From Serratia ficaria (lineage in GTDB: Bacteria > Pseudomonadota > Gammaproteobacteria > Enterobacterales > Enterobacteriaceae), in assembly GCF_900187015.1 (NCBI RefSeq), contig NZ_LT906479.1, positions 2,046,001 through 2,110,000 on the forward strand: 64,000 bases of DNA. Reading direction: 5' to 3'. The notes below the pieces were generated by a model that saw only the letters and a list, made by a program, of their open reading frames with translations, was not told the DNA's origin and did not search any database. Of the stretch, positions 1 through 64,000 are shown in pieces. A program made the position numbers and the translations under genes. Each line of letters starts with the position of its first letter. Positions within the stretch are counted from its first letter, which is position 1.

Positions 1-15
1 GTTGAGTTTGGTGAA

Positions 16-270
16 TTAGTGCTTTCTTCTGTCAAGGTCCTGGTAATCCGTAGCTTCGATCTTGGCGATGCCGGCCTCTAAAATATTGATTAATTGACGG
101 GCGACATCTGTAGTTAGCCAAAGCGTTCTGTCTACTTGGGCTTCTTCGGGCGTTTGGTCTAGTGAAGACAGGTAATGAAGGCGTATCATCATGGCGTCAT
201 AAACGTCGACAGTACTGATATCCCAACCAACAAGCGGGTGTGTCTGAATTACTTCATCATTTCTGTCCAT
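16..270 (-). CDS. bssS: Biofilm formation regulator BssS
   Basis: This 84-residue protein has the length of E. coli BssS and shares its characteristic blocks: an N-terminal EVIQTHPLVGWDISTVD stretch, a central LWLTTDVARQ block and a C-terminal ILEAGIAKIE helix. BssS is a small cytoplasmic protein reported to affect biofilm formation through indole and catabolite signalling; its biochemistry is unclear. It lies upstream of dinI and pyrC as in E. coli, with one extra small gene between. No odd features are seen. The identification rests on strong recalled similarity. Confidence 0.93.
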   Translation of the reverse strand: MDRNDEVIQTHPLVGWDISTVDVYDAMMIRLHYLSSLDQTPEEAQVDRTLWLTTDVARQLINILEAGIAKIEATDYQDLDRRKH

Positions 271-470
271 AAAGACCCCTTATTGAGTAGTAACTACCGT
301 GAGTGACTAACGAGGATCAATGCGGCTCATCATCATGAGAGCAATTACAGTATACGCATCTGCTTTCATCGTTGGAGCATTTCCCTGCTTCTTTTGCAAA
401 ATAAATATTTATTTGAACAATTATTCTACAATTTCGTCTGCGAATGGTTGAGCGATTAAAAACGGGCGGG

Positions 471-749
471 CTATTGGGTATCCGGCGACGGCGGGGCGCT
501 GTGCAGGCGTTTTTCCAACTCTTCCGCCAGGTGGGCGAAATGCTTTTGCGTCTCGGCGTCGCGATTCTGGTTTTGCGATTCCAGCTTCAGGCTATGAATC
601 AATAACTGGTTGGCTTTGTCATCCAGACCAAACGCCAGATAAGAGAATGCGACCTCCAGCACGCTCAAGCGCCTTTTTTGATCGGCAATCAGCGCCAGCA
701 ACTCGCCAAAGGTCATTGCTTCTTCGGTTTTCACCTTGTCCGGGGCCAT
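471..749 (-). CDS. Small helical protein, possibly IraP-like
   Basis: This 92-residue protein follows a good AGGAGG ribosome site. It is predicted mostly helical: an N-terminal amphipathic segment (about residues 10-50, with LLALIADQKRRLSVLE) and a charged C-terminal helix ending in a Pro/Ser tail. It has no signal peptide or membrane span. Length and helical layout recall the RssB anti-adapter IraP, but the match is too weak to assert. It sits between bssS and dinI, in the same direction, where E. coli has no equivalent gene. Function unknown; the IraP idea is inference. Confidence 0.7.
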   Translation of the reverse strand: MAPDKVKTEEAMTFGELLALIADQKRRLSVLEVAFSYLAFGLDDKANQLLIHSLKLESQNQNRDAETQKHFAHLAEELEKRLHSAPPSPDTQ

Positions 750-887
750 GCTAAATACCTCCTGTTAAAACATTCAGTACAAACCAGATGCGGGCTTTAT
801 TTCAGACTAAGGTTAAGCGATGAACGGACCGGGCGCCAGAAACAAAAAAGCCGGAGAGCGACCCCCGGCAAAAACAGCATTGCAGTG

Positions 888-1127
888 TTATTCTGCGCTG
901 AACCATTCGTCAGCGCTTTCCCAGGTTTCCTGGAGTATTTCTTCTATCAGATCCCGGTCGGTTTTGGCGCCGCCCAGAACGGAAAGCCCGTTGGCGCCGG
1001 CATAACGCACCTGAACCACGGCGCCGGGAAACTGGCGGTTCACTCGTTTGCTCAGTTCGCCGGTCAGCGCCTCGATGGCCCCCGACGGCAAGGGTTTGGT
1101 TTTATCTACAGTGACTTCAACACGCAT
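888..1127 (-). CDS. dinI: DNA damage-inducible protein DinI
   Basis: This 79-residue protein matches DinI in length and plan: MRVEV beta strand start, a central VQVRYAGANGLSV strand region, and a strongly acidic C-terminal helix (about residues 58-79, DLIEEILQETWESADEWF) known in the family to mimic DNA and contact RecA. DinI modulates RecA filament stability and so tunes LexA and UmuD cleavage during the SOS response. A clear LexA operator lies just upstream of the start codon, which fits SOS induction. It is followed on the other side by pyrC in the same orientation. Confidence 0.95.
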   Translation of the reverse strand: MRVEVTVDKTKPLPSGAIEALTGELSKRVNRQFPGAVVQVRYAGANGLSVLGGAKTDRDLIEEILQETWESADEWFSAE

Positions 1128-1148
1128 AATTGCCCCCGAAGCGATTTA

Positions 1149-1164
1149 CTGTGTATTTATACAG
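1149..1164. promoter_or_regulatory. LexA (SOS) box of dinI
   Basis: The 16-base sequence CTGTGTATTTATACAG keeps both CTGT/ACAG ends of the LexA consensus with an AT-rich 8-base centre. It lies about 22 bases upstream of the dinI start codon, the expected place for a LexA operator overlapping the promoter. Confidence 0.9.
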
Positions 1165-1207
1165 TCAACCCTTGGCGGGAGCAATAGGCAGCGTTAAAAA
1201 AAGATTG

Positions 1208-2254
1208 TCAGTCCTTCAGCGACCAGCTCAGGGTTTCGCCGGCCAGGAACGGAATGACCGATTCGTCGCCCAGCGCGATCTCTTGCGGCTGGGTGGTCGG
1301 CGCCCGCTGCAGCTCGATGAAGTCTTCGTTGACCGGCAGGCCATAGAAGCGCGGCCCGTTCAGCGAACAGAAGGCTTCCAGATGTTCCAGCGCGCCCAGT
1401 TGGTCAAAGACGGTGGCGTAGGCCGGTATGGCATTCGGCGCGTTGAAGACGCCGGCGCAGCCGCAGCTGGACTCTTTGCGGTGCTTGGCGTGCGGCGCCG
1501 AGTCGGTGCCGAGGAAGAAGCGGTCGGAGCCGCTGGCGACCGCTTTGCGCAGCGCTTCCTGATGGATATTGCGTTTCAGGATCGGCAGGCAGAACAGGTG
1601 CGGGCGGATGCCGCCAACCAGCATGTGGTTGCGGTTGAACATCAGGTGTTGCGGCGTGATGGTGGCGCCGAGGAAACGATTGCCTTCCTGCACGTATTGA
1701 GCAGCTTCCTGGGTGGTGATGTGCTCGAAGACGATCTTCAGCTCGGGGAACTGCTGGCGGATAGGCTCCATCACCTGGTCGATAAAGCGCGCTTCGCGGT
1801 CGAAGATATCGACGTGAGCGTCGGTCACTTCGCCGTGGATCAGCAGCGGCATGCCGATTTTCTGCATCTGTTCGAACAGCGGATAAATGCCTTTCACATC
1901 GCTCACGCCATGACTGGAGTTGGTGGTGGCATTGGCCGGGTACAGCTTGGCGGCGGTAAACACGCCCTGCTCGAAGCCGTTCACCAGCTCGGCGGCGGAC
2001 AGCGAGTTGGTCAGGTAGCAGGTCATCAGCGGGGTAAAGTTATGGCCCTGCGGCACCGCGGCCAGAATGCGATCGCGGTAAGCGCGCGCAGCCTCCACGG
2101 TGGTGACTGGCGGAGCCAGATTCGGCATCACAATCGCCCGGCCAAACACCTGACTGGTATAGGGCACTACCGTTTTCAGCATCTCGTCGTCACGCAGATG
2201 GATATGCCAGTCGTCAGGGCGGCGGATTTTCAGGGCTTGAGGTTGTGCGGTCAT
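1208..2254 (-). CDS. pyrC: Dihydroorotase
   Basis: PyrC catalyses reversible cyclisation of carbamoyl-aspartate to dihydroorotate in pyrimidine synthesis, in the cytoplasm. The 348-residue protein has the length of the E. coli enzyme and its binuclear zinc ligands: His17 and His19 in WHIHLRDD, the lysine to be carboxylated (Lys103 in AAKLYP), later His residues in LIHGEV and FEHITT, and Asp in LGTDSAPH. It follows dinI in the usual enterobacterial order. The roughly 95-base leader is where E. coli pyrC carries CTP-sensitive start-site selection; I could not confirm that hairpin here. Confidence 0.97.
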
Positions 2255-2472
2255 GTTGCAGGGCTCCGGCGGTCAGAAAACGTCTAAGTAAAAGCGAATA
2301 ATGGGGGTTATTCACGCCGGGGTGTAAGGATAAGCGGAAAGCGCCCGCGATGCATCTGTTTGTTGCAGGCAAGTTGAAATCAGTAGGCTGTCGGGCGCAT
2401 AGTGGCAAGGATTTTAACGATCCCGGCACCCGCCCGGCGGTCGACCTTTATCATCTGGAAAGGGAGAGAGAA

Positions 2473-2760
2473 ATGGAAGTACGCGTTATTGCCACCCTGC
2501 AGGCGAAACCCGAGTTTGCATCCGCCGTCAGCGAGGCGGTGCATGAAATTATCGAACCAAGCCGCCAGGAGCTGGGCAATCTGCAGTACGATCTGCATCG
2601 CGATCTGGAACAGCCGGGCACCTTCGTGTTTTTCGAACGCTGGGCCAGCAGCGAAGCGCTGAATAAACACAACGCCACGGCGCATTTTCAGCGGTTTGTC
2701 AGCCAGGTAGACGGCAAGCTGGACCTGCTGGATATCAAGCAGCTGAAGAAAATTGCCTGA
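2473..2760 (+). CDS. ABM-domain (antibiotic biosynthesis monooxygenase-like) protein
   Basis: This 95-residue protein has the single ferredoxin-like ABM fold pattern: MEVRVIATLQAKPE opening strand, a helix with the IIEPSRQELGNLQYDLHRD segment, the FVFFERWAS strand and a C-terminal helix. Relatives such as YgiN act as quinol monooxygenases or dimeric small-molecule oxidases; substrate here is unknown. The start was chosen at an ATG with a GGGAGAG ribosome site, because residues predicted upstream do not resemble the family. It is convergent with rne across a shared terminator. Confidence 0.85.
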   Translation: MEVRVIATLQAKPEFASAVSEAVHEIIEPSRQELGNLQYDLHRDLEQPGTFVFFERWASSEALNKHNATAHFQRFVSQVDGKLDLLDIKQLKKIA

Positions 2761-2771
2761 CCGCAGGTAAG

Positions 2772-2800
2772 AAAAAACCCGCCGAATGGCGGGTTTTTTT
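2772..2800. terminator. Bidirectional terminator between ABM gene and rne
   Basis: A GC-rich stem (AACCCGCC / GGCGGGTT, AAT loop region) is flanked by an A-run on the left and a T-run on the right, so it can stop transcripts from both convergent genes. Confidence 0.9.
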
Positions 2801-2815
2801 ATCGCATGGGCTAAC

Positions 2816-5800
2816 TTATTCGTTAACCGGCTGCGGTTTGGTGGCCGGCGCCGTCGCCTGGTTCACCGCGGCGTGACCGCCGGCGGAACCTTTACCTTCG
2901 AAGTTGAAGGAAGGGCGCTGCCAGTCGCTGTGCTTGCGTTCTTCGGGCACATAGGCTGGCGCCGGGGCCTTGGTCATCGGCGCCGTGGCGATATGCTTAT
3001 ACAGCGCGTTCTGCACGGTTTTCACCGGCGTTGGCTGCTGAATGACCGGCGCAGTTTCGACAACCTCCGGGGCCGCCACTTCCTGCTGTGGCGCTTCTTC
3101 CGCCACCGTTGCAACCACTTCCGCAGTTTCTTCAGCAACGGTTTCAGCTTCAGCAGCGGCGGCAGGTGCCGCTTCAACCGCCGGCTCGGCTTCGACAACC
3201 GCCGGCGCAGGCTCTACGGCCGGTTCTTCCGCCGCGACGGCGACCGGCGTTTCTTCTGCAACCGCCGGCTCAACGGCTTCCGCTTCAGGGTCTACCGCAG
3301 TTTCTTCTGTTTCTTCCACTACGGATACGGTTTCAGCTTCGACGGCGGTTTCTGCAGCGGCTGCAACCGGCTGGCTGTCGACCGCCGGCTCGACGGCTTC
3401 CGCCGCAGCCTGGGTTTCTTCCGCTTCGACCTTCGCTGGCTCGGCTACGGCAGCGATAACCGGCGCGGCAACGGCAACGGCGGCGGCTTCCGGCGCCATC
3501 ACGTTGTCGGCGGCGATTTCGCTGGCTGCGGCCTGAACTTCAACTTCTTCGGCCTGTGCAGTTTGCGTGACCGGGTAGCTTACCCACACTTTGCCCGATG
3601 CCATTTCCGGCGAGGCGAAAGCCCCGGCCAGCGGCATTGGCGACTGCAGCGGATAACGCTCATCACGATAGCGGCGACGGCGCTGACCGCTGACGCGCAG
3701 GTGGCGCGGTGAGCGCCGTGAGCGGCGCGGCATGCCGTTTTCGCCATTAGCGCGTTCGCCCTGCGCATCGTCTTCGGACGGAGCGGCTACGGTTTCCGGC
3801 AGCAGTTTCACGCCGTCTTCGGCGCTTGCCGGCTGAACGTCTTCGATTTTGGCGATCGGCGCTTTTGGCGCCAGCAGTTCTTCCGCTGCGCGATGCAGTT
3901 CTTCTTCGGCTTCGGCGGACAGCACGCGGACTTTCTGCGTCAGAGGGCGGCGCTGGCGACGCTGCATGTTCTGCTGACGCTCTTCCTGCTCCTCATCGCT
4001 TTCAACTACAGCCTCAACGCTTTCCAGCGCTTTCACTTCCTGCTGAGCCTGACGCTTCTCTTCCTGGCGGCGGCGCTGACGTTCCGCGCGTTGCTCACGG
4101 CGCTGCTGCTGTTCTTCACGCTGCGCTTTAGCGGCTTCTTCCGACACGGCCTCTTCGACAACCGGCGCATTTTGTTGCTGGTTGCGGCGGTTGCGGCGCT
4201 GCTCTTCGCGAGACTCGCGGTTTTCGCGGCCTTCGCGGTTGTCGCGCGGCTCGCGATTTTCACGGTTGTCGCGTTCGCCGCGGCCTTCACCGCGCTCTTT
4301 GCGCTCGCCGCGTTCCGGACGATCGTTGCGTTCGCTACGCTCACCGCGCTCGCCGCGTTCTTTACGGCCGGTACCCTGACGGCGCTGGCCGCGACGATCC
4401 TGGCGACGGTTTTCGCCGGTGCTTTCCGCCTTCGGCGCTTCAACCGGTTTGGCTTCGACGACGGCAGGTTGTTCTTCGGCGGCAAACAGCGCTTTCAGAC
4501 CGCCGAACAGACGGCCGAACAGGCCCGGCTTGGCGGCGACCACGGCTGCAGGTTTGGCGGCGGCGGCGGGTTGGGCAACGGCCGGCTCTTCGGACGGCGG
4601 CGGTGCGTCAGCGGCCAGAGAGAAGGACGCCAAGGCTGGCTGTTCCGGGCGCTTGCGCTCCATCGGCGCATCTTCCAGCGGCTGAGCCATCTCTTCTTCA
4701 TGCAGCTTCGGCAGCAGGTAGCTGAGCGTTGGGGTTTCTTCGCCCTTGCGCACGCGCAGCACCGAGTAGTGCGGGGTTTGCATTTGATCGTTCGGCACGA
4801 TGACCGCTTTCACGCCACCCTGGCGTTTTTCGATCGCGCTAACCGATTCGCGCTTTTCGTTCAGCAGGTAAGAAGCAACCTGAACCGGCACGATGGCGTG
4901 AACTTCTTTGGTGTTTTCCTTCAGCGCTTCTTCTTCAATCAGACGCAGAATGGACAACGCCAGCGATTCGTTATCACGAATGGTGCCGGTGCCGTTACAG
5001 CGCGGGCAGACGTGATGGCTGGATTCGCCGAGCGACGGGCTGAGGCGCTGACGCGACATCTCGAGCAGGCCGAAGCGGGAAATGCGGCCGATCTGGATGC
5101 GCGCGCGGTCCTGACGCACGGCGTCGCGCAGGCGGTTTTCAACTTCACGCTGGTGGCGCACCGGGGTCATGTCGATAAAGTCGATAACGATCAGGCCGCC
5201 GAGGTCGCGCAGGCGCAGCTGGCGGGCGATCTCGTCCGCCGCTTCCAGGTTGGTGTTGAACGCCGTTTCTTCGATATCGCCGCCGCGAGTCGCGCGGGCG
5301 GAGTTGATGTCGATGGCGGTCAGCGCTTCGGTGCTGTCGATGACAATCGAACCGCCGGAAGGCAGACGCACTTCACGCTGGAAGGCGGATTCGATTTGCG
5401 ATTCGATCTGGTAATGGCTGAACAACGGGATTTCACCGCTGTACAATTTGATTTTGCTGCTGAAATCCGGGCGGCCCAGCGCAGCGATGTGCTCTTTGGC
5501 CAGATCGAGAACCTTCGGGTTGTCGATCAGGATTTCGCCGATGTCCGGGCGCAGGTAATCGCGGAATGCGCGCACGATGACGTTGCTTTCCTGGTGGATC
5601 AGGAACGGAGCAGGGCGGCCTTCGGCGGCCTTCTTGATCGCTTCCCAGTGCTTCAGGCGGAAGGACAGATCCCACTGCAGCGCATCGGCGGATTTACCGA
5701 CGCCCGCGGTGCGAACGATCAGGCCCATGCCGTCCGGCAGTTGCAGAGAGGAAAGCGCCTCTTTCAGTTCGGTGCGGTCGTCACCCTCGATGCGGCGGGA

Positions 5801-6217
5801 AATGCCGCCGGCGCGCGGGTTGTTCGGCATCAGCACCAGGTAACTGCCGGCCAGGCTGATGAAGGTGGTCAAGGCGGCGCCTTTGTTGCCACGTTCTTCT
5901 TTGTCTACCTGAACGATGACTTCCTGGCCTTCGCGCAGCACATCTTTGATGTTCGGGCGGCCATGGGAAGAATAGTTACTTGGGAAGTATTCGCGGGCGA
6001 TTTCTTTAAGAGGGAGGAAACCATGTCGTTCTGCGCCGTAGTCCACGAACGCTGCTTCAAGACTTGGTTCAATGCGGGTGATTTTGCCTTTGTAAATATT
6101 CGCTTTTTTCTGTTCATGACCCGGACTTTCAATATCCAAATCATACAGCCGCTGTCCATCTACGAGGGCAACACGCAACTCTTCCTGCTGAGTTGCGTTA
6201 ATCAACATTCTTTTCAT
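2816..6217 (-). CDS. rne: Ribonuclease E
   Basis: RNase E is the essential endonuclease that scaffolds the RNA degradosome at the inner membrane. The N-terminal half shows the S1 domain (about residues 35-125), the 5' sensor and RNase H-like region, the DNase I-like active site with Asp in AIDINSAR and VIDFIDM, and the Zn-link CPRCNGTG. The C-terminal half begins after a [15 protein letters not shown] amphipathic membrane-targeting helix, then an Arg/Glu-rich RNA and RhlB binding region, a long Ala/Glu/Val/Pro-rich linker, and a conserved C-terminal PNPase-binding end. At 1133 residues it is longer than the 1061-residue E. coli protein, mainly in that linker. Confidence 0.98.
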
Positions 6218-6769
6218 CTTAACTTACTCGTTATTTTTACATTATCGACAAAGCTGCGGGCAAAATAACCTCATGGCCGGATTAAAACCGAAAACCCCGT
6301 GTCTTCTCGCAAAGCCGTCAACCTCACGGTTGTCGCCTGCATAGGGGCGCATTATCTCGGTAAGCCTGTATTTCTTTGTGAAAGACAGCACTTTTACTAG
6401 GGGAATAGCCTCTGATTTACGTCGACAGATCTGATTCCATTTGCCGGCCAAGCTGCAACCCGCAGCCCGCTAATTGTTTGATTTCGCATTACGTCTTACG
6501 CCATTGCTGCGTTTTTGCGCGATCAGACAAATTTTATAATTCCACCGTTTTCCCTGTTTAACGAGAATCAACGCGGAAAGTAACTGCATTATTCCACTGC
6601 TGATACCGTTATAGCAAGGTGACTTTTCCTTAACTGCGGTAGAAATCGCAAACGTTCAAACCGGCTTGCTGCCTTATTGTCCGCTGGGGTTTCGCCCGCC
6701 GTCAGAGAGACAGTTAAGCACAGAAAAAGATGTGGCGCTATTAACGCGCTCTATTTAGAATCCCGGTCC
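6218..6769. promoter_or_regulatory. rne-rluC divergent intergenic region with rne leader
   Basis: This 552-base gene-free stretch separates divergent rne and rluC. In E. coli the rne mRNA has a roughly 360-base leader that RNase E itself cleaves for autoregulation. Here the rne-proximal half, read on the minus strand, contains GC-rich segments (GGTTGACGGCTTTGCGAG and ACACGGGGTTTTCGG) that recall the E. coli leader hairpin; this is from memory and not verified. The rest is AT-richer and must hold the rluC promoter. No ORF was found. Confidence 0.55.
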
Positions 6770-7729
6770 ATGAAAACGAACAATCCGGCAGTACAATTAA
6801 TCACGATTTCTGACGACGAAGCCGGTCAGAGAATCGACAACTTTCTGCTCGCTCGCCTGAAAGGCGTGCCGAAGAGCATGATTTATCGCATCGTGCGCAA
6901 AGGCGAGGTGCGGGTAAATAAAGGACGCATCAAGGCGGAATACAAGCTGGCGGCGGGCGACGTGGTGCGCGTGCCGCCGGTGCGGGTGGCCGAGCGCGAA
7001 GAGGCGCCGGTCTCCGCCAAGCTCGATAAGGTGGCGGCGCTGGCCGACTGCATTCTGTATGAAGACGATCACCTGCTGATCCTCAACAAGCCCTCGGGCA
7101 CGGCGGTACACGGCGGCAGCGGCCTGAGTTTCGGCGTGATCGAAGGGCTGCGCGCGCTGCGCCCCGAAGCGCGCTTCCTGGAGCTGGTGCACCGGCTGGA
7201 TCGCGATACCTCCGGCGTGCTGCTGGTGGCGAAGAAGCGTTCCGCGCTGCGCTCGCTGCACGAACAGCTGCGGATGAAGGGGATACAGAAGGACTACCTG
7301 GCGCTGGTGCGCGGCCAGTGGCAATCCCACTGCAAGGCGGTGCAGGCGCCGCTGCTGAAAAACATTTTGCAGAGCGGCGAGCGCATCGTGCGCGTCAACA
7401 GCGAAGGCAAACCGTCGGAAACCCGCTTCAAGGTGGAAGAGCGCTATGAATTCGCCACGCTGGTCAAGGCCAGCCCGATCACCGGGCGCACCCACCAGAT
7501 CCGCGTGCATACGCTGCACGCCGGGCATCCGATCGCCTTCGACGATCGCTATGGCGATCGCGAATTCGACCGGCAGTTGGCGAGCACCGGCCTGAAACGC
7601 CTGTTCCTGCACGCCGCGGCGCTGCGTTTTGAACATCCGTCCACCGGCGAAACCCTGCGCGTCGAGGCGCCGATGGATGAAGAACTGCGCCATTGCCTGC
7701 AGGTATTGCGCCGGCAGGCGGTTAAATAA
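6770..7729 (+). CDS. rluC: 23S rRNA pseudouridine synthase (955/2504/2580)
   Basis: RluC makes pseudouridines at 955, 2504 and 2580 of 23S rRNA. The 319-residue protein has an N-terminal S4 RNA-binding domain (about residues 18-80, with [20 protein letters not shown]) and the RluA-type catalytic domain with the HRLDRDTSG motif carrying the catalytic Asp. The start MKTNN was chosen because it aligns with E. coli RluC and gives the same 319-residue length; an upstream in-frame extension is not family-like. It is divergent from rne, as in E. coli. Confidence 0.96.
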
Positions 7730-7738
7730 GCCAGACTA

Positions 7739-8320
7739 CTAGCTCAGCGGGTTGATGCCTTCGGCCCGCAGCATGTCCAGCAACGCGATCAACGGCAGGC
7801 CGATCAACGCATTCGGGTCGCGCCCTTCCAGTTTCTCGAACAACGCAATGCCCAATCCTTCGCTCTTGAAGCTGCCCGCGCAGTTCAGCGGCTGTTCCAG
7901 GCGCACATAGGCGTCGATTTCCGCCTCGCTCAGCGTGCGGAAGTGCACGTGGAACGGCTCGCACAGCGCCTGCAGATGTCGGCTGCGGCCGTTGTACAGC
8001 GCCAGGCCGGTATAAAAGGTGAGGGTCTGGCCGCTGGCCCGGCGCAATTGCGCCCGGGCGTTTTCATCGCTGTGCGGCTTGCCGGTGATTTTGCCGTCGA
8101 TCACGCAGACCTGGTCGGAGCCGATGATCAGGTGGTCGGGATAGGCGATGGCCAGCGCCTGGGCCTTGGCCGCCGCCAGCCGCAGCACCAGCGCCTCGGC
8201 GGTTTCATCGGCCAGCGGGGTTTCGTCCACCTCCGGCGCGGCGCAGGCGAAGGGCAGTTGCAGCTTCTCCAGCAGCATTTTCCGGTAGGGTGAAGTCGAG
8301 GCTAACAGCAATCTCTGCAT
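7739..8320 (-). CDS. yceF: Maf-family nucleotide pyrophosphatase YceF (7-methyl-GTP specific)
   Basis: YceF hydrolyses 7-methyl-GTP to its monophosphate, keeping modified nucleotides out of RNA. The 193-residue protein shows the Maf fold signatures: [10 protein letters not shown] at the N-terminus, VDETP, the IGSDQVC block with the conserved Asp, and the C-terminal IGLPLIAL segment. The start MQRLLLAS was preferred over a 13-residue upstream extension because the family begins at this point. It converges on rluC and is divergent from yceD, matching E. coli order. Confidence 0.94.
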
Positions 8321-8461
8321 AATTTTTTTCGCAAACCATGGCGTAAATAGGTAGGGCATTTTAAACTGTCGGCCGCTGTGGAAGCGAATATTGGTGAAAG
8401 GTGCCGTTTTACGGCCTTTTTCTTTGACTCTACGTCGTTACAAAGTTAATATGCGCGCCCT

Positions 8462-8983
8462 ATGCAAAAGGTAAAATTACCCTTGACCATTGATGCGGTA
8501 CGTACCGCTCAGCGACGCCTGGATTATGCAGGTGTCTATACCCCTGAGCAGGTTACACGTGTCGCCGCCTCCGTGGTCAGTGTGGACAGCGATGTCGATG
8601 CGTCGTTGTCGTTTAATATCGACAACCAACGCCTCGCGGTGATAACAGGGCATGCGGACGTCGCGGTAACGCTGATGTGCCAACGCTGTGGTGTCCCGTT
8701 CGAGCATCATGTTCACACAACATATTGTTTTAGCCCGGTCGTCAATGATGAGCAGGCTGAGGCATTACCGGAAGCGTACGAACCGATCGAAGTCGACGAA
8801 TTTGGCGAAGTCGATCTGTTGGCAATGATTGAAGACGAAATTATTCTTTCACTGCCTGTCGTTCCGGTACATGAATCTGAACACTGTGAAGTGTCCGAAG
8901 CGGACATGGTATTTGGCAAACTGCCTGCAGAGGCGGAGAAACCGAATCCGTTTGCCGTATTAGCCAGTTTAAAGCGTAAGTAA
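8462..8983 (+). CDS. yceD: DUF177-family protein YceD (23S rRNA accumulation)
   Basis: YceD proteins are conserved in bacteria and plants and are linked to 23S rRNA accumulation; the gene is co-transcribed with rpmF almost everywhere. The 173-residue protein includes the DUF177 core with a [12 protein letters not shown] segment (two cysteines, about residues 74-77) and acidic [18 protein letters not shown]. The start [11 protein letters not shown] matches the family. It is 16 bases upstream of rpmF, the head of the fatty acid cluster. Confidence 0.95.
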
Positions 8984-8999
8984 TTGAGGAGTAAGGTCC

Positions 9000-9167
9000 A
9001 TGGCCGTACAACAGAATAAACCAACCCGTTCCAAACGTGGCATGCGTCGTTCACACGATGCGCTGACCACCACCACTTTGTCTGTAGATGCGACTTCTGG
9101 TGAAACTCATCGTCGTCACCACATCACTGCCGACGGTTTCTACCGCGGTCGCAAGGTTATCGGCTAA
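9000..9167 (+). CDS. rpmF: 50S ribosomal protein L32
   Basis: L32 is a small basic protein of the large ribosomal subunit. The 55-codon ORF begins [20 protein letters not shown] and ends [10 protein letters not shown], typical of enterobacterial L32, which lacks the zinc cysteines found in some bacterial versions. It has a GAGGAG ribosome site and sits between yceD and plsX, the standard order that couples ribosome and membrane lipid synthesis. Confidence 0.97.
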
Positions 9168-9178
9168 GTAGCGGTACC

Positions 9179-10213
9179 TTGACTCGTCTAACCCTGGCGT
9201 TAGATGCAATGGGCGGGGACTTCGGTCCCTGCGTCACAGTGCCTGCTTCATTGCAGGCACTGGCCTCTAATTTACAGCTTCATCTCCTGCTGGTCGGCGA
9301 TCCCGACACCCTCTCTCCCTTGCTTGCCAAAGCCGATCCTCTTCTTCTGGAGCGTCTGCAAGTCGTGCCCGCCGAGTCAGTGATTGCCGGCGACGCCAAA
9401 CCTTCACAAGCGATACGCGCCAGCCGCGGCACCTCGATGCGCGTTGCGCTGGAACTGATCAACAGCGGCCGGGCGCAGGGCTGCGTCAGCGCCGGCAATA
9501 CCGGCGCGCTGATGGGGCTGGCGAAGCTGCTGATCAAACCGCTGGAAGGCATTGAACGCCCGGCGCTGATGACGGTGATCCCGAATCAGCTGCGCAGCAA
9601 AACCGTGGTGCTGGATCTGGGCGCCAACGTCGAGTGCGACAGCACCATGCTGGTGCAGTTTGCGGTGATGGGCGCGGTGATGGCGGAAGAGGTGGTCGGC
9701 ATTGCGCAACCCCGTGTGGCGCTGCTGAATATTGGTGAAGAAGAGACCAAAGGCCTGGATAATATCCGCGAAGCGGCCGCCGCGCTAAAAAATACTCCGG
9801 CAATCAACTATATTGGTTATCTGGAAGGCAACGATCTGCTCACCGGTAAAACCGATGTGCTGGTCTGCGACGGCTTTGTGGGTAACGTCACCCTGAAGAC
9901 CATGGAAGGGGTGGTAAGAGTGTTCTTATCGCTGCTGAAATCGTCCGGAGACGGCGGCAAGCAGGCGTGGTGGTTAAAATTGTTGGGCCGTTGGCTGCAA
10001 AAACGGGTGGCGAAGCGCTTCGGCCACCTGAACCCCGACCAGTATAATGGCGCATGTCTGTTAGGATTGCGCAGCACCGTAATCAAGAGCCACGGCGCTG
10101 CGAACCCTCACGCGTTTGCAGTCGCAATCGAACAGGCTGTGCAGGCGGTGCAGCGGCAAGTCCCCGAAAGGATTGCTGCGCGCCTTGAGGCTGTATTACC
10201 TAAGAGTGACTGA
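9179..10213 (+). CDS. plsX: Phosphate acyltransferase PlsX
   Basis: PlsX converts acyl-ACP to acyl-phosphate, the acyl donor that PlsY uses to start phospholipid synthesis. The 344-residue protein shows [12 protein letters not shown] at the N-terminus, [12 protein letters not shown], the NIGEEETKG block and [10 protein letters not shown] near the C-terminus. The start is a TTG, chosen because [14 protein letters not shown] matches E. coli PlsX exactly at this point. It lies 11 bases after rpmF and 6 bases before fabH, so it is translated within one operon. Confidence 0.96.
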
Positions 10214-10219
10214 TCGTAC

Positions 10220-11173
10220 ATGTATACAAAGATTCTCGGTACGGGGAGTTATTTACCCGTACAAGTGCGCACCAATGCTGATCTTGAAAAAATGGTGGAT
10301 ACCTCCGACGAGTGGATCGTCACGCGTACCGGTATCCGTGAACGCCGCATCGCCGCCGCTGATGAAACCGTAGCGACGATGGGCTTCCATGCGGCTGAAA
10401 AAGCGCTGGAAATGGCGGGTGTGGCTAAAGAAGACGTCGGGCTGATCGTGGTGGCGACCACCACCTCGACTCACGCATTCCCGAGCGCCGCTTGCCAGGT
10501 GCAGCAGATGCTGGGCATCAAGGACTGCGCGGCGTTCGATCTGGCTGCGGCCTGCGCCGGTTTTACCTATGCGCTCAGCGTGGCCGATCAGTACGTGAAA
10601 AACGGCGCGGTGAAGCATGCGCTGGTGATCGGCGCGGACGTGCTGTCGCGCACCCTGGATCCGGAAGATCGCGGCACCATCATCCTGTTTGGTGACGGCG
10701 CGGGCGCGGTGCTGCTGGGCGCTTCGGAAGAGCCGGGCATCATGTCCACGCATCTGCACGCCGACGGCAGCTACGGCGGCCTGCTGACGCTGCCGTTCAA
10801 GGATCGTCAGGATCGGGACAAGCCGGCCTATGTCACCATGGCGGGCAACGAAGTCTTCAAGGTTGCGGTTACCGAACTGGCGCACATCGTTGATGAAACG
10901 CTGCAGGCCAACAACATGGAACGCAGCGCGCTGGACTGGCTGGTGCCGCATCAGGCCAACCTGCGCATTATCAGCGCAACGGCCAAAAAATTGGGCATGG
11001 GCATGGATAAAGTGGTGGTGACGCTCGATCGTCACGGCAACACCTCTGCCGCCTCTGTTCCTGCCGCGCTCGATGAAGCGGTGCGCGACGGGCGAATTCA
11101 GCGCGGCCATCTGGTGCTGCTGGAAGCCTTCGGCGGCGGCTTTACCTGGGGCTCGGCGCTGGTTCGTTTCTGA
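10220..11173 (+). CDS. fabH: 3-oxoacyl-ACP synthase III
   Basis: FabH condenses acetyl-CoA with malonyl-ACP to start type II fatty acid synthesis. The 317-residue protein carries the Cys-His-Asn active site: Cys in [10 protein letters not shown] (about residue 112), His in [10 protein letters not shown] (about 244) and Asn in [10 protein letters not shown] (about 274). The C-terminal [12 protein letters not shown] end is typical. It lies between plsX and fabD in the conserved cluster. Confidence 0.98.
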
Positions 11174-11190
11174 TTTGACAGGAAGAAAAA

Positions 11191-12120
11191 ATGACGCAAT
11201 TTGCTTTTGTATTCCCTGGTCAGGGGTCGCAGACCCTTGGCATGCTGGCCGAGCTGGCCGCACAGTTCCCGATCGTCGAAGAAACCTTCGGCGAAGCTTC
11301 CGCCGCCCTGGGTTACGACCTGTGGCAGCTGGTGCAGCAAGGCCCGGCGGAAGAGCTGAACAAAACCTGGCAGACGCAGCCGGCGTTGCTGGCCGCCTCG
11401 GTGGCGATCTTCCGCGTCTGGCAGCAGCAGGGCGGTAAAGCCCCGGCGCTGATGGCCGGCCATAGCCTGGGCGAATACTCGGCGCTGGTGTGCGCCGGCG
11501 TGCTGGACTTCAAGGCGGCGATCCGCCTGGTCGAACTGCGCGGCAAGTTGATGCAGGAAGCGGTGCCGGAAGGCACCGGCGCGATGTACGCCATTATCGG
11601 CCTGGACAACGCCGCCATCGCCAAGGCGTGCGAAGAGTCGGCTCAGGGGCAGGTGGTTTCTCCGGTCAACTTCAACTCGCCGGGCCAGGTCGTCATCGCC
11701 GGCAACAAAGAAGCGGTTGAGCGTGCAGGCGCCGCCTGTAAAGCCGCCGGCGCCAAACGTGCGCTGCCGCTGCCGGTGAGCGTGCCTTCGCACTGCGCGC
11801 TGATGAAGCCGGCCGCCGACAAGCTGGCCGTGGCGCTGCAGGACGTCGCCTTCAGCGCGCCGCAGGTGCCGGTGGTGAATAACGTCGACGTGCGCACCGA
11901 AACCGATCCTGAAGCGATCCGCAGCGCGCTGGTGCGCCAGCTGTACAGCCCGGTGCGCTGGACCGAGAGCGTAGAATTTATCGCAGCACAGGGAGTGACG
12001 TCGCTGCTGGAAGTTGGCCCGGGCAAGGTTCTGACCGGTCTGACTAAACGTATTGTTGACACCCTGACGGCGGCGGCGGTAAATGACGCTGCCAGCCTGT
12101 CTGCGGCGCTTGAACAATAA
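11191..12120 (+). CDS. fabD: Malonyl-CoA:ACP transacylase
   Basis: FabD transfers malonyl from CoA to ACP, supplying the extender unit. The 309-residue protein has the N-terminal FPGQGSQ motif, the nucleophile serine in GHSLGEYS (about residue 92) and the partner histidine in VPSHCALM (about 201). It has an AGGAAG ribosome site and is followed 11 bases later by fabG. Confidence 0.98.
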   Translation: MTQFAFVFPGQGSQTLGMLAELAAQFPIVEETFGEASAALGYDLWQLVQQGPAEELNKTWQTQPALLAASVAIFRVWQQQGGKAPALMAGHSLGEYSALVCAGVLDFKAAIRLVELRGKLMQEAVPEGTGAMYAIIGLDNAAIAKACEESAQGQVVSPVNFNSPGQVVIAGNKEAVERAGAACKAAGAKRALPLPVSVPSHCALMKPAADKLAVALQDVAFSAPQVPVVNNVDVRTETDPEAIRSALVRQLYSPVRWTESVEFIAAQGVTSLLEVGPGKVLTGLTKRIVDTLTAAAVNDAASLSAALEQ

Positions 12121-12131
12121 AGAGGAAAATG

Positions 12132-12866
12132 ATGAGCTTCGAAGGTAAAGTTGTTCTGGTCACCGGCGCCAGCCGCGGGATTGGCCGGGCTATTGCAGAA
12201 ACGTTTGTGGCACGCGGCGCCAAAGTGATCGGTACCGCGACCAGCGAGAGCGGCGCTGAGGCTATCAGCAGCTACCTGGGCGCAAACGGCAAAGGGTTTA
12301 TGTTGAACGTTGTCGATGCGCAATCTATCGACAGCGTGCTGGCATCTATTCGTGCTGAATTTGGCGAAATCGACATTTTAGTGAATAATGCCGGTATTAC
12401 GCGTGATAACCTGCTGATGCGTATGAAGGACGATGAGTGGCAGGATATCCTGGACACCAACCTGACTTCCGTATTCCGTCTGTCAAAAGCGGTAATGCGC
12501 GCTATGATGAAAAAGCGGTTTGGCCGTATCATCACCATCGGTTCCGTTGTCGGCACCATGGGTAACGCAGGGCAGGCTAACTACGCGGCGGCTAAAGCCG
12601 GTCTGATTGGTTTTAGCAAGTCTTTGGCACGTGAAGTCGCTTCGCGTGGCATTACGGTCAACGTCGTGGCACCTGGCTTTATTGAGACGGACATGACACG
12701 GGCGTTGACAGATGATCAACGTGCAGGCATTTTGTCATCAGTTCCAGCCAACCGGCTGGGCGATGCTAAAGAAATCGCCAGCGCTGTTGCATTTTTAGCC
12801 TCTGATGAGGCTGGCTACATCACCGGTGAAACGTTACATGTCAATGGCGGCATGTACATGATTTAA
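12132..12866 (+). CDS. fabG: 3-oxoacyl-ACP reductase
   Basis: FabG is the NADPH-dependent reductase of the elongation cycle. The 244-residue SDR protein shows the TGASRGIG cofactor motif, NNAG, the catalytic Ser in IGSVVG, Tyr and Lys in YAAAKAG (about 151 and 155) and the C-terminal GGMYM. Two ATGs lie in tandem; the second was chosen because the AGAGG site is 6 bases from it but only 3 from the first, and it gives the E. coli length. Confidence 0.97.
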   Translation: MSFEGKVVLVTGASRGIGRAIAETFVARGAKVIGTATSESGAEAISSYLGANGKGFMLNVVDAQSIDSVLASIRAEFGEIDILVNNAGITRDNLLMRMKDDEWQDILDTNLTSVFRLSKAVMRAMMKKRFGRIITIGSVVGTMGNAGQANYAAAKAGLIGFSKSLAREVASRGITVNVVAPGFIETDMTRALTDDQRAGILSSVPANRLGDAKEIASAVAFLASDEAGYITGETLHVNGGMYMI

Positions 12867-13020
12867 AAAATGCGAAAACTATTTGCGTTATTTGGGGTAA
12901 AAACCGCAAAATAGCGTAAAATCGTGGTTTGACCAGCCGGGATTTAGTTGCATCTTTTTCAACATTTTATACACTACGAAAACCATCGCGAAAGCGAGTT
13001 TTGATAGGAAATTTAAGAGT

Positions 13021-13257
13021 ATGAGCACTATCGAAGAACGCGTTAAGAAAATCATTGTTGAGCAACTGGGTGTTAAACAGGAAGAAGTTTTAAATAACGC
13101 TTCTTTCGTTGAAGATCTGGGCGCTGATTCTCTTGACACCGTTGAGCTGGTAATGGCACTGGAAGAAGAATTCGACACTGAGATTCCAGACGAAGAAGCT
13201 GAGAAGATCACTACTGTTCAGGCAGCTATTGATTTCATCAACGCTAGCCAGCAGTAA
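13021..13257 (+). CDS. acpP: Acyl carrier protein
   Basis: AcpP carries growing acyl chains on a phosphopantetheine arm. The 78-residue acidic protein contains the [10 protein letters not shown] motif with the modified serine at residue 37 and is nearly identical to E. coli AcpP. It has a 154-base upstream gap from fabG, room for its own strong promoter, and is followed by a strong terminator before fabF. Codon use is more biased toward highly expressed codons than its neighbours. Confidence 0.99.
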
Positions 13258-13268
13258 GAGAACATATC

Positions 13269-13299
13269 TAGGCGGTCACTCGACCGCCTAAGTTTTTTC
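13269..13299 (+). terminator. Terminator after acpP
   Basis: A perfect 9-bp stem, TAGGCGGTC / GACCGCCTA, with a 4-base loop is followed by AAG and a TTTTTT run, 12 bases after the acpP stop codon. It likely sets the high acpP to fabF transcript ratio. Confidence 0.9.
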
Positions 13300-13339
13300 T
13301 ATCCCTAGTGTCATATTTTTCCCTCCTTGGAGGACAAAC

Positions 13340-14581
13340 GTGTCTAAGCGTCGAGTAGTTGTGACCGGACTGGGCATGTTGTCTCCTGTCGGCAATACGG
13401 TAGAGTCCACATGGAACGCTCTTCTTGCCGGTCAGAGTGGCATCAGCCTGATCGACCATTTCGATACCACTGCCTATGCGACCAAGTTTGCTGGCCTGGT
13501 AAAGAACTTTGATTCAGAGGATTTCATCTCGCGCAAAGATGCGCGCAAGATGGACGCCTTTATCCAGTACGGTATCGCTGCCGGCATGCAAGCCATGCAG
13601 GATGCGGGGCTGGACATCACCGAGGCTAACGCCAGCCGCATTGGGGCCGCTATCGGTTCCGGCATTGGCGGCCTGGGTTTGATCGAAGAAAACCACAGTT
13701 CACTGGTTAACGGTGGCCCACGGAAAATCAGTCCGTTCTTCGTGCCATCCACCATCGTGAACATGATTGCAGGCCACCTGACAATCATGTACGGCATGCG
13801 TGGCCCAAGCATCTCCATCGCCACCGCCTGTACCTCAGGTGTGCATAACATCGGCCATGCGGCGCGCATCATTGCTTACAATGACGCAGACGTGATGCTG
13901 GCCGGCGGGGCAGAGAAAGCCAGCACCCCATTGGGCGTCGGCGGCTTCGGCGCAGCGCGCGCGCTGTCTACCCGCAATGAAAACCCGCAGGCGGCCAGCC
14001 GCCCCTGGGACAAAGACCGCGACGGCTTCGTGCTGGGCGACGGCGCCGGCATGATGGTGCTGGAAGAGTACGAGCACGCCAAGAAACGCGGCGCGAAGAT
14101 CTACGCCGAAGTGGTCGGTTTTGGTATGAGCAGCGATGCCTACCACATGACCTCACCGCCGGAAAACGGCGCAGGCGCTGCGCTGGCGATGGAAAATGCG
14201 CTGCTTGACGCTGGTGTGACCACGTCACAAATAGGCTACATCAACGCGCACGGCACCTCTACGCCGGCCGGTGACCAGGCCGAGGCGCAGGCGGTGAAAT
14301 CGGTATTCGGCAGCGATGCGCAACGCGTGATGGTCAGTTCGACCAAATCGATGACCGGCCACCTGTTGGGTGCGGCGGGCGCGATTGAATCGATCTTCAC
14401 CGTGCTGGCGCTGCGCGATCAGGCGGTACCGCCGACCATCAACCTGGATAACCCGGATGAAGGTTGCGATTTGGACTTCGTTCCGCATGAAGCGCGCCAG
14501 GTGAGTGATTTGCAGTACACGCTGTGTAACTCCTTCGGTTTCGGCGGCACCAACGGTTCCCTGATCTTCCGCAGAGTGTAA
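13340..14581 (+). CDS. fabF: 3-oxoacyl-ACP synthase II
   Basis: FabF elongates acyl-ACP and controls temperature-dependent cis-vaccenate formation. The 413-residue protein has the Cys-His-His triad: Cys in ATACTSGVH (about 163), His in [11 protein letters not shown] (about 303) and His in [10 protein letters not shown] (about 340). The start is GTG behind a strong TTGGAGGA ribosome site, and the [13 protein letters not shown] start agrees with E. coli FabF. It is followed by a terminator and then pabC. Confidence 0.98.
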
Positions 14582-14602
14582 TAACCTCTGTGCAGGTCGG
14601 CA

Positions 14603-14634
14603 GAAAAGCCCGGTTTTTAACCGGGCTTTTTTTA
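14603..14634 (+). terminator. Terminator after fabF
   Basis: An AGCCCGGTT / AACCGGGCT stem is followed by a run of seven or more T, starting about 20 bases after the fabF stop. It ends the fatty acid transcript before pabC. Confidence 0.92.
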
Positions 14635-14880
14635 TGCCCGAATTTTTTCCGCCGCCGCAGATTTAGCACTTTTTTGCTCGAAAATTAATGCGATAGGCTT
14701 TACTGACGCCATGCGCTCCGGCGCAAAGTCGGAGCAAACCTAAGGTGATGCGAGCGGGCGAGAGGCTATGTTAAGCGGAAAACGTGCGCTGAATGCGCGT
14801 TCCATTTGGGATACCATGCGTTTTGTGCGTTCAGGCGCCTGTCGATAACGGCGCAGCCACGATGATATTGCGGAGGAGCT

Positions 14881-15678
14881 ATGTACTGGATTAACGGGCA
14901 GCGACACGCCGCCCTGGCGCCGAGCGACCGAGGTTTGCAGTTTGGCGACGGCTGCTTTACTACCGCCCGGGTTCGGGACGGCAAGGTCGACCTGTTGCCC
15001 TGGCACATCGAACGTATGCAGCAGGCGGCGCAGCGGCTGATGCTGCCCGCCACCGACTGGGCGGCCTTCGAAGCGGAGATGGCGCAGGCGGCAGAATCTA
15101 TCCCGCTGGGCGTGGTCAAAGCGATACTGACGCGCGGCAGCGGTGGGCGCGGCTACAGCCCGGCGGGGTGCGAAAACCCCACGCGCATCGTCGCGCGCAG
15201 CGGCTATCCCGCGCACTACCTGCAGTGGCGCGAGCAGGGCATCAGCCTGGCGCTCAGCCCGGTGCCGCTGGCGCGCAATCCGCTGCTGGCGGGCCTGAAG
15301 CACCTTAACCGGCTGGAGCAGGTGCTGATCCGCGCGCATCTTGACCAGACGGCCGCCGACGAGGCGCTGGTGCTTGACACTGCCGGTATGCTGGTGGAAT
15401 GCTGTGCGGCTAATTTGTTCTGGCGCAAGGGGAAAGCGGTGTTTACGCCGGACCTGAGTCAGGCGGGCGTCGCCGGGTTGATGCGGCGGCGGGTGATCGC
15501 GCTGTTGGCGGGCACCGAATACCGCCTGCACTGCGTCAGTGAGCCGCTGGATACGCTGGCCGACGCCGATGAAGTGCTGGTAAGCAATGCGTTGATGCCG
15601 TTGCTGCCGGTAAATATTGCGCAATCATGGCGTTATCATTCGCGGCAACTGTATGATTTTTTACGTCCACACTGTTAA
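14881..15678 (+). CDS. pabC: Aminodeoxychorismate lyase
   Basis: PabC releases pyruvate from 4-amino-4-deoxychorismate to give p-aminobenzoate for folate synthesis. The 265-residue fold-type IV PLP protein starts MYWINGQ, has the GLQFGDGCFTTARV segment, the PLP-binding lysine in GLKHLNRLEQ (about residue 140) and the LVLDTAGMLVECCAANLFW region. A GGAGG site precedes the start. It is 13 bases upstream of mltG, as in E. coli. Confidence 0.95.
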   Translation: MYWINGQRHAALAPSDRGLQFGDGCFTTARVRDGKVDLLPWHIERMQQAAQRLMLPATDWAAFEAEMAQAAESIPLGVVKAILTRGSGGRGYSPAGCENPTRIVARSGYPAHYLQWREQGISLALSPVPLARNPLLAGLKHLNRLEQVLIRAHLDQTAADEALVLDTAGMLVECCAANLFWRKGKAVFTPDLSQAGVAGLMRRRVIALLAGTEYRLHCVSEPLDTLADADEVLVSNALMPLLPVNIAQSWRYHSRQLYDFLRPHC

Positions 15679-15691
15679 CCATGGCTGATTG

Positions 15692-16717
15692 ATGAAGAAA
15701 AGAAAGCTGAAGATCCTGTCCCTTATTGTTGTTCTGGCATTGGCCCTGCTGTTCTGGGGTTACCAGAAGGTCGAACGCTTTGCCGATACGCCGTTGGCCA
15801 TTCAGCAGGAAGCGATATTCAAACTGCCGGCCGGGACCGGGCGCGTGGCGCTGGAAGGCTTGCTGGTGCGCGACAAACTGATCCGCAACGGCAAATGGTT
15901 CCCATGGCTGCTGCGGGTGGAGCCGGAGCTGGCGGAATTCAAGGCCGGCACCTACCGCTTTACGCCGGGCATGACGGTGCGGCAAATGCTGAAGCTGCTG
16001 GCCAGCGGCAAAGAGGCGCAATTCAGCGCGCGCTTTATCGAAGGTTCGCGGCTGCGCGACTGGCTGCAGGTGCTGCAGCAGTCCAAATACCTGAAACACA
16101 CCCTGGCGGGCAAGAGCGAAGCGGAAATCGCCGCTGCGCTGGGCATGCCTGAAGGCGGCCACCCGGAAGGGCGGCTGTATCCGGATACCTACCTGTATAC
16201 CGCCGGCATGAGCGATATCGCCTTGCTGAAGCGCGCGCATCTGCGCATGGAAAAAGCGCTGCAGGCCGCCTGGGATGAGCGCGACACCCGCCTGCCGTAT
16301 AAAACGCCGGAAGATCTGCTGACCATGGCCTCGATCGTCGAGAAGGAAACCGCGGTGCCGGAAGAGCGCAGCAAGGTGGCCTCGGTGTTCATCAACCGGC
16401 TGCGTATCGGCATGCGTTTGCAGACCGATCCGACGGTGATTTACGGCATGGGCGACGGCTATACTGGCAACATCACCCGCAAGGATCTGGAAACCGCCAC
16501 GCCGTATAACACCTATGTGATCGCCGGCCTGCCACCAACGCCGATCGCCATGCCGGGCGAGGCCTCGCTGAAAGCCGCCGCCAACCCGGCCAAGACGCCT
16601 TACCTCTATTTCGTCGCCGACGGTAAGGGCGGGCATACCTTCACCACCAACCTGGCGAGCCATAACCAGGCGGTGCGCGTTTATCGTCAGGCGCTAAAGG
16701 AAAAGAATGAAAAGTAA
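15692..16717 (+). CDS. mltG: Endolytic murein transglycosylase
   Basis: MltG cuts nascent peptidoglycan strands and is thought to set glycan length. The 341-residue protein has a cytoplasmic MKKRK start, one transmembrane helix (about residues 7-23), a LysM-like subdomain and the YceG catalytic domain with the Glu in [10 protein letters not shown] and the [10 protein letters not shown] motif. An ATG was chosen over a TTG just upstream because it gives the usual length. It overlaps tmk by 11 bases, indicating translational coupling. Confidence 0.96.
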
Positions 16718-17345
16718 ATTCGTGGTTATCGAAGGACTGGAAGGCGCGGGCAAGACCACCGCGCGCGACACCGTAGTTAACGTGCTGCGCGAACACGGCG
16801 TCGACGATATCGTTTTCACCCGCGAGCCGGGCGGCACGCCGCTGGCGGAAAAGCTGCGCGATCTGTTCAAGCGCGGCATCGAGGGCGAGCTGCCGACCAT
16901 CAAGGCTGAAGTGCTGATGCTGTACGCCGCTCGCGTGCAGCTGGTGGAAACCGTCATCAAGCCGGCGCTGGAGCGCGGCGCCTGGGTGGTCGGCGATCGT
17001 CACGATCTGTCTTCGCAGGCTTACCAGGGCGGCGGGCGCGGTGTGGATCCGCAGCTGATGGCCTCGCTGCGCGATACCGTGCTGGGGGCGTTCCGCCCGG
17101 ATCTGACCCTTTACCTGGATCTGCCGCCGAAAGTCGGCCTGCAGCGCGCCCGCGCCCGCGGCGAGCTGGACCGCATCGAACAAGAGGCGCTGCCGTTCTT
17201 CGAACGTACCCGCGCGCGCTATCTGGAATTGGCGGCGCAGGATGAGACGATCGTCACCGTCGATGCCTCGCAGCCGCTGGAGCAGGTTACCGCCGCCATC
17301 CGTACCAGCGTCAACCGCTGGCTGCGGCGGCAGGAAGGCGCGTAA
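16707..17345 (+). CDS. tmk: Thymidylate kinase
   Basis: Tmk phosphorylates dTMP to dTDP. The 212-residue protein has the P-loop GLEGAGKTT near the N-terminus, the TREPGG motif, [11 protein letters not shown] and the arginine-rich LID segment [10 protein letters not shown], typical of the enterobacterial enzyme. Its stop codon overlaps the holB start (TAATG), which couples the two genes. Confidence 0.97.
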
Positions 17346-18352
17346 TGAACTGGTATCCGTGGTTGAACGCGCCTTACCGCCAGTTGGTCGGCCAGTACGC
17401 CACCGGCCGCGGTCACCATGCGCTGTTGCTGCATGCGGCGGCGGGCAACGGCGACGATGCGCTGGCCTATGGCCTGAGCCGCTGGCTGATCTGCCAGCGG
17501 CGCAACGGTGAGAAGAGCTGCGGCGAATGCCACAGCTGCCGGCTGATGCTGGCGGGCAACCATCCGGATTACCACGTGCTGGCGCCGGAAAAAGGCAAAA
17601 GCAGCCTGGGGATTGAGCCTATCCGCCAGGTAATCGAAAAGCTTTATTCCCATGCGCAGCAGGGCGGCGCCAAGGTGATCTGGCTGGCGCAGGCGGAGCA
17701 ACTGACCGAGGCGGCGGCCAATGCGCTGCTGAAGACGCTGGAAGAGCCGCCGGAGAAAACCTACTTCCTGTTGGGCTGCCGCGAACCCTCGCGCCTGCTG
17801 GCGACGCTGCGCAGCCGCTGTCTGTACTGGCATTTGGCCAGCCCGGACGAGCAGCTGGGCCTGCAATGGCTGAACCGCCAAACGCCGGGCAACCCGGTCG
17901 ATCATCTTACCGCGCTGCGCCTGCACGACGGTGCGCCGATCGCCGCCGAACGCTTGCTGCAGCCGGAACGCTGGCAGCAGCGCAACGCCCTGTGCGCCGC
18001 GCTGAGCGCCGCATTGCCTCAGCATGACATGTTGTCGCTGCTGCCGGTGTTGAACCACGAGGAGGTCGCCGAGCGGCTACACTGGTTATGCGCATTGCTG
18101 GTGGACGCCATGAAGTGGCAGCAGGGCGCGCAGGGCTACGCGCTCAATCAGGATCAGCAGCCGCTGGTGCATCAGTTGGCCAGCCGGCTGAGCAGCGCCT
18201 CGCTGCAGCAAATCGTGCAGCAGTGGTTGACCTGCCGCCACCGGTTGCTCAGCGTGGTCGGCGTTAACCGCGAGCTGCTGCTGACCGAACAATTACTGGG
18301 CTGGGAGCAGATGCTTGGCGCTGCCGGCCCTGTCCAACCCCATTCGCTGTAA
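17345..18352 (+). CDS. holB: DNA polymerase III delta' subunit
   Basis: HolB is the delta' stator of the clamp loader. The 335-residue protein shows the zinc module cysteines at residues 50, 59, 62 and 65, the SRC sensor motif in LRSRCLYWHL and a degenerate, non-hydrolysing P-loop (AAGNGDDAL). Its position between tmk and ycfH is conserved. Another polymerase III accessory gene, holE, occurs elsewhere in the window. Confidence 0.96.
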   Translation: MNWYPWLNAPYRQLVGQYATGRGHHALLLHAAAGNGDDALAYGLSRWLICQRRNGEKSCGECHSCRLMLAGNHPDYHVLAPEKGKSSLGIEPIRQVIEKLYSHAQQGGAKVIWLAQAEQLTEAAANALLKTLEEPPEKTYFLLGCREPSRLLATLRSRCLYWHLASPDEQLGLQWLNRQTPGNPVDHLTALRLHDGAPIAAERLLQPERWQQRNALCAALSAALPQHDMLSLLPVLNHEEVAERLHWLCALLVDAMKWQQGAQGYALNQDQQPLVHQLASRLSSASLQQIVQQWLTCRHRLLSVVGVNRELLLTEQLLGWEQMLGAAGPVQPHSL

Positions 18353-18370
18353 GTTAAAGAGTTAAAAATT

Positions 18371-19147
18371 ATGTTGTTAGTCGATTCTCACTGCCATCTT
18401 GACGGCCTGGATTACCAAACTCTGCATCAAAACGTCGACGATGCGCTGGCCAAGGCCAAAGCGCGCGACGTGGGCTACGTGCTGGCGGTCGCCACGACGC
18501 TGCCGGGCTATCAGGCCATGACCCAGCTGATTGGCGCGCGTGACGACGTGGCCTTTTCCTGCGGCGTACACCCGCTGAACATCGAAGACGGCTACGATTA
18601 CGCCGAGCTGCGTCGCCTGGCGGCGGAGGAGCGGGTGGTGGCGCTGGGCGAGACCGGGCTGGATTACTTCTATCAGAAAGACAATCTCGAGCTGCAGCAG
18701 GCGTCGTTCCGCGAACATATCCGCATCGGCCGTGAGCTGAACAAACCGGTGATCGTGCACACTCGCGATGCGCGTGAAGATACGCTGGCGATCCTGCGCG
18801 AAGAGAACGCACAGGACTGCGGCGGCGTGTTGCACTGCTTTACCGAAGACCGGGCTACCGCCGAGGCGCTGCTGGACTTGGGCTTTTACATTTCGTTCAG
18901 CGGCATCCTGACCTTCCGCAACGCCGAACAGCTGCGCGAGGTGGCGCGCTATGTGCCGCTGGATCGCATTCTGGTGGAAACCGACTCGCCGTACCTGGCG
19001 CCGGTGCCGCACCGCGGCAAAGAAAACCAACCCGCCTATGTGCGCGATGTGGCTGAATACATGGCGGTATTGAAGGGCGTCAGCCTGGAAAGCCTGGCCG
19101 AAGCCACCACCGCCAACTTTTCACGCTTATTTCACATTGAACTTTGA
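18371..19147 (+). CDS. ycfH: TatD-family metal-dependent hydrolase YcfH
   Basis: YcfH belongs to the TatD metallo-hydrolase family, whose tested members act as DNases or phosphodiesterases; its own substrate is uncertain. The 258-residue protein carries the metal-binding HCH (residues 7-9), GETGLDYF, VIVHTRDA, LHCFTED and ETDSPYLAPVPHRGKEN motifs. It is slightly shorter at the C-terminus than E. coli YcfH. It follows holB, then ptsG after a long leader region. Confidence 0.94.
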   Translation: MLLVDSHCHLDGLDYQTLHQNVDDALAKAKARDVGYVLAVATTLPGYQAMTQLIGARDDVAFSCGVHPLNIEDGYDYAELRRLAAEERVVALGETGLDYFYQKDNLELQQASFREHIRIGRELNKPVIVHTRDAREDTLAILREENAQDCGGVLHCFTEDRATAEALLDLGFYISFSGILTFRNAEQLREVARYVPLDRILVETDSPYLAPVPHRGKENQPAYVRDVAEYMAVLKGVSLESLAEATTANFSRLFHIEL

Positions 19148-19322
19148 TCTTTGGCCTAGGCTATAGCTGGGGTCACGATCGGCTGAATTTTTTTTAAGCT
19201 CGTAATTAATCGATGAAACGGGTAATGTTCCCAGCCGTTTTCGGACGGCTGGCGAGCGTTTTTCCGTCTGTTTTGTCAAAAAACAGCCGATTCAAGAAAA
19301 ATTGCCGCCTTTGTTCATTGAA

Positions 19323-19340
19323 ACGTGATTGCCATCAAAC
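19323..19340 (+). promoter_or_regulatory. Candidate CRP site of ptsG
   Basis: ACGTGATTGCCATCAAAC fits the TGTGA-N6-TCACA pattern with three mismatches and sits where E. coli ptsG has its main CRP site, upstream of the conserved Mlc operator. Confidence 0.65.
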
Positions 19341-19354
19341 ATTGTGCAGGGCAT

Positions 19355-19380
19355 TTATTTTACTCTGCGTAATAAATTCA
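19355..19380 (+). promoter_or_regulatory. Candidate Mlc operator of ptsG
   Basis: TTATTTTACTCTGCGTAATA followed by AATTCA differs by only a few bases from the recalled E. coli ptsG Mlc operator. Mlc represses ptsG until it is sequestered by dephosphorylated EIICB(Glc). Confidence 0.7.
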
Positions 19381-19465
19381 AGGGGTGCTCAGACGCCCTG
19401 AATTGCAGGGGTTTTTCTCCCCCCCTTGCAACGCGAACAATCGCGAGAAGTAGCAAAGCATTATT

Positions 19466-19488
19466 ACTCAGGAGCACACTCAACTATG
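19466..19488 (+). promoter_or_regulatory. Candidate SgrS pairing site on ptsG mRNA
   Basis: The segment ACTCAGGAGCACACTCAA around the ribosome site keeps most of the E. coli ptsG bases that pair with the small RNA SgrS under glucose-phosphate stress. SgrS itself is not in this window, so this is inference. Confidence 0.5.
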
Positions 19489-20919
19489 TTCAAGAACGCA
19501 TTTGCAAACCTGCAAAAAGTAGGTAAATCGCTAATGCTGCCGGTTTCCGTACTGCCTATCGCAGGTATCCTGCTGGGCGTCGGTTCCGCCAACTTTAGCT
19601 GGCTACCTGCGGTAGTCTCCCACGTGATGGCGGAAGCGGGCGGGTCTGTTTTCGCCAACATGCCGTTAATTTTCGCTATCGGCGTCGCCCTGGGCTTCAC
19701 CAATAACGACGGCGTTTCCGCGCTGGCGGCGGTGGTGGCGTACGGCATCATGGTGAAAACCATGGCGGTGGTAGCGCCGCTGGTGCTGCATCTGCCTGCC
19801 GAAGAGATTGCGGCCAAACACCTGGCGGATACCGGCGTGCTCGGGGGGATTATCTCCGGCGCCATCGCCGCCTACATGTTCAACCGCTTCTTCCGCATTC
19901 AGCTGCCGGAATATCTGGGCTTCTTTGCCGGTAAGCGTTTTGTGCCGATTATCTCCGGCCTGGCGGCGATCGTTCTGGGCGTAGTGCTGTCCTTCATCTG
20001 GCCGCCAATCGGTACGGCGATCCAGACCTTCTCCCAGTGGGCGGCTTATCAGAACCCGGTAGTGGCCTTCGGCATCTACGGCGTGGTTGAGCGTGCGCTG
20101 GTGCCATTCGGTCTGCACCACATCTGGAACGTGCCGTTCCAAATGCAGATCGGCGAGTTCACCAATGCGGCGGGCCAGGTGTTCCACGGCGATATCCCGC
20201 GTTACATGGCGGGCGACCCGACCGCGGGCAAACTGTCCGGCGGCTTCCTGTTCAAAATGTACGGCCTGCCGGCTGCGGCTATCGCCATCTGGCATTCGGC
20301 CAAGCCGGAAAACCGCGCTAAAGTCGGCGGCATCATGATCTCCGCGGCGCTGACCTCGTTCCTGACCGGCATCACCGAACCGATCGAGTTCTCGTTCATG
20401 TTCGTTGCGCCGATCCTGTATGCGATCCACGCCATCCTGGCCGGCCTGGCGTTCCCAATCTGCATCCTGTTGGGCATGCGTGACGGCACCAGCTTCTCGC
20501 ATGGTCTGATCGACTTTATCGTCCTGAGCGGCAACAGCAGCAAAATCTGGCTGTTCCCAATCGTCGGTATCATCTACGGTCTGGTGTACTACACCATCTT
20601 CCGCGTGCTGATCGCCAAGCTGGACCTGAAGACCCCAGGCCGCGAAGACACCGCTTCCGAGCAGGTGGCGCAGGGCGGTTCCGAAATGTCTGCGGCGCTG
20701 GTGCAGGCGTTCGGCGGTAAGGACAACATCACCAACCTGGATGCCTGCATCACCCGTCTGCGCGTCAGCGTGGCCGACGTATCCAAGGTTGACCAGGCTG
20801 GCCTGAAGAAACTGGGCGCAGCCGGCGTTGTCGTGGCGGGCTCTGGCGTTCAGGCCATCTTCGGCACCAAATCCGATAACCTGAAAACCGATATGGACGA
20901 ATACATCCGTAATCATTGA
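19486..20919 (+). CDS. ptsG: Glucose-specific PTS enzyme IICB
   Basis: PtsG transports and phosphorylates glucose. The 477-residue protein, the same length as E. coli PtsG, has an amphipathic start [19 protein letters not shown], a multi-span IIC domain (about residues 15-385, with [10 protein letters not shown] and [11 protein letters not shown]), a linker, and a IIB domain with the phosphorylated Cys in [11 protein letters not shown] (about 421). The start was placed at the ATG behind the CAGGAG site rather than the upstream in-frame ATG. It is a single-gene transcript with a strong terminator. Confidence 0.98.
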
Positions 20920-20939
20920 TTCAGGCAGGGGAGTGACGA

Positions 20940-20966
20940 GGGAGGCTAAAGCCTCCCTTTTTTTAT
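20940..20966 (+). terminator. Terminator after ptsG
   Basis: A GGGAGGC / GCCTCCC stem with a 4-base loop is followed by an eight-T run about 20 bases after the ptsG stop. Confidence 0.93.
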
Positions 20967-21167
20967 GGTTATTTTTTTGCGTTTAAATAAATTATAACTA
21001 TGTCAATGCGAGCGTCGACGAATCTTTCTCTTTGTATCAATGGAATTTGTTGATAAAACATGCACTATCATTTTTGCGGTTATGCACTCGTGACTATGGC
21101 CGAGATCTCGAAATCTATGGAATAACCCATAAACAATCCTTTTATATGGGCTCAAAGGAGTAATACG

Positions 21168-21857
21168 GTGACAGGAACGTCCTCCCTAAGACAGGAAGAA
21201 CCGGGTAAATTTTACACTTTTCAATCACGGCTTCCAGAAGGTGTTTTTTTTGAGTTTACACCTCGTAATCAGCCGCTAAATTCGCAACCGATTTTGGATG
21301 ACCAAACGGGGATGTGCATCGGCTATTCTGTCACACAGGCTCCCGGTTTATGGCGGATATACGATGCAGAGGGCACATTCGTACGAATGGAAGAGGCTCC
21401 TTTAGAAAGTCCGCTTATCGACCCCACCGATCTTGCATTGCTAGCGTTTGGTGTGTTCCGCATTCTTCGTACGGGGCGGGCGCTGTTAGAGGCTGGTACT
21501 AAGGCTGCCATCTCGGTGAAACTCAGTGATGCAACGATGAGTTTTCTACGTGGACGCCTAAAGTTAGGGCTGTCGGCGCGGAACCTAAAAGTCACGGAAA
21601 CCGTTGCTCGGCGAATGAGAGATCCCGGGCGTTTTGTGCCATTGCAAATTCAGGAAAAAGTCATCAGATATGGTGTCAGGCGTTCTGACCCTCATGGGGT
21701 CGCAGGGCAGTTTGTTTACCGTGCAGAAATGAGCAGGCTGGTTAAACGCAAAGTAGGCAACCAGCTTCAATATGTACGCACACGTTATAAATTGCACGTG
21801 GTCGTCAGAGAAAAAGACTGGACGATTACGCACTTTCATTACGATAACTCCCTTTGA
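21168..21857 (+). CDS. Putative toxin-domain protein (orphan)
   Basis: This 229-residue protein is not recognised as a whole. The start is a GTG 7 bases after AAAGGAG. The N-terminal 75 residues look like a small domain (LPEGVFFEF, GLWRIYDAEGTFVRMEE), followed by a hydrophobic Ala/Gly/Leu-rich segment (about residues 83-115) and a basic C-terminal domain ending in YKLHVVVREKDWTITHFHY. A basic C-terminal domain with a beta-strand ending in HFHY behind a hydrophobic spacer recalls ribonuclease-type modules of polymorphic toxins; this is inference. The next gene looks like an immunity protein. Base composition is clearly more AT-rich than neighbours, suggesting transfer. It has no signal peptide or secretion partner nearby. 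Confidence 0.6.
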   Translation: MTGTSSLRQEEPGKFYTFQSRLPEGVFFEFTPRNQPLNSQPILDDQTGMCIGYSVTQAPGLWRIYDAEGTFVRMEEAPLESPLIDPTDLALLAFGVFRILRTGRALLEAGTKAAISVKLSDATMSFLRGRLKLGLSARNLKVTETVARRMRDPGRFVPLQIQEKVIRYGVRRSDPHGVAGQFVYRAEMSRLVKRKVGNQLQYVRTRYKLHVVVREKDWTITHFHYDNSL

Positions 21858-21868
21858 GAAAAGCGATT

Positions 21869-22288
21869 ATGTTTGAGATAAAAGCAGACGACTCTCTGTT
21901 TAGGTTCACGTTCGTTGAAAGATTGGAAGAAATTGAAGACAGAAATCAAGACCTGATTATCTGCTGGTTGGAGGTGCAGGGCTCTGGGATGAGTCTGCAA
22001 TGCGAGTGCGAATTTAGTCTGTTTGATATTAAGACATTGCGCGATCAATTAGAGCAATTTTATCAGTCTCTATCACACGGGGACTGTCCTAAAGAAATCA
22101 GCTACTCTCCACGTATTCCAACTTTTAACTGTGAAATCGTCCAGGCTGAAGATACTGACGTCATAGGTTTCAACTTCAAAGTTTGTCCTAGCATGTTGAC
22201 TTTGTGGACTATGCAAGGGGGAATGCTCATCGATCAGAGCTATTTCCCCGGCCTCATCGCAGGACTGAATGAAGTTCTTGATAGCTAA
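21869..22288 (+). CDS. Putative immunity protein, WapI-like
   Basis: This acidic 139-residue cytoplasmic protein starts at an ATG 8 bases after a GAGAA site, 11 bases past the preceding toxin-like gene; a TTG start overlapping that gene by 4 bases is also possible. Features such as the N-terminal FRFTFVERLEEIEDRNQD, a WLEVQG strand, a central DIKTLRDQLEQFYQSL helix and alternating strands recall WapI-family immunity proteins. Size, acidity, spacing and shared low GC with the upstream gene suggest that it neutralises that protein. Function is inferred from context. Confidence 0.55.
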   Translation: MFEIKADDSLFRFTFVERLEEIEDRNQDLIICWLEVQGSGMSLQCECEFSLFDIKTLRDQLEQFYQSLSHGDCPKEISYSPRIPTFNCEIVQAEDTDVIGFNFKVCPSMLTLWTMQGGMLIDQSYFPGLIAGLNEVLDS

Positions 22289-22368
22289 TAATCCATTGTT
22301 AATCCCAGGGTAAGCGGGATTATTTTTATTAATGTAGAGGCGAAATCCCCCTTTTTATGGCTGCGGGG

Positions 22369-22839
22369 TTACTTCGCGGAATGCTGGTGCAAAAACTGTT
22401 CGAACACCGCCAGGGTGTCGTCGGAGATATGGTGCTCAATCCCTTCGCTGTCCAGCTCGGCGGTTTCGCTCGGCACGCCCAGGCACATCAACAGATCGAC
22501 CACAATCCGGTGGCGGCGGCGCACCTTCTGCGCCAGCAGTTCGCCTTCTTCGGTCAGGAACACCCCACGATAGGGGCGCGATTCCACCAGCCCGGCGCTT
22601 TTCAGCCGCGCGATGTTTTTAATTGCCGTCGGGTGGGAAACGCCGAAGCGGCGAGCGATATCGGTGGTTCGGGCTTCGCGGGTGGTCTGCAGCAGGTCGG
22701 CAATCAGCTCGACGTAATCTTCGATCAACGCATTGGACTGCGCTTCACGGGCGCGGGTAAAACGCAGTGCGTGCTCTGCCTCATCCGGCATTTCGGTCTG
22801 GGCAGGGCGTTCGGCGTTATCTGGCGCGCTTGTTACCAT
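22369..22839 (-). CDS. mntR: Manganese-responsive regulator MntR
   Basis: MntR is a DtxR-family repressor that binds Mn(II) and shuts off manganese uptake. The 156-residue protein has an acidic disordered N-terminus, a winged helix (about residues 40-100, with TTDIARRFGVSHPTAIKNIARLKSAGLVE) and a dimerisation domain with the metal-ligand EGIEHHISD segment. It is divergent from mntH with an MntR-type palindrome between them. Confidence 0.9.
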   Translation of the reverse strand: MVTSAPDNAERPAQTEMPDEAEHALRFTRAREAQSNALIEDYVELIADLLQTTREARTTDIARRFGVSHPTAIKNIARLKSAGLVESRPYRGVFLTEEGELLAQKVRRRHRIVVDLLMCLGVPSETAELDSEGIEHHISDDTLAVFEQFLHQHSAK

Positions 22840-23000
22840 GGTGAGGCGTCCTTAAGCATAAAAACTGACGGCTCCCGTCCAAGCCGGGAGGTTTGCCCTA
22901 AGTTAGTCCAAAGAGCACACATTATCAATTCGATACCCCGCAATCTGGTATTTAGAAATATCTATACACAAAGCCATTTTATTTTGCCTGTTGCATAAAG

Positions 23001-23016
23001 TGTAGCCGATGCTACA
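23001..23016. promoter_or_regulatory. MntR box in mntR-mntH intergenic region
   Basis: TGTAGCCGATGCTACA is a perfect 6-bp-armed palindrome whose GTAGC/GCTAC cores resemble the E. coli MntR box (ATAGC/GCTAT). It lies about 52 bases before the mntH start, suitable for promoter repression by Mn-MntR. Confidence 0.7.
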
Positions 23017-23067
23017 TTGCCTGTAGGGCAGGTGGAAAAATAACCAGTTAAAGATTGAGGGTAAATC

Positions 23068-24372
23068 ATGCGAGATGCGGCGACCACCACATCGTTAACC
23101 GAACGAACCAACCTGGCCATCGGCGCAGCCCTTGCCGGGCGCAAGCGTGGCGCCTTCACGCCGCTGCTGTTCGCCGGGCCGGCGGTGATCGCCTCTATCG
23201 CGTATATGGACCCCGGCAACTTCGCCACCAATATTCAGGCCGGGGCGAAATACGGCTACAGCCTGCTGTGGGTGGTGGTGATGGCCAACCTGATCGCCAT
23301 GCTGTTTCAGGCGCTGTCGGCCAAGCTCGGCATCGTCACCAACCGCAATCTGGCGGAGATGTGTCGCGACCAGTTTTCGCGGCCGGTGGTGATCGGCATG
23401 TGGCTGCTCAGCGAAGTGGCGGCGATGGCCACCGATCTGGCGGAGTTCCTCGGCGGGGCGATCGCGCTGGCGCTGCTGTTCCATATGCCGCTGCTGGCGG
23501 GGATGGGGGTGACGGCGGTGATCACCTATGCGCTGCTGATGGTGGAGAAGAAAGGCTTTCGCCCGGTTGAGCTGATGATCGGCGGGCTGGTGGGCATTAT
23601 CGCCCTGTGCTACCTGGTCGAGATGTTCATCGTGCCGGTGGACTGGCAGGCGGCGGGGCTCGGCATGGTGACGCCGCAGCTGCCGGATGCGCAGGCGCTG
23701 ACCATCGCGGTCGGCATCATCGGCGCCACCGTCATGCCGCACGCCATCTTCCTGCACTCCGGTCTGACCCAGCACCGCAGCCCGGCGAGCGACAACGGCG
23801 AGCGCCGCAAGCTGCTGCGTTTTTCCAATATCGAAGTGATCATCGCGCTGGCGATCGCCGGGATGGTCAACATCGCCATGGTGATCATGGCCTCCAGCGC
23901 CTTCCATGCCGGCAACAGCGACGTGGCCGAGATAGGCACCGCCTACCATACCCTGACGCCGCTGTTCGGCGTGGCGGCCGCCGGCATTTTCCTGGCGTCG
24001 TTGATCGCCTCCGGCATTTCCAGCTCGGTGGTGGGTACCATGGCCGGGCAGATGATCATGCAGGGCTTTGTCGGTTTCCGCATTCCGGTATGGGTGCGCC
24101 GTCTGGTGACCATGGTGCCGGCGTTTATCGTGGTGGCGATGGGGGTCAACGCCACCGACGCCCTGGTCTACAGCCAGGTGGTGCTGAGCCTGGCGCTGCC
24201 GGCGCCGATGATTGCGCTGGTGATGTTCACCCGCCGCCGCGACATCATGGGCGAGTTCGCCAACGGCCGATGGACCAGCCTGGCGGCCATCGTCGGCACC
24301 GTGGTCATCGTGTTGCTCAACATGGTGCTATTGCTGCAAACCTTCGGCGTGGCGATCCCCGGCCTGGCCTGA
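23068..24372 (+). CDS. mntH: Nramp-family divalent metal transporter MntH
   Basis: MntH is a proton-coupled Mn(II)/Fe(II) importer of the inner membrane. The 434-residue protein has about eleven membrane spans and the two metal-binding signatures: DPGNFATN in TM1 and MPHAIFLHS in TM6. It has a longer N-terminal tail and many substitutions relative to E. coli MntH from memory, so it may be a distinct Nramp lineage. It is divergent from mntR, which with the shared operator supports manganese control. Confidence 0.9.
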   Translation: MRDAATTTSLTERTNLAIGAALAGRKRGAFTPLLFAGPAVIASIAYMDPGNFATNIQAGAKYGYSLLWVVVMANLIAMLFQALSAKLGIVTNRNLAEMCRDQFSRPVVIGMWLLSEVAAMATDLAEFLGGAIALALLFHMPLLAGMGVTAVITYALLMVEKKGFRPVELMIGGLVGIIALCYLVEMFIVPVDWQAAGLGMVTPQLPDAQALTIAVGIIGATVMPHAIFLHSGLTQHRSPASDNGERRKLLRFSNIEVIIALAIAGMVNIAMVIMASSAFHAGNSDVAEIGTAYHTLTPLFGVAAAGIFLASLIASGISSSVVGTMAGQMIMQGFVGFRIPVWVRRLVTMVPAFIVVAMGVNATDALVYSQVVLSLALPAPMIALVMFTRRRDIMGEFANGRWTSLAAIVGTVVIVLLNMVLLLQTFGVAIPGLA

Positions 24373-24409
24373 TCCTCGGCAGGCCGCGCGCGGCCTCTGT
24401 CATCTGACG

Positions 24410-25159
24410 TTATAGATTCCCCACGCCGCCATCCATCTGCAGCTCGGCGCCGACCATAAAAGCCGACTCGTCCGAGGCCAAAAATACCGCCGCCTTGGCC
24501 AGCTCCAGCGTGGTGCCCATACGGCCAATCGGCACCAGCGCGTGGATCTGCTCGCGCAGCGCCCGTTCGTCGGTATCCGGCAGCCCCAGCTTGCCGAGCG
24601 CCGGGGTTTCGGTCGGGCCGGGGCTCAGGCCGTTGACCCGGATGCCGCGCGGATGCAGCTCACCGGACAGCGTTCTGGCCAGCGACAGCAGGCCGGCCTT
24701 GCTGGCGGCGTAAGCGCTGCTCTGCGGCAGGCCGATATGCGCGCTCACCGAGCCGCACAAAATAATCGAGGCCGGGTTGGCCAGCAGCGGCAGCAGCGCC
24801 TGGATCAGGAAAAACGGCCCTTTAAGGTTAATGTCCATCAGCCGCTGATAGCTCTGCTCGTCCCAATCCTGCAGCGAACGGTGCGTGACGTCGCCGGCGT
24901 TGATATACAGCGCGTCCAGCCGCGGCCACTGTGCGCTCAGCCGCTGCGCCAGACTATGCTGCCGGGGAATATCGCCGGCATCGCTGTGCAGCAGCAGCGC
25001 CGCCGGGCCCAGGGCTTTTCCGGCGGCCTCCAGCCCGCTCTGGCTGCGGCCGGTGATCGCCACCGTGGCGCCCTCGGCGATAAACTGGCGTGCGGTTTCC
25101 AGGCCGATGCCGCTGGTGCCGCCGGTGATCAATGCGTATTTGCCCTTCAGTCGTGACAT
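24410..25159 (-). CDS. SDR-family oxidoreductase
   Basis: This 249-residue classical short-chain dehydrogenase has the cofactor motif TGGTSGIGLETA, NAGDV, the catalytic Ser in CGSVSAHIG, Tyr and Lys in YAASKAG and LSPGPTETP. The substrate cannot be told from sequence. It is divergent from an HxlR-type regulator across a 99-base gap, a frequent arrangement in which the regulator controls the oxidoreductase in response to electrophiles or aldehydes; that link is inference. Confidence 0.85.
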   Translation of the reverse strand: MSRLKGKYALITGGTSGIGLETARQFIAEGATVAITGRSQSGLEAAGKALGPAALLLHSDAGDIPRQHSLAQRLSAQWPRLDALYINAGDVTHRSLQDWDEQSYQRLMDINLKGPFFLIQALLPLLANPASIILCGSVSAHIGLPQSSAYAASKAGLLSLARTLSGELHPRGIRVNGLSPGPTETPALGKLGLPDTDERALREQIHALVPIGRMGTTLELAKAAVFLASDESAFMVGAELQMDGGVGNL

Positions 25160-25258
25160 AACCCTTTCCTCTTTGCTGTTGGTTACGCCATTATTTGCGC
25201 TATAGTTTCCTTTGCATAGTAGGCACCTTTTGGATACTAAAGAACGAGGAGGGATGAA

Positions 25259-25636
25259 ATGACCACGGAAGCGCCGTTGCCGGCAAAAAATATTTTAGCG
25301 CGCTTGCCCACCGCGGGCAGACCCTGCCCGATGGTGGACTTCGTCAACCTGGTGTCGGGAAAATGGGCGATCCCCATCCTCTATCGGCTGATACTGATAG
25401 ACGGCCCGGTACGCTTCAGCGAGCTGCAGCGCGCGGTGGCGCCGATCGCCCAAAAGGAGCTGACGCGCCAGCTGCGGCAGTTTGAACAGCGCGGCCTGGT
25501 GACGCGCCAGGTGTTTCCCGAGGTGCCGCCGCGGGTGGAATACCAGATAACCGCATTGGGCAAAACGCTGCGGCCGACGCTGGATTCGCTGGCCGAATGG
25601 ATGCGCCGGAACGCGCCGCAGCTGATTGGCGATTAG
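25259..25636 (+). CDS. HxlR-family transcriptional regulator
   Basis: This 125-residue winged-helix protein shows the HxlR pattern: a conserved cysteine in RPCPMVDF (about residue 24), GKWAIPILYRL, RFSELQRAVAPIAQKELTRQLRQFEQRGLVTR and PPRVEYQITALGKTL. Such regulators often sense reactive species through that cysteine. An AGGAGGG ribosome site precedes the start. It most likely controls the divergent SDR gene. Its stop overlaps the convergent solute-binding protein gene by 4 bases. Confidence 0.88.
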   Translation: MTTEAPLPAKNILARLPTAGRPCPMVDFVNLVSGKWAIPILYRLILIDGPVRFSELQRAVAPIAQKELTRQLRQFEQRGLVTRQVFPEVPPRVEYQITALGKTLRPTLDSLAEWMRRNAPQLIGD

Positions 25637-26538
25637 TCGCCGATGCCGGGTGGATTGATGACCGAGCTTTCGACCTTCTCGTCGTGCTCGCCCCAGCGAT
25701 CGAGCACGCTGGCGTATTCGCCGCTGACGATCACCCCGTTGATGGCGGCGTTGATGGCGTTCACCAGTCCGTTGCCTTTTTTGCTGGTCACCGCCACGTA
25801 GGCAACGCTGGGGCCGATGCCGACCATCTTGGTTTTGCCGGTCAGCGCCGCCTTGTAGGCGCCGGTGGAGTGGGGGCCGAAGTAGGCGTCGGCGCGGCCG
25901 GATTGAATGCTCAGGTTGGCGGCGGCGTCGTCGGTCACGTAGATCGGTTGCACCGCCGGCAGGCCGTTGGCGCGGTTCTGTTGGTCCCAGCCGAGCAGGA
26001 TGTTTTCCTGATTGGTGCCGGATCCGACGATCACGCGCAGCCCGGCGACGTCCTGCGGCCGGTTGATCGCGGTGATTTTGCTGGTGGACTTCACGTAGAA
26101 GCCCAGCGTGTCCACCCGGTAGGTGGCGAAATCAAACCTGGTTTTGCGCAGCCTGGTGACGGCGATATTGAAGATGGCCGCATCGTATTTACCGGCGGTG
26201 ATGCCCAGCGGCCAGTCCTCCCAGGAGGTGGGCACCAGATTCAGCTCGAGCCCCAGGCTGTCGGCCACCAGCCGCGCGATATCCGGATCGCTGCCGATCG
26301 GCGTTTTGTTGTCTTCGGCGAACAGCGCCAGCGGCGGGGAGTTCTCGGAAGCGACCGCCACGGTGAGTTTGCCCGGCACGGCAAAATGGTAATCCGCCGG
26401 GATCAGCGCGATGGCGGCGGGGTTTTTCGCCGCGCGCAGCGGCTGCCGGTTGGCCTGCAGATCGATAATGCCCGCAGGGGCCGCCAGGGCGCCGCCGCAC
26501 AGCAGCAGCGCGCCCAACGCCAGGGTTCCGAGTTGCAT
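25633..26538 (-). CDS. Periplasmic solute-binding protein (amino acid type)
   Basis: This 301-residue protein has a signal peptide (MQLGTLALGALLLCGGALAA) and a family 3 solute-binding fold: LTVAVASENSPPLALF, GSDPDIARLVADSLGLELNLVPTSWEDW, RFDFATYRVDTLGFYV and VGSGTNQENILLGWDQ. It should bind an amino acid-like ligand in the periplasm. The start MQLGTL follows a GAGAG site; earlier in-frame Met codons lack one. No permease or ATPase gene is adjacent, so it is an orphan that may serve a transporter elsewhere. Confidence 0.82.
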   Translation of the reverse strand: MQLGTLALGALLLCGGALAAPAGIIDLQANRQPLRAAKNPAAIALIPADYHFAVPGKLTVAVASENSPPLALFAEDNKTPIGSDPDIARLVADSLGLELNLVPTSWEDWPLGITAGKYDAAIFNIAVTRLRKTRFDFATYRVDTLGFYVKSTSKITAINRPQDVAGLRVIVGSGTNQENILLGWDQQNRANGLPAVQPIYVTDDAAANLSIQSGRADAYFGPHSTGAYKAALTGKTKMVGIGPSVAYVAVTSKKGNGLVNAINAAINGVIVSGEYASVLDRWGEHDEKVESSVINPPGIGD

Positions 26539-26759
26539 AATGCTCTCTATCCTTTTGTTAATCATGGGATTAATATTGGCTGCGGCGGGGCGCAAGTAAA
26601 GCAACAATAGTGAATAACCAAAGTGAAAAAAGTCAGATGATCGGCGCCGGCTGCGCGAATCTGCATCACTCGACGCGGAAAGTGCGCAATCAGGTTGAAA
26701 GCAGTAGAATTTGTCACTCATACTGCGTACAGCTTATTGTGCAAAACAAGGAATGCCAG

Positions 26760-27110
26760 ATGGCCGAAGAAACGATTTTCAGTAAAATTATCCGCCGCGA
26801 AATCCCTGCTGATGTGGTTTACCAGGACGAACTGGTCACCGCTTTCCGTGATATCTCTCCTCAGGCTCCAACCCATATTCTGATCGTGCCGAACGTGTTG
26901 ATCCCGACCGTGAACGACGTCACCGTCGAGCACGAGGCGGCGCTGGGCCGCATGATCACCGCCGCGGCGAAAATCGCCGAGCAGGAAGGCGTCGCCGAAG
27001 ACGGCTACCGCCTGATCCTCAACTGCAATCGCCATGCCGGCCAGGAGGTCTATCATATTCATATGCATCTGGTCGGCGGCCGTTCGCTGGGGCCGCTGCT
27101 GTCACGTTAA
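26760..27110 (+). CDS. hinT: Purine nucleoside phosphoramidase HinT
   Basis: HinT is a HIT-family hydrolase that removes AMP from phosphoramidates and aminoacyl-adenylates. The 116-residue protein starts [16 protein letters not shown], contains the [14 protein letters not shown] segment and ends with the histidine triad HIHMHL before GGRSLGPLL. The start was moved to the ATG that matches E. coli HinT, discarding a long non-conserved upstream extension. It begins the conserved hinT-ycfL-lpoB-thiK-nagZ-ycfP run. Confidence 0.97.
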
Positions 27111-27122
27111 CCGAGGAAAATC

Positions 27123-27512
27123 ATGCGCTATAGCAAAACCCTGCGTTGTCTGATGGCGCTGACGTTACCCGCCGTGATACTGATGGGCTGCAGTTCGCCA
27201 GCCGGCATCGCGGTCAATCAGCGGCAGACGGTGGTGATGGACTCATCGGTGCTCACCGCGGGCATTTTGGCCGACACCCCGGCGATCGCTAACGCGTCCG
27301 GGCGGGTGATGGCCACCTCGGTGCTGAGCAACAGCCAAACGTCGCCGGTGACCCTGCATTACCGCTTCTACTGGTACGACGCGCAGGGGCTGGATATTCG
27401 GCCCTTCGAAAAGCCGCGCGAGATCGTCGTGGCGCCGGGCTCGGAGGCCAAAATCTATTCGATCAACGGTAATCTGGACGCCAAACGCGCGCGTCTGTAT
27501 CTGTACTTGTAA
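27123..27512 (+). CDS. ycfL: YcfL-family lipoprotein
   Basis: This 129-residue protein has a lipoprotein signal peptide with lipobox near LMGCSS (Cys about residue 22) and a DUF1425 beta-sandwich pattern with YRFYWYDAQGLDI. YcfL is outer-membrane associated and of unknown function. It lies 12 bases after hinT and 26 bases before lpoB. Confidence 0.92.
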   Translation: MRYSKTLRCLMALTLPAVILMGCSSPAGIAVNQRQTVVMDSSVLTAGILADTPAIANASGRVMATSVLSNSQTSPVTLHYRFYWYDAQGLDIRPFEKPREIVVAPGSEAKIYSINGNLDAKRARLYLYL

Positions 27513-27538
27513 GCGCTTGCCTGGCTTGGAGAGAAAGA

Positions 27539-28129
27539 ATGAAAAAGTATTTATTCGTGGCGTTGGCCGCATTAACCCTGAGCGGCTGCCTGTCGCGCCC
27601 GCCCGCGCCGGATCAGCCGCAGCCGCCGGTTACCGTCGAGCCGGTGACGCCGCAGCCGCCGGTCGAACAGCCGCAGCCGCCAACCAGCGAACCGGTGCCG
27701 CAGCCGCCGAAAATCCAGCAGCTTGACTGGCTGGGCAGCGTGCAGCCGCTGGTGAACCAGATGCTCAAGGCCGATGGCGTATCCGCCGGCAGCGTGCTGC
27801 TGCTGGACAGCGTGAAAAACAACACCAACGGTTCGCTGCAAACGGCGAAGGCCACCTCGGCGTTGCACAAGGCGCTGGCGTCCAACTCCACCTTCAGCGT
27901 GGTGCCGGAAGCGCAGCTGGCGAGCGCCAAGCAGACGCTGGGCCTATCTTCCGATGACAGCCTAGGTTCGCGCAGCAAGGCTATCGGCCTGGCGCGCATC
28001 GTCAGCGCGCAGTACGTGCTGTACAGCGACGTCAGCGGCGATGTGAAGTCGCCGACGCTGGATATGCAGCTGATGCTGGTGCAAACCGGTGAAATCGTCT
28101 GGTCGGGCAATGGCGCCGTTAAACGCTGA
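27539..28129 (+). CDS. lpoB: Penicillin-binding protein activator LpoB
   Basis: LpoB is an outer-membrane lipoprotein that crosses the periplasm to activate the synthase PBP1b. The 196-residue protein has a lipobox LSGC (Cys about 18), a Pro/Gln-rich flexible linker (about residues 20-60) and the globular domain with LDSVKNNTNGSLQTAKATSALHKAL and DMQLMLVQTGEIVWSGNGAVKR. It is shorter than E. coli LpoB (213 residues) mainly in the linker. Its end overlaps the chosen thiK start by 20 bases. Confidence 0.95.
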   Translation: MKKYLFVALAALTLSGCLSRPPAPDQPQPPVTVEPVTPQPPVEQPQPPTSEPVPQPPKIQQLDWLGSVQPLVNQMLKADGVSAGSVLLLDSVKNNTNGSLQTAKATSALHKALASNSTFSVVPEAQLASAKQTLGLSSDDSLGSRSKAIGLARIVSAQYVLYSDVSGDVKSPTLDMQLMLVQTGEIVWSGNGAVKR

Positions 28130-28982
28130 GTCCGCGCTGCGACAATTGATGGATAACGGGCTGCCGGCGGTGAATACCGCCGGTTGTCGTTTCAGCCCGG
28201 TGCAGGGGTTGACCGGTGAAAGCTGGCGTATCGACGGCGGGGGCGTCACCCTGCTGGCGCGCCATCAAAGCGCGGAAAAAACCGCGCTGGGGGTCTGCCG
28301 TCGGCGCGAGGCCCGGCTGCTGCGCCGCTGCGGCGAAGGGCTGGGGCCGCGAGTTTTAGCGCAAAATAATCAATGGATTATCCTCGAATGGCTCATGGGT
28401 GACGCCGTCACAAATGACGCTTTCGCAGCGCTGAATCAACGCGGTGAACTGGCGGCGATGGCGGCGGCGCTGCATCGGCGGCCGCTCAGCGGCTACCCGG
28501 TGGATCTGCCGCGGCAGTTCGCCGCCTATTGGCAGCGAGTGGACCGGCGGCGCCTGACCCCGGCCTGGCTGCGCTGGCAGCGCCACTTCCTGCAGGCTGA
28601 GCCGCCCGCGCCGCTGCAGCTGGCGCCGCTGCATATGGACATCCACCCGGGCAACCTGATCGCCTCCGCCCAGGGGCTGCGGCTGATCGACTGGGAGTAC
28701 GCCGCCGACGGCGACGTGGCGTTGGACATCGCCGCGCTGTTTCGCGGCAACGGCTGGTCCTTCGCACAGCAGCAGCTTTTTTTGCGGCATTATGCGCGGC
28801 GCGGCTACCCGGACGCGGGCCGGCTGCACGCCCAGGTGCGGCGTTGGCTGCCGTGGGTGGACTATCTGATGCTGATGTGGTTTGAAGTGCGTTGGCGCCA
28901 AAGCGGCGACGCCGAGTTTTTGCGCTGGGGCGCAGCCTTGCGCCGGCGTTTTTGTTTATCATCATCCCCATGTTCTGAATGA
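28110..28982 (+). CDS. thiK: Thiamine kinase
   Basis: ThiK phosphorylates salvaged thiamine. The 290-residue protein is an aminoglycoside-phosphotransferase-like kinase with the catalytic loop in LHMDIHPGNLI and the metal motif in LIDWEYAADGD. It is more divergent than its neighbours, but the lpoB-thiK-nagZ order is conserved. The ATG in the lpoB 3' end was chosen; a GTG 21 bases earlier is possible. Confidence 0.9.
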   Translation: MAPLNAESALRQLMDNGLPAVNTAGCRFSPVQGLTGESWRIDGGGVTLLARHQSAEKTALGVCRRREARLLRRCGEGLGPRVLAQNNQWIILEWLMGDAVTNDAFAALNQRGELAAMAAALHRRPLSGYPVDLPRQFAAYWQRVDRRRLTPAWLRWQRHFLQAEPPAPLQLAPLHMDIHPGNLIASAQGLRLIDWEYAADGDVALDIAALFRGNGWSFAQQQLFLRHYARRGYPDAGRLHAQVRRWLPWVDYLMLMWFEVRWRQSGDAEFLRWGAALRRRFCLSSSPCSE

Positions 28983-29001
28983 ATAATGAAGTGAGGTGGC
29001 C

Positions 29002-30033
29002 GTGGGCCCAGTAATGTTAGATGTCGCCAGCTACGAGCTGGATGCCGAAGAACGTGAGATCTTGAAACACCCGCTGGTCGGCGGGCTGATCCTGTTCACC
29101 CGCAACTTCCACGATGCGCAGCAGCTGCGCGAGCTGGTGCGCCAGATCCGCGCGGCGTCGCACGATCGGCTGGTGGTGGCGGTGGATCAGGAAGGCGGGC
29201 GCGTGCAGCGTTTCCGCGAAGGCTTTACCCGCCTGCCGGCGGCGCAGTCGTTCGCCGCGTTGAACGATCCGCAGGAAGCCGGCCGTCTGGCGCAGGAAGC
29301 CGGCTGGCTGATGGCGGCGGAAATGATCGCGCAGGATATCGACATCAGCTTTGCGCCGGTGCTGGATATCGGCCACGGCAGCGCCGCGATCGGCGAGCGC
29401 TCGTTCCACAGCGATCCTCAGCAGGCGTTGGCGATGGCCGAGCGCTTTATTCAGGGGATGCACAGCGCCGGCATGAAAACCACCGGCAAACACTTCCCGG
29501 GCCACGGTGCGGTCAGCGCCGACTCGCATAAGGAAACCCCGCGCGATCCGCGCCCGCTGGCGCAGATCCGCGAGCATGACATGGCGATATTTCGCGAGCT
29601 GATCAACCGCGGCCTGCTGGACGCGGTGATGCCGGCGCACGTCATCTATACTGAAGCGGACCCCCGCCCGGCCAGCGGTTCGCCTTACTGGCTGCGGCAG
29701 ATCCTGCGGCAGGAGCTGGGGTTCGACGGCGTTATTTTCTCCGACGATCTGTCGATGGAAGGGGCGGCGATCATGGGCAGCTATGCCGAGCGCGGCCAGG
29801 CGGCGCTGGATGCCGGTTGCGACATGATCCTGGTGTGCAATAACCGCGCCGGCGCGGTCAGCGTGCTGGATAACCTGTCCCCGGTCAAAGCAGAGAAGGT
29901 GAAGCGGTTATATCATCGCGGTCAGTTCACCCGCCAGGAACTGCGCGACTCCGAGCGCTGGCAGCAGGCGCACCAGGCGCTGAGCGCGCTCAGCGATCGC
30001 TGGGAAGAGGGCAAGTCGCATTCCCGGGGGTGA
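29002..30033 (+). CDS. nagZ: Beta-N-acetylglucosaminidase NagZ
   Basis: NagZ is the cytoplasmic glycoside hydrolase family 3 enzyme that removes GlcNAc from anhydro-muropeptides during cell wall recycling; its products feed AmpR signalling for ampC. The 343-residue protein has [14 protein letters not shown], carrying the catalytic His and the mobile loop, and [11 protein letters not shown] with the nucleophile Asp. The start is GTG behind GAGG; a GTG two codons earlier overlaps the ribosome site. Confidence 0.96.
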
Positions 30034-30113
30034 GTCCAGGACGCCGCGCTGCGGCGTAGAGCGGAAATGATGGGGGCTGCGCCCGCAGCCCTCAGCTTGT
30101 TGCGAGGATCCTC

Positions 30114-30656
30114 ATGATTATCTATTTGCACGGCTTCGATTCCACCAGTCCCGGCAATCATGAAAAGGTGTTACAGCTGCAGTTCATCGATCCGGACGTG
30201 CGCTTTATCAGCTACAGCACCCTGCATCCGCGTCACGACATGCAGCATCTGTTGAAAGAGGTGGACAAGGCGGTGCAGCAGGGCGGAGACCCCCATCCGC
30301 TGATCTGCGGCGTCGGCCTCGGCGGTTTCTGGGCCGAGCGTATCGGCTTCCTGTGCGGCATCCGTCAGGCGATGTTCAATCCCAATCTGTATCCCGAAGA
30401 ACTCATGCACGGCAAGATAGACCGGCCCGAAGAATATCGGGATATCGCCACCAAGTGCGTCGGGGACTTCCGCGAGAAAAACCGCGATCGCTGCCTGGTG
30501 GTGCTGTCGCGCCATGATGAGGTGCTGGACAGCCGGCGCAGCGCCGCACTGCTGCATCACTATTATGAAATCGTCTGGGATGAACAGCAGACCCACAAGT
30601 TCAAAAACATCTCGCCGCACCTGCAGCGCATCAAGGCGTTCAAGAGCCTGGGTTAA
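30114..30656 (+). CDS. ycfP: UPF0227 protein YcfP
   Basis: This 180-residue protein has an alpha/beta hydrolase-like plan, IIYLHGFDS at the start and a nucleophile-elbow position GVGLGG in which the usual serine is replaced, as in the E. coli homologue. It probably lacks simple esterase activity. Function unknown. It follows nagZ after an 80-base gap containing a GGGCTGCG / CGCAGCCC hairpin. Confidence 0.94.
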
Positions 30657-30987
30657 CAGTTTCATAACGTCGTAACGGGCCGCGATTATTGCTTTTCGGC
30701 ACAATAAGCCGCGGCTTTTATGCGCAACGGCGCCCGTTTTCGGCGAGCCCGCGGCGGAATTCAAAACTGTGACGCAGCGCTAACTATTTGATACGCAATC
30801 CTCAAAAAAGTCCCTCGTCCAGCCTTTAACCAAAAAAGTTTGATGCACGTCAATTTTGGTATGACCAAATAACCCCACATGCTATTCTGGCTGCAGACAG
30901 CAGGTTATTTTACGCGAACCCTATGTATTCTAAGGATATTATTTCTTTACCCTAGGATAACAATTGGTTCACATTTAGGGGGTTATT
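30657..30987. promoter_or_regulatory. ycfP-ndh intergenic region
   Basis: This 331-base gap holds no ORF that looks real. Its right half contains the ndh promoter and an FNR-type site (listed separately). A second weak FNR-like half site, TTGATACGCAATC, lies near 30788. Confidence 0.6.
30840..30853. promoter_or_regulatory. FNR box upstream of ndh
   Basis: TTGATGCACGTCAA matches the FNR consensus TTGAT-N4-ATCAA with one mismatch. FNR represses ndh without oxygen in E. coli, so this site fits known regulation. Confidence 0.7.
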
Positions 30988-32292
30988 TTGACAACGCCAA
31001 AGAAGAAAATCGTCATTGTCGGCGGCGGCGCCGGCGGTTTGGAACTGGCGACCAGCCTGGGGCATAAGCTCGGTCGCAAGAACAAGGCCGAGGTCACGCT
31101 GGTGGACCGCAACCACAGCCACCTGTGGAAGCCGCTGCTGCATGAAGTCGCCACCGGGTCCCTCGATGACGGCGTGGACGCGCTCAGCTATTTGGCGCAC
31201 GCCCGCAACCATCATTTCAGCTTCCAGCTGGGGTCGTTGACCGACATCAACCGCGAAACCCAAACGCTGCAGCTGGCGCAGATCTGCGACGAGCAGGGCG
31301 GCGAGCTGGTGCCCGCGCGCGAACTGTCTTACGACATTTTGGTTATGGCGTTGGGCAGCACCTCGAACGACTTCGGCACGCCGGGGGTGAAAGAACACTG
31401 CATCTTCCTGGATAACCCGCATCAGGCGCGTCGATTCCACAATGAAATGCTCAACCTGTTCCTGAAGTTCTCGGCTCAGCCGGGGCAGAAAGAGCGCGTC
31501 AACATCGCCATCGTCGGTGGCGGCGCCACCGGCGTGGAGCTGTCCGCAGAGCTGCATAACGCGGTGAAACAGCTGCACAGCTACGGTTTCGAAGGCCTGG
31601 ACAACCGCGCGCTGAACGTGACGCTGGTTGAGGCCGGCGAGCGCATTCTGCCGGCGCTGCCGCCGCGCATCTCCGCCGCCGCGCACCAGGAACTGAACAA
31701 GCTCGGCGTGCGGGTGCTGACCAACACCATGGTCACCAGCGCCGACGCCAACGGCCTGAACACCAAGGGCGGCGAGTTTATCGATGCCGATCTGATGGTG
31801 TGGGCGGCCGGCATCAAGGCGCCGGACTTTATGAAGGACATCGGCGGGCTGGAAACCAACCGCATCAACCAGCTGGTGGTTGAGCCGACGCTGCAAACCA
31901 CGCGCGATCCGAACATCTTCGCGATTGGCGACTGCGCTTCCTGCCCGAAAGAGGGCGGCGGTTTTGTGCCGCCGCGCGCCCAGTCGGCGCACCAGATGGC
32001 ATCGCGCTGCTTCACCAACATTCTGGCGCTGCTCAACGGCCAGACGCTGAAGCCCTACGTTTACAAGGACCACGGCTCGCTGGTGTCGCTTTCCCGCTTC
32101 AGCACCGTCGGCAGCCTGATGGGCAACCTGATGCGCGGTTCGATGATGGTGGAAGGCCGCATTGCGCGCTTCGTCTACATCTCGCTGTACCGCATGCACC
32201 AGGTGGCGCTGCACGGTTACATCAAAACCGGCCTGATGATGCTGGTGGGCGGCATTAACCGGGTGATCCGCCCGCGTTTGAAAATGCACTGA
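30988..32292 (+). CDS. ndh: NADH dehydrogenase II
   Basis: Ndh is the single-subunit, non-proton-pumping NADH:quinone oxidoreductase at the inner membrane. The 434-residue protein has FAD and NAD Rossmann motifs ([18 protein letters not shown] and [18 protein letters not shown]), the [10 protein letters not shown] second FAD motif and a C-terminal amphipathic membrane-binding region. The start is TTG, placed where [14 protein letters not shown] matches E. coli Ndh. Confidence 0.97.
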
Positions 32293-32641
32293 ACACCCCG
32301 CGCCGAACCCCGCCCGCGCCGGCTCGCCCGCGCGGGTTTTTTTATCCCCCGATGCTGCGGGCGCGGTATCGGCCAGAATATCCTGTTGCCGAAATAGGCA
32401 AAATTCTTAAGATTTCTCCTAAACAGCGGCGAAACGCCGGATTTCCAGCATTTTTGGTCCCTTTGTCTTATTGCGGGCTTTCAGAACATTGTGCAGACTT
32501 TACCTCGTTTACAGACGGCGCGTCGCGCACGCCGTAAACCGGGATACCACGTGCCGCCCATGCGCAAAATAATAAGCGCGGTGCAATGTTGGTAGCGTCT
32601 CCCGGGATAAAATGCGTGGTAACACTTTCAGGAGGTTTCCT
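32293..32641. other. ndh-ycfJ intergenic region
   Basis: This 349-base gap starts with the ndh terminator and otherwise shows no convincing gene. The last part must hold the ycfJ promoter; no known operator could be recognised. Confidence 0.6.
32313..32343 (+). terminator. Terminator after ndh
   Basis: A CCCGCGC / GCGCGGG stem with a 10-base loop is followed by seven T, about 20 bases after the ndh stop. Confidence 0.9.
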
Positions 32642-33178
32642 GTGAACAAGTCAATGTTAGCCGGTGTTGGCATCGGCATCGCTGCCGCTCTGGGGATTGC
32701 CGCGGTAGCCAGCCTGGACGTTTTTTCTTCCGGTCCGCAATTCGCGCAGGTTCTCGCCGCAACGCCGATTAAAGAAACCATCAAAACCCCGCGTCAGGAA
32801 TGCCGCAACGTCACCGTGACCCACCGTGCGCCGGTGCAGGATGAAAACCGCATCGCCGGTTCCGTGCTGGGTGCGGTAGCCGGCGGCGTGATTGGCCACC
32901 AGTTCGGCGGCGGCCGCGGCCGTGACGTCGCCACCGTCGTGGGCGCGCTGGGCGGCGGCTATGCCGGCAACCAGGTGCAGGGCGCGATGCAGAACAACGA
33001 CGTACGCACCAGCACGCAGCAGCGTTGCAGAACGGTCTACGACAAATCGCAGAAAATGCTGGGTTATGACGTGACCTATAAAATCGGCAATCAGCAGGGC
33101 AAGATCCGCATGGATCACGATCCCGGCACCCAGATCCCGCTGGACAAGAGCGGCCAACTGGTGCTGAACAAAGCCTGA
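32642..33178 (+). CDS. ycfJ: Glycine zipper 2TM protein YcfJ
   Basis: This 178-residue protein starts at a GTG behind AGGAGG. It has an N-terminal hydrophobic anchor (about residues 5-25) and a glycine zipper (AGSVLGAVAGGVIGHQFGGG, then VVGALGGGYAGNQ) seen in surface antigen-like membrane proteins. Two conserved cysteines flank the zipper (QECRN, QRCRT). YcfJ function is unknown; family members are envelope proteins often induced by stress. It matches the E. coli protein almost throughout. Confidence 0.93.
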   Translation: MNKSMLAGVGIGIAAALGIAAVASLDVFSSGPQFAQVLAATPIKETIKTPRQECRNVTVTHRAPVQDENRIAGSVLGAVAGGVIGHQFGGGRGRDVATVVGALGGGYAGNQVQGAMQNNDVRTSTQQRCRTVYDKSQKMLGYDVTYKIGNQQGKIRMDHDPGTQIPLDKSGQLVLNKA

Positions 33179-33444
33179 TTGCAGGGGCAAGAATTAAACC
33201 CGCGGATAGTGTTAGTTCTGATCGTTTAACCCGGTTAAGCGAGCGGCGTTAACATTGACGCGGGTTTCTGCTTTCTGTCTCCCGCCGCGCGGCGGTTTCA
33301 AGCCTAATGTATGCGTGCGATTTCACCGGGCATAACTTCAAAAATGCCGCCGCGTTTGTTATATTATTGTGCAATTGAGCGCGATGTTGTATAGCGCTGA
33401 GCCGTACCGGCAAACCGAGAATTTCGTCTCCCAGAGATAACGAT

Positions 33445-33924
33445 ATGTTAGATTTCCGCTTTCCGACAGCGTTGCAAATGGTCCTTAGCGTCGCCGTAGC
33501 TGAGAAGCAGGGCGTGCGTTCAACCAGCGCGATCCTTGCAGCCGGTCTGGAAGCCAACCCCAGCTTTATCCGCAAACTGATGGTGCCGCTGACCAAAGAC
33601 GGCATTATCGTCTCCACCCTGGGCCGTAACGGCTCGATTCACCTCGGCCGCCCGGCGGAACAGATCACCCTGCGGGATATTTATCTGGCGGTGATCGACG
33701 ATAAACGCATCTGGGCTGCGCGCCCTGAAGTGCCCGCCCGCTGCCTGGTGAGCGCCAACGCCTGCTGGTATTTCAAATCGGTGGTGAACGAAGCGGAGCA
33801 GGCGTCGCTCGCCGTGCTGGCGCGCCATACCGTGGCCGATTCGCTGGCCGAGCTGGAGCGGGGCGACAAGCGCGCCTGTGCGGAATACGCCGCGGCGCAA
33901 GAGGCTGAGGCCGCCGGCAAATAA
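33445..33924 (+). CDS. sdeS: Rrf2/BadM-family repressor of the RND pump (SdeS/OqxR type)
   Basis: This 159-residue winged-helix protein has the Rrf2 layout: LQMVLSVAVAEKQG, a recognition region LEANPSFIRKLMVPLTKDGIIVS, wing GRNGSIHLGRPAEQITLRDIY, then a C-terminal helix. It keeps scattered cysteines (RCLV, NACWY, KRACAEY), not the tight Fe-S cluster triad. In Serratia, a BadM-type repressor SdeS controls sdeAB, and in Klebsiella OqxR is encoded beside oqxAB; position and family fit. It is convergent with sdeB across a shared terminator. Confidence 0.82.
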   Translation: MLDFRFPTALQMVLSVAVAEKQGVRSTSAILAAGLEANPSFIRKLMVPLTKDGIIVSTLGRNGSIHLGRPAEQITLRDIYLAVIDDKRIWAARPEVPARCLVSANACWYFKSVVNEAEQASLAVLARHTVADSLAELERGDKRACAEYAAAQEAEAAGK

Positions 33925-33945
33925 TTCGCCAGCCGGTACGCAAAT

Positions 33946-33976
33946 AAAAAAGGTCGGGTTTTCACCCGACCTTTTT
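33946..33976. terminator. Bidirectional terminator between sdeS and sdeB
   Basis: An AGGTCGGGT / ACCCGACCT stem with a short loop is flanked by A-run and T-run, suitable for both convergent genes. Confidence 0.9.
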
Positions 33977-33993
33977 GCATTTGCTGCAGGCGA

Positions 33994-36900
33994 TTACGCC
34001 GGCTGTTGCTGCGCCTTGCCCGCCACCATGCGCCGCAGCGTGACGTAGAACACCGGCGTCAGGAACAACCCGAACAGCGTGACGCCCAGCATGCCGGCGA
34101 ACACGGTGATGCCGGTGACGCCGCGCACTTCGGCGCCGGCGCCGTGCCCCAGGATCAGCGGGATGGTGCCGGCGATAAAGGCGATCGAGGTCATCACGAT
34201 CGGGCGTAAACGCAGGCGACAGGCTTCCAGCGCCGCCTCGACGATGCCCTTGCCCTGGATTTCCAGCTCGCGGGCGAACTCGACGATCAGAATGGCGTTC
34301 TTGCAGGCCAGCCCCATCAATACCACCAGCCCGACCTGCACGAACACGTTGTTGTCGCCGCCGGTCAGCCACACGCCGAACAGCGCCGACAGCATGGTCA
34401 TCGGTACGATCAGGATCACCGCCAGCGGCAGCGTCCAGCTTTCATACAGCGCCGCCAGCGCCAGGAACGCCAGCAGCACCGCCACCGGGAACACCACCAG
34501 CGCCGCATTGCCCTGGGTCGACTGCTGATAGCTCAGATCGGTCCACTGAATGTTCATGCCGTTCGGCAGCAGCTTGCCGGCCATTTGGGTCAGCGCGCTC
34601 ATCGCCTGGGTAGAGGACAGCACGCGCGGATCCGCGTCGCCGATCAGGTCCGCCGCCGGGAAGCCGTTGTAGCGGATCACCGGGTCCGGGCCATAGGTGG
34701 TGCCGATGCTGACCATGCTGCCGATCGGCACCATTTCGCCTTTGTCGTTACGGGTGCGCAGGTTGGCGATGTCCTCGACGCTGTCGCGGAACTGGCCGTC
34801 GGCCTGCGCCATCACCTTCCAGGTGCGGCCATAGCGGTTGAAGTCGTTGATGTAAGACGAGCCCAGATAGGTCTGCAGCGTGCTGAACAGCGCGTTGAGC
34901 GGCACCCCCTGCGCCTTGGCCTTGTCACGGTCAATCTTCGCATCCAGCTGCGGCACGTTAGCCTGATAAGACGAGATCGGGAAGCCCATGCCCGGCGTTT
35001 GCATAATGGCGCCCGACATGGTGTTGATCGCCGTTTGCAGCGCGCCATAGCCCAGGCCGGCGCGGTCCTGCACGTACAGCGAGTAGCCGGAGCCCTGGCC
35101 GATGCCGAGGATCGGCGGCGGCATGATCGAAAAGGCGAAGCCTTCCTGAATCTGCGAGATGCGCGCGTTGATTTCGGCGTTGATCTGCGCCGCGCTGCGG
35201 GTGCGGGTGCTCAGCGACTCGAGCGCGAAGAACACCGTGCCGGTATTCGGCGTATTGGTGAACTGCAGCGCGTTCAGGCCGGGGAAGGCCACCGCGTCCG
35301 TCACTCCGTCGACGCTCAGGCCGATGGCGCTCATCTTGCGGATCACCGCGTCGGTGCGCTCCAGCGACGCGCCTTCCGGCATCTTGACGCCGCCGATCAG
35401 GTACAGCTTATCCTGGGTGGGGATAAAGCCGCCCGGCACGGTTTTGAACATCAGGCCGGCGGCGCACAGCAGCAGCAGGTACACCGCGAACACCGCGCCG
35501 CGCCGGCCCAGCACGCGGGATACCCCGCGCTGATAGCGCTGCGAGCCGCTGGCGAAGAAGCGGTTGAACGGCCGGAACAGCCAACCGAACAGCCGGTCAA
35601 TCAGCCGCGATGGCAAGTCTTTCGGCGTGCCGTGCGGTTTCAGCAAGCGCGCCGCCAGCGCCGGCGACAGGGTCAGCGAGTTGATGGCGGAGATCACCGT
35701 CGAAATGGCGATGGTGACGGCGAACTGCTTGTAAAACTGACCGGTGACGCCGGACAGAAACGCCATCGGCACGAACACCGCGCACAGCACCACGGCGATG
35801 GCGATGATCGGCCCGGAGACCTCGCGCATCGCCTGATGCGCCGCCGCCAGCGGCGTCAGCCCCTCTTCGATATTGCGCTCGACGTTTTCCACCACCACGA
35901 TGGCGTCGTCCACCACGATACCGATAGCCAGCACCAACCCGAACAGGCTCAGCGTATTGAGCGAGAAGCCCAGCAGGTACAGCGCGGCGAAGGTGCCGAC
36001 GATCGAAATAGGCACCGCCAGCAGCGGAATGATCGAGGCGCGCCAGGTTTGCAGGAACAGGATGACCACCAGCACCACCAGGATCACCGCTTCGAGCAGG
36101 GTATCCACCACCGCGCGGATCGAGTCGCGCACGAATACCGTCGGGTCATACGGCGACTTCCAGCTCATGCCGTCGGGGAAACGGGTGGCCAGTTCGGCCA
36201 TTTTGCCGCGCACCGCGTCCGACAGCTCGATGGCGTTGGCGCCCGGCGCCTGGAAGATACCGATGCCCACCGCATCCTTGTTGTTGAGCTGGGCGCGCAG
36301 CGCATAGCTGCCGGAACCCATCTCGATGCGCGCCACGTCGCGCAGCCGCACGATCTCGCCGTTGTCGCCGCTCTTGAGGATAATATTGCCGAACTCTTCC
36401 TCGGTCTGCAGCCGGCCCTGCGCGTTGATCGACAGCAGGTAGTCGCTGCGGGTCGGCATCGGCTCCGCGCCCAGCTGACCGGCGGAGACCTGCACGTTCT
36501 GTTCCTGCATGGCGCTGACCACGTCGGAAGCGGTCAGCCCGCGCGAGGCGACCTTGTTCGGATCCAGCCAGATGCGCATCGCATATTCGCCGGCGCCGAA
36601 GATCTGCACCTGGCCGACGCCGGGCAGCCGGGCCAGCTCATCCTTGACCTTCAGGGTGGCGTAGTTGCGCAGATACAGCGAATCGTACTTGCCGGAAGGC
36701 GACACCAGATGCACCACCAGCGTCAACGCCGGAGACTGCTTCTGGGTGGTGATGCCCTGGCGACGCACGTCTTCCGGCAGCCGCGCTTCGGCCTGCGCCA
36801 CGCGGTTTTGCACCTGCACCTGGGCCTGATCGGGATCTGTGCCGGGGCGGAAGGTCACGGTGGTCACCAGCACGCCGTCGGAGCCGGCCACCGATTTCAT

Positions 36901-37137
36901 GTACATCATGTTTTCGACGCCGTTGATCGCTTCCTCCAGCGGCGTGGCCACCGTTTCAGCGATCTCTTTCGGGTTGGCGCCCGGGTATTCGGCGCGCACC
37001 TGCACGCTGGGCGGCACCACGTCCGGATACTCGCTGATCGGCAGCAGCGGGATGGCGATCACCCCGCCGACAAAAATCAGAATCGACAGCACCGCTGCGA
37101 AGATCGGGCGGTCGATGAAAAAACGGGAAAAGTCCAT
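33994..37137 (-). CDS. sdeB: RND multidrug efflux permease SdeB (OqxB/MexF type)
   Basis: This 1047-residue inner-membrane protein is a hydrophobe/amphiphile efflux pump of the MexF/OqxB branch. It begins MDFSRFFIDRPIFAAVLSILI, has twelve expected spans in two repeats with two large periplasmic loops, and carries the proton-relay aspartates in IGIVVDDAIVVVENVERN of TM4. The NNVFVQVGLVVLMGLACKNAILIVEFA segment of TM10 is intact. Similarity to OqxB as recalled is very high along the whole length. Known substrates of the Serratia pump include quinolones, chloramphenicol and cationic biocides. It is co-transcribed with sdeA; no outer-membrane channel gene is adjacent, so it should use TolC-type partners elsewhere. 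Confidence 0.93.
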   Translation of the reverse strand: MDFSRFFIDRPIFAAVLSILIFVGGVIAIPLLPISEYPDVVPPSVQVRAEYPGANPKEIAETVATPLEEAINGVENMMYMKSVAGSDGVLVTTVTFRPGTDPDQAQVQVQNRVAQAEARLPEDVRRQGITTQKQSPALTLVVHLVSPSGKYDSLYLRNYATLKVKDELARLPGVGQVQIFGAGEYAMRIWLDPNKVASRGLTASDVVSAMQEQNVQVSAGQLGAEPMPTRSDYLLSINAQGRLQTEEEFGNIILKSGDNGEIVRLRDVARIEMGSGSYALRAQLNNKDAVGIGIFQAPGANAIELSDAVRGKMAELATRFPDGMSWKSPYDPTVFVRDSIRAVVDTLLEAVILVVLVVILFLQTWRASIIPLLAVPISIVGTFAALYLLGFSLNTLSLFGLVLAIGIVVDDAIVVVENVERNIEEGLTPLAAAHQAMREVSGPIIAIAVVLCAVFVPMAFLSGVTGQFYKQFAVTIAISTVISAINSLTLSPALAARLLKPHGTPKDLPSRLIDRLFGWLFRPFNRFFASGSQRYQRGVSRVLGRRGAVFAVYLLLLCAAGLMFKTVPGGFIPTQDKLYLIGGVKMPEGASLERTDAVIRKMSAIGLSVDGVTDAVAFPGLNALQFTNTPNTGTVFFALESLSTRTRSAAQINAEINARISQIQEGFAFSIMPPPILGIGQGSGYSLYVQDRAGLGYGALQTAINTMSGAIMQTPGMGFPISSYQANVPQLDAKIDRDKAKAQGVPLNALFSTLQTYLGSSYINDFNRYGRTWKVMAQADGQFRDSVEDIANLRTRNDKGEMVPIGSMVSIGTTYGPDPVIRYNGFPAADLIGDADPRVLSSTQAMSALTQMAGKLLPNGMNIQWTDLSYQQSTQGNAALVVFPVAVLLAFLALAALYESWTLPLAVILIVPMTMLSALFGVWLTGGDNNVFVQVGLVVLMGLACKNAILIVEFARELEIQGKGIVEAALEACRLRLRPIVMTSIAFIAGTIPLILGHGAGAEVRGVTGITVFAGMLGVTLFGLFLTPVFYVTLRRMVAGKAQQQPA

Positions 37138-37161
37138 GGGTCAGGATTCTCTGCTGGAGGC

Positions 37162-38349
37162 TTAGTTGAGTGCGGGGGTATTGGCGGCCATGGCGACGGT
37201 TTTCGCATCGACCGGCATGCCCGGCATGAACACCTTCTGCATGCCGTCGACGATCACCCGATCGCCCGCAGACAGGCCTTTTTGCACGATGCGCAGCCCC
37301 TCGGCCACGCGGCCCACTTCGATATCGCGGCGCTGCGCCTTGCCGTCTTTATCGACGACGTAGACGAACTTGCGATCCTGGTCGGTCATCACCGACTTGT
37401 CGTCGATCAGCATGGCGTTGAATTCGGCGCTGCCGGGCATCTGCACCCGGGCGAATAACCCCGGCGTGAAGCGGCGCTCGCGGTTGTCGAGCAGGGCGCG
37501 CATGCGGATGGTGCCGGTGCCGGCGTTCAGCTGGTTGTCGGTGAAATCCACCAGCCCCTGATGCGGCGTGCCTTCTTCGCCCACCAGCCCAACCCTGACC
37601 GGCAGCTGCGCGCCGCGTTGGCCCTGGCTTTGGTAGCGCAGGAAGGTCGCCTCATCCACGTCGAAATAGACATACACCTTGTCGAGCGACACCAGCGTGG
37701 TGAGCACGCTGGCGCTGTCGCCGGCGGTGACCAGGTTGCCGGCGGTGATCATCGCGCGGCTGGCGCGTCCGTCGATCGGCGCGGTCACCCGGGTGAAGTC
37801 CAGATTCAGCTGCGCCATATCGAGCTGGGCCTGCGCCGCCAGCACGTTGCTTTGCGCCTGGGCGGCGGAGGAGCGCCGCTGTTCCCAGACTTCCCTGGAG
37901 ATCGCCTGCGTGCCGATCAGTTTTTCGGTGCGCGAAGATTCGCTGCGCGCCAATGCGGCCTGATTGCGCGCCCGCACCAGCTCCGCCTGCGCCTGCTCGC
38001 GCGCGGCGCGGTAGGTGCGATCGTCGATGGTGAACAGCACCTGACCTTTTTTCACCTCGTCGCCTTCGGTGTAGTTGACCCGATCGATATAGCCGGACAC
38101 TCGCGGCCGCAGCTGCACGCTCTGCACCGCTTCGATCCGGCCGTTGAAGGCATCCCACTGGCTGATGGGTTTGATCACCACATTGGCGGCGCTGACCGCC
38201 GGCGGCGGCGGGGCGGCGTTCTGGGCGACGCCGTTGTCGCACCCGGCGAGCAGCGCGACCAGCAGCGCCACCCCGGAAAGGCGCTGGCCGATGGCGGCGC
38301 CGTGCAGGCGGCCGCTGACGTTGAACAATGAGTTTGGCTGGCTTGGCAT
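37162..38349 (-). CDS. sdeA: RND efflux periplasmic adaptor SdeA (OqxA type)
   Basis: This 395-residue membrane fusion protein links the permease to the outer-membrane channel. It has a lipoprotein signal with lipobox LLAGC (Cys about 38), a lipoyl/barrel-sandwich motif (RPRVSGYIDRVNYTEGDEVKKGQVLFTID), an alpha-helical hairpin (about residues 115-185) and a beta barrel. The C-terminal VDGMQKVFMPGMPV is OqxA-like. It lies 24 bases upstream of sdeB. The longer N-terminus before the signal core suggests a later start is possible. Confidence 0.93.
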   Translation of the reverse strand: MPSQPNSLFNVSGRLHGAAIGQRLSGVALLVALLAGCDNGVAQNAAPPPPAVSAANVVIKPISQWDAFNGRIEAVQSVQLRPRVSGYIDRVNYTEGDEVKKGQVLFTIDDRTYRAAREQAQAELVRARNQAALARSESSRTEKLIGTQAISREVWEQRRSSAAQAQSNVLAAQAQLDMAQLNLDFTRVTAPIDGRASRAMITAGNLVTAGDSASVLTTLVSLDKVYVYFDVDEATFLRYQSQGQRGAQLPVRVGLVGEEGTPHQGLVDFTDNQLNAGTGTIRMRALLDNRERRFTPGLFARVQMPGSAEFNAMLIDDKSVMTDQDRKFVYVVDKDGKAQRRDIEVGRVAEGLRIVQKGLSAGDRVIVDGMQKVFMPGMPVDAKTVAMAANTPALN

Positions 38350-38550
38350 TATTTTTATTTCCGATAAGTAAGCGCGGTCAGGCCATACACCCGGCCCTGT
38401 AATCCGGGTAACGTCCCTGGCCTGCGACCGGCGGCGGAGCTGCGGCGTCGTTCATCGACACCGCGTTAAGTTTTGAAACACATTGTTGTCACATTAATGT
38501 ATCAATATCGGTTACATTAATCGGGTGGATTATAGGAGTGGGTTTCCTAT

Positions 38551-38575
38551 AAATGCAATAATAAAAATTGCATTT
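38551..38575. promoter_or_regulatory. Inverted repeat in sdeA-sdeR promoter region
   Basis: AAATGCAAT and ATTGCATTT form a perfect 9-bp inverted repeat around a 7-base A-rich loop, about 70 bases upstream of the sdeR start. It could be a repressor operator, for example for SdeS, or an mRNA hairpin. Nearby ACATTAATGT and TTACATTAAT form a direct-repeat pair. Confidence 0.45.
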
Positions 38576-38645
38576 AGTGCAAAACTGCTGCAACGTATTG
38601 GCATCGGGCAGCGGGCATACCTGCCAGCATGATGGGAGCGTCAGC

Positions 38646-39005
38646 ATGAACAATACGGGCTTTATTACTGATTTGATCGCGTGGATTGACAACAATCTGG
38701 AAGAGAAGCTGGATATCAACACCGTGGCGGATCGCGCGGGTTACTCCAAGTGGCACCTGCAGCGCATGTTCAAGCGCCAGACCGGCTACGCGTTGGGGGA
38801 GTACATTCGCATGCAGAAGCTGAAGGTTTCTGCCGAGCGGTTGGCCAACAGCGGCGAGCCTATCGTCAGCGTGGCGATCTCATTGGGTTTTGATTCGCAG
38901 CAGTCGTTCAATCGCAGCTTCAAACGCCAGTTCGGCCAAACGCCGGGCGACTGGCGCCGCGCGCTGACGCAGCCGCAGGCGGCGCTGGGGCGAACCCACC
39001 ACTGA
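38646..39005 (+). CDS. sdeR: AraC-family activator SdeR (MarA/RarA-like)
   Basis: This 119-residue protein consists almost only of the two helix-turn-helix motifs of MarA-type activators: DINTVADRAGYSKWHLQRMFKRQTG and IVSVAISLGFDSQQSFNRSFKRQFGQTPGDWR. It lacks a ligand-binding domain. Divergent placement next to sdeA matches Serratia sdeR and Klebsiella rarA, which activate the neighbouring pump. The start MNNTGF was chosen because the region upstream is non-coding in character. Confidence 0.9.
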   Translation: MNNTGFITDLIAWIDNNLEEKLDINTVADRAGYSKWHLQRMFKRQTGYALGEYIRMQKLKVSAERLANSGEPIVSVAISLGFDSQQSFNRSFKRQFGQTPGDWRRALTQPQAALGRTHH

Positions 39006-39065
39006 GCGGTGGGGGGCCAGACAACGAGAAAGCCTGAGTTTTCGCTCAGGCTTTCTCTTTAGAAT

Positions 39066-39168
39066 ATGGCGGTGAGGGAGGGCTCGATTCGCTGCGCTCA
39101 CCCTGCGGGCCGCCTTCGGCGGTCCAAAACGCAATGCGTTTTGTCGAACCCTTCACCCCTCCCGGCCA
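39066..39168. repeat. Palindromic element with truncated tRNA-Ser 3' end
   Basis: Sixteen bases identical to the 3' end of the adjacent tRNA-Ser gene (TGGCGGTGAGGGAGGG) are preceded by the same TTCTCTTTAGAATA flank but then diverge. What follows is a set of nested inverted repeats: GGGCCGCC / GGCGGTCC, and AAAACGCA / TGCGTTTT. The right end, TCGAACCCTTCACCCCTCCC, resembles an inverted tRNA T-arm. It looks like a mobile or recombined palindromic element built on tRNA sequence. Confidence 0.55.
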
Positions 39169-39186
39169 ATGCGCCATGCATAAAAA

Positions 39187-39212
39187 AAAGCCTGGACGCG
39201 AATCCAGGCTTT
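39187..39212 (-). terminator. Terminator of first tRNA-Ser
   Basis: AAAGCCTGGA / TCCAGGCTTT stem with loop CGCGAA; on the minus strand it is followed by a T-run, about 12 bases beyond the CCA end of the tRNA gene. Confidence 0.88.
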
Positions 39213-39224
39213 CTCTTTAGAATA

Positions 39225-39314
39225 TGGCGGTGAGGGAGGGGTTCGAACCCTCGATACACTTTCGCGTATACACACTTTCCAGGCGTGCTCCTTCAGCCAC
39301 TCAGACACCTCACC
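39225..39314 (-). tRNA. tRNA-Ser (GGA), copy 1
   Basis: On the minus strand the 90-base gene folds as a class II tRNA: acceptor GGTGAGG / CCTCACC, D-arm, anticodon loop CTGGAAA with GGA (decodes UCC and UCU), a long variable arm, T-arm GAGGGTTCGAACCCTC, discriminator G and encoded CCA. Confidence 0.97.
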
Positions 39315-39511
39315 GTATTTTTCGTTGCGAACTCATCGCTGCAACGGGGCGCTACTATAGGGAGTGAGGGCGAACCGGTCAAGCAGAATTTCTGCGTTTC
39401 GGCGCGTCTGCTCACGCGGTGTTCAGATTGTTGGAAACTGCGGCGAACCGCGGGCCGGTAAGGCGCGGCGGGGACGCTAAACCGGGCGTTAGCCCGGTTG
39501 CAGACAGCAAA

Positions 39512-39537
39512 AAAGCCTGGACGCGAATCCAGGCTTT
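39512..39537 (-). terminator. Terminator of second tRNA-Ser
   Basis: Same hairpin as at the first copy (AAAGCCTGGA / TCCAGGCTTT, loop CGCGAA) with an A-run on the plus strand, so it terminates minus-strand transcripts. Confidence 0.88.
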
Positions 39538-39549
39538 CTCTTCAGAATA

Positions 39550-39639
39550 TGGCGGTGAGAGAGGGGTTCGAACCCTCGATACACTTTCGCGTATACACAC
39601 TTTCCAGGCGTGCTCCTTCAGCCACTCAGACACCTCACC
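39550..39639 (-). tRNA. tRNA-Ser (GGA), copy 2
   Basis: Identical to copy 1 apart from one base in the 3' acceptor strand (TCTCACC instead of CCTCACC), which changes the last acceptor pair to G-U. Anticodon GGA and CCA end are intact. The shared downstream hairpin and flanks show that the two genes arose by local duplication. Confidence 0.96.
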
Positions 39640-40051
39640 GTTTTGTCGCCGATAACGCTTTGCGCTGTCGACGGGCGCTAATGTAGGAGAATCTGATCCC
39701 AGCGTCAACCCCCTTATGACATTCACATGACCGTTTAGCCAAAGTTACAGCAATTTGCTGATTTACCGAGCGATAGGCGGCTGTTTTTCGCCCCTCGCTG
39801 CGGGAACCGTGCGGTAAAATATCATTTCAGATTAATATTTGACCTTTGCTCTTGTTGTTAGCTCAATATATCGCCAATTGCTTAGGTTGCTATGTAGTTA
39901 TATGCATTAATACTGGATTATTAGTCAGATGTGTCGCTAAATGAAAGGGCGCTTGCGCGGCGGATTTGGCAAGGAATATCACGCCGCCGCGCAGATTGTC
40001 GGGTGATGCGCCCGGCGATAACGCAGACAGGGACTGACCTATTACATAATA
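39640..40051. other. tRNA-Ser to POT transporter intergenic region
   Basis: A 412-base AT-richer gap. It must contain the tRNA promoter on the minus side and the transporter promoter on the plus side. No ORF or known operator was recognised. Confidence 0.55.
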
Positions 40052-41554
40052 ATGCCGCAGAGGTTCACTTTGACTCCTTCAGACTCCATGCCGGCGTCGC
40101 CGCCGCGCCATGCCATCCCCCCGGGCGCCGGGGCGCTGTTCTTCATCCAGATTTTCGCCACGCTCGGCTTCGCCGTGTTGTATTCCACGCTGGTGTTGTA
40201 CGCCACCAAGCGGCTCGGCTTCAGCGAGGGCAGCGCCAACGCCATGATGGGGGGGTTCGGCGCCTTCAACTATGGCCTGCATATGTTCGGCGGCTATCTC
40301 GGCGGGCGCTTCCTGAGCAACCGCAACCTGTTCGTGCTGGGCATGGTGCTGCAGGTGATCGGCTGCGCGCTGATCGCCGTGGCGGGCGTCTGGGGTTTGT
40401 ACTGGGGGCTGGCGATGTTCCTCACCGGCAGCGGCCTGAACGTCACCTGCATTAATATGATGCTCACCCAGCGTTTCAAGCCGGATGACGATCGGCGCGA
40501 GTTGGCATTCCTGTGGAACTACGCCGGCATGAATCTCGGTTTCTTCGTCGGCTTCACCGTGGCCGGCTATTTCCAACTGAGCGAAAACTACCGGGCGCTG
40601 TTCCTGTTCGCCACCCTGGGCAACGCGGCGGCGATTATCGTCGCCGTCAGCCGCTGGCGCATTCTGGCGGATCTCAATACGCCGTTGCACGACGCCAGCC
40701 GCGCGCAATACCGCTGGCGCATGCTGGTCGGCCTGGCGGTGCTGGTGGCGCTGGTGCCGATCATCCGCGTGATGCTTACCCACGCCGAATTCAGCGGCCA
40801 TTTCGTGATTGGCCTCGGCGCGCTGATCTTCCTGATGCTGTGCGTGGTGACGCTGCGCCATCATCCGCGCGGCGAACGCCGCAGAATGACGGCCTACCTG
40901 ATCCTGGCGCTGGGCGCGCTGGTGTTCTGGACGCTGTATCAGTTAGCCCCGATGGGCCTGATGCTGTTCTCCGAACACAATATCGACCTCAACGTTTACG
41001 GCATGCGGGTTGCGCCGCAGTGGCTGCAAAATATCAACACGCTGGTGATCGTGGTGGGCGGCCCGCTGCTGGCCTGGTGGTTCAATCGTCTGCGCGCCCG
41101 CGGCTGCAATATCGACATCCCCATGCAGTTCTCCGGCTCGCTGTTCTGCATCGGGCTGGGCATGCTGGTGCTGCCGCTGGGCATCGGCCTGGCCGGCGGC
41201 GACGGGCTGGTGGCGTTCAAATGGATCGTTATCAGCTACGTGCTGCAAAGCATCGGCGAGCTGATGCTCTCCCCAATCGGTTACGCGATGATCGGCAAGC
41301 TGGCGCCGCCGCGCTATCAGGGGGTGATGATGGGCTGCTGGATGATGGTCACCGGCGTGGCGTCGGTGCTGGCGGGCTACGTCTCCGGCCTGATGCCGGA
41401 AAACAGCGGCAGCACCCCGGCGCAGACCAATCCGGGCTACAGCGAGGTGTTCAGCGCGCTGGGCTGGGGCGCGGCGGGCGTCGGCATGGTGATGCTGATC
41501 CTTATTCCGCTGTTGCGGCGGCTGATCCGGCGCGAAGAGCCGGTCAGCGCCTGA
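40052..41554 (+). CDS. POT-family (PTR2) peptide transporter-like protein
   Basis: This 500-residue inner-membrane protein has about fourteen hydrophobic spans and the PTR2 features GGYLGGRFLSNRNLFVLG and an LQSIGELMLSPIGYAMIGKLAPPRYQGVMMGCWMM block in the second half, typical of di/tripeptide:proton symporters. The first-helix ExxERF motif used for proton coupling is absent, replaced by IFATLGFAVLY. The substrate is therefore uncertain. An alternative TTG start at 40070 has a better placed CAGAGG site. A strong terminator follows. Confidence 0.8.
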   Translation: MPQRFTLTPSDSMPASPPRHAIPPGAGALFFIQIFATLGFAVLYSTLVLYATKRLGFSEGSANAMMGGFGAFNYGLHMFGGYLGGRFLSNRNLFVLGMVLQVIGCALIAVAGVWGLYWGLAMFLTGSGLNVTCINMMLTQRFKPDDDRRELAFLWNYAGMNLGFFVGFTVAGYFQLSENYRALFLFATLGNAAAIIVAVSRWRILADLNTPLHDASRAQYRWRMLVGLAVLVALVPIIRVMLTHAEFSGHFVIGLGALIFLMLCVVTLRHHPRGERRRMTAYLILALGALVFWTLYQLAPMGLMLFSEHNIDLNVYGMRVAPQWLQNINTLVIVVGGPLLAWWFNRLRARGCNIDIPMQFSGSLFCIGLGMLVLPLGIGLAGGDGLVAFKWIVISYVLQSIGELMLSPIGYAMIGKLAPPRYQGVMMGCWMMVTGVASVLAGYVSGLMPENSGSTPAQTNPGYSEVFSALGWGAAGVGMVMLILIPLLRRLIRREEPVSA

Positions 41555-41566
41555 ATATAGCCGGTT

Positions 41567-41597
41567 AAAAACAGCCCCACTGGTCGGGGCTGTTTTC
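41567..41597 (+). terminator. Terminator after POT transporter
   Basis: An AAAACAGCCCC / GGGGCTGTTTT stem with a 7-base loop, ending in a T-run, lies 13 bases after the stop codon. Confidence 0.88.
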
Positions 41598-41681
41598 ATT
41601 TTGGGCTTTATCGCTTGCATCCGCCGCTGAATCACGGAAGTCTTGAGGAAAACAGACAAAAAACAGACGGGAGCAAGCTGC

Positions 41682-42623
41682 ATGAACATCATTTATTACC
41701 ATCCCTTGTTTAACGCCCAGGAATGGCTGAGCGGCATCAAGCGGCGCCTGCCGCAGGCCAACATTCGCGAATGGCGGCCCGGCGACGATGGGGCGGCCGA
41801 CTATGCGCTGGTGTGGCGCCCGCCGCACCCGATGCTGGCCAATCGCCGCGATTTGAAAGCGGTATTCGTCCTCGGCGCCGGCGTTGACGCCATTCTCGAT
41901 CAGGAACGTCAGCACCCCGGCACGCTGCCGGCCGGCGTGCCGCTGCTGCGGCTGGAAGATACCGGCATGTCGCAGCAGATGCAGGAATACGCGTTGAGCT
42001 ATGTGCTGCGTTATTTCCGCCGCTTCGATGAATACCAGCTGTTGCAGCAACGGCAGGAGTGGCGGCCGCTCGATCCTCACTCGTTGGATGATTTCACCAT
42101 CGGCATTCTCGGCGCCGGGGTACTGGGCCAGAGCGTGGCGCGCAAGCTGACGGAGTTCGGCTTCCGGGTGCGCTGCTGGAGCCGCGGCCCCAAGCAGATC
42201 GACGGCGTGGAGAGCTTCGCCGGCGAGGCGCAACGCGCGGCTTTCCTCGACGGGGTAAAGCTGTTAATCAACCTGCTGCCCAATACGCCGGAAACCGTCG
42301 GCATCCTTAACCGCCGGCTGTTCGCCCAGATAGCGCCGGGCGCCTATCTGATCAACATCGCCCGCGGCGCGCATCTGGTGGAAGAGGATCTGCTGCAGGC
42401 GTTGGAGCAGGGGCAATTGGCCGCGGCAACCCTGGACGTGTTCGCGCGCGAGCCGCTGCCCGAGACGCATGCGTTCTGGCGTCATCCGCGTGTCACCATT
42501 ACCCCGCATATTGCTGCCATCACCTTGCCGCAGCAGGCAATGGATCAGATCGCCGCCAACGTTCGCGCGCTGGAGGCCGGGCAGCCGCCGGCGGGCGTCG
42601 TTGACCGGCAACGTGGCTACTGA
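41682..42623 (+). CDS. ghrA: Glyoxylate/hydroxypyruvate reductase A
   Basis: GhrA reduces glyoxylate and hydroxypyruvate with NADPH. The 313-residue D-2-hydroxyacid dehydrogenase has the cofactor motif IGILGAGVLGQSVARKL, INIARGAHLVEEDLL with the substrate Arg, the Glu in FAREPLPETH and the catalytic His in TPHIAAIT. The start MNIIYYHPLF matches E. coli GhrA. It heads the conserved ghrA-ycdX-ycdY order. Confidence 0.95.
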   Translation: MNIIYYHPLFNAQEWLSGIKRRLPQANIREWRPGDDGAADYALVWRPPHPMLANRRDLKAVFVLGAGVDAILDQERQHPGTLPAGVPLLRLEDTGMSQQMQEYALSYVLRYFRRFDEYQLLQQRQEWRPLDPHSLDDFTIGILGAGVLGQSVARKLTEFGFRVRCWSRGPKQIDGVESFAGEAQRAAFLDGVKLLINLLPNTPETVGILNRRLFAQIAPGAYLINIARGAHLVEEDLLQALEQGQLAAATLDVFAREPLPETHAFWRHPRVTITPHIAAITLPQQAMDQIAANVRALEAGQPPAGVVDRQRGY

Positions 42624-42714
42624 TCCTTCAGCCCGCGTGAGGTAACTGCTAAGCTGAAACTATCACCGTGCCCGTCCCGCACTTCTCCGGGCGGGACGTC
42701 AGGAAGGAGAAATA

Positions 42715-43452
42715 ATGTACCCCGTTGATTTGCATATGCACACCGTCGCCAGCACCCATGCCTACAGCACGCTGCACGATTACATCGCCGAAGCCCATCA
42801 GAAGGGCATCAAGCTGTTCGCCATCACCGACCACGGGCCGGACATGGCCGATGCGCCGCACTATTGGCACTTTATGAATATGCACGTATGGCCGCGCCTG
42901 GTGGACGGCGTGGGGATCCTGCGCGGCATCGAGGCCAACATTAAAAACCTGCAGGGCGACATCGACTGCACCGGCCCGATGCTGAACGCCACCGACGTGA
43001 TCATCGCCGGTTTCCACGAGCCGGTATTCGCGCCGCAGGACCGGGCCGCCCACACCGAAGCGATGATCGCGGCGATGGCGCAGGGCGACGTGCACATCAT
43101 CAGCCACCCGGGCAATCCGCGCTATCCGATCGACATTCCCGCGGTGGCCGCCGCCGCCGCCAAATACGAGGTGGCGCTGGAGCTGAACAACTCGTCGTTC
43201 ACCCATTCGCGCAAGGGCAGCGAAGCCAACTGTCGGGCTATCGCCGCCGCGGTGCGCGACGCCGGCGGCTGGCTGGCGCTGGGCTCGGATTCGCACATCG
43301 CGTTTTCGCTGGGCGGTTTTGAACACTGCGAACGCATTATCAAAGAGGTGGCCTTCCCGCAGGAGCGCATTCTCAACGTCAGCCCGCGCCGCCTGTTGGA
43401 CTTTCTCGAGCGGCGCGGCAAGCCGGCGATTGCGGAATTGGCCGATTTGTGA
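42715..43452 (+). CDS. ycdX: PHP-domain phosphatase YcdX
   Basis: YcdX is a trinuclear zinc PHP hydrolase with phosphatase activity, linked to swarming in E. coli. The 245-residue protein shows the metal motifs DLHMHTVAS (His7, His9), [31 protein letters not shown] and LGSDSHIAF. An AGGAAGGAG site precedes the start. It is followed by ycdY, whose product activates YcdX in E. coli. Confidence 0.95.
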
Positions 43453-43494
43453 CATCGTCCCGGCAAATTTTTCTGCATTGTATAAGGCATTATC

Positions 43495-44079
43495 ATGAAT
43501 GAGTTTTCCGTCGTCTGTCGCGTGCTGGGTACGCTGTTCTACCGCCAGCCGCAGGATCCGCTGCTGGTGCCGCTGTTCACGCTGATCCAGGAGGGCAAAC
43601 TGCAGCAGCACTGGCCGCTGGAGCAGGATGAGCTGCTGACGCGGCTGCAGCAGGGCTGCGACGTCAACCTGTTGTCCGCCGATTTCAACGCCATGTTCGT
43701 CGGCGGCGAGTGCAGCGTGCCGCCGTTCCGCTCCGCCTACGTTGAAGGGGCGAGCGAAGCGCAAGTGCGCACTTTCCTGCAGCAGCGCGGCATGCCGCTG
43801 GGCGAAGCGCCGGCCGATCACTTCGGTTCGCTGCTGTTGGCCGCTTCCTGGCTGGAAGATCAGTCGCAGGAAGACGAAGCGCAGGCGCAAATCACCCTGT
43901 TTGACGACTATCTGCTGCCGTGGTGCGGCCGTTTCCTCGGCAAGGTGGAGGCGCACTCGACCACCGGGTTCTACCGCACGCTGGCGTTGCTGGCTCGCGA
44001 AGCCATCCAGGCGATGCGCGATGAGCTGGCGGAGTATGAGCAGGATGAAGACGCAGAGCCGGGCGAAGAACAGGCCTGA
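43495..44079 (+). CDS. ycdY: TorD-family chaperone YcdY
   Basis: YcdY is an all-helical redox-enzyme maturation protein that increases YcdX activity, probably by aiding zinc insertion. The 194-residue protein begins MNEFSVVCRVLGTLFYRQP and has the conserved family segment LPLGEAPADHFGSLL-like (PLGEAPADHFGSLLLAASWL) and an acidic C-terminus. It lies 42 bases after ycdX. Confidence 0.93.
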   Translation: MNEFSVVCRVLGTLFYRQPQDPLLVPLFTLIQEGKLQQHWPLEQDELLTRLQQGCDVNLLSADFNAMFVGGECSVPPFRSAYVEGASEAQVRTFLQQRGMPLGEAPADHFGSLLLAASWLEDQSQEDEAQAQITLFDDYLLPWCGRFLGKVEAHSTTGFYRTLALLAREAIQAMRDELAEYEQDEDAEPGEEQA

Positions 44080-44090
44080 TCCGCTTAACG

Positions 44091-44120
44091 ACGGGCCGGG
44101 CAGGCCCGTCAGCGTTTTTC
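44091..44120 (+). terminator. Terminator after ycdY
   Basis: A GACGGGCC / GGCCCGTC stem with a short loop is followed by AGCGTTTTT, 11 bases after ycdY. Confidence 0.75.
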
Positions 44121-44245
44121 CCCCGCTACACACAGGTTTGCATCCCCCATACGTAAATTGACAAAAAATCCCCTAATCTGGCGGTTTACCGGCGGTCTGG
44201 CTGGCTGTGCCTGCGCGCCTCGTTTTCTTACGCAAGGGGTAGATG

Positions 44246-44890
44246 ATGAAAAGTAACTGGATGCAGCAGATTCAATCGATGATCGGCCAGAAGGCCGGCG
44301 GCTCGGAAGGCATCGGCAAGCTGCTGGCGCCGACCGCGCTCGGCGGGCTGGTTGGCGTGCTGTTGGCGAACAAGTCTTCGCGCAAGCTGGTGGGCAAATT
44401 CGGCAAGAACGCGCTGATCATCGGCGGCAGCGCGGCGGTGGGGGCGGTGCTGTGGAACAAGTACAAGCAGCGGGTCAGGGAAAGCCATCAGGGAGAGCCG
44501 CAGTTTGGCCTGCAAACCACCCCGGTGGATCTGCGCGCCCGGCGGCTGGTGCAGGCGTTGGTGTTCGCCGCCAAGAGCGACGGGCATATCGATGCGGACG
44601 AAAAGCGCGCCATCGATCACAGCCTGGAGCAGCTGCAGGTGGGGGAAGAGGCGCAGGCCTGGGTGCAGGAGGCCATCGACCAGCCGCTGAACCCCGACCT
44701 GATAGCCCAGAGCGTGAAAAATGAAGACGAAGCGCTGGAGGTCTATTATCTCAGCTGCATGGTGATCGACGTCGATCACTTTATGGAGCGCGGCTACCTC
44801 GACGCGCTGGCGCAGTCGCTGAAAATCCCGGCGGACGTCAAGCAGGGCATTGAAAACGACGTCAACGAGAAAAAGCGCGAGCTGGCATAG
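44246..44890 (+). CDS. yebE: DUF533 inner-membrane protein YebE
   Basis: YebE is an inner-membrane protein of unknown function, Cpx-regulated in E. coli. The 214-residue protein has a Gly/Ala-rich hydrophobic segment (about residues 25-70, two short helices) and a TerB-like C-terminal helical domain with FAAKSDGHIDADEKRAID and SCMVIDVDHFMERGYLDALA. The second of two ATGs was chosen because AAGGGG lies 6 bases from it. Confidence 0.92.
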   Translation: MKSNWMQQIQSMIGQKAGGSEGIGKLLAPTALGGLVGVLLANKSSRKLVGKFGKNALIIGGSAAVGAVLWNKYKQRVRESHQGEPQFGLQTTPVDLRARRLVQALVFAAKSDGHIDADEKRAIDHSLEQLQVGEEAQAWVQEAIDQPLNPDLIAQSVKNEDEALEVYYLSCMVIDVDHFMERGYLDALAQSLKIPADVKQGIENDVNEKKRELA

Positions 44891-44958
44891 CGCCGCTTGG
44901 CAAGCCGGGGGGAATCGTGTCACTCTTGCCTTAATCAATGTAAGCGGATGATTTAGCA

Positions 44959-46992
44959 ATGATGACACCCCCTAAGGCCGAAAAACGCCCTTATCCCATC
45001 ACCCTTCACGGCGACACGCGCGTGGACGACTATTACTGGCTGCGCGACGACGATCGCGCAGACCGGCAGGTGCTGGACTATCTGCAGGCGGAAAACGCCT
45101 TTACCGATGCGATGCTGAAACCGCAGCAGGCGCTGCGTGAAACCCTGTATGAAGAGATGGTGGCGCGCATCCCGCAGCAGGAGCATTCGGTTCCCTACGT
45201 CAGGCACGGTTTCCGCTACCAGACCCGCTATGAGCCGGGCAATGAATACGCGCTCTATGTGCGTCAGCCGGAGGCCGAGAGCGAAAATTGGCAGGTGCTG
45301 CTCGACGGCAACCAGCGCGCGGAAAACAGCGAGTTCTACACCCTCGGCGGGCTGGAAGTCAGCCCCGACAATCAAAAGCTGGCGGTGGCGGAAGATTTCC
45401 TGTCGCGCCGCCAGTACGACATCCGCTTCAAAAACCTGAGCGACGACGGCTGGAGCGGCGAAGTGCTGGAAAACACCTCCGGCAGCTTCGAGTGGGCCAA
45501 CGACTCCGCCACGGTGTATTACGTGCGCAAGCACGCCAAAACGCTGCTGCCTTATCAGGTCTACCGCCACGTGGTGGGTAGCGACCCGCGGCAGGACGAA
45601 CTGATCTACGAAGAGCTGGACGACACCTTTTACGTCGGGCTGGAAAAAACCACCTCGGAACGCTTTATCCTGATCCATCTGAGCAGCACGACCACCTCGG
45701 AAATCCTGCTGCTGGACGCCGACCGCGCCGACAGCCGGCCGCAGATGTTTGTGCCGCGCCGCAAGGATCACGAGTACGCCATCGACCATTACCACCAGCA
45801 TTTCTATATCCGCTCCAACAGGGACGGCAAAAACTTCGGCCTGTATCAGAGCGAGCAGGCCGATGAGGCGCAGTGGCAAACGCTGATCGCGCCGCGCGCC
45901 GCGGTGATGCTGGAGGGGTTCAGCCTGTTCCGCGATTGGCTGGTGGTGGAAGAACGCAGCGAAGGCCTGACCCTGCTGCGTCAAATCCACTGGCGCAGCG
46001 GCGAAGAGAAGCGCATCGCCTTCGACGATCCGACCTACACCACCTGGCTGGCGTACAACCCGGAGCCGGAAACCGACCTGCTGCGCTACGGCTATTCGTC
46101 GATGACCACCCCGACCACGCTGTACGAGCTCAACCTGGACAGCGGCGAGCGGGTGCTGCTCAAGCAGCAGGAGGTGAAGCATTTCACCCCGGAAAACTGC
46201 CGCAGCGAGCGGGTGTGGGTGAAGGCGCGCGACGGCGTCGAGGTGCCGGTTTCACTGGTCTACCGCCAGGACAGTTTCCAGCGTGGCGGCAATCCGCTGA
46301 TGGTGTACGGCTACGGCTCCTATGGCAGCAGCATGGATCCGGCGTTCAGTGCCAGCCGCCTGAGCCTGCTGGATCGCGGCTTCGTGTTCGCGCTGGCGCA
46401 CATTCGCGGCGGCGGCGAGCTGGGCCAGCTGTGGTACGAAGACGGCAAGCTGTTCAACAAACAGAACACCTTCAATGACTTTATCGACGTCACCGAAGCG
46501 CTGATCGCACAGGGCTACGGCGACGCCGGCCGGGTGTTCGCCATGGGCGGCAGCGCCGGCGGCTTGCTGATGGGGGCGGTGATCAATCAGGCGCCGCAGC
46601 TGTTCCACGGCGTGGTGGCGCAGGTGCCGTTCGTCGACGTGGTGACCACCATGCTGGACGAGTCTATCCCGCTGACCACCGGCGAATACGATGAGTGGGG
46701 CAACCCGAACGAGCCGGCCTATTACGATTACATCAAGCAGTACAGTCCTTACGATCAGGTGAAGGCGCAGGATTACCCGCACATGCTGGTCACTACCGGT
46801 TTGCATGATTCGCAGGTGCAGTATTGGGAGCCGGCCAAGTGGGTGGCGAAGCTGCGCGAGCTGAAAACCGACGATCGCCAGCTGCTGCTGTACACCGATA
46901 TGGATTCCGGCCACGGCGGCAAGTCCGGGCGCTTCAAAGCCTATGAGGATATCGCGCTGGAGTACGCCTTCATTTTGGCGCTGGCGGTGTAA
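44959..46992 (+). CDS. ptrB: Oligopeptidase B
   Basis: PtrB is a cytoplasmic serine peptidase of family S9A that cuts after Lys and Arg in short peptides. The 677-residue protein has an N-terminal beta-propeller region and a C-terminal hydrolase domain with the nucleophile in [12 protein letters not shown], the Asp in [13 protein letters not shown] and the His in [11 protein letters not shown]. It lies next to yebE and converges on exoX, as in E. coli. Confidence 0.96.
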
Positions 46993-47024
46993 TGTGGAGC
47001 GGGTGGCCTCTGCCGCCCGCTGTT

Positions 47025-47693
47025 TTAACCGATCAGATAGTATTTCAGCGTGTGCTTCATGTCGGGGCTGAGATCTTCGATGGATTTCAGCATCCAGCGC
47101 AGATAGCCGGGATCTTCCTGCGCAATGCGATCGATCTCCTGCCCGCGGTATTTGCCGAACTTGAACTTCTTCAGCAGCACCGGTTGCTCGGTGATCTGCG
47201 CCATTTGCTCCGGCGTCCAGTCCGAATCCTTCATGATGCGCTGCAGCAGCGCGGCGGTGACGTAGCAGTCATACAGCGCGCGGTGCGGGTACAGGGTGGC
47301 GTCTTCCGGCAGCTGCACGTCCAGATCCAGCGCATAGCGCAGATACTGGTTGCCGTATTTGATGTCCGGGTACAGGGTGCGCGCCAGCTTGAGGGTGCAG
47401 ATCCAGGCGCCGTTCATTTCCGGCAGCACGCCGCGATCGAAGGCCGCGTTGTGCGCCACATAGTAAGGGCTGCCCTGATAACGGCCGATCGCCACCGCGA
47501 TGCGCGGTTTACCCTCCACCATTTTTTCGGTGATGTGGTGGATAGCCATGGCCTCGATGCCGATCGGCCGATCCGGGCTGACCAGATCGCTCATCGGGTT
47601 GGCGATTTGCCCGTCGATCAGATCGACGGAGGCCACTTCCACCACGCCGCCGTCCAGCCCACAGGTTTCGGTATCTATTACGCGTAAAGTCAT
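47025..47693 (-). CDS. exoX: Exodeoxyribonuclease X
   Basis: ExoX is a DnaQ-like 3'-5' exonuclease used in mismatch repair. The 222-residue protein shows the DEDDh motifs: Asp and Glu in RVIDTETCG, Asp in VAHNAAFDRGV, and HRALYDCYVTAA. The start MTLRVIDTET was chosen by alignment with E. coli; the 19 upstream in-frame residues are not conserved. It converges on ptrB. Confidence 0.95.
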   Translation of the reverse strand: MTLRVIDTETCGLDGGVVEVASVDLIDGQIANPMSDLVSPDRPIGIEAMAIHHITEKMVEGKPRIAVAIGRYQGSPYYVAHNAAFDRGVLPEMNGAWICTLKLARTLYPDIKYGNQYLRYALDLDVQLPEDATLYPHRALYDCYVTAALLQRIMKDSDWTPEQMAQITEQPVLLKKFKFGKYRGQEIDRIAQEDPGYLRWMLKSIEDLSPDMKHTLKYYLIG

Positions 47694-47787
47694 GGTTTCC
47701 TCGGAGTTGCCGCAGGCATTCAGCTTAACCGGCAGCCGCGGCCGTGCCAACCCCTGGCGCGCAGAAGGCCGATTTCGGGCAATAAAA

Positions 47788-47805
47788 AACCCGCCTCGGC
47801 GGGTT
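47788..47805 (-). terminator. Terminator of the 36-residue gene
   Basis: AACCCGCC / GGCGGGTT with a 2-base loop, preceded on the plus strand by an A-run (T-run on the minus strand), lies 22 bases beyond the small gene. Confidence 0.82.
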
Positions 47806-47826
47806 TAACTACGGGTGGAAGGACGC

Positions 47827-47937
47827 TTACTCACCAGATGGATGCGCTTTTTTGGCGCGTTTATCGGCACGTTTTTCAGCTGGGGTTTTCAACGGCTTCT
47901 TCTTCGCATTTTTTTTGCTATCCATTCCCTTACTCAT
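47827..47937 (-). CDS. 36-residue highly basic small protein
   Basis: This ORF encodes 36 residues, starting MSKGMDSKKNAKKKPLKTP and then AEKRADKRAKKAHPSGE, with 14 Lys/Arg. It has a GAGAGG ribosome site at suitable distance, an ATG start and its own terminator, so it looks translated. No cysteines or hydrophobic segment. Such Lys-rich peptides may bind nucleic acid or ribosomes, but there is no direct evidence. It is between exoX and the dksA-like gene. Confidence 0.7.
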   Translation of the reverse strand: MSKGMDSKKNAKKKPLKTPAEKRADKRAKKAHPSGE

Positions 47938-48090
47938 GATGGCCTCTCAGTTACCTATGGTTGGGTGGGTTGCTCAGCCATTAACCCCCTTACGCCGACC
48001 GGATGCAAGCGGCAATGCGCGCATTTTGAACAATGGGCTGTTTATCCACGTAATTTTGTTTTCGCTGAACGGGTGCCAAAAACAATCGAT

Positions 48091-48107
48091 ATGTTATAAT
48101 GTAACAT
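48091..48107. promoter_or_regulatory. Zur box upstream of dksA-like gene
   Basis: ATGTTATAATGTAACAT is a near-perfect palindrome matching the core of the enterobacterial Zur consensus (ATGTTATANTATAACAT). It lies 23 bases upstream of the start codon, so zinc-bound Zur should repress transcription. Confidence 0.82.
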
Positions 48108-48129
48108 CAGCTATTTATCGGAGAGCGCA

Positions 48130-48555
48130 ATGACAGCCATGATGTTACTCAGCCCGCAGCAGCTGCTGGCGATGCCGGAGTCCGACTATATGAACCCGGC
48201 GCAGCGGGCGTTTTTCCGCCAAAAGTTGCTGGACGAGCGGCAAAAGCTGCTGCTGCATATCGAAACGCTGAAGCGGGATATCGACGGCGGCGACGCCAGC
48301 GGCGACGAAGCGGACAAGGCGGCGCGTGAAGAAGAGCTGCGTTTGCTGTTCCGTCAGCTGGATCGCGAAAGCCGGCTGTTACCGAAAATCGACGCGGCGC
48401 TGGCGCGGCTGCAAACCGGCGAGTATGGCTATTGCCGGGAAACCGGCGAGCCGATAGGCCTGGCGCGCCTGCTGTTGCGGCCCACCGCCGAGCTGAGCAT
48501 CGAGGCGAAAACCGCGCAGGAAATGCGCGAGCCGCACATGCGCAAGGCCGGATAA
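48130..48555 (+). CDS. DksA paralogue lacking the zinc finger (DksA2 type)
   Basis: This 141-residue protein has the DksA layout: a coiled-coil hairpin (about residues 25-90), the RNA polymerase-active tip motif DxxDxA (Asp59, Asp62, Ala64) and a C-terminal globular part. The four zinc cysteines of DksA are Cys102, Thr105, Ser123 and Ala126 here, the same C-T-S-A pattern reported for the zinc-independent DksA2 of Pseudomonas aeruginosa. The Zur box upstream suggests that it replaces DksA when zinc is scarce, supporting ppGpp-dependent control of transcription. Confidence 0.88.
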   Translation: MTAMMLLSPQQLLAMPESDYMNPAQRAFFRQKLLDERQKLLLHIETLKRDIDGGDASGDEADKAAREEELRLLFRQLDRESRLLPKIDAALARLQTGEYGYCRETGEPIGLARLLLRPTAELSIEAKTAQEMREPHMRKAG

Positions 48556-48563
48556 CCCCGGCG

Positions 48564-49460
48564 TCAGCCGCTTAATTCCTCGACCATCAAATCGATAAAG
48601 CGCCTGACGCGCGGTTCCAGCAAACGCTTGTTGGGGTAGAGCGCGACGATGCGCACCTCTTCGCCCTCGACCCCGGCCAACACCCGCCGCAGACGGCCGG
48701 CGGCCAGCGCTTCCGCCGCCAGAAAATCCGGCAGGCAGGCGATGCCCAGCCCCGTCAGAGCGGCGTCGCGCAGCGCTTCGCCGCTGTCGAAACGCAGGCG
48801 GCCGCGAGCCGGCGCCCTGACCCAATCGCCGTGCGCGTCACGCAGTCGCCAACTCTGCTTTTGGCTGCGGCTGCTGAATAACAGGCACTGGTGTTCTGCC
48901 AGCGCATCGATATTCCGCGGCTCACCCCGGCTGGCGAGGTAGGCGGGGGAAGCGCACAACAATGCGCGGTATTTGGCGACCCGCCGCGAAACCAGGCGAG
49001 TGTCCGGCGCCGTTACGCCTATCCTCACCGCCAGGTCAAAACCTTCGTCCACCAGATCGGCCAGCCGATCGGAAAAGCTCATCTCGACCTGCACTTCCGG
49101 CCAGGCCGCCAAATACTTCGGCAACAGCGGCAGCAATACCAAACGGCCAAAGGCGGCGGGCACGGTTAGCCGCAGCACGCCGCGTGCGGTGCCGCCAGCG
49201 CCGGCCACGCTGGCCTCCGCGTCGTCGACCGAGGCGAGAACCTGCAGGCCGCGCCGATAAAACTCCCGGCCCTCGTCGGTGAGGCTCAGCGCCCGGGTGG
49301 TGCGATTCAACAGCCGTACTCCCAGGCGTTGCTCCAGCCGCGCGACGGCTTTCCCCGCCGCCGATCGCGACAGCCCCATCGCCAGCCCGCCGGCGACGAA
49401 GCTGCCGGCATCGGCGACCGCCATAAATACCTGTATGTCATTCAGATTTGCGCGCAGCAT
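48564..49460 (-). CDS. LysR-family transcriptional regulator
   Basis: This 298-residue protein has an N-terminal winged helix (LNDIQVFMAVADAGSFVAGGLAMGLSRSAAGKAVARLEQRLGVRLLNRTTRALSLT) and a LysR substrate-binding domain with the SFSDRLADLVDEGFDLAVRIG motif of the CrgA-like subgroup. The start MLRANLND was chosen as family-like; 12 upstream in-frame residues are not. It is divergent from a RidA-family gene, its likely target. Confidence 0.88.
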   Translation of the reverse strand: MLRANLNDIQVFMAVADAGSFVAGGLAMGLSRSAAGKAVARLEQRLGVRLLNRTTRALSLTDEGREFYRRGLQVLASVDDAEASVAGAGGTARGVLRLTVPAAFGRLVLLPLLPKYLAAWPEVQVEMSFSDRLADLVDEGFDLAVRIGVTAPDTRLVSRRVAKYRALLCASPAYLASRGEPRNIDALAEHQCLLFSSRSQKQSWRLRDAHGDWVRAPARGRLRFDSGEALRDAALTGLGIACLPDFLAAEALAAGRLRRVLAGVEGEEVRIVALYPNKRLLEPRVRRFIDLMVEELSG

Positions 49461-49612
49461 GCCCGGTTCCCGATTAGCCGATGGCCCAGCGGCCAAGATA
49501 ACAGATTCGATTTGCCGGCGGTGGCGTCAGCGTCGTTTCTGTGGCGACGTCCATTCGTCAATCATCCGATTATAGTCTTCAGCGTAACCCTATAACCGGC
49601 AGGAGAAATGAC

Positions 49613-50017
49613 ATGGCGAACATCATCAGGCATTACGATCACGGGGTGGAGTGGGAAGAAGGGAACGGAGTGACTCAGGGGTACTGCGTCAACGGCGTGC
49701 TTTATATCTCGGGGCAGTTTTCCCACGATATGCAGGGCGGCTTTGTCGGCGCGGGCGATATCGACGCGCAGACCCGGCAGACGCTGGACAACCTCGACCG
49801 GGTGTTGGCGGGGCATGGCGCCGACAGGTCGAATCTGGCCTGCGTGGAAATTTACCTGACCGACGTACCGGCGCATTTCGCCCGATGCGTCGCGCTGTTC
49901 AGAGACTATGTCGGCGATCATCGCCCGGCCGGCACCCTGATCGGCGTCACCGGGCTGGCTTCGCCCGAGCAACTGGTGGAAATCAGCGCGGTGGCGCACC
50001 TGAACCGTTCGGTCTAG
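49613..50017 (+). CDS. RidA-family protein
   Basis: This 134-residue protein is of the RidA/YjgF/UK114 superfamily: GVTQGYCVNGVLYISGQF, DIDAQTRQTLDNLDRVLAGHGAD and EIYLTDVPAHFA. The usual C-terminal catalytic Arg region reads RPAGTLIGVTGLASPEQLVEISAVA, so Arg is kept. Archetypal RidA hydrolyses reactive enamines; subgroup members may have other roles. AGGAGA lies 6 bases before the ATG. Divergent LysR gene suggests inducible expression. Confidence 0.85.
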   Translation: MANIIRHYDHGVEWEEGNGVTQGYCVNGVLYISGQFSHDMQGGFVGAGDIDAQTRQTLDNLDRVLAGHGADRSNLACVEIYLTDVPAHFARCVALFRDYVGDHRPAGTLIGVTGLASPEQLVEISAVAHLNRSV

Positions 50018-50133
50018 CGGGCGTTTTAGCGACAAGTCGCCTTCATTTTGAACAAACGCGCGCAGAGTTATTGGAGAGCGTTAGAGTTTTCGGGTTTTAC
50101 CGTTGACCTGGTGGGCCGCTTCGGCTTTGATGA

Positions 50134-51117
<984 letters not shown>

Positions 51118-51125
51118 CGCGCAGG

Positions 51126-51150
51126 GCCCGCCATAGCGGCGGGCTTTTTT
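51126..51150. terminator. Terminator between pip and holE
   Basis: GCCCGCC / GGCGGGC stem with a 5-base loop, followed by six T on the plus strand; placed 9 bases after the pip stop. Confidence 0.88.
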
Positions 51151-51379
51151 ATCTGGATTTGGGTTCGTAAGGCAGGCGCGAAAACTTGTGCGATTCTACG
51201 CGGTAGTGCGCCACGCGCTCGCGGAAGTAATCACGCAGATATTCCGGCTGTTCGCGCTCCACCACTTCCGGGATCACCGGCATGTTGTAACGCTCTTTGA
51301 ACGCCACGCCAGAGGCGGCGAGATCCACGTTCACCTTGTCCATCTCTTCTTTGGACAGCTCTGCCAGATTGTAACCCAT
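51149..51379 (-). CDS. holE: DNA polymerase III theta subunit
   Basis: HolE stabilises the epsilon proofreading subunit in the polymerase III core. The 76-residue protein has the same length as E. coli HolE and shares [25 protein letters not shown] and the C-terminal [14 protein letters not shown] precedes the start. It converges on pip. Confidence 0.96.
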
Positions 51380-51742
51380 CTTCTGCTCCTTACCGTTGCC
51401 GCATTGAATCTGCGCAGAAGGTAATGCACCCGGCGGCGCTTGGCAAGCCCATTGCGCCGGTGAAATAACCGCTCGGCGGGGGCAAGGTTATTTCTTGCCG
51501 AAAGGGTAATGCAATGTGTTTATTTTCTTAAATAAGAACGATTCGCTTTTTGAGCGACCCTGTAGATGTAAATAGTTATCATAATAATTTAAACAATCAA
51601 CTCAATGATATTTTATCTTGTTGTTTTTATTTATATTTTAAATAATTAAAGATTTAATGTAAATCAGGTGTTTTTATTTTTAATTACCCAAGGCATAATG
51701 CGCGAAATTAAATTCACGACCTGCAAAATAAAAGGAATCATT
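51380..51742. promoter_or_regulatory. AT-rich ftnA upstream region
   Basis: A 363-base gap whose right 230 bases are extremely AT-rich, unlike the GC-rich surroundings. E. coli ftnA is silenced by H-NS over an extended upstream region and derepressed by Fur; the composition here and an imperfect Fur-like stretch near 51576 (AGTTATCATAATAATT) fit that model. No ORF was accepted. Confidence 0.5.
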
Positions 51743-52258
51743 ATGCTGACGCAAGAAATGACCAAGAAGCTGAATGAGCAACTGAATCTGGAGTTCTACT
51801 CCGCCAACATGTACCTGCAAATGAGCGCATGGTGCAGCGATAAAGGCTTTGAAGGCGCCGCCGCATTTCTTAAGGAGCATTCTCAGGAAGAGATGCAGCA
51901 CATGCAGCGTCTGTTCGATTACCTGAGCGATACCGGCGCTCTGCCGCTGCTGGGCACCATCGCCGCGCCGCCGGTTGAGTTCGAATCCCTGGCCGACGTA
52001 TTCCAGCAGACTTACGAACACGAACAGCTGATCACCCGTCAGATCAACGAACTGGCGCATGCGGCCATGACGGCGCACGACTATTCCACCTTCAACTTCC
52101 TGCAGTGGTACGTTGCCGAGCAACACGAAGAAGAGAAGCTGTTCAAATCCGTATTGGACAAGCTGGCGCTGGTGGGCACCAGCGGCAAAGGCCTGTTCTT
52201 CATCGACAAGGATTTGAAGAAAATGGGCGCCGCCGAGAACGGCAACGGCCAGGCCTGA
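51743..52258 (+). CDS. ftnA: Non-haem ferritin FtnA
   Basis: FtnA forms the 24-subunit iron-storage shell. The 171-residue four-helix protein keeps the ferroxidase ligands Glu17, Glu50, His53, the later Glu in QTYEHEQ and Gln/Glu in AEQHEEE. AAGGAA precedes the ATG chosen by family alignment; a longer in-frame reading begins in AT-rich leader and is rejected. A terminator follows. Confidence 0.96.
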
Positions 52259-52582
52259 TAACGGGTGCAGAAAACCGCGCGCCGGGCCGCTGCCTGACGC
52301 GCGGTTTTTTTATGCCCTACGTTTGTGCGGCTATGCAGCGATACGTGCTGCCGGATCGCAAAATGCCAGTGATGCGCTCGACTTGCCGCGGGGCGATCGT
52401 TATCATTTACCGCGATACGCTACAGGGATGGTAGAGATTCAAAACAGCGGGTTAGCTGATTAACCCCTTATTCTGTTTACCCGTGGCGCAATCATTTGCG
52501 GTGGGTTGGGGCCGCTGATTCATCGCCTTGGCTGATGGCCTAACCCATATCACCCTCGTTCCTCGCTTTAAGGGATACCACT
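52259..52582. other. ftnA-yobA intergenic region
   Basis: A 324-base gap with the ftnA terminator at its left end and the yobA promoter presumably at the right. Nothing else was recognised. Confidence 0.55.
52271..52311 (+). terminator. Terminator after ftnA
   Basis: AACCGCGCG / CGCGCGGTT stem with a 16-base loop and a seven-T tail, 14 bases after the stop codon. Confidence 0.85.
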
Positions 52583-52966
52583 GTGATCGGTAAAATTCGT
52601 TCCTCATATCGCCTGCTTTCCACCCTTTTCGTGCTGTTTATCGGCCTTTCTTCGCAGCAGGCGCTGGCGCATGCCCACCTGAAAGTTGTCACCCCGGCGG
52701 CCGACGCCAGCGTGAGCCCGGCACCGAAAGCGCTGACGCTCAATTTCTCCGAAGGCATCGAGCCTAACTTCAGCGGCGTCAAGATCACCGGCCCGGACAA
52801 CGCCGCGGTGAAAACCGGCAAGTTGAAACTCGATCCGAACAACAATACCCAGGTTAATCTGCCGATCGAAGGCGAGCTTGGCGCCGGCAAATATAACGTC
52901 AGCTGGCACGTGGTTTCGGTCGACGGCCATAAAACCAAAGGCCAGTACAGCTTCACCGTCAACTGA
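52583..52966 (+). CDS. yobA: CopC-domain periplasmic copper protein YobA
   Basis: This 127-residue protein has a cleavable signal peptide ending ALA before HAHLKVV, so mature His1 can form the copper site typical of CopC. The HVVSVDGHKTKGQYSF motif holds the other ligands. It should bind Cu(II) in the periplasm. The start is GTG. It is 3 bases upstream of the CopD-like gene, forming a yobA-yebZ unit. Confidence 0.9.
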   Translation: MIGKIRSSYRLLSTLFVLFIGLSSQQALAHAHLKVVTPAADASVSPAPKALTLNFSEGIEPNFSGVKITGPDNAAVKTGKLKLDPNNNTQVNLPIEGELGAGKYNVSWHVVSVDGHKTKGQYSFTVN

Positions 52967-52969
52967 TCA

Positions 52970-53851
52970 ATGAGTCTGGCGACCCTGTTCGTTCTGTGTC
53001 GCTTGGCGCACTTTGCGGCGGTGATGCTGATGTTTGGCGTCAGCCTGTTCACCGCCTTACTGTCGCCGCAGCGCCTTTCTCCGTATCTCACCCGTGACGT
53101 GCGTCCTTTGCTGGTCTCTTGCACCTGGCTCGCCGGGCTTTCCGCCGTGGCGCTGCTGGCGGTACAGGCCGGGCAAATGGGCGATGGCTGGGAGGATACC
53201 TGGCGGCTGGAGGTGTGGTGGGCGGTGCTCGGCACGACCTTCGGCGAAGTGTGGCGCTGGCATTTGGGCCTTGCGCTGCTGGCGCTGCTGAGCCTGCTGC
53301 TGCCGGAGGCGAGGCGCATTCAAGCGCTGGCGCTGTGCTCTACGCTGCTGCTGGTGAGCATGGCGTTTATCGGCCATGCGGCGATGCACCAAGGCGCGCT
53401 TGGCGTACTGCATCGCGCCAACCATGCGCTGCACCTGCTGGCCGCCGGTTACTGGTTCGGCAGCCTGTTGCCGCTGCTGGTTTGCCTGCGCTACCTGCAG
53501 CAGCCGCAATGGCGCCGCGACGCCATCACCACCCTGATCCGTTTCTCGCGCTGGGGCCACCTGGCGGTGGCGGCGGTGATCGTCACCGGGGCGGTCAACA
53601 GCCTGATCATTCTCGGCAGCTGGCCGCTGAACGTGGCTTCGCCGTATCAGCGTTTGCTGTTGTTCAAAACCGCGCTGGTGGCGCTGATGGTGATGGTGGC
53701 GCTGGCCAACCGTTACGCCATCGTGCCGGCGATGAGCCGCGTGCCGAAGCTGGCGCAGCGCGGGCTGGTGTTGGCCTGTTGGATTGAAGTGGGACTGGGC
53801 GGGGCGGTGCTGCTGCTGGTCAGTTTATTTGCAACCTATGCGCCGGTATAA
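52970..53851 (+). CDS. yebZ: CopD-family inner-membrane protein YebZ
   Basis: This 293-residue protein has about eight membrane spans and a CopD domain with conserved His/Trp positions (HAAMHQGALGVLHRANHALHLLAAGYWFG). It is thought to move copper with the partner CopC protein. It follows yobA directly and precedes yebY by 69 bases, matching E. coli. Confidence 0.9.
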   Translation: MSLATLFVLCRLAHFAAVMLMFGVSLFTALLSPQRLSPYLTRDVRPLLVSCTWLAGLSAVALLAVQAGQMGDGWEDTWRLEVWWAVLGTTFGEVWRWHLGLALLALLSLLLPEARRIQALALCSTLLLVSMAFIGHAAMHQGALGVLHRANHALHLLAAGYWFGSLLPLLVCLRYLQQPQWRRDAITTLIRFSRWGHLAVAAVIVTGAVNSLIILGSWPLNVASPYQRLLLFKTALVALMVMVALANRYAIVPAMSRVPKLAQRGLVLACWIEVGLGGAVLLLVSLFATYAPV

Positions 53852-53920
53852 GATTACGGCTTGCCGGATGCCGGTAAACTGCGGGAAAATCGAGTCAAAT
53901 AGCAACCTGAAGGCCATCAA

Positions 53921-54262
53921 ATGAAATCGGTATTACTTGGCATTACGCTGCTGGCAACCGCGACCGGCGCGCTGGCGGCAGACAAACTGGTTAACATCAC
54001 CAAGCTGGAGTACGGCAAGCAGTGGGCGTTCACCAAAGAAGAAGTGACGCTGCAGTGCCGCAGCGGCGGCGCGCTGTTTGTGCTCAACAACAGCACCCTG
54101 ATGCAGTATCCGCTCAACGACGCCGCCGAAGCGCAGGTGAAGGCGGGGCAGCAGCGCGCGCAGCCGCTGGATGTGATCCTGCTCGATGACGCCGCCAACC
54201 CCGGCCATAAAATGAACCTGGCGCCGTTCCGCGAACGCGCCGAGAAGCTGTGCGATAATTAA
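53921..54262 (+). CDS. yebY: DUF2511 periplasmic protein YebY
   Basis: This 113-residue protein has a signal peptide (MKSVLLGITLLATATGALAA) and a DUF2511 domain with two cysteines (LQCRSGG and EKLCDN) likely forming a disulfide. Function unknown; the constant association with yobA-yebZ suggests a role in copper handling. Confidence 0.9.
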   Translation: MKSVLLGITLLATATGALAADKLVNITKLEYGKQWAFTKEEVTLQCRSGGALFVLNNSTLMQYPLNDAAEAQVKAGQQRAQPLDVILLDDAANPGHKMNLAPFRERAEKLCDN

Positions 54263-54379
54263 CCGCTTGTTCGCCAACAGCTTGCCGGGATCCTGACGTT
54301 CGATACGCATTCACGCCGCATTGATTTCGTCATGAAACTATCACCCGCCCGCCCGGCCGCTGGCAAAAATAGCGCGGTA

Positions 54380-54500
54380 GGCTACTCTTAAAGTGCATGG
54401 CTGAACAAGCCCTGCACTAAATGCCAACTTTTAGCGCACGGCTCTCTCCCAAGAGCCATTTCCCTAGACCGAATATAGGAATCGTATTCGGTCTTTTTTT
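54380..54500 (+). ncRNA. sdsR: Hfq-dependent small RNA SdsR (RyeB)
   Basis: The core TGCCAACTTTTAGCGCACGG, the CTCTCTCCCAAGAG hairpin region and the terminator GACCGAATA / TATTCGGTC with a T7 tail are almost the same as recalled E. coli SdsR, and yebY is the neighbour in both. A sigma-S-like -10 (CTACTCT, 54382-54388) puts the RNA start near 54395-54399, giving about 103 bases. SdsR is a stationary-phase RNA that represses ompD and mutS in relatives; an antisense partner SraC/RyeA may exist on the other strand. The annotated span includes the promoter -10. Confidence 0.9.
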
Positions 54501-54715
54501 GTGTATTAAGGGGATGCCGGTAGCACTGCGCTATTATCCTTACACCGGCTTTCGGGTGATCAAGGTAAACGAGACGATGCCGACTTATGTCTAAACACTG
54601 TGTCGGCTTTCCGTCTATCCCCCCTTGCGGCGGGGCGTGATATCACAACTCAGGGCGGCGAACTGACGCGTTTGTCGCACAACCGCCATGCCATTCCTTT
54701 TATAACGGTGTGACC

Positions 54716-54883
54716 TCAATACACATCATCATACTCTTTGGGTTTTCTTCTCATCACGTATTGAGTGAGCGCCGTAAGTATGACGGAGTTTATAACCCAG
54801 ATGAAAACAGCAAGATCGCCGAGAAAATGACTTAGCAGCAACATCGGGCTCATAAGAATGAGATAACCGATTAAACATTTCAT
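54716..54883 (-). CDS. Putative 55-residue membrane protein
   Basis: The ORF starts MKCLIGYLILMSPMLLLSHF, continues through a hydrophobic stretch (GDLAVFIWVINSVILTAL) and ends with a charged tail YVMRRKPKEYDDVY. Two short membrane spans (about residues 3-20 and 23-41) are likely. The ribosome site is weak (GTGGGA about 7 bases away). It lies on the opposite strand to sdsR. No family recognised; it may be a small envelope protein or not expressed. Confidence 0.5.
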   Translation of the reverse strand: MKCLIGYLILMSPMLLLSHFLGDLAVFIWVINSVILTALTQYVMRRKPKEYDDVY

Positions 54884-55054
54884 TAAAATCCCACTATATT
54901 ATTTAACTTTTCCCTTATTAACCATGTAGATAGTAGCATGCCGACCCTATGCTGAACCAGAAGGCGTAACCTATCGTTGGGGCCGATCGCCCATAGTGGC
55001 TTTCTTGCCGTTTATCCCCGATAAAATTTGCCGGAGATGATATTGATATTTGTT

Positions 55055-55071
55055 ATGTTATATTGTAACGT
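55055..55071. promoter_or_regulatory. Zur box upstream of zinT
   Basis: ATGTTATATTGTAACGT matches the Zur core with one mismatched pair, 35 bases upstream of the GTG start of zinT, a known Zur target in E. coli. Confidence 0.8.
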
Positions 55072-55105
55072 TTTGTTTTTCTGGGAAGGTATAGAGGGAT
55101 ATACA

Positions 55106-55756
55106 GTGGCGAACTATTTTGGAAAAATTTCATTGGCGCTGGGCGCGCTGTTAGTCAGCGGTTACGCGCTTTCTCATGCCCATCATTCGCATGGCAAACC
55201 GATGTCGGAAGTGGAGTTGCAGGCGTCTAAGGGGGTGTTCGATGATAAGAACGTGCAGGACAGAAGCTTAACGGATTGGGATGGCGTGTGGCAGTCCGTC
55301 CATCCTTACCTGCAGAATGGCGACCTTGATCCGGTGTTTAAGCAGAAGGCGGAGAAAGAGCAGGGCAAAACGTTCGAACAGATCAAGGAGTACTACCGCA
55401 AAGGGTATGCCACCGATATTGATACCATAGGCATCGAAAACGGCGTTATGGAGTTCCACCGCGGTAATAAAGCCAGTTCCTGCCAGTACGCCTATGCCGG
55501 GCACAAGATCCTGACTTACGCCTCAGGCAAAAAAGGGGTTCGTTATCTGTTTGAATGTAAGGATGCCGGCAGCCAGGCACCTAAATACGTTCAGTTCAGC
55601 GATCACATCATCGCCCCGCGCAAGTCCGCTCACTTTCATATCTTTGTGGGCAACACATCGCAGGAAGCGCTACTGGCGGAAATGGATAACTGGCCGACGT
55701 ACTATCCGTTCCAGTTGACTACCGAACAGGTGGTTGACGACATGCTGCATCACTGA
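55106..55756 (+). CDS. zinT: Periplasmic zinc-binding protein ZinT
   Basis: ZinT captures zinc in the periplasm and passes it to ZnuA under starvation. The 216-residue protein matches E. coli ZinT in length: signal peptide ending near SHAH, a His-rich HAHHSHGK start, the lipocalin-like core with [14 protein letters not shown], and [13 protein letters not shown] with metal-binding His residues. The GTG start with a GAGGGA site was chosen over an upstream in-frame ATG lying before the Zur box. Confidence 0.95.
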
Positions 55757-55912
55757 CAGTGACATCACCTGCAGTATTGTCGCCGGGAAGCGACAAAAGC
55801 ATTTACTGTTAACCGCTTCCCGGTAGAATTTAATATGTTATTTATGTTGTGGCGAATTGCAGCCCTCAGAGGTAAGCCGAAGATAAGCACCGGCCGCCAC
55901 ACCATCCCATTT

Positions 55913-55946
55913 CAAGCCCTGGCCTTATCGCCGGGGCTTTTGTTTG
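55913..55946 (+). terminator. Possible terminator downstream of zinT
   Basis: AAGCCCTGGC and GCCGGGGCTT form a stem with one G-T pair and a short loop, followed by TTGTTTG. It is about 157 bases after zinT, so its role is uncertain. Confidence 0.5.
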
Positions 55947-56050
55947 TCCGGCTGTCGCCCCTGGCCAGCCCTTCCGCCGGCAAGTAGGAGGGGGCGCGGC
56001 GTGGGCGGCGATGCGCCGGGTGCCTTGAGCCTGCGGCGGACTACGCGCCG

Positions 56051-56269
56051 CTATTTATCTTTTCTGTTGAATTTATCTACGAAATAAAATTTAAGCAGCA
56101 GATGAATCATTCGAATAATACTGCCGATAAACACCAGGGTTATGACAAAGTTCGATAAGTTCCTCGGCGCGGCGTAGGCCTGCGGGAAAGCCACATGGGC
56201 GCCGCTGAGCAATGAGGTCGCAATTAAAAAACCCATTAAATAACAGAGAGCGCGAAAAAGTTGAAACAT
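56051..56269 (-). CDS. Small two-span membrane protein, putative microcin immunity protein
   Basis: This 72-residue protein has two hydrophobic segments (about residues 6-24 and 40-59) joined by a short polar loop and a basic tail (KFNRKDK). An ATG 5 bases after GGTGG was chosen; a GTG three codons earlier is also possible. It lies 67 bases downstream of a gene whose product resembles class II microcin precursors, in the same direction. Immunity proteins for such microcins are small membrane proteins of this kind. No sequence family was recognised, so immunity is inferred from context. Confidence 0.5.
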   Translation of the reverse strand: MFQLFRALCYLMGFLIATSLLSGAHVAFPQAYAAPRNLSNFVITLVFIGSIIRMIHLLLKFYFVDKFNRKDK

Positions 56270-56287
56270 TCGGTCCACCGTAAAATG

Positions 56288-56320
56288 AAAGCATAAGTTG
56301 CGCGGAACAACTTATGCTTT
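56288..56320. terminator. Strong hairpin between microcin-like gene and membrane gene
   Basis: AAAGCATAAGTTG and CAACTTATGCTTT form a perfect 13-bp stem with a 7-base loop, 17 bases beyond the microcin-like stop codon. Minus-strand downstream bases are CATTTTAC, a weak T-run, so it may be a partial terminator or attenuator. Confidence 0.7.
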
Positions 56321-56336
56321 TAGTCAATCAATCAGC

Positions 56337-56678
56337 TTAGCGGGAGCAGCTGCCGGACTTGCCGCTGTTGCAGCTGCCGTTAGACTTATTGCCGCCTTTA
56401 CCCATTCCGACATTACCGCCGCCGCTGCGGCCATCCTTAAAGCATCCGCCATTGAGCGCGCCGGCGGCCATGCCAAGCGGCCCCGCCAACGATCCGCTAA
56501 TGATGCCGTTAACGCAGTCAGGCGAGGTGTGCTTACCATAGAAGCCTTTGCCGTCGGCAGCCGAACCTTTCTTGCCCTGTTTGCCGGCGTTATTGACTCT
56601 ACCGCAGCCGTCGCGTTTATCGGCAAAGTTGCCGGCGCCGGCGATCAGATGAAAATATTTGGCATCGATCTCTTGCAT
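56337..56678 (-). CDS. Candidate class IIb microcin precursor
   Basis: This 113-residue protein begins MQEIDAKYFHLIAGA followed by GNFAD. The first 15 residues fit the leader of MccE492-type microcins (MREISQKDLNLAFGA then G), including length and Gly-Ala before the cleavage point. The rest is Gly/Ser/Asn-rich with a hydrophobic GxxxG-like core (about residues 58-78, NGIISGSLAGPLGMAAGALNG) and a Gly/Ser/Lys C-terminus. It has five cysteines (25, 55, 79, 103, 111) and ends in Arg, unlike the Ser-rich end used for siderophore attachment. GAGGGA lies 6 bases before the ATG. No export or tailoring genes are adjacent. A structural or non-microcin role is possible. Confidence 0.6.
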   Translation of the reverse strand: MQEIDAKYFHLIAGAGNFADKRDGCGRVNNAGKQGKKGSAADGKGFYGKHTSPDCVNGIISGSLAGPLGMAAGALNGGCFKDGRSGGGNVGMGKGGNKSNGSCNSGKSGSCSR

Positions 56679-56971
56679 AAGATTCCCTCTTTATCGATCA
56701 GATTAAGTTGAATGGCATTAAGCTTGCGCAAGCAGTTTGTTTTAACAGAAAAACGGCGGGCAGTAATTATCGATTCGCATAACAAACAGAAACTATTTTT
56801 ACGGTATTTAATTGCGTGATGAGAAGGCGGGGGTTTATTAATTTTAAAGCCGGATCTGGCGTTAATGTATTTAAAAGGGCTACTTATGCGGAGGCGTTAA
56901 TTATTTAACTGCAGCTCTAAGGTTTGCATAACCGAGCTGCAGTCTTTTGCTGGCTGCGCTGGCGCGGTGAA

Positions 56972-57508
56972 TCAGCGGCTCGCCGCTCCGGCCCGCGCAG
57001 GGTAAGTGGCGAATAGCGCGCCGACCGCCTGCTGAATTTGCGCCTGGCTGACCGTTTTGCTGTCTGAATTCAAGGTATTGGTGGCCGAGCCGCGCCATAC
57101 CAGCTGTTTTTTCTTGCTGTCCACGACGTCCACCGTCAGGGTGCCTTCGGTGTAGGTCCACAGGGTTTGGTTATAGCCGCCCCAACCGGCGTAGCCGAAT
57201 CGCCCAACCATCACCGGGGAATCGTCCATCTGGACCTTATCCTGCTTCATGGTATTGCTGTAGACCAGCAGATCCGGCGTGGGGCTGGCTTTATAACCGC
57301 GCTGCTCCATCCGTTGCGCCACGGCGGCCTGAATGTACTTGCCGGTCAGCGTCTGGTATTGCCCTGCGGGGTCGGCGGCAAAACCGTAAGTGCGGTATTG
57401 CGTAAAGTTGGCGCTGTGATCGTAATCGCTGGTGACCTGCGGCTGACTGGCGCAGCCGGACAGTAAAGCCATTGAACCCGCAATGAAAAGGCAAGAAAGT
57501 GCACGCAT
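56972..57508 (-). CDS. DUF4136-family lipoprotein
   Basis: This 178-residue protein has a lipoprotein signal with lipobox LLSGC (Cys about 19) and a DUF4136-type domain: YDHSANFTQYRTYGFA near the start and LTVDVVDSKKKQLVWRGSATNTL later. It should be anchored in the envelope; function unknown. GAGG lies 6 bases before the ATG chosen; the upstream in-frame residues are ignored. It is divergent from another lipoprotein gene. Confidence 0.82.
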   Translation of the reverse strand: MRALSCLFIAGSMALLSGCASQPQVTSDYDHSANFTQYRTYGFAADPAGQYQTLTGKYIQAAVAQRMEQRGYKASPTPDLLVYSNTMKQDKVQMDDSPVMVGRFGYAGWGGYNQTLWTYTEGTLTVDVVDSKKKQLVWRGSATNTLNSDSKTVSQAQIQQAVGALFATYPARAGAASR

Positions 57509-57793
57509 GGCGAACCTCGTAATGATTATCAGTTTCATAAAGTTAGACCCAGAAGTCGCGGCTGGCAAATGACGCGCTCAGGCAATAAACCGTTTTTGTC
57601 ATGCGCCGGCGCTATTGATGAACATCGGCGAGTTCACTCGGTGAGCGGGGTTATTTTTGATCCGTATCAGGCGTTTTGCCATCGGTTGTGGGTCCGATTT
57701 CGTACTGGTGCGCTTTGGCTGAGGCGGTGCTCTGCCAATCCGCCGGCGGATTTGGTAGTATGGTCCGACCTCAACAAACATGGATGCAGTACA

Positions 57794-58144
57794 TTGAAAA
57801 TCAAAGCGTTGTTATTCGTTGCATTGGCCGCTCTGGCCGGCTGCAGCCAGGAAGGAGCCGCTATGAATCAGCCCGCAAACAAAAACGGCGGCCATACGGA
57901 AGTGTTGCTGGTCAACAGCGCGCTGGTGGATTGCGTCGGCGTTGCCCCGATGAAGTGCATGCAGGTGCGCCATTCCGCGCAGCAGCCGTGGGAACTGTTT
58001 TATACCGGCATCGAGGGCTTCACCTTCGAGCCGGGATATCGCTACCGTCTGAAGGTGCAGGTGACCGCGCTGGAAAACGTGCCGGCCGATGCTTCCTCAC
58101 TGCGCTATACCCTGATTGAGCAGTTGGAAAAGAGCAAGGCGTGA
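57794..58144 (+). CDS. DUF4377-type lipoprotein
   Basis: This 116-residue protein starts at a TTG and has a short signal peptide with lipobox LAGC (Cys about 17). The rest resembles the DUF4377 pattern VDCVGVAPMKCMQVR, WELFYTGIEGFTFEPGYRYRLKVQV and DASSLRYTLIEQL, often seen beside or fused to META-domain stress lipoproteins. The two cysteines in the first motif may form a disulfide. The TTG start was chosen because the signal peptide begins there; confidence in that exact start is moderate. Confidence 0.78.
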   Translation: MKIKALLFVALAALAGCSQEGAAMNQPANKNGGHTEVLLVNSALVDCVGVAPMKCMQVRHSAQQPWELFYTGIEGFTFEPGYRYRLKVQVTALENVPADASSLRYTLIEQLEKSKA

Positions 58145-58326
58145 TGCAGTGATCCGGCCGACGATCTGAATCGGCTAAGGGAGCCAACGTTGTCGCGCCG
58201 GTTTTTTCGCCGGGGAACTGGTCTGTTCACTGCGCTTGTTTCGATTCTGCCGTGCGCCCATCTTAAGTATATTGAGAAAATCAGGTATATTAGCCTTCGG
58301 TTTTTAGCTACCAAGAAAAAATTACT

Positions 58327-59526
58327 ATGATTATCAAACCTAAAATTCGTGGTTTTATCTGCACTACCGCTCATCCGGCAGGCTGTGAAGCCAACGTCCG
58401 TGAGCAAATCGCCTACGTCAAATCACGCGGCGAACTGAAAAACGGGCCTAAGAAGGTGCTGGTTATTGGTGCATCCACCGGTTACGGTCTGGCCTCGCGC
58501 ATCAACGCCGCGTTCGGCAGCGGTGCGGCCACCATCGGCGTATTTTTTGAGAAGCCAGGCAGCGAAGGCAAAACCGGTTCCGCCGGTTGGTACAACTCCG
58601 CCGGTTTCGACAAGGCAGCTAAAGAAGAAGGCCTGTACGCGAAAAGCATCAACGGCGACGCGTTCTCCAACGAGTGCCGTCAGAGCGTTATCGATCTGAT
58701 CAAGCAGGACCTGGGCCAGATTGATCTGGTGGTTTACTCGCTGGCGTCCCCAGTGCGTAAAATGCCGGAAACCGGCGAAGTGGTGCGTTCCGCGCTGAAG
58801 CCGATCGGCGAACCCTACAAATCCGTCGCGCTGGACACCAACAAAGACCTGCTGGTTGAAGCCGTGGTCGAGCCGGCCAACGAGCAGGAAATCGCCGATA
58901 CCGTCAAGGTCATGGGCGGCCAGGACTGGCAGCTGTGGATGGACGCGCTGGACGAAGCCGGCGTGCTGGCGGACCACGTTCAGTCCGTTGCTTATTCCTA
59001 TATCGGCACCGATCTGACCTGGCCAATTTACTGGCACGGCACCCTGGGCAAAGCGAAGGAAGATCTGGACCGCGCGGCGCAAGCCATCGACCAGAAACTG
59101 AAGGCCAAGGGCGGCGCAGCCTACGTGGCGGTGCTGAAGTCGGTCGTGACTCAGGCGTCCTCGGCGATCCCTGTGATGCCGCTGTATATCTCCATCGTGT
59201 TCAAAATCATGAAGGAGCAGGGCATTCACGAAGGCTGCATCGAACAGATCCAGCGTCTGTTCGCCACCAAGCTGTTCAGCGGCGCGGCGCCGGATACCGA
59301 CGAGAAACACCGTCTGCGTCTGGACGACTGGGAACTGCGCGACGACGTGCAGAACACCTGCCGTGAGATCTGGAAGCAGATCAACGACAACAACATCAAT
59401 GAACTGACCGATTACCAGGGCTACAAGGCGGAGTTCCTGCGCCTGTTCGGTTTTGGCGTTCAGGGCGTCGATTATGAAGCCGATCTGAGCGGTGAAGCCA
59501 AGTTCGAGGTGATCGAACTGGTGTAA
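58327..59526 (+). CDS. fabV: Trans-2-enoyl-ACP reductase FabV
   Basis: FabV reduces enoyl-ACP in the last step of the elongation cycle and is much less sensitive to triclosan than FabI. The 399-residue protein has the NADH-binding [16 protein letters not shown] motif and the Tyr-(X)8-Lys active site in [14 protein letters not shown], which distinguishes FabV from FabI. It stands alone, 38 kb from the main fatty acid cluster in this window. A TATATT -10-like element lies about 40 bases upstream. Confidence 0.96.
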
Positions 59527-59543
59527 ACCCGTCAGGGGGCGAG

Positions 59544-59572
59544 AAAAGGTCGGGTTATCCCGGCCTTTTTTA
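59544..59572 (+). terminator. Terminator after fabV
   Basis: AAGGTCGGG / CCCGGCCTT (one G-T pair) with a 4-base loop and T tail, 17 bases after fabV. Confidence 0.85.
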
Positions 59573-59624
59573 TTGTCCGGCGCCAGGCGCGCGTCGCGGG
59601 CCTCATCGGTCCCGTAGATCGTTG

Positions 59625-59663
59625 ACAGCAATAACTTATCGTTTTACGATAAGTTATTGCTGT
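59625..59663. repeat. Perfect 17-bp inverted repeat before the DUF2975 gene
   Basis: Arms ACAGCAATAACTTATCG and CGATAAGTTATTGCTGT are exact complements around TTTTA. The repeat ends 20 bases before the start codon. It may be an operator for the downstream HTH protein, or a leader hairpin overlapping the transcript start. Confidence 0.7.
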
Positions 59664-59683
59664 TTTACAAGGATGGAAGAGCT

Positions 59684-60247
59684 ATGGGCGCTACGCCAAG
59701 GATCCAACTGCCGCCGTATGTGCGCTGCCTGTGTTTACTGATTATGGCGTTGCTGATAGTCAGCACCTGCGTTGAAATGTTCATGATCGTTCAACCCTGG
59801 GTGCAGGGCGCAGCCTATGACGCTATCGTCGCGTCTTACCGGGAATATTACCCCGAGCTGAAGGCCTACGCCGCGCCGCAGCAGGGGTGGGCGATCGGCG
59901 CCACGCTGCTGCTCGACATGTTGGTTTATCTGCCGTATTACGCCGCGCTGCTGTGCGGCGCCGGCCTGTTTTATCAATTCTTCCGCGGCAACGTTTGGCA
60001 GCGCAACAATATGTTGCTGTTGCAGATTATCGGCATTTTGCTGATTGTCGACGTGCTGTTCCCGTCGCTGGCCGGCCTGCTGCAGATAATGGTGCTGACC
60101 GCCGGTGAAAAAATGCTGTTTATAATTTATTATGGCGTCAACAGCGAGTCGGTGCGCTCGCTGATCGTAGGCTGCGCAATCCTGGTGTTTAGCCGGGTAT
60201 TTTTGGAAGCGCTGCGGCTGAATGAAGAACAGCTTTCTTTCGTGTGA
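59684..60247 (+). CDS. DUF2975-type membrane protein
   Basis: This 187-residue protein has four hydrophobic spans (about residues 15-40, 70-95, 110-135 and 155-175), the layout of DUF2975 proteins, which are typically paired with a small HTH regulator. The ATG has a GGAAGAG site. Function unknown; by analogy to YoaS/YozG-type pairs it may sense membrane state or bind and control the regulator. The end nearly abuts the HTH gene (7 bases). Confidence 0.75.
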   Translation: MGATPRIQLPPYVRCLCLLIMALLIVSTCVEMFMIVQPWVQGAAYDAIVASYREYYPELKAYAAPQQGWAIGATLLLDMLVYLPYYAALLCGAGLFYQFFRGNVWQRNNMLLLQIIGILLIVDVLFPSLAGLLQIMVLTAGEKMLFIIYYGVNSESVRSLIVGCAILVFSRVFLEALRLNEEQLSFV

Positions 60248-60254
60248 GAACAGA

Positions 60255-60470
60255 GTGGCGATAATAGTAAGTCTTGATGTCATGTTGGCCAAAAGGAAGA
60301 TGCGTTCAAAGGAGCTGGCGGAACAGGTGGGGATCACCGAGCAGAATTTGTCTCTGCTGAAGAACGGCAAGGTCAAAGGCGTCCGGTTGGAGACGCTGGA
60401 CAAAATCTGCCGCATTCTTGACTGCCAGCCTGGCGATCTGCTGGCCTGGGAAGCTGACAACGAAGACTAG
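60255..60470 (+). CDS. Small XRE/YozG-type HTH regulator
   Basis: This 71-residue protein is essentially one Cro/C1-type helix-turn-helix: DVMLAKRKMRSKELAEQVGITEQNLSLLKNGKVKGVRLETLDKICRILDCQPGDLL. A GTG start giving MAIIVSLDVMLAKRK is family-like; an ATG 11 codons earlier lies inside the preceding gene. It is coupled to the DUF2975 gene and may bind the perfect inverted repeat upstream. Confidence 0.82.
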   Translation: MAIIVSLDVMLAKRKMRSKELAEQVGITEQNLSLLKNGKVKGVRLETLDKICRILDCQPGDLLAWEADNED

Positions 60471-60701
60471 CGCGGCGGTGCACGGGGCGTGCGCCGCAGT
60501 GCTTTCGCATTGGCGATGCTATTTGCCTTTGCGGGCTGCCCGCTATTGCCTGTTTGTTTTTGGTTAAATGAGTTGCGGTGTTAATTAACATCGAGTCGTC
60601 GCCGTTACCTTCTGCATTATAAATAACGTCAGTTAATAAACTAAAGAAAGTCATTTTTTATTTACCCTGGTGGGTAGTTAAGGTTATTTTAAGGGCGAAT
60701 T

Positions 60702-60917
60702 ATGCCATCGCAATATTTAATTCCTGCGCTGTTGATGTTATTGACGGGCTGCAGCGGTCTGCATCCCGGCAGCTATTACCCGGTCGGTGGGGCGCAGCCG
60801 GTCACGCGTGAGCAAAGGCAGCGCATCATCGGCGGCGAGTCCGCGAATGCGGTGTTGAATGAAGGGCGCGCCGGCATTGGCGGCACTATCGATTGGTCAC
60901 GGCTGTGGGTTCGTTAA
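60702..60917 (+). CDS. Small lipoprotein, unknown
   Basis: This 71-residue protein has a signal peptide with lipobox LLTGC (Cys about 17), then a Gly/Pro-containing mature part of about 55 residues (HPGSYYPVGGAQPVT and GGTIDWSRLW). No family was recognised. It starts a run of four small exported proteins on the plus strand, behind a 231-base AT-rich gap. Confidence 0.65.
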   Translation: MPSQYLIPALLMLLTGCSGLHPGSYYPVGGAQPVTREQRQRIIGGESANAVLNEGRAGIGGTIDWSRLWVR

Positions 60918-61089
60918 TCGGCTAAATATAATTATGGGAATTATAAGTGTCATTGCCAGATTATTGACATAGGGTTTATCTTTTCGCGGTTATTCTGGTG
61001 GTCATTATACGTCATCGTATTTAATTATCAGACAAAGCTTCGTTTAATGGAGAGTTTTGCCCGTTGGGGCATAATTACAGGAGGTTATG

Positions 61090-61395
61090 ATGGCAAAGAT
61101 CGTTCCCGCCATGCTCATCTTTCTATTATTGCCCGTTGGCCCGTACGCCAGCGCGGCACGTTACGATCGGGAACGCGAAACCCTGTCGCCGGTGCAGTTT
61201 CAAAAGAAATTAAAGGGTCTCGTCCACGGGCTGTGGCAGCAGATGGACGCGGGCTGCCCGTCGCCGGAACGCGACGTCGGGCAGCTGGCGCTGCTGAGCG
61301 ATTGTGACGCGCAAGCGAAAAAAAATCCGCCGATCAAGGGCAAGCGCGCGCTGCAGCCCGGCGAGGAACAGAACGCGTCATCCGGCGGCTGTTAA
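61090..61395 (+). CDS. Small exported protein, unknown
   Basis: This 101-residue protein has a signal peptide (MAKIVPAMLIFLLLPVGPYASA) and a basic/acidic mature part with QFQKKLKGLVHGLWQQMDAGCP and cysteines in DAGCPS, LLSDCDA and the terminal GGC. The second of two ATGs was chosen because CAGGAGG lies 5 bases from it. No family recognised; part of the small-protein run. Confidence 0.65.
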   Translation: MAKIVPAMLIFLLLPVGPYASAARYDRERETLSPVQFQKKLKGLVHGLWQQMDAGCPSPERDVGQLALLSDCDAQAKKNPPIKGKRALQPGEEQNASSGGC

Positions 61396-61450
61396 TTCTC
61401 TGTAAGACGCGGCCATGCCCGCCACGGCATTCATTAATGGAGCCTATGTA

Positions 61451-61861
61451 TTGAAACTACCCTCGGTCATGACCGCAGCGCTGGCGTTGCTGGTCTCATC
61501 CTGTTGCCATTCGTTTGTCGATCGCCATTCGGCGCCGGCCGCATCGCGCGGCGGCGCAGAACATTACCCGCAGCGGGCCGATGGGCTGCTGCTGCATCAT
61601 CTCTGGCTGGTGGAACAGATCCGTTCGGAGCAGGCGCTGTTGGCGCGCTTGCGGGCGGAACGCAAGGCGTTGCAAGCCGGCGTGCCGCCGCAAAGCAAGG
61701 ATAAATCAGCCCTGCGCGGCGGGGTGCAGTGCGCTCGGGCGCCCGATGCCATTCGTTGTCTGTCGGTGCAGCTGCGCCCGGCGCCGGTGGCTGGCCCGCA
61801 CCGTTTTTACGCCGGCGTGTTTTGTCGCGTGGGGGTTAACTGGCGGCCGATGAGCTGCTGA
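61451..61861 (+). CDS. Small lipoprotein with helical segment, unknown
   Basis: This 136-residue protein starts at a TTG 8 bases after GGAG. The signal peptide carries a lipobox-like LVSSCC (Cys about 18). The mature part has a helix (LLLHHLWLVEQIRSEQALLARLRAERKAL, about residues 47-75) that could form a coiled coil, then a Cys-containing C-terminus (VQCARAPDAIRCLSV, FCRVG, MSC). No family recognised. Confidence 0.6.
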   Translation: MKLPSVMTAALALLVSSCCHSFVDRHSAPAASRGGAEHYPQRADGLLLHHLWLVEQIRSEQALLARLRAERKALQAGVPPQSKDKSALRGGVQCARAPDAIRCLSVQLRPAPVAGPHRFYAGVFCRVGVNWRPMSC

Positions 61862-61882
61862 ATTTTATTGAGGAGTGTACTG

Positions 61883-62218
61883 GTGAAACGGATCTTTCTT
61901 GCCTGTGTGGCGCTGTGCTGTTCCTTGCCGTCGGCGGCGCGGCTCGATCTGGAATATCATGCCGCGCCGCCGCAGGATAATAAAATCCCCGAGGAATATA
62001 AGAAAAAACGCAGCGCCTTGCAGCACCGGATATGGAGTGCCGAGGGCCTGGCGCTGGCCGATGAGCGGGCGATAGAACGGGAACAGCAACGCGCGGCCGC
62101 CGAGCAGGAGCGCAAGCGGCGGCAGGCTCCGCTCTACGGCCAGCGCAACTGCCGCAAGGCGTATTCCAAAGACGCTCGCCGGCAGGCGGCCTGCTTCGCT
62201 TCGCATCCGCAGTACTAA
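61883..62218 (+). CDS. Small exported basic protein, unknown
   Basis: This 111-residue protein starts at a GTG 7 bases after GAGGAG. It has a signal peptide (MKRIFLACVALCCSLPSAA), then a charged helical mature part (ALADERAIEREQQRAAAEQERKRRQ) and two cysteines near the end (RNCRKAY, AACFAS). No family recognised. It is last in the small-protein run and converges on a LysR gene with 3 bases between stops. Confidence 0.62.
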   Translation: MKRIFLACVALCCSLPSAARLDLEYHAAPPQDNKIPEEYKKKRSALQHRIWSAEGLALADERAIEREQQRAAAEQERKRRQAPLYGQRNCRKAYSKDARRQAACFASHPQY

Positions 62219-62221
62219 CCG

Positions 62222-63136
62222 CTATTCGGGCTGCAGCATGGCCGGCAGCCGCATCAGCAGCGTATCGACAGCCACCCGCGTTTTGGCCGGCAAATACGGC
62301 GTTTTCGGCCAGACGGCGTGAATATCATTGGGCAGCAGGCGGATTTGTCTGAGCACCGGCGTCAGTTCGCCGCTGCGCAGATAGCGCGCCAGCAACCAGC
62401 AGGGTAGCCAAACCAGCCCCGCGCCGGCGATGGCGGCATCCGCCAGCGAATGCAAATCGTCGAGCCGCAGGCGGATATCCAGCCGCACATCCTGGCCCGT
62501 CGCCCCGGCCAGCAGCGTGCGCCAGCCGATGTCCTCGTCAAAGCGTCGGTAGGCGATGGCGCGGTGGCCGTGAAGGCCGGCAATATCCGGCGGGGTGCCG
62601 CAGCGGGCCAGGTACGACGGCGCGGCGCACAGCGAAAGGTGTTGGCTGCCCAGTCGCCGGGCCACCAGGCTGGCGCTGTCGCCGAGCGGGCCGATGCGCA
62701 CCGCCAGATCGAATCCCTCCTCAATCAGGTCCGTTACCCGATCGTTGAAACTGATCTCGAGCCGCAGCTCGGGGTGGCTCGCCGTCAGCGGCGTTAACGC
62801 CGGGGCGATGCAGTGGCGGCCCAGCAGCTTGGGCGCACTCACCCGCAGCGTGCCCTGCGGCTGCAAGCGGCCGCTGTTCAGCTGGGCGTCGGCGGCGTCC
62901 AGCTCGCTCAGGGCGCGCAGGCAGCGATCGTAGTAAGCCTGGCCCGCTTCGGTCAGCGCCAGCCGGCGGGTATGGCGATGAAACAGCGTCGCGCCGAGCC
63001 TCCGCTCCAGCCGGGCGATGCTTTTCCCCACCGCCGAGCGGGTCAGATGCAGGCGTTCGGCGGCCAGGGTAAAGCTGCCGGCGTCGACCACGCGCACAAA
63101 GGTGGTAATGCCGGTAAGGCGATCGTTGATGGTCAC
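62222..63136 (-). CDS. LysR-family transcriptional regulator
   Basis: This 304-residue protein has a winged helix (ITTFVRVVDAGSFTLAAERLHLTRSAVGKSIARLERRLGATLF) and the SFNDRVTDLIEEGFDLAVRIG effector-domain motif of the CrgA-like subgroup, similar in plan to the LysR at 48564. The start is GTG. It is divergent from a pcaD-like gene across 123 bases and probably controls it. Confidence 0.87.
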   Translation of the reverse strand: MTINDRLTGITTFVRVVDAGSFTLAAERLHLTRSAVGKSIARLERRLGATLFHRHTRRLALTEAGQAYYDRCLRALSELDAADAQLNSGRLQPQGTLRVSAPKLLGRHCIAPALTPLTASHPELRLEISFNDRVTDLIEEGFDLAVRIGPLGDSASLVARRLGSQHLSLCAAPSYLARCGTPPDIAGLHGHRAIAYRRFDEDIGWRTLLAGATGQDVRLDIRLRLDDLHSLADAAIAGAGLVWLPCWLLARYLRSGELTPVLRQIRLLPNDIHAVWPKTPYLPAKTRVAVDTLLMRLPAMLQPE

Positions 63137-63259
63137 TATAGGGTCCCGTCAGGCTACACAGCCGGTCATTTAAGTCACTGGTCGGCGATTTTCAATCCTA
63201 TAGCATAGTGGATATCGGGCGCAGGGCCTCATCCTGCGCCGGCCTTATCGGGAGCGATC

Positions 63260-64000
63260 ATGAACGAAACCGCCTTTTTCACCACCGGCGACGGCTGCCG
63301 GATTGCCTACCGCTTTGACGGCGCGGCGGATCGGCCGCTGCTGATGCTGTCCAACTCGATCGGCACCACGCTGGCGATGTGGGCCGAACAAATCCCGGCG
63401 TTGTCCGAGCATTTCCACATTCTGCGTTATGACAGCCGCGGGCATGGTGCGTCCGATGCGCCGCCCGGGCCTTATTCGCTGGCCCGGCTGGGGCGCGACG
63501 CGCTGGAGTTGCTGGACGCACTGCGGCGGGATCAGGCGTACTTCTGCGGCCTGTCGCTGGGCGGCATGGTGGGCCAGTGGTTGGGCGTGCACGCTCCGGA
63601 GCGGGTGACGAAGCTGGTTTTGGCCAATACGTCGTCCTGGCTGGGGCCGGCGGGGCAGTGGGATGCGCGCATCGCCGCGCTGCGGCCGCCGGTCGATATG
63701 GCGCCGGTGGCGGAAGGTTTTCTGAACAACTGGTTTTCCTCCGCGTATCGGGGCGGCCATGCGGCGACCGTCGCGCGGTTCCGCGCCATGCTGTTGGCGA
63801 CGCCGCCGCAGGGGCTGGCCGGCTGTTTCGCCGCGGTGCGCGATATGGATATGCGGCGTACGGCGGCGTTGATCCAGGCGCCGACGCTGGTGATCGCCGG
63901 GCGGGACGACACCGTCACCGCGTTGTCGCACGGCGAGCTGCTGGCCGCGACGGTGCCGGGGGCGGCGTTGCAGGTCTTGCCGGTGGTGCATTTGTCCAAC
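63260..64000 (+). CDS. Alpha/beta hydrolase, 3-oxoadipate enol-lactonase-like (partial)
   Basis: The gene runs off the window end after about 247 codons. The start ATG follows GGGAGCG. Features match PcaD-type lactonases: SNSIGTTLAMWAEQIPAL, LRYDSRGHGASDAP, the nucleophile in FCGLSLGGMVGQW, and Asp in VIAGRDDTVTA; the His lies in VVHLSN at the cut edge. PcaD opens the beta-ketoadipate enol-lactone in aromatic degradation. Other pca genes would have to lie beyond the window to support that role. Confidence 0.78.
   Translation, partial: MNETAFFTTGDGCRIAYRFDGAADRPLLMLSNSIGTTLAMWAEQIPALSEHFHILRYDSRGHGASDAPPGPYSLARLGRDALELLDALRRDQAYFCGLSLGGMVGQWLGVHAPERVTKLVLANTSSWLGPAGQWDARIAALRPPVDMAPVAEGFLNNWFSSAYRGGHAATVARFRAMLLATPPQGLAGCFAAVRDMDMRRTAALIQAPTLVIAGRDDTVTALSHGELLAATVPGAALQVLPVVHLSN

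Follow-up and report, generated by a model that had tools for sequence, protein, structure and literature searches.

A candidate class II microcin gene and its putative immunity gene in Serratia ficaria

The window considered here, the whole 64,000-nucleotide stretch of Serratia ficaria DNA that was analysed, carries on its minus strand a pair of small genes with the following features.

56337..56678 (read 56678->56337), minus strand: candidate microcin precursor gene, 113 amino acids, with an ATG start
56634..56678, minus strand: leader of the double-glycine type (Gly-Ala), residues 1-15, supported by alignment and by the lowest dN of all parts in three same-site comparisons
56442..56516, minus strand: hydrophobic, Gly-patterned core, residues 55-79, between the invariant Cys55 and Cys79
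56288..56320, minus strand: intergenic hairpin with a short U-run after the stem, found by folding
56051..56269 (read 56269->56051), minus strand: candidate immunity protein gene, 72 amino acids, with two predicted transmembrane helices

The 72-residue ORF begins 67 nt past the stop codon of the peptide gene, which itself has a good ribosome-binding context, with AAAGAGGGAATCTT before its ATG. The pair is flanked by zinT, convergent with it, and upstream by a gene of the DUF4136 family (Pfam/NCBIfam), and neither of its own products has a match in Pfam or NCBIfam at E <= 1. A preliminary description of this locus had recorded a Gly/Ser-rich peptide with a hydrophobic glycine core, five cysteines and a C-terminal Arg, followed on the same strand by a 72-residue two-span gene, and all of these are present, the cysteines being Cys25, Cys55, Cys79, Cys103 and Cys111. 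A chance ORF was considered and rejected, since intact homologues align in frame and the peptide bears the marks of purifying selection. A consensus scan of the window returned three promoter and four terminator sites, where shuffled sequences gave 1.6 and 2.0 on average. Nearby, the overlapping antisense sRNAs SraC/RyeA and SdsR/RyeB (Rfam) are located at 54357-54504, and a 55-residue hydrophobic ORF, possibly encoding a small membrane protein, lies between this sRNA locus and zinT (54716-54883, minus strand).

The hairpin between the two genes, described earlier as a perfect 13-bp stem that could limit read-through, comprises 13 Watson-Crick pairs plus one G-U pair around a loop of 5, with a folding energy of -19.4 kcal/mol (z = -2.9). 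None of 200 shuffles was as stable, a control that applies to the window only. The stem is as described, and it may limit read-through, although the consensus terminator scan of the window did not flag it and the U-run after the stem is short. Among 15 stretches folded after the peptide stop, eight gaps fold into a hairpin at -17 kcal/mol or below and five fold weakly (-3 to -7 kcal/mol), while L046 and L052 gave longer stretches that are not comparable with the other 13 gaps. The hairpin could possibly act as a partial terminator or as a stabiliser of the mRNA end.

The first 15 residues of the peptide, MQEIDAKYFHLIAGA, are followed by Gly and form a leader of the double-glycine type (GG or GA), in keeping with the length of about 15-18 residues required of class II microcins. 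Beyond it come a polar stretch rich in Gly, Asn and Lys, the hydrophobic Gly-patterned segment from Cys55 to Cys79, and a Gly/Ser tail that carries Cys103 and Cys111 and ends in Arg. The predicted mature peptide has 98 residues, a mass of about 9.4 kDa and a pI of 9.7, with Gly, Ser and Asn accounting for 48% of its residues; AlphaFold gives it no confident fold (pLDDT 45.5). A leader-like pattern matched only the 113-residue peptide among 538 ATG-started ORFs of 40-160 residues in the window, and none of 365 ORFs in three further regions of the genome, but as it was composed post hoc from the family and is narrow enough to miss the GG-leader peptide of another locus of this genome (L038), it serves as a sanity check only. 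A search of the window's genome with TIGR01847, a generic leader model, gave no hit.

Fourteen intact peptides, those of the window and of 13 chosen relatives, were aligned, with the omission of broken or core-less sequences (P0010-P0016, L051), a near-duplicate (L049) and close relatives (P0003-P0006, P0009). The leader closes with GG or GA in all 13 relatives, and there is little or no variation at leader Gly14, Cys55, Cys79, the final Cys-Ser and most of the GGGNVGMGKGGNK block. Four cysteines, one pair bracketing the core and the other in the tail, are common to all 14 rows, Cys25 is peculiar to the peptide of the window, and the C-terminus reads CSR or CSW throughout. Pfam, applied to all of these rows, returned three families with one member each (E 0.085-0.6). 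Across the wider family, comprised of MQEI, MKVI, MKTI and METV types, the letters of the leader vary more than those of the core, with the pattern and the GG or GA end being kept. The MQEI..GA type sits at the same chromosomal site, as fabV and other flanking genes are common to L043, L051, L053 and L054, and the core-less peptide of L051 has a leader end that reads GG; the MKVI/MKTI/MEIV/METV..GG types are found at other sites. A protein search gave 15 clusters including the query, of which eight carry an organism name, in each case Serratia, and no homologue in that search bears the name of a bacteriocin.

In three pairwise comparisons between same-site relatives, the 15 codons of the leader have a dN of 0.028 against a dS of 0.26-0.44, and the core a dN of 0.15-0.23 against a dS of 1.25-1.45, with the dN of the polar linker reaching 0.45-0.74. 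By these estimates, the peptide is under purifying selection among its same-site relatives. The preliminary description had staked its reading on a conserved leader and on the lack of a known family covering the protein; the leader pattern is indeed kept and is the slowest-changing part among same-site relatives, and Pfam and NCBIfam offer no such family.

The two spans of the 72-residue protein are supported by hydropathy, and AlphaFold places its main helices at residues 2-23 and 36-62 with moderate confidence (pLDDT 69.4, pTM 0.40). The signature of its family is LLSGAGV...YxAPxNLS. A word search with this protein returned one near-identical cluster only; a six-frame search found more, namely 18 places in 15 of 30 Serratia genomes. 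The peptide occupies 16 places in 14 of the same 30 genomes, that of G024 being a core-less remnant of residues 1-36. Immediately downstream of 14 of these 16 places lies a match to the 72-residue protein of the window, as judged by comparing coordinates by hand, and at L046 and L052, the remaining two, the downstream protein is a more divergent relative from this family, across gaps of about 170 nt. The linkage on which the earlier reading also depended is thus found at every peptide place, in 14 of the 30 Serratia genomes. In its presence, size and two spans, the adjacent small membrane protein corresponds to that of class II microcin systems, and it is a candidate for the immunity role.

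The class II microcin set consists of precursor, immunity protein, PCAT, membrane fusion protein (MFP) and TolC, as given in the available text of PMC9746304, and the four of these five parts that were looked for (precursor, immunity, PCAT and MFP) are all found by sequence. In three of 14 fetched relative loci (L041, L044, L045), the pair is convergent to, and abuts, HlyD-type and C39-peptidase ABC genes; the remaining 11 have none of this kind in the 10 kb fetched. The genome of the window has two C39 ABC genes, at L037 and L038. At the former (G000:C1 2513332-2516708), 410,654 bp (about 0.41 Mb) from the window peptide, a gene for an HlyD-type membrane fusion protein such as class II systems have (7333-8601) adjoins that of a 716-residue PCAT with the Pfam domains Peptidase_C39, ABC_membrane and ABC_tran. 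Motif position identifies Cys41, His114 and Asp130 as the residues of a catalytic C39 PCAT, as in class II systems, and their spacing is that of the catalytic Cys32, His105 and Asp121 of CvaB (available text of PMC9746304). Identity to the exporters of the peptide-linked clusters is 41-42% for the L037 PCAT and 25-26% for the C39 ABC protein of L038.

Two narrow pattern scans found no GG-leader ORF beside L037 in the 18 kb fetched; these patterns miss the DUF4762 peptide of L038, which leaves room for an unusual substrate. The L037 type is found in a syntenic locus in seven of eight other genomes fetched, L068 being of another type. Just upstream of the syntenic exporter in G017 (L069:2200-2562) is a 120-residue GG-leader peptide that contains Cys, is Gly-rich and Gly-zipper-like, ends in TCNW and has no NCBIfam match, and the L037-type exporter does therefore adjoin microcin-like peptides. 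All 14 genomes with the peptide have PCAT-like proteins, as opposed to 8 of 16 without it (Fisher P = 0.0027), a value that ignores relatedness and depends on calls by identity and length (at least 41% identity, near full length), the cut-off having been set after the list was seen and the broken pieces in G025 counted as absent. Five peptide-bearing genomes (G000, which is the window's own, G005, G006, G007 and G018) have only a PCAT type of 41-43% identity, unlinked to the peptide. An exporter on a plasmid of S. marcescens ATCC 13880 has insertion sequences and hypothetical proteins as its neighbours.

Other peptides and exporters were seen in the course of this search. Around the second C39 ABC gene of the genome, at L038:3072-11755 (about 4.224-4.233 Mb), Pfam identifies a DUF4762 peptide, which has a GG leader, and a DsbA-like thioredoxin; further genes there resemble MacA, MacB and TolC relatives by eye, and together these look like a separate peptide export cluster. 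In another Serratia genome, two GG-leader peptides composed mostly of Gly and Asn adjoin an HlyD/PCAT pair (L068:7677-8276).

The same pair of peptide and 72-residue protein is present in Ewingella americana (L061). A sample of 394 genomes of the order yielded two matches, one in the window's own genome and one, with stops inside, in another genus of the same taxonomic family; none was found in the plasmid records searched for the peptide. Flanking genes have a dS of about 0.3-0.65 compared to 1.1-1.25 for the peptide (zinT, compared with one locus only, has 0.95), and for the immunity gene one comparison gives a dS of 1.74, with saturation in the four others. The cassette has therefore diverged more than its flanks, which would most simply be explained by exchange through recombination.

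Intact copies of the peptide exist in the genus Serratia, and there are also five places where the immunity gene has no intact peptide beside it. No peptide remnant is seen at L042, and no peptide gene is seen either in the 700 nt upstream of an orphan immunity relative in the window's own genome (L039:5351-5554, about 2.665 Mb). At L055, the upstream frame is peptide-like in its leader and end and is broken by a stop in the leader, with no significant tblastn match; at L056 (700 nt upstream of 4968, minus strand), a truncated peptide that ends after the leader region precedes two successive immunity-like frames; and at L051, the short core-less peptide lies beside the immunity gene. Five clusters (P0010-P0014) are frameshifted in the same Gly-rich tract, which suggests recurrent loss or slippage, and P0015 and P0016 are core-less, with sequencing error as a further possibility for these clusters. 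This pattern of decay suits a costly toxin accompanied by a useful immunity gene.

Of the preliminary description, the microcin-type peptide with its leader and the membrane protein beside it in the immunity position are supported, and the placement in class IIb with MccE492 was not borne out. A siderophore-microcin of this type would enter its target through catecholate siderophore receptors after C-terminal modification. The leader length and Gly-Ala of the window peptide, which match the MccE492 type, speak for such an assignment, together with the Gly/Ser-rich tail and the weak core scores of two relatives against NF051486, the E492_microcin model of NCBIfam (E 0.088 and 0.18; 13.4 and 12.4 bits against a cut-off of 50). 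The C-terminal Gly/Ser motif of class IIb is terminated by a siderophore-carrying serine, whereas the tail in the window contains Cys and ends Cys-Ser-Arg, in a family with four shared cysteines. At E <= 1, NF051486 has no match in the window peptide or its genome, though it scores over the cut-off in 7 of 30 Serratia genomes, a result by which class IIb was tested and not supported; in 14 control genomes, it is over the cut-off in none and below it in five. The neighbours, scanned locally for IIb modification genes of the MchC/MceC type, gave the names zinT and DUF4136. The available text of PMC13101503 likewise describes a canonical IIb C-terminus in none of 93 S. marcescens microcins. A siderophore-microcin is thus most improbable, and the earlier prediction of a product in iron-poor culture fluid therefore has no special basis. 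Separately, E492-group matches are present at L073, L074 and L075 (G008, G017 and G004), where the two complete ones end in PDSSN and that of G004 is a broken 68-residue ORF.

The very high glycine content, the Gly-patterned core and the Gly, Ser and Asn of the mature part would also suit a C39-exported signal, or a two-peptide or surface-attached glycine-zipper killing system such as Caulobacter CdzC/CdzD, rather than a single diffusible microcin. This is improbable in view of the two-span protein of one family that adjoins the peptide places, and of the persistence of two-span genes at the five places where the peptide is lost or broken, as would be expected of immunity and not of a signal. 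Moreover, a scan for a second Gly-rich GG-leader ORF, which covered 6 kb of the window as well as 20 fetched loci, turned up only this family; it requires a ribosome-binding site and at least 15% Gly and may miss others. A somewhat more serious prospect, though still an unlikely one, is that the pair in this strain is a silent or decaying relic kept only for its immunity gene: no exporter lies beside it, and there are relatives in which the immunity gene is intact but the peptide beside it is truncated, frameshifted or gone. Yet both genes of the window are intact, the peptide has a good start site, purifying selection acts on those intact peptides that were compared, and the genome encodes a matching exporter.

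The reading preferred here, which we hold with considerable confidence, is that the pair encodes a microcin of class II, but not of IIb, together with its immunity protein, as a further member of a class already known in Serratia, and on the sequence evidence the pair is real and probably functional as antibacterial peptide and immunity protein. A C39-peptidase ABC exporter of the CvaB type would recognise the leader of the precursor and cut behind Gly-Ala. The product, a basic, Gly-rich peptide of 98 residues that is probably disulfide-bonded, would leave the cell through this exporter together with an HlyD-type fusion protein and, presumably, TolC. In the strain of the window, the unlinked HlyD/PCAT locus about 0.41 Mb away would most likely be used. 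We infer that the Gly-patterned core between Cys55 and Cys79 damages the inner membrane of related bacteria, with the tail from Cys103 to Cys111 serving as the receptor-binding end, and that the two-span protein would be made from the same transcript or from an attenuated one and would protect the producer.

The analysis yields a concrete antibacterial candidate together with a candidate immunity gene and a probable exporter. Leader, core, tail and immunity protein lend themselves to alignment across Serratia and Ewingella. For the 10 verified class II immunity proteins, by contrast, the available text of PMC9746304 reports no obvious mutual sequence similarity; as those of the present family can be aligned, their specificity could be mapped by comparison. 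The linked and unlinked exporters bear on whether one exporter serves several microcins in trans, and the immunity-only loci on whether Serratia strains keep immunity against their neighbours.

Among known systems, the closest likeness by description is to the class II microcins of S. marcescens, found in 96% of 1,621 assemblies, where tests of 40 among the 93 sequences showed 17 to be active (Parker et al. 2026, March; PMC13101503, available text). These share a double-glycine leader, an adjacent small immunity protein and PCAT/MFP export, they likewise lack the canonical IIb end, and some are encoded away from the main cluster, as in one strain with two microcins elsewhere in the genome than the exporter cluster; most strains also have several class II microcins per genome. 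The likeness rests on description, as the available parts of that text give no sequences to compare, and a text search for five motifs of the present family gave no match among the papers searched. The family is perhaps a distinct subgroup within the Serratia class II microcins. A bolder proposal, for which the odds seem somewhat short of even, is a class II subclass of its own outside IIa and IIb, so far in Serratia and Ewingella, in which a mobile two-gene cassette relies on exporters in trans and in many cases persists only as its immunity gene; its features would be a mature Gly/Asn-rich peptide of about 100 residues, a Cys-bracketed Gly-patterned membrane core, a CSR or CSW tail with two more Cys and one immunity family.

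As in class IIa (MccV, L, N, PDI and S), there are a GG or GA leader, putative export of the CvaA/CvaB type and a candidate membrane immunity protein, and disulfides are the only modification known of that class in the available texts (PMC13101503; PMC9746304). The present family differs, as compared by description, in having no Pfam or NCBIfam match and a mature part of 98 residues rich in Gly, Asn and Ser with four shared cysteines. Class IIb (E492, H47, M, I47 and G492) has a similar Gly-rich hydrophobic core, but the window peptide is unmatched by NF051486, has no serine end, and shares four cysteines with its relatives, and none of the neighbours examined is named as a modification gene. 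Caulobacter CdzC/CdzD (available text of PMC5380434) is, like the predicted product of this locus, a Gly-rich antibacterial protein of a Gram-negative bacterium; that system is comprised of two proteins and acts at the cell surface through contact, whereas the Serratia locus encodes one peptide and a candidate immunity protein.
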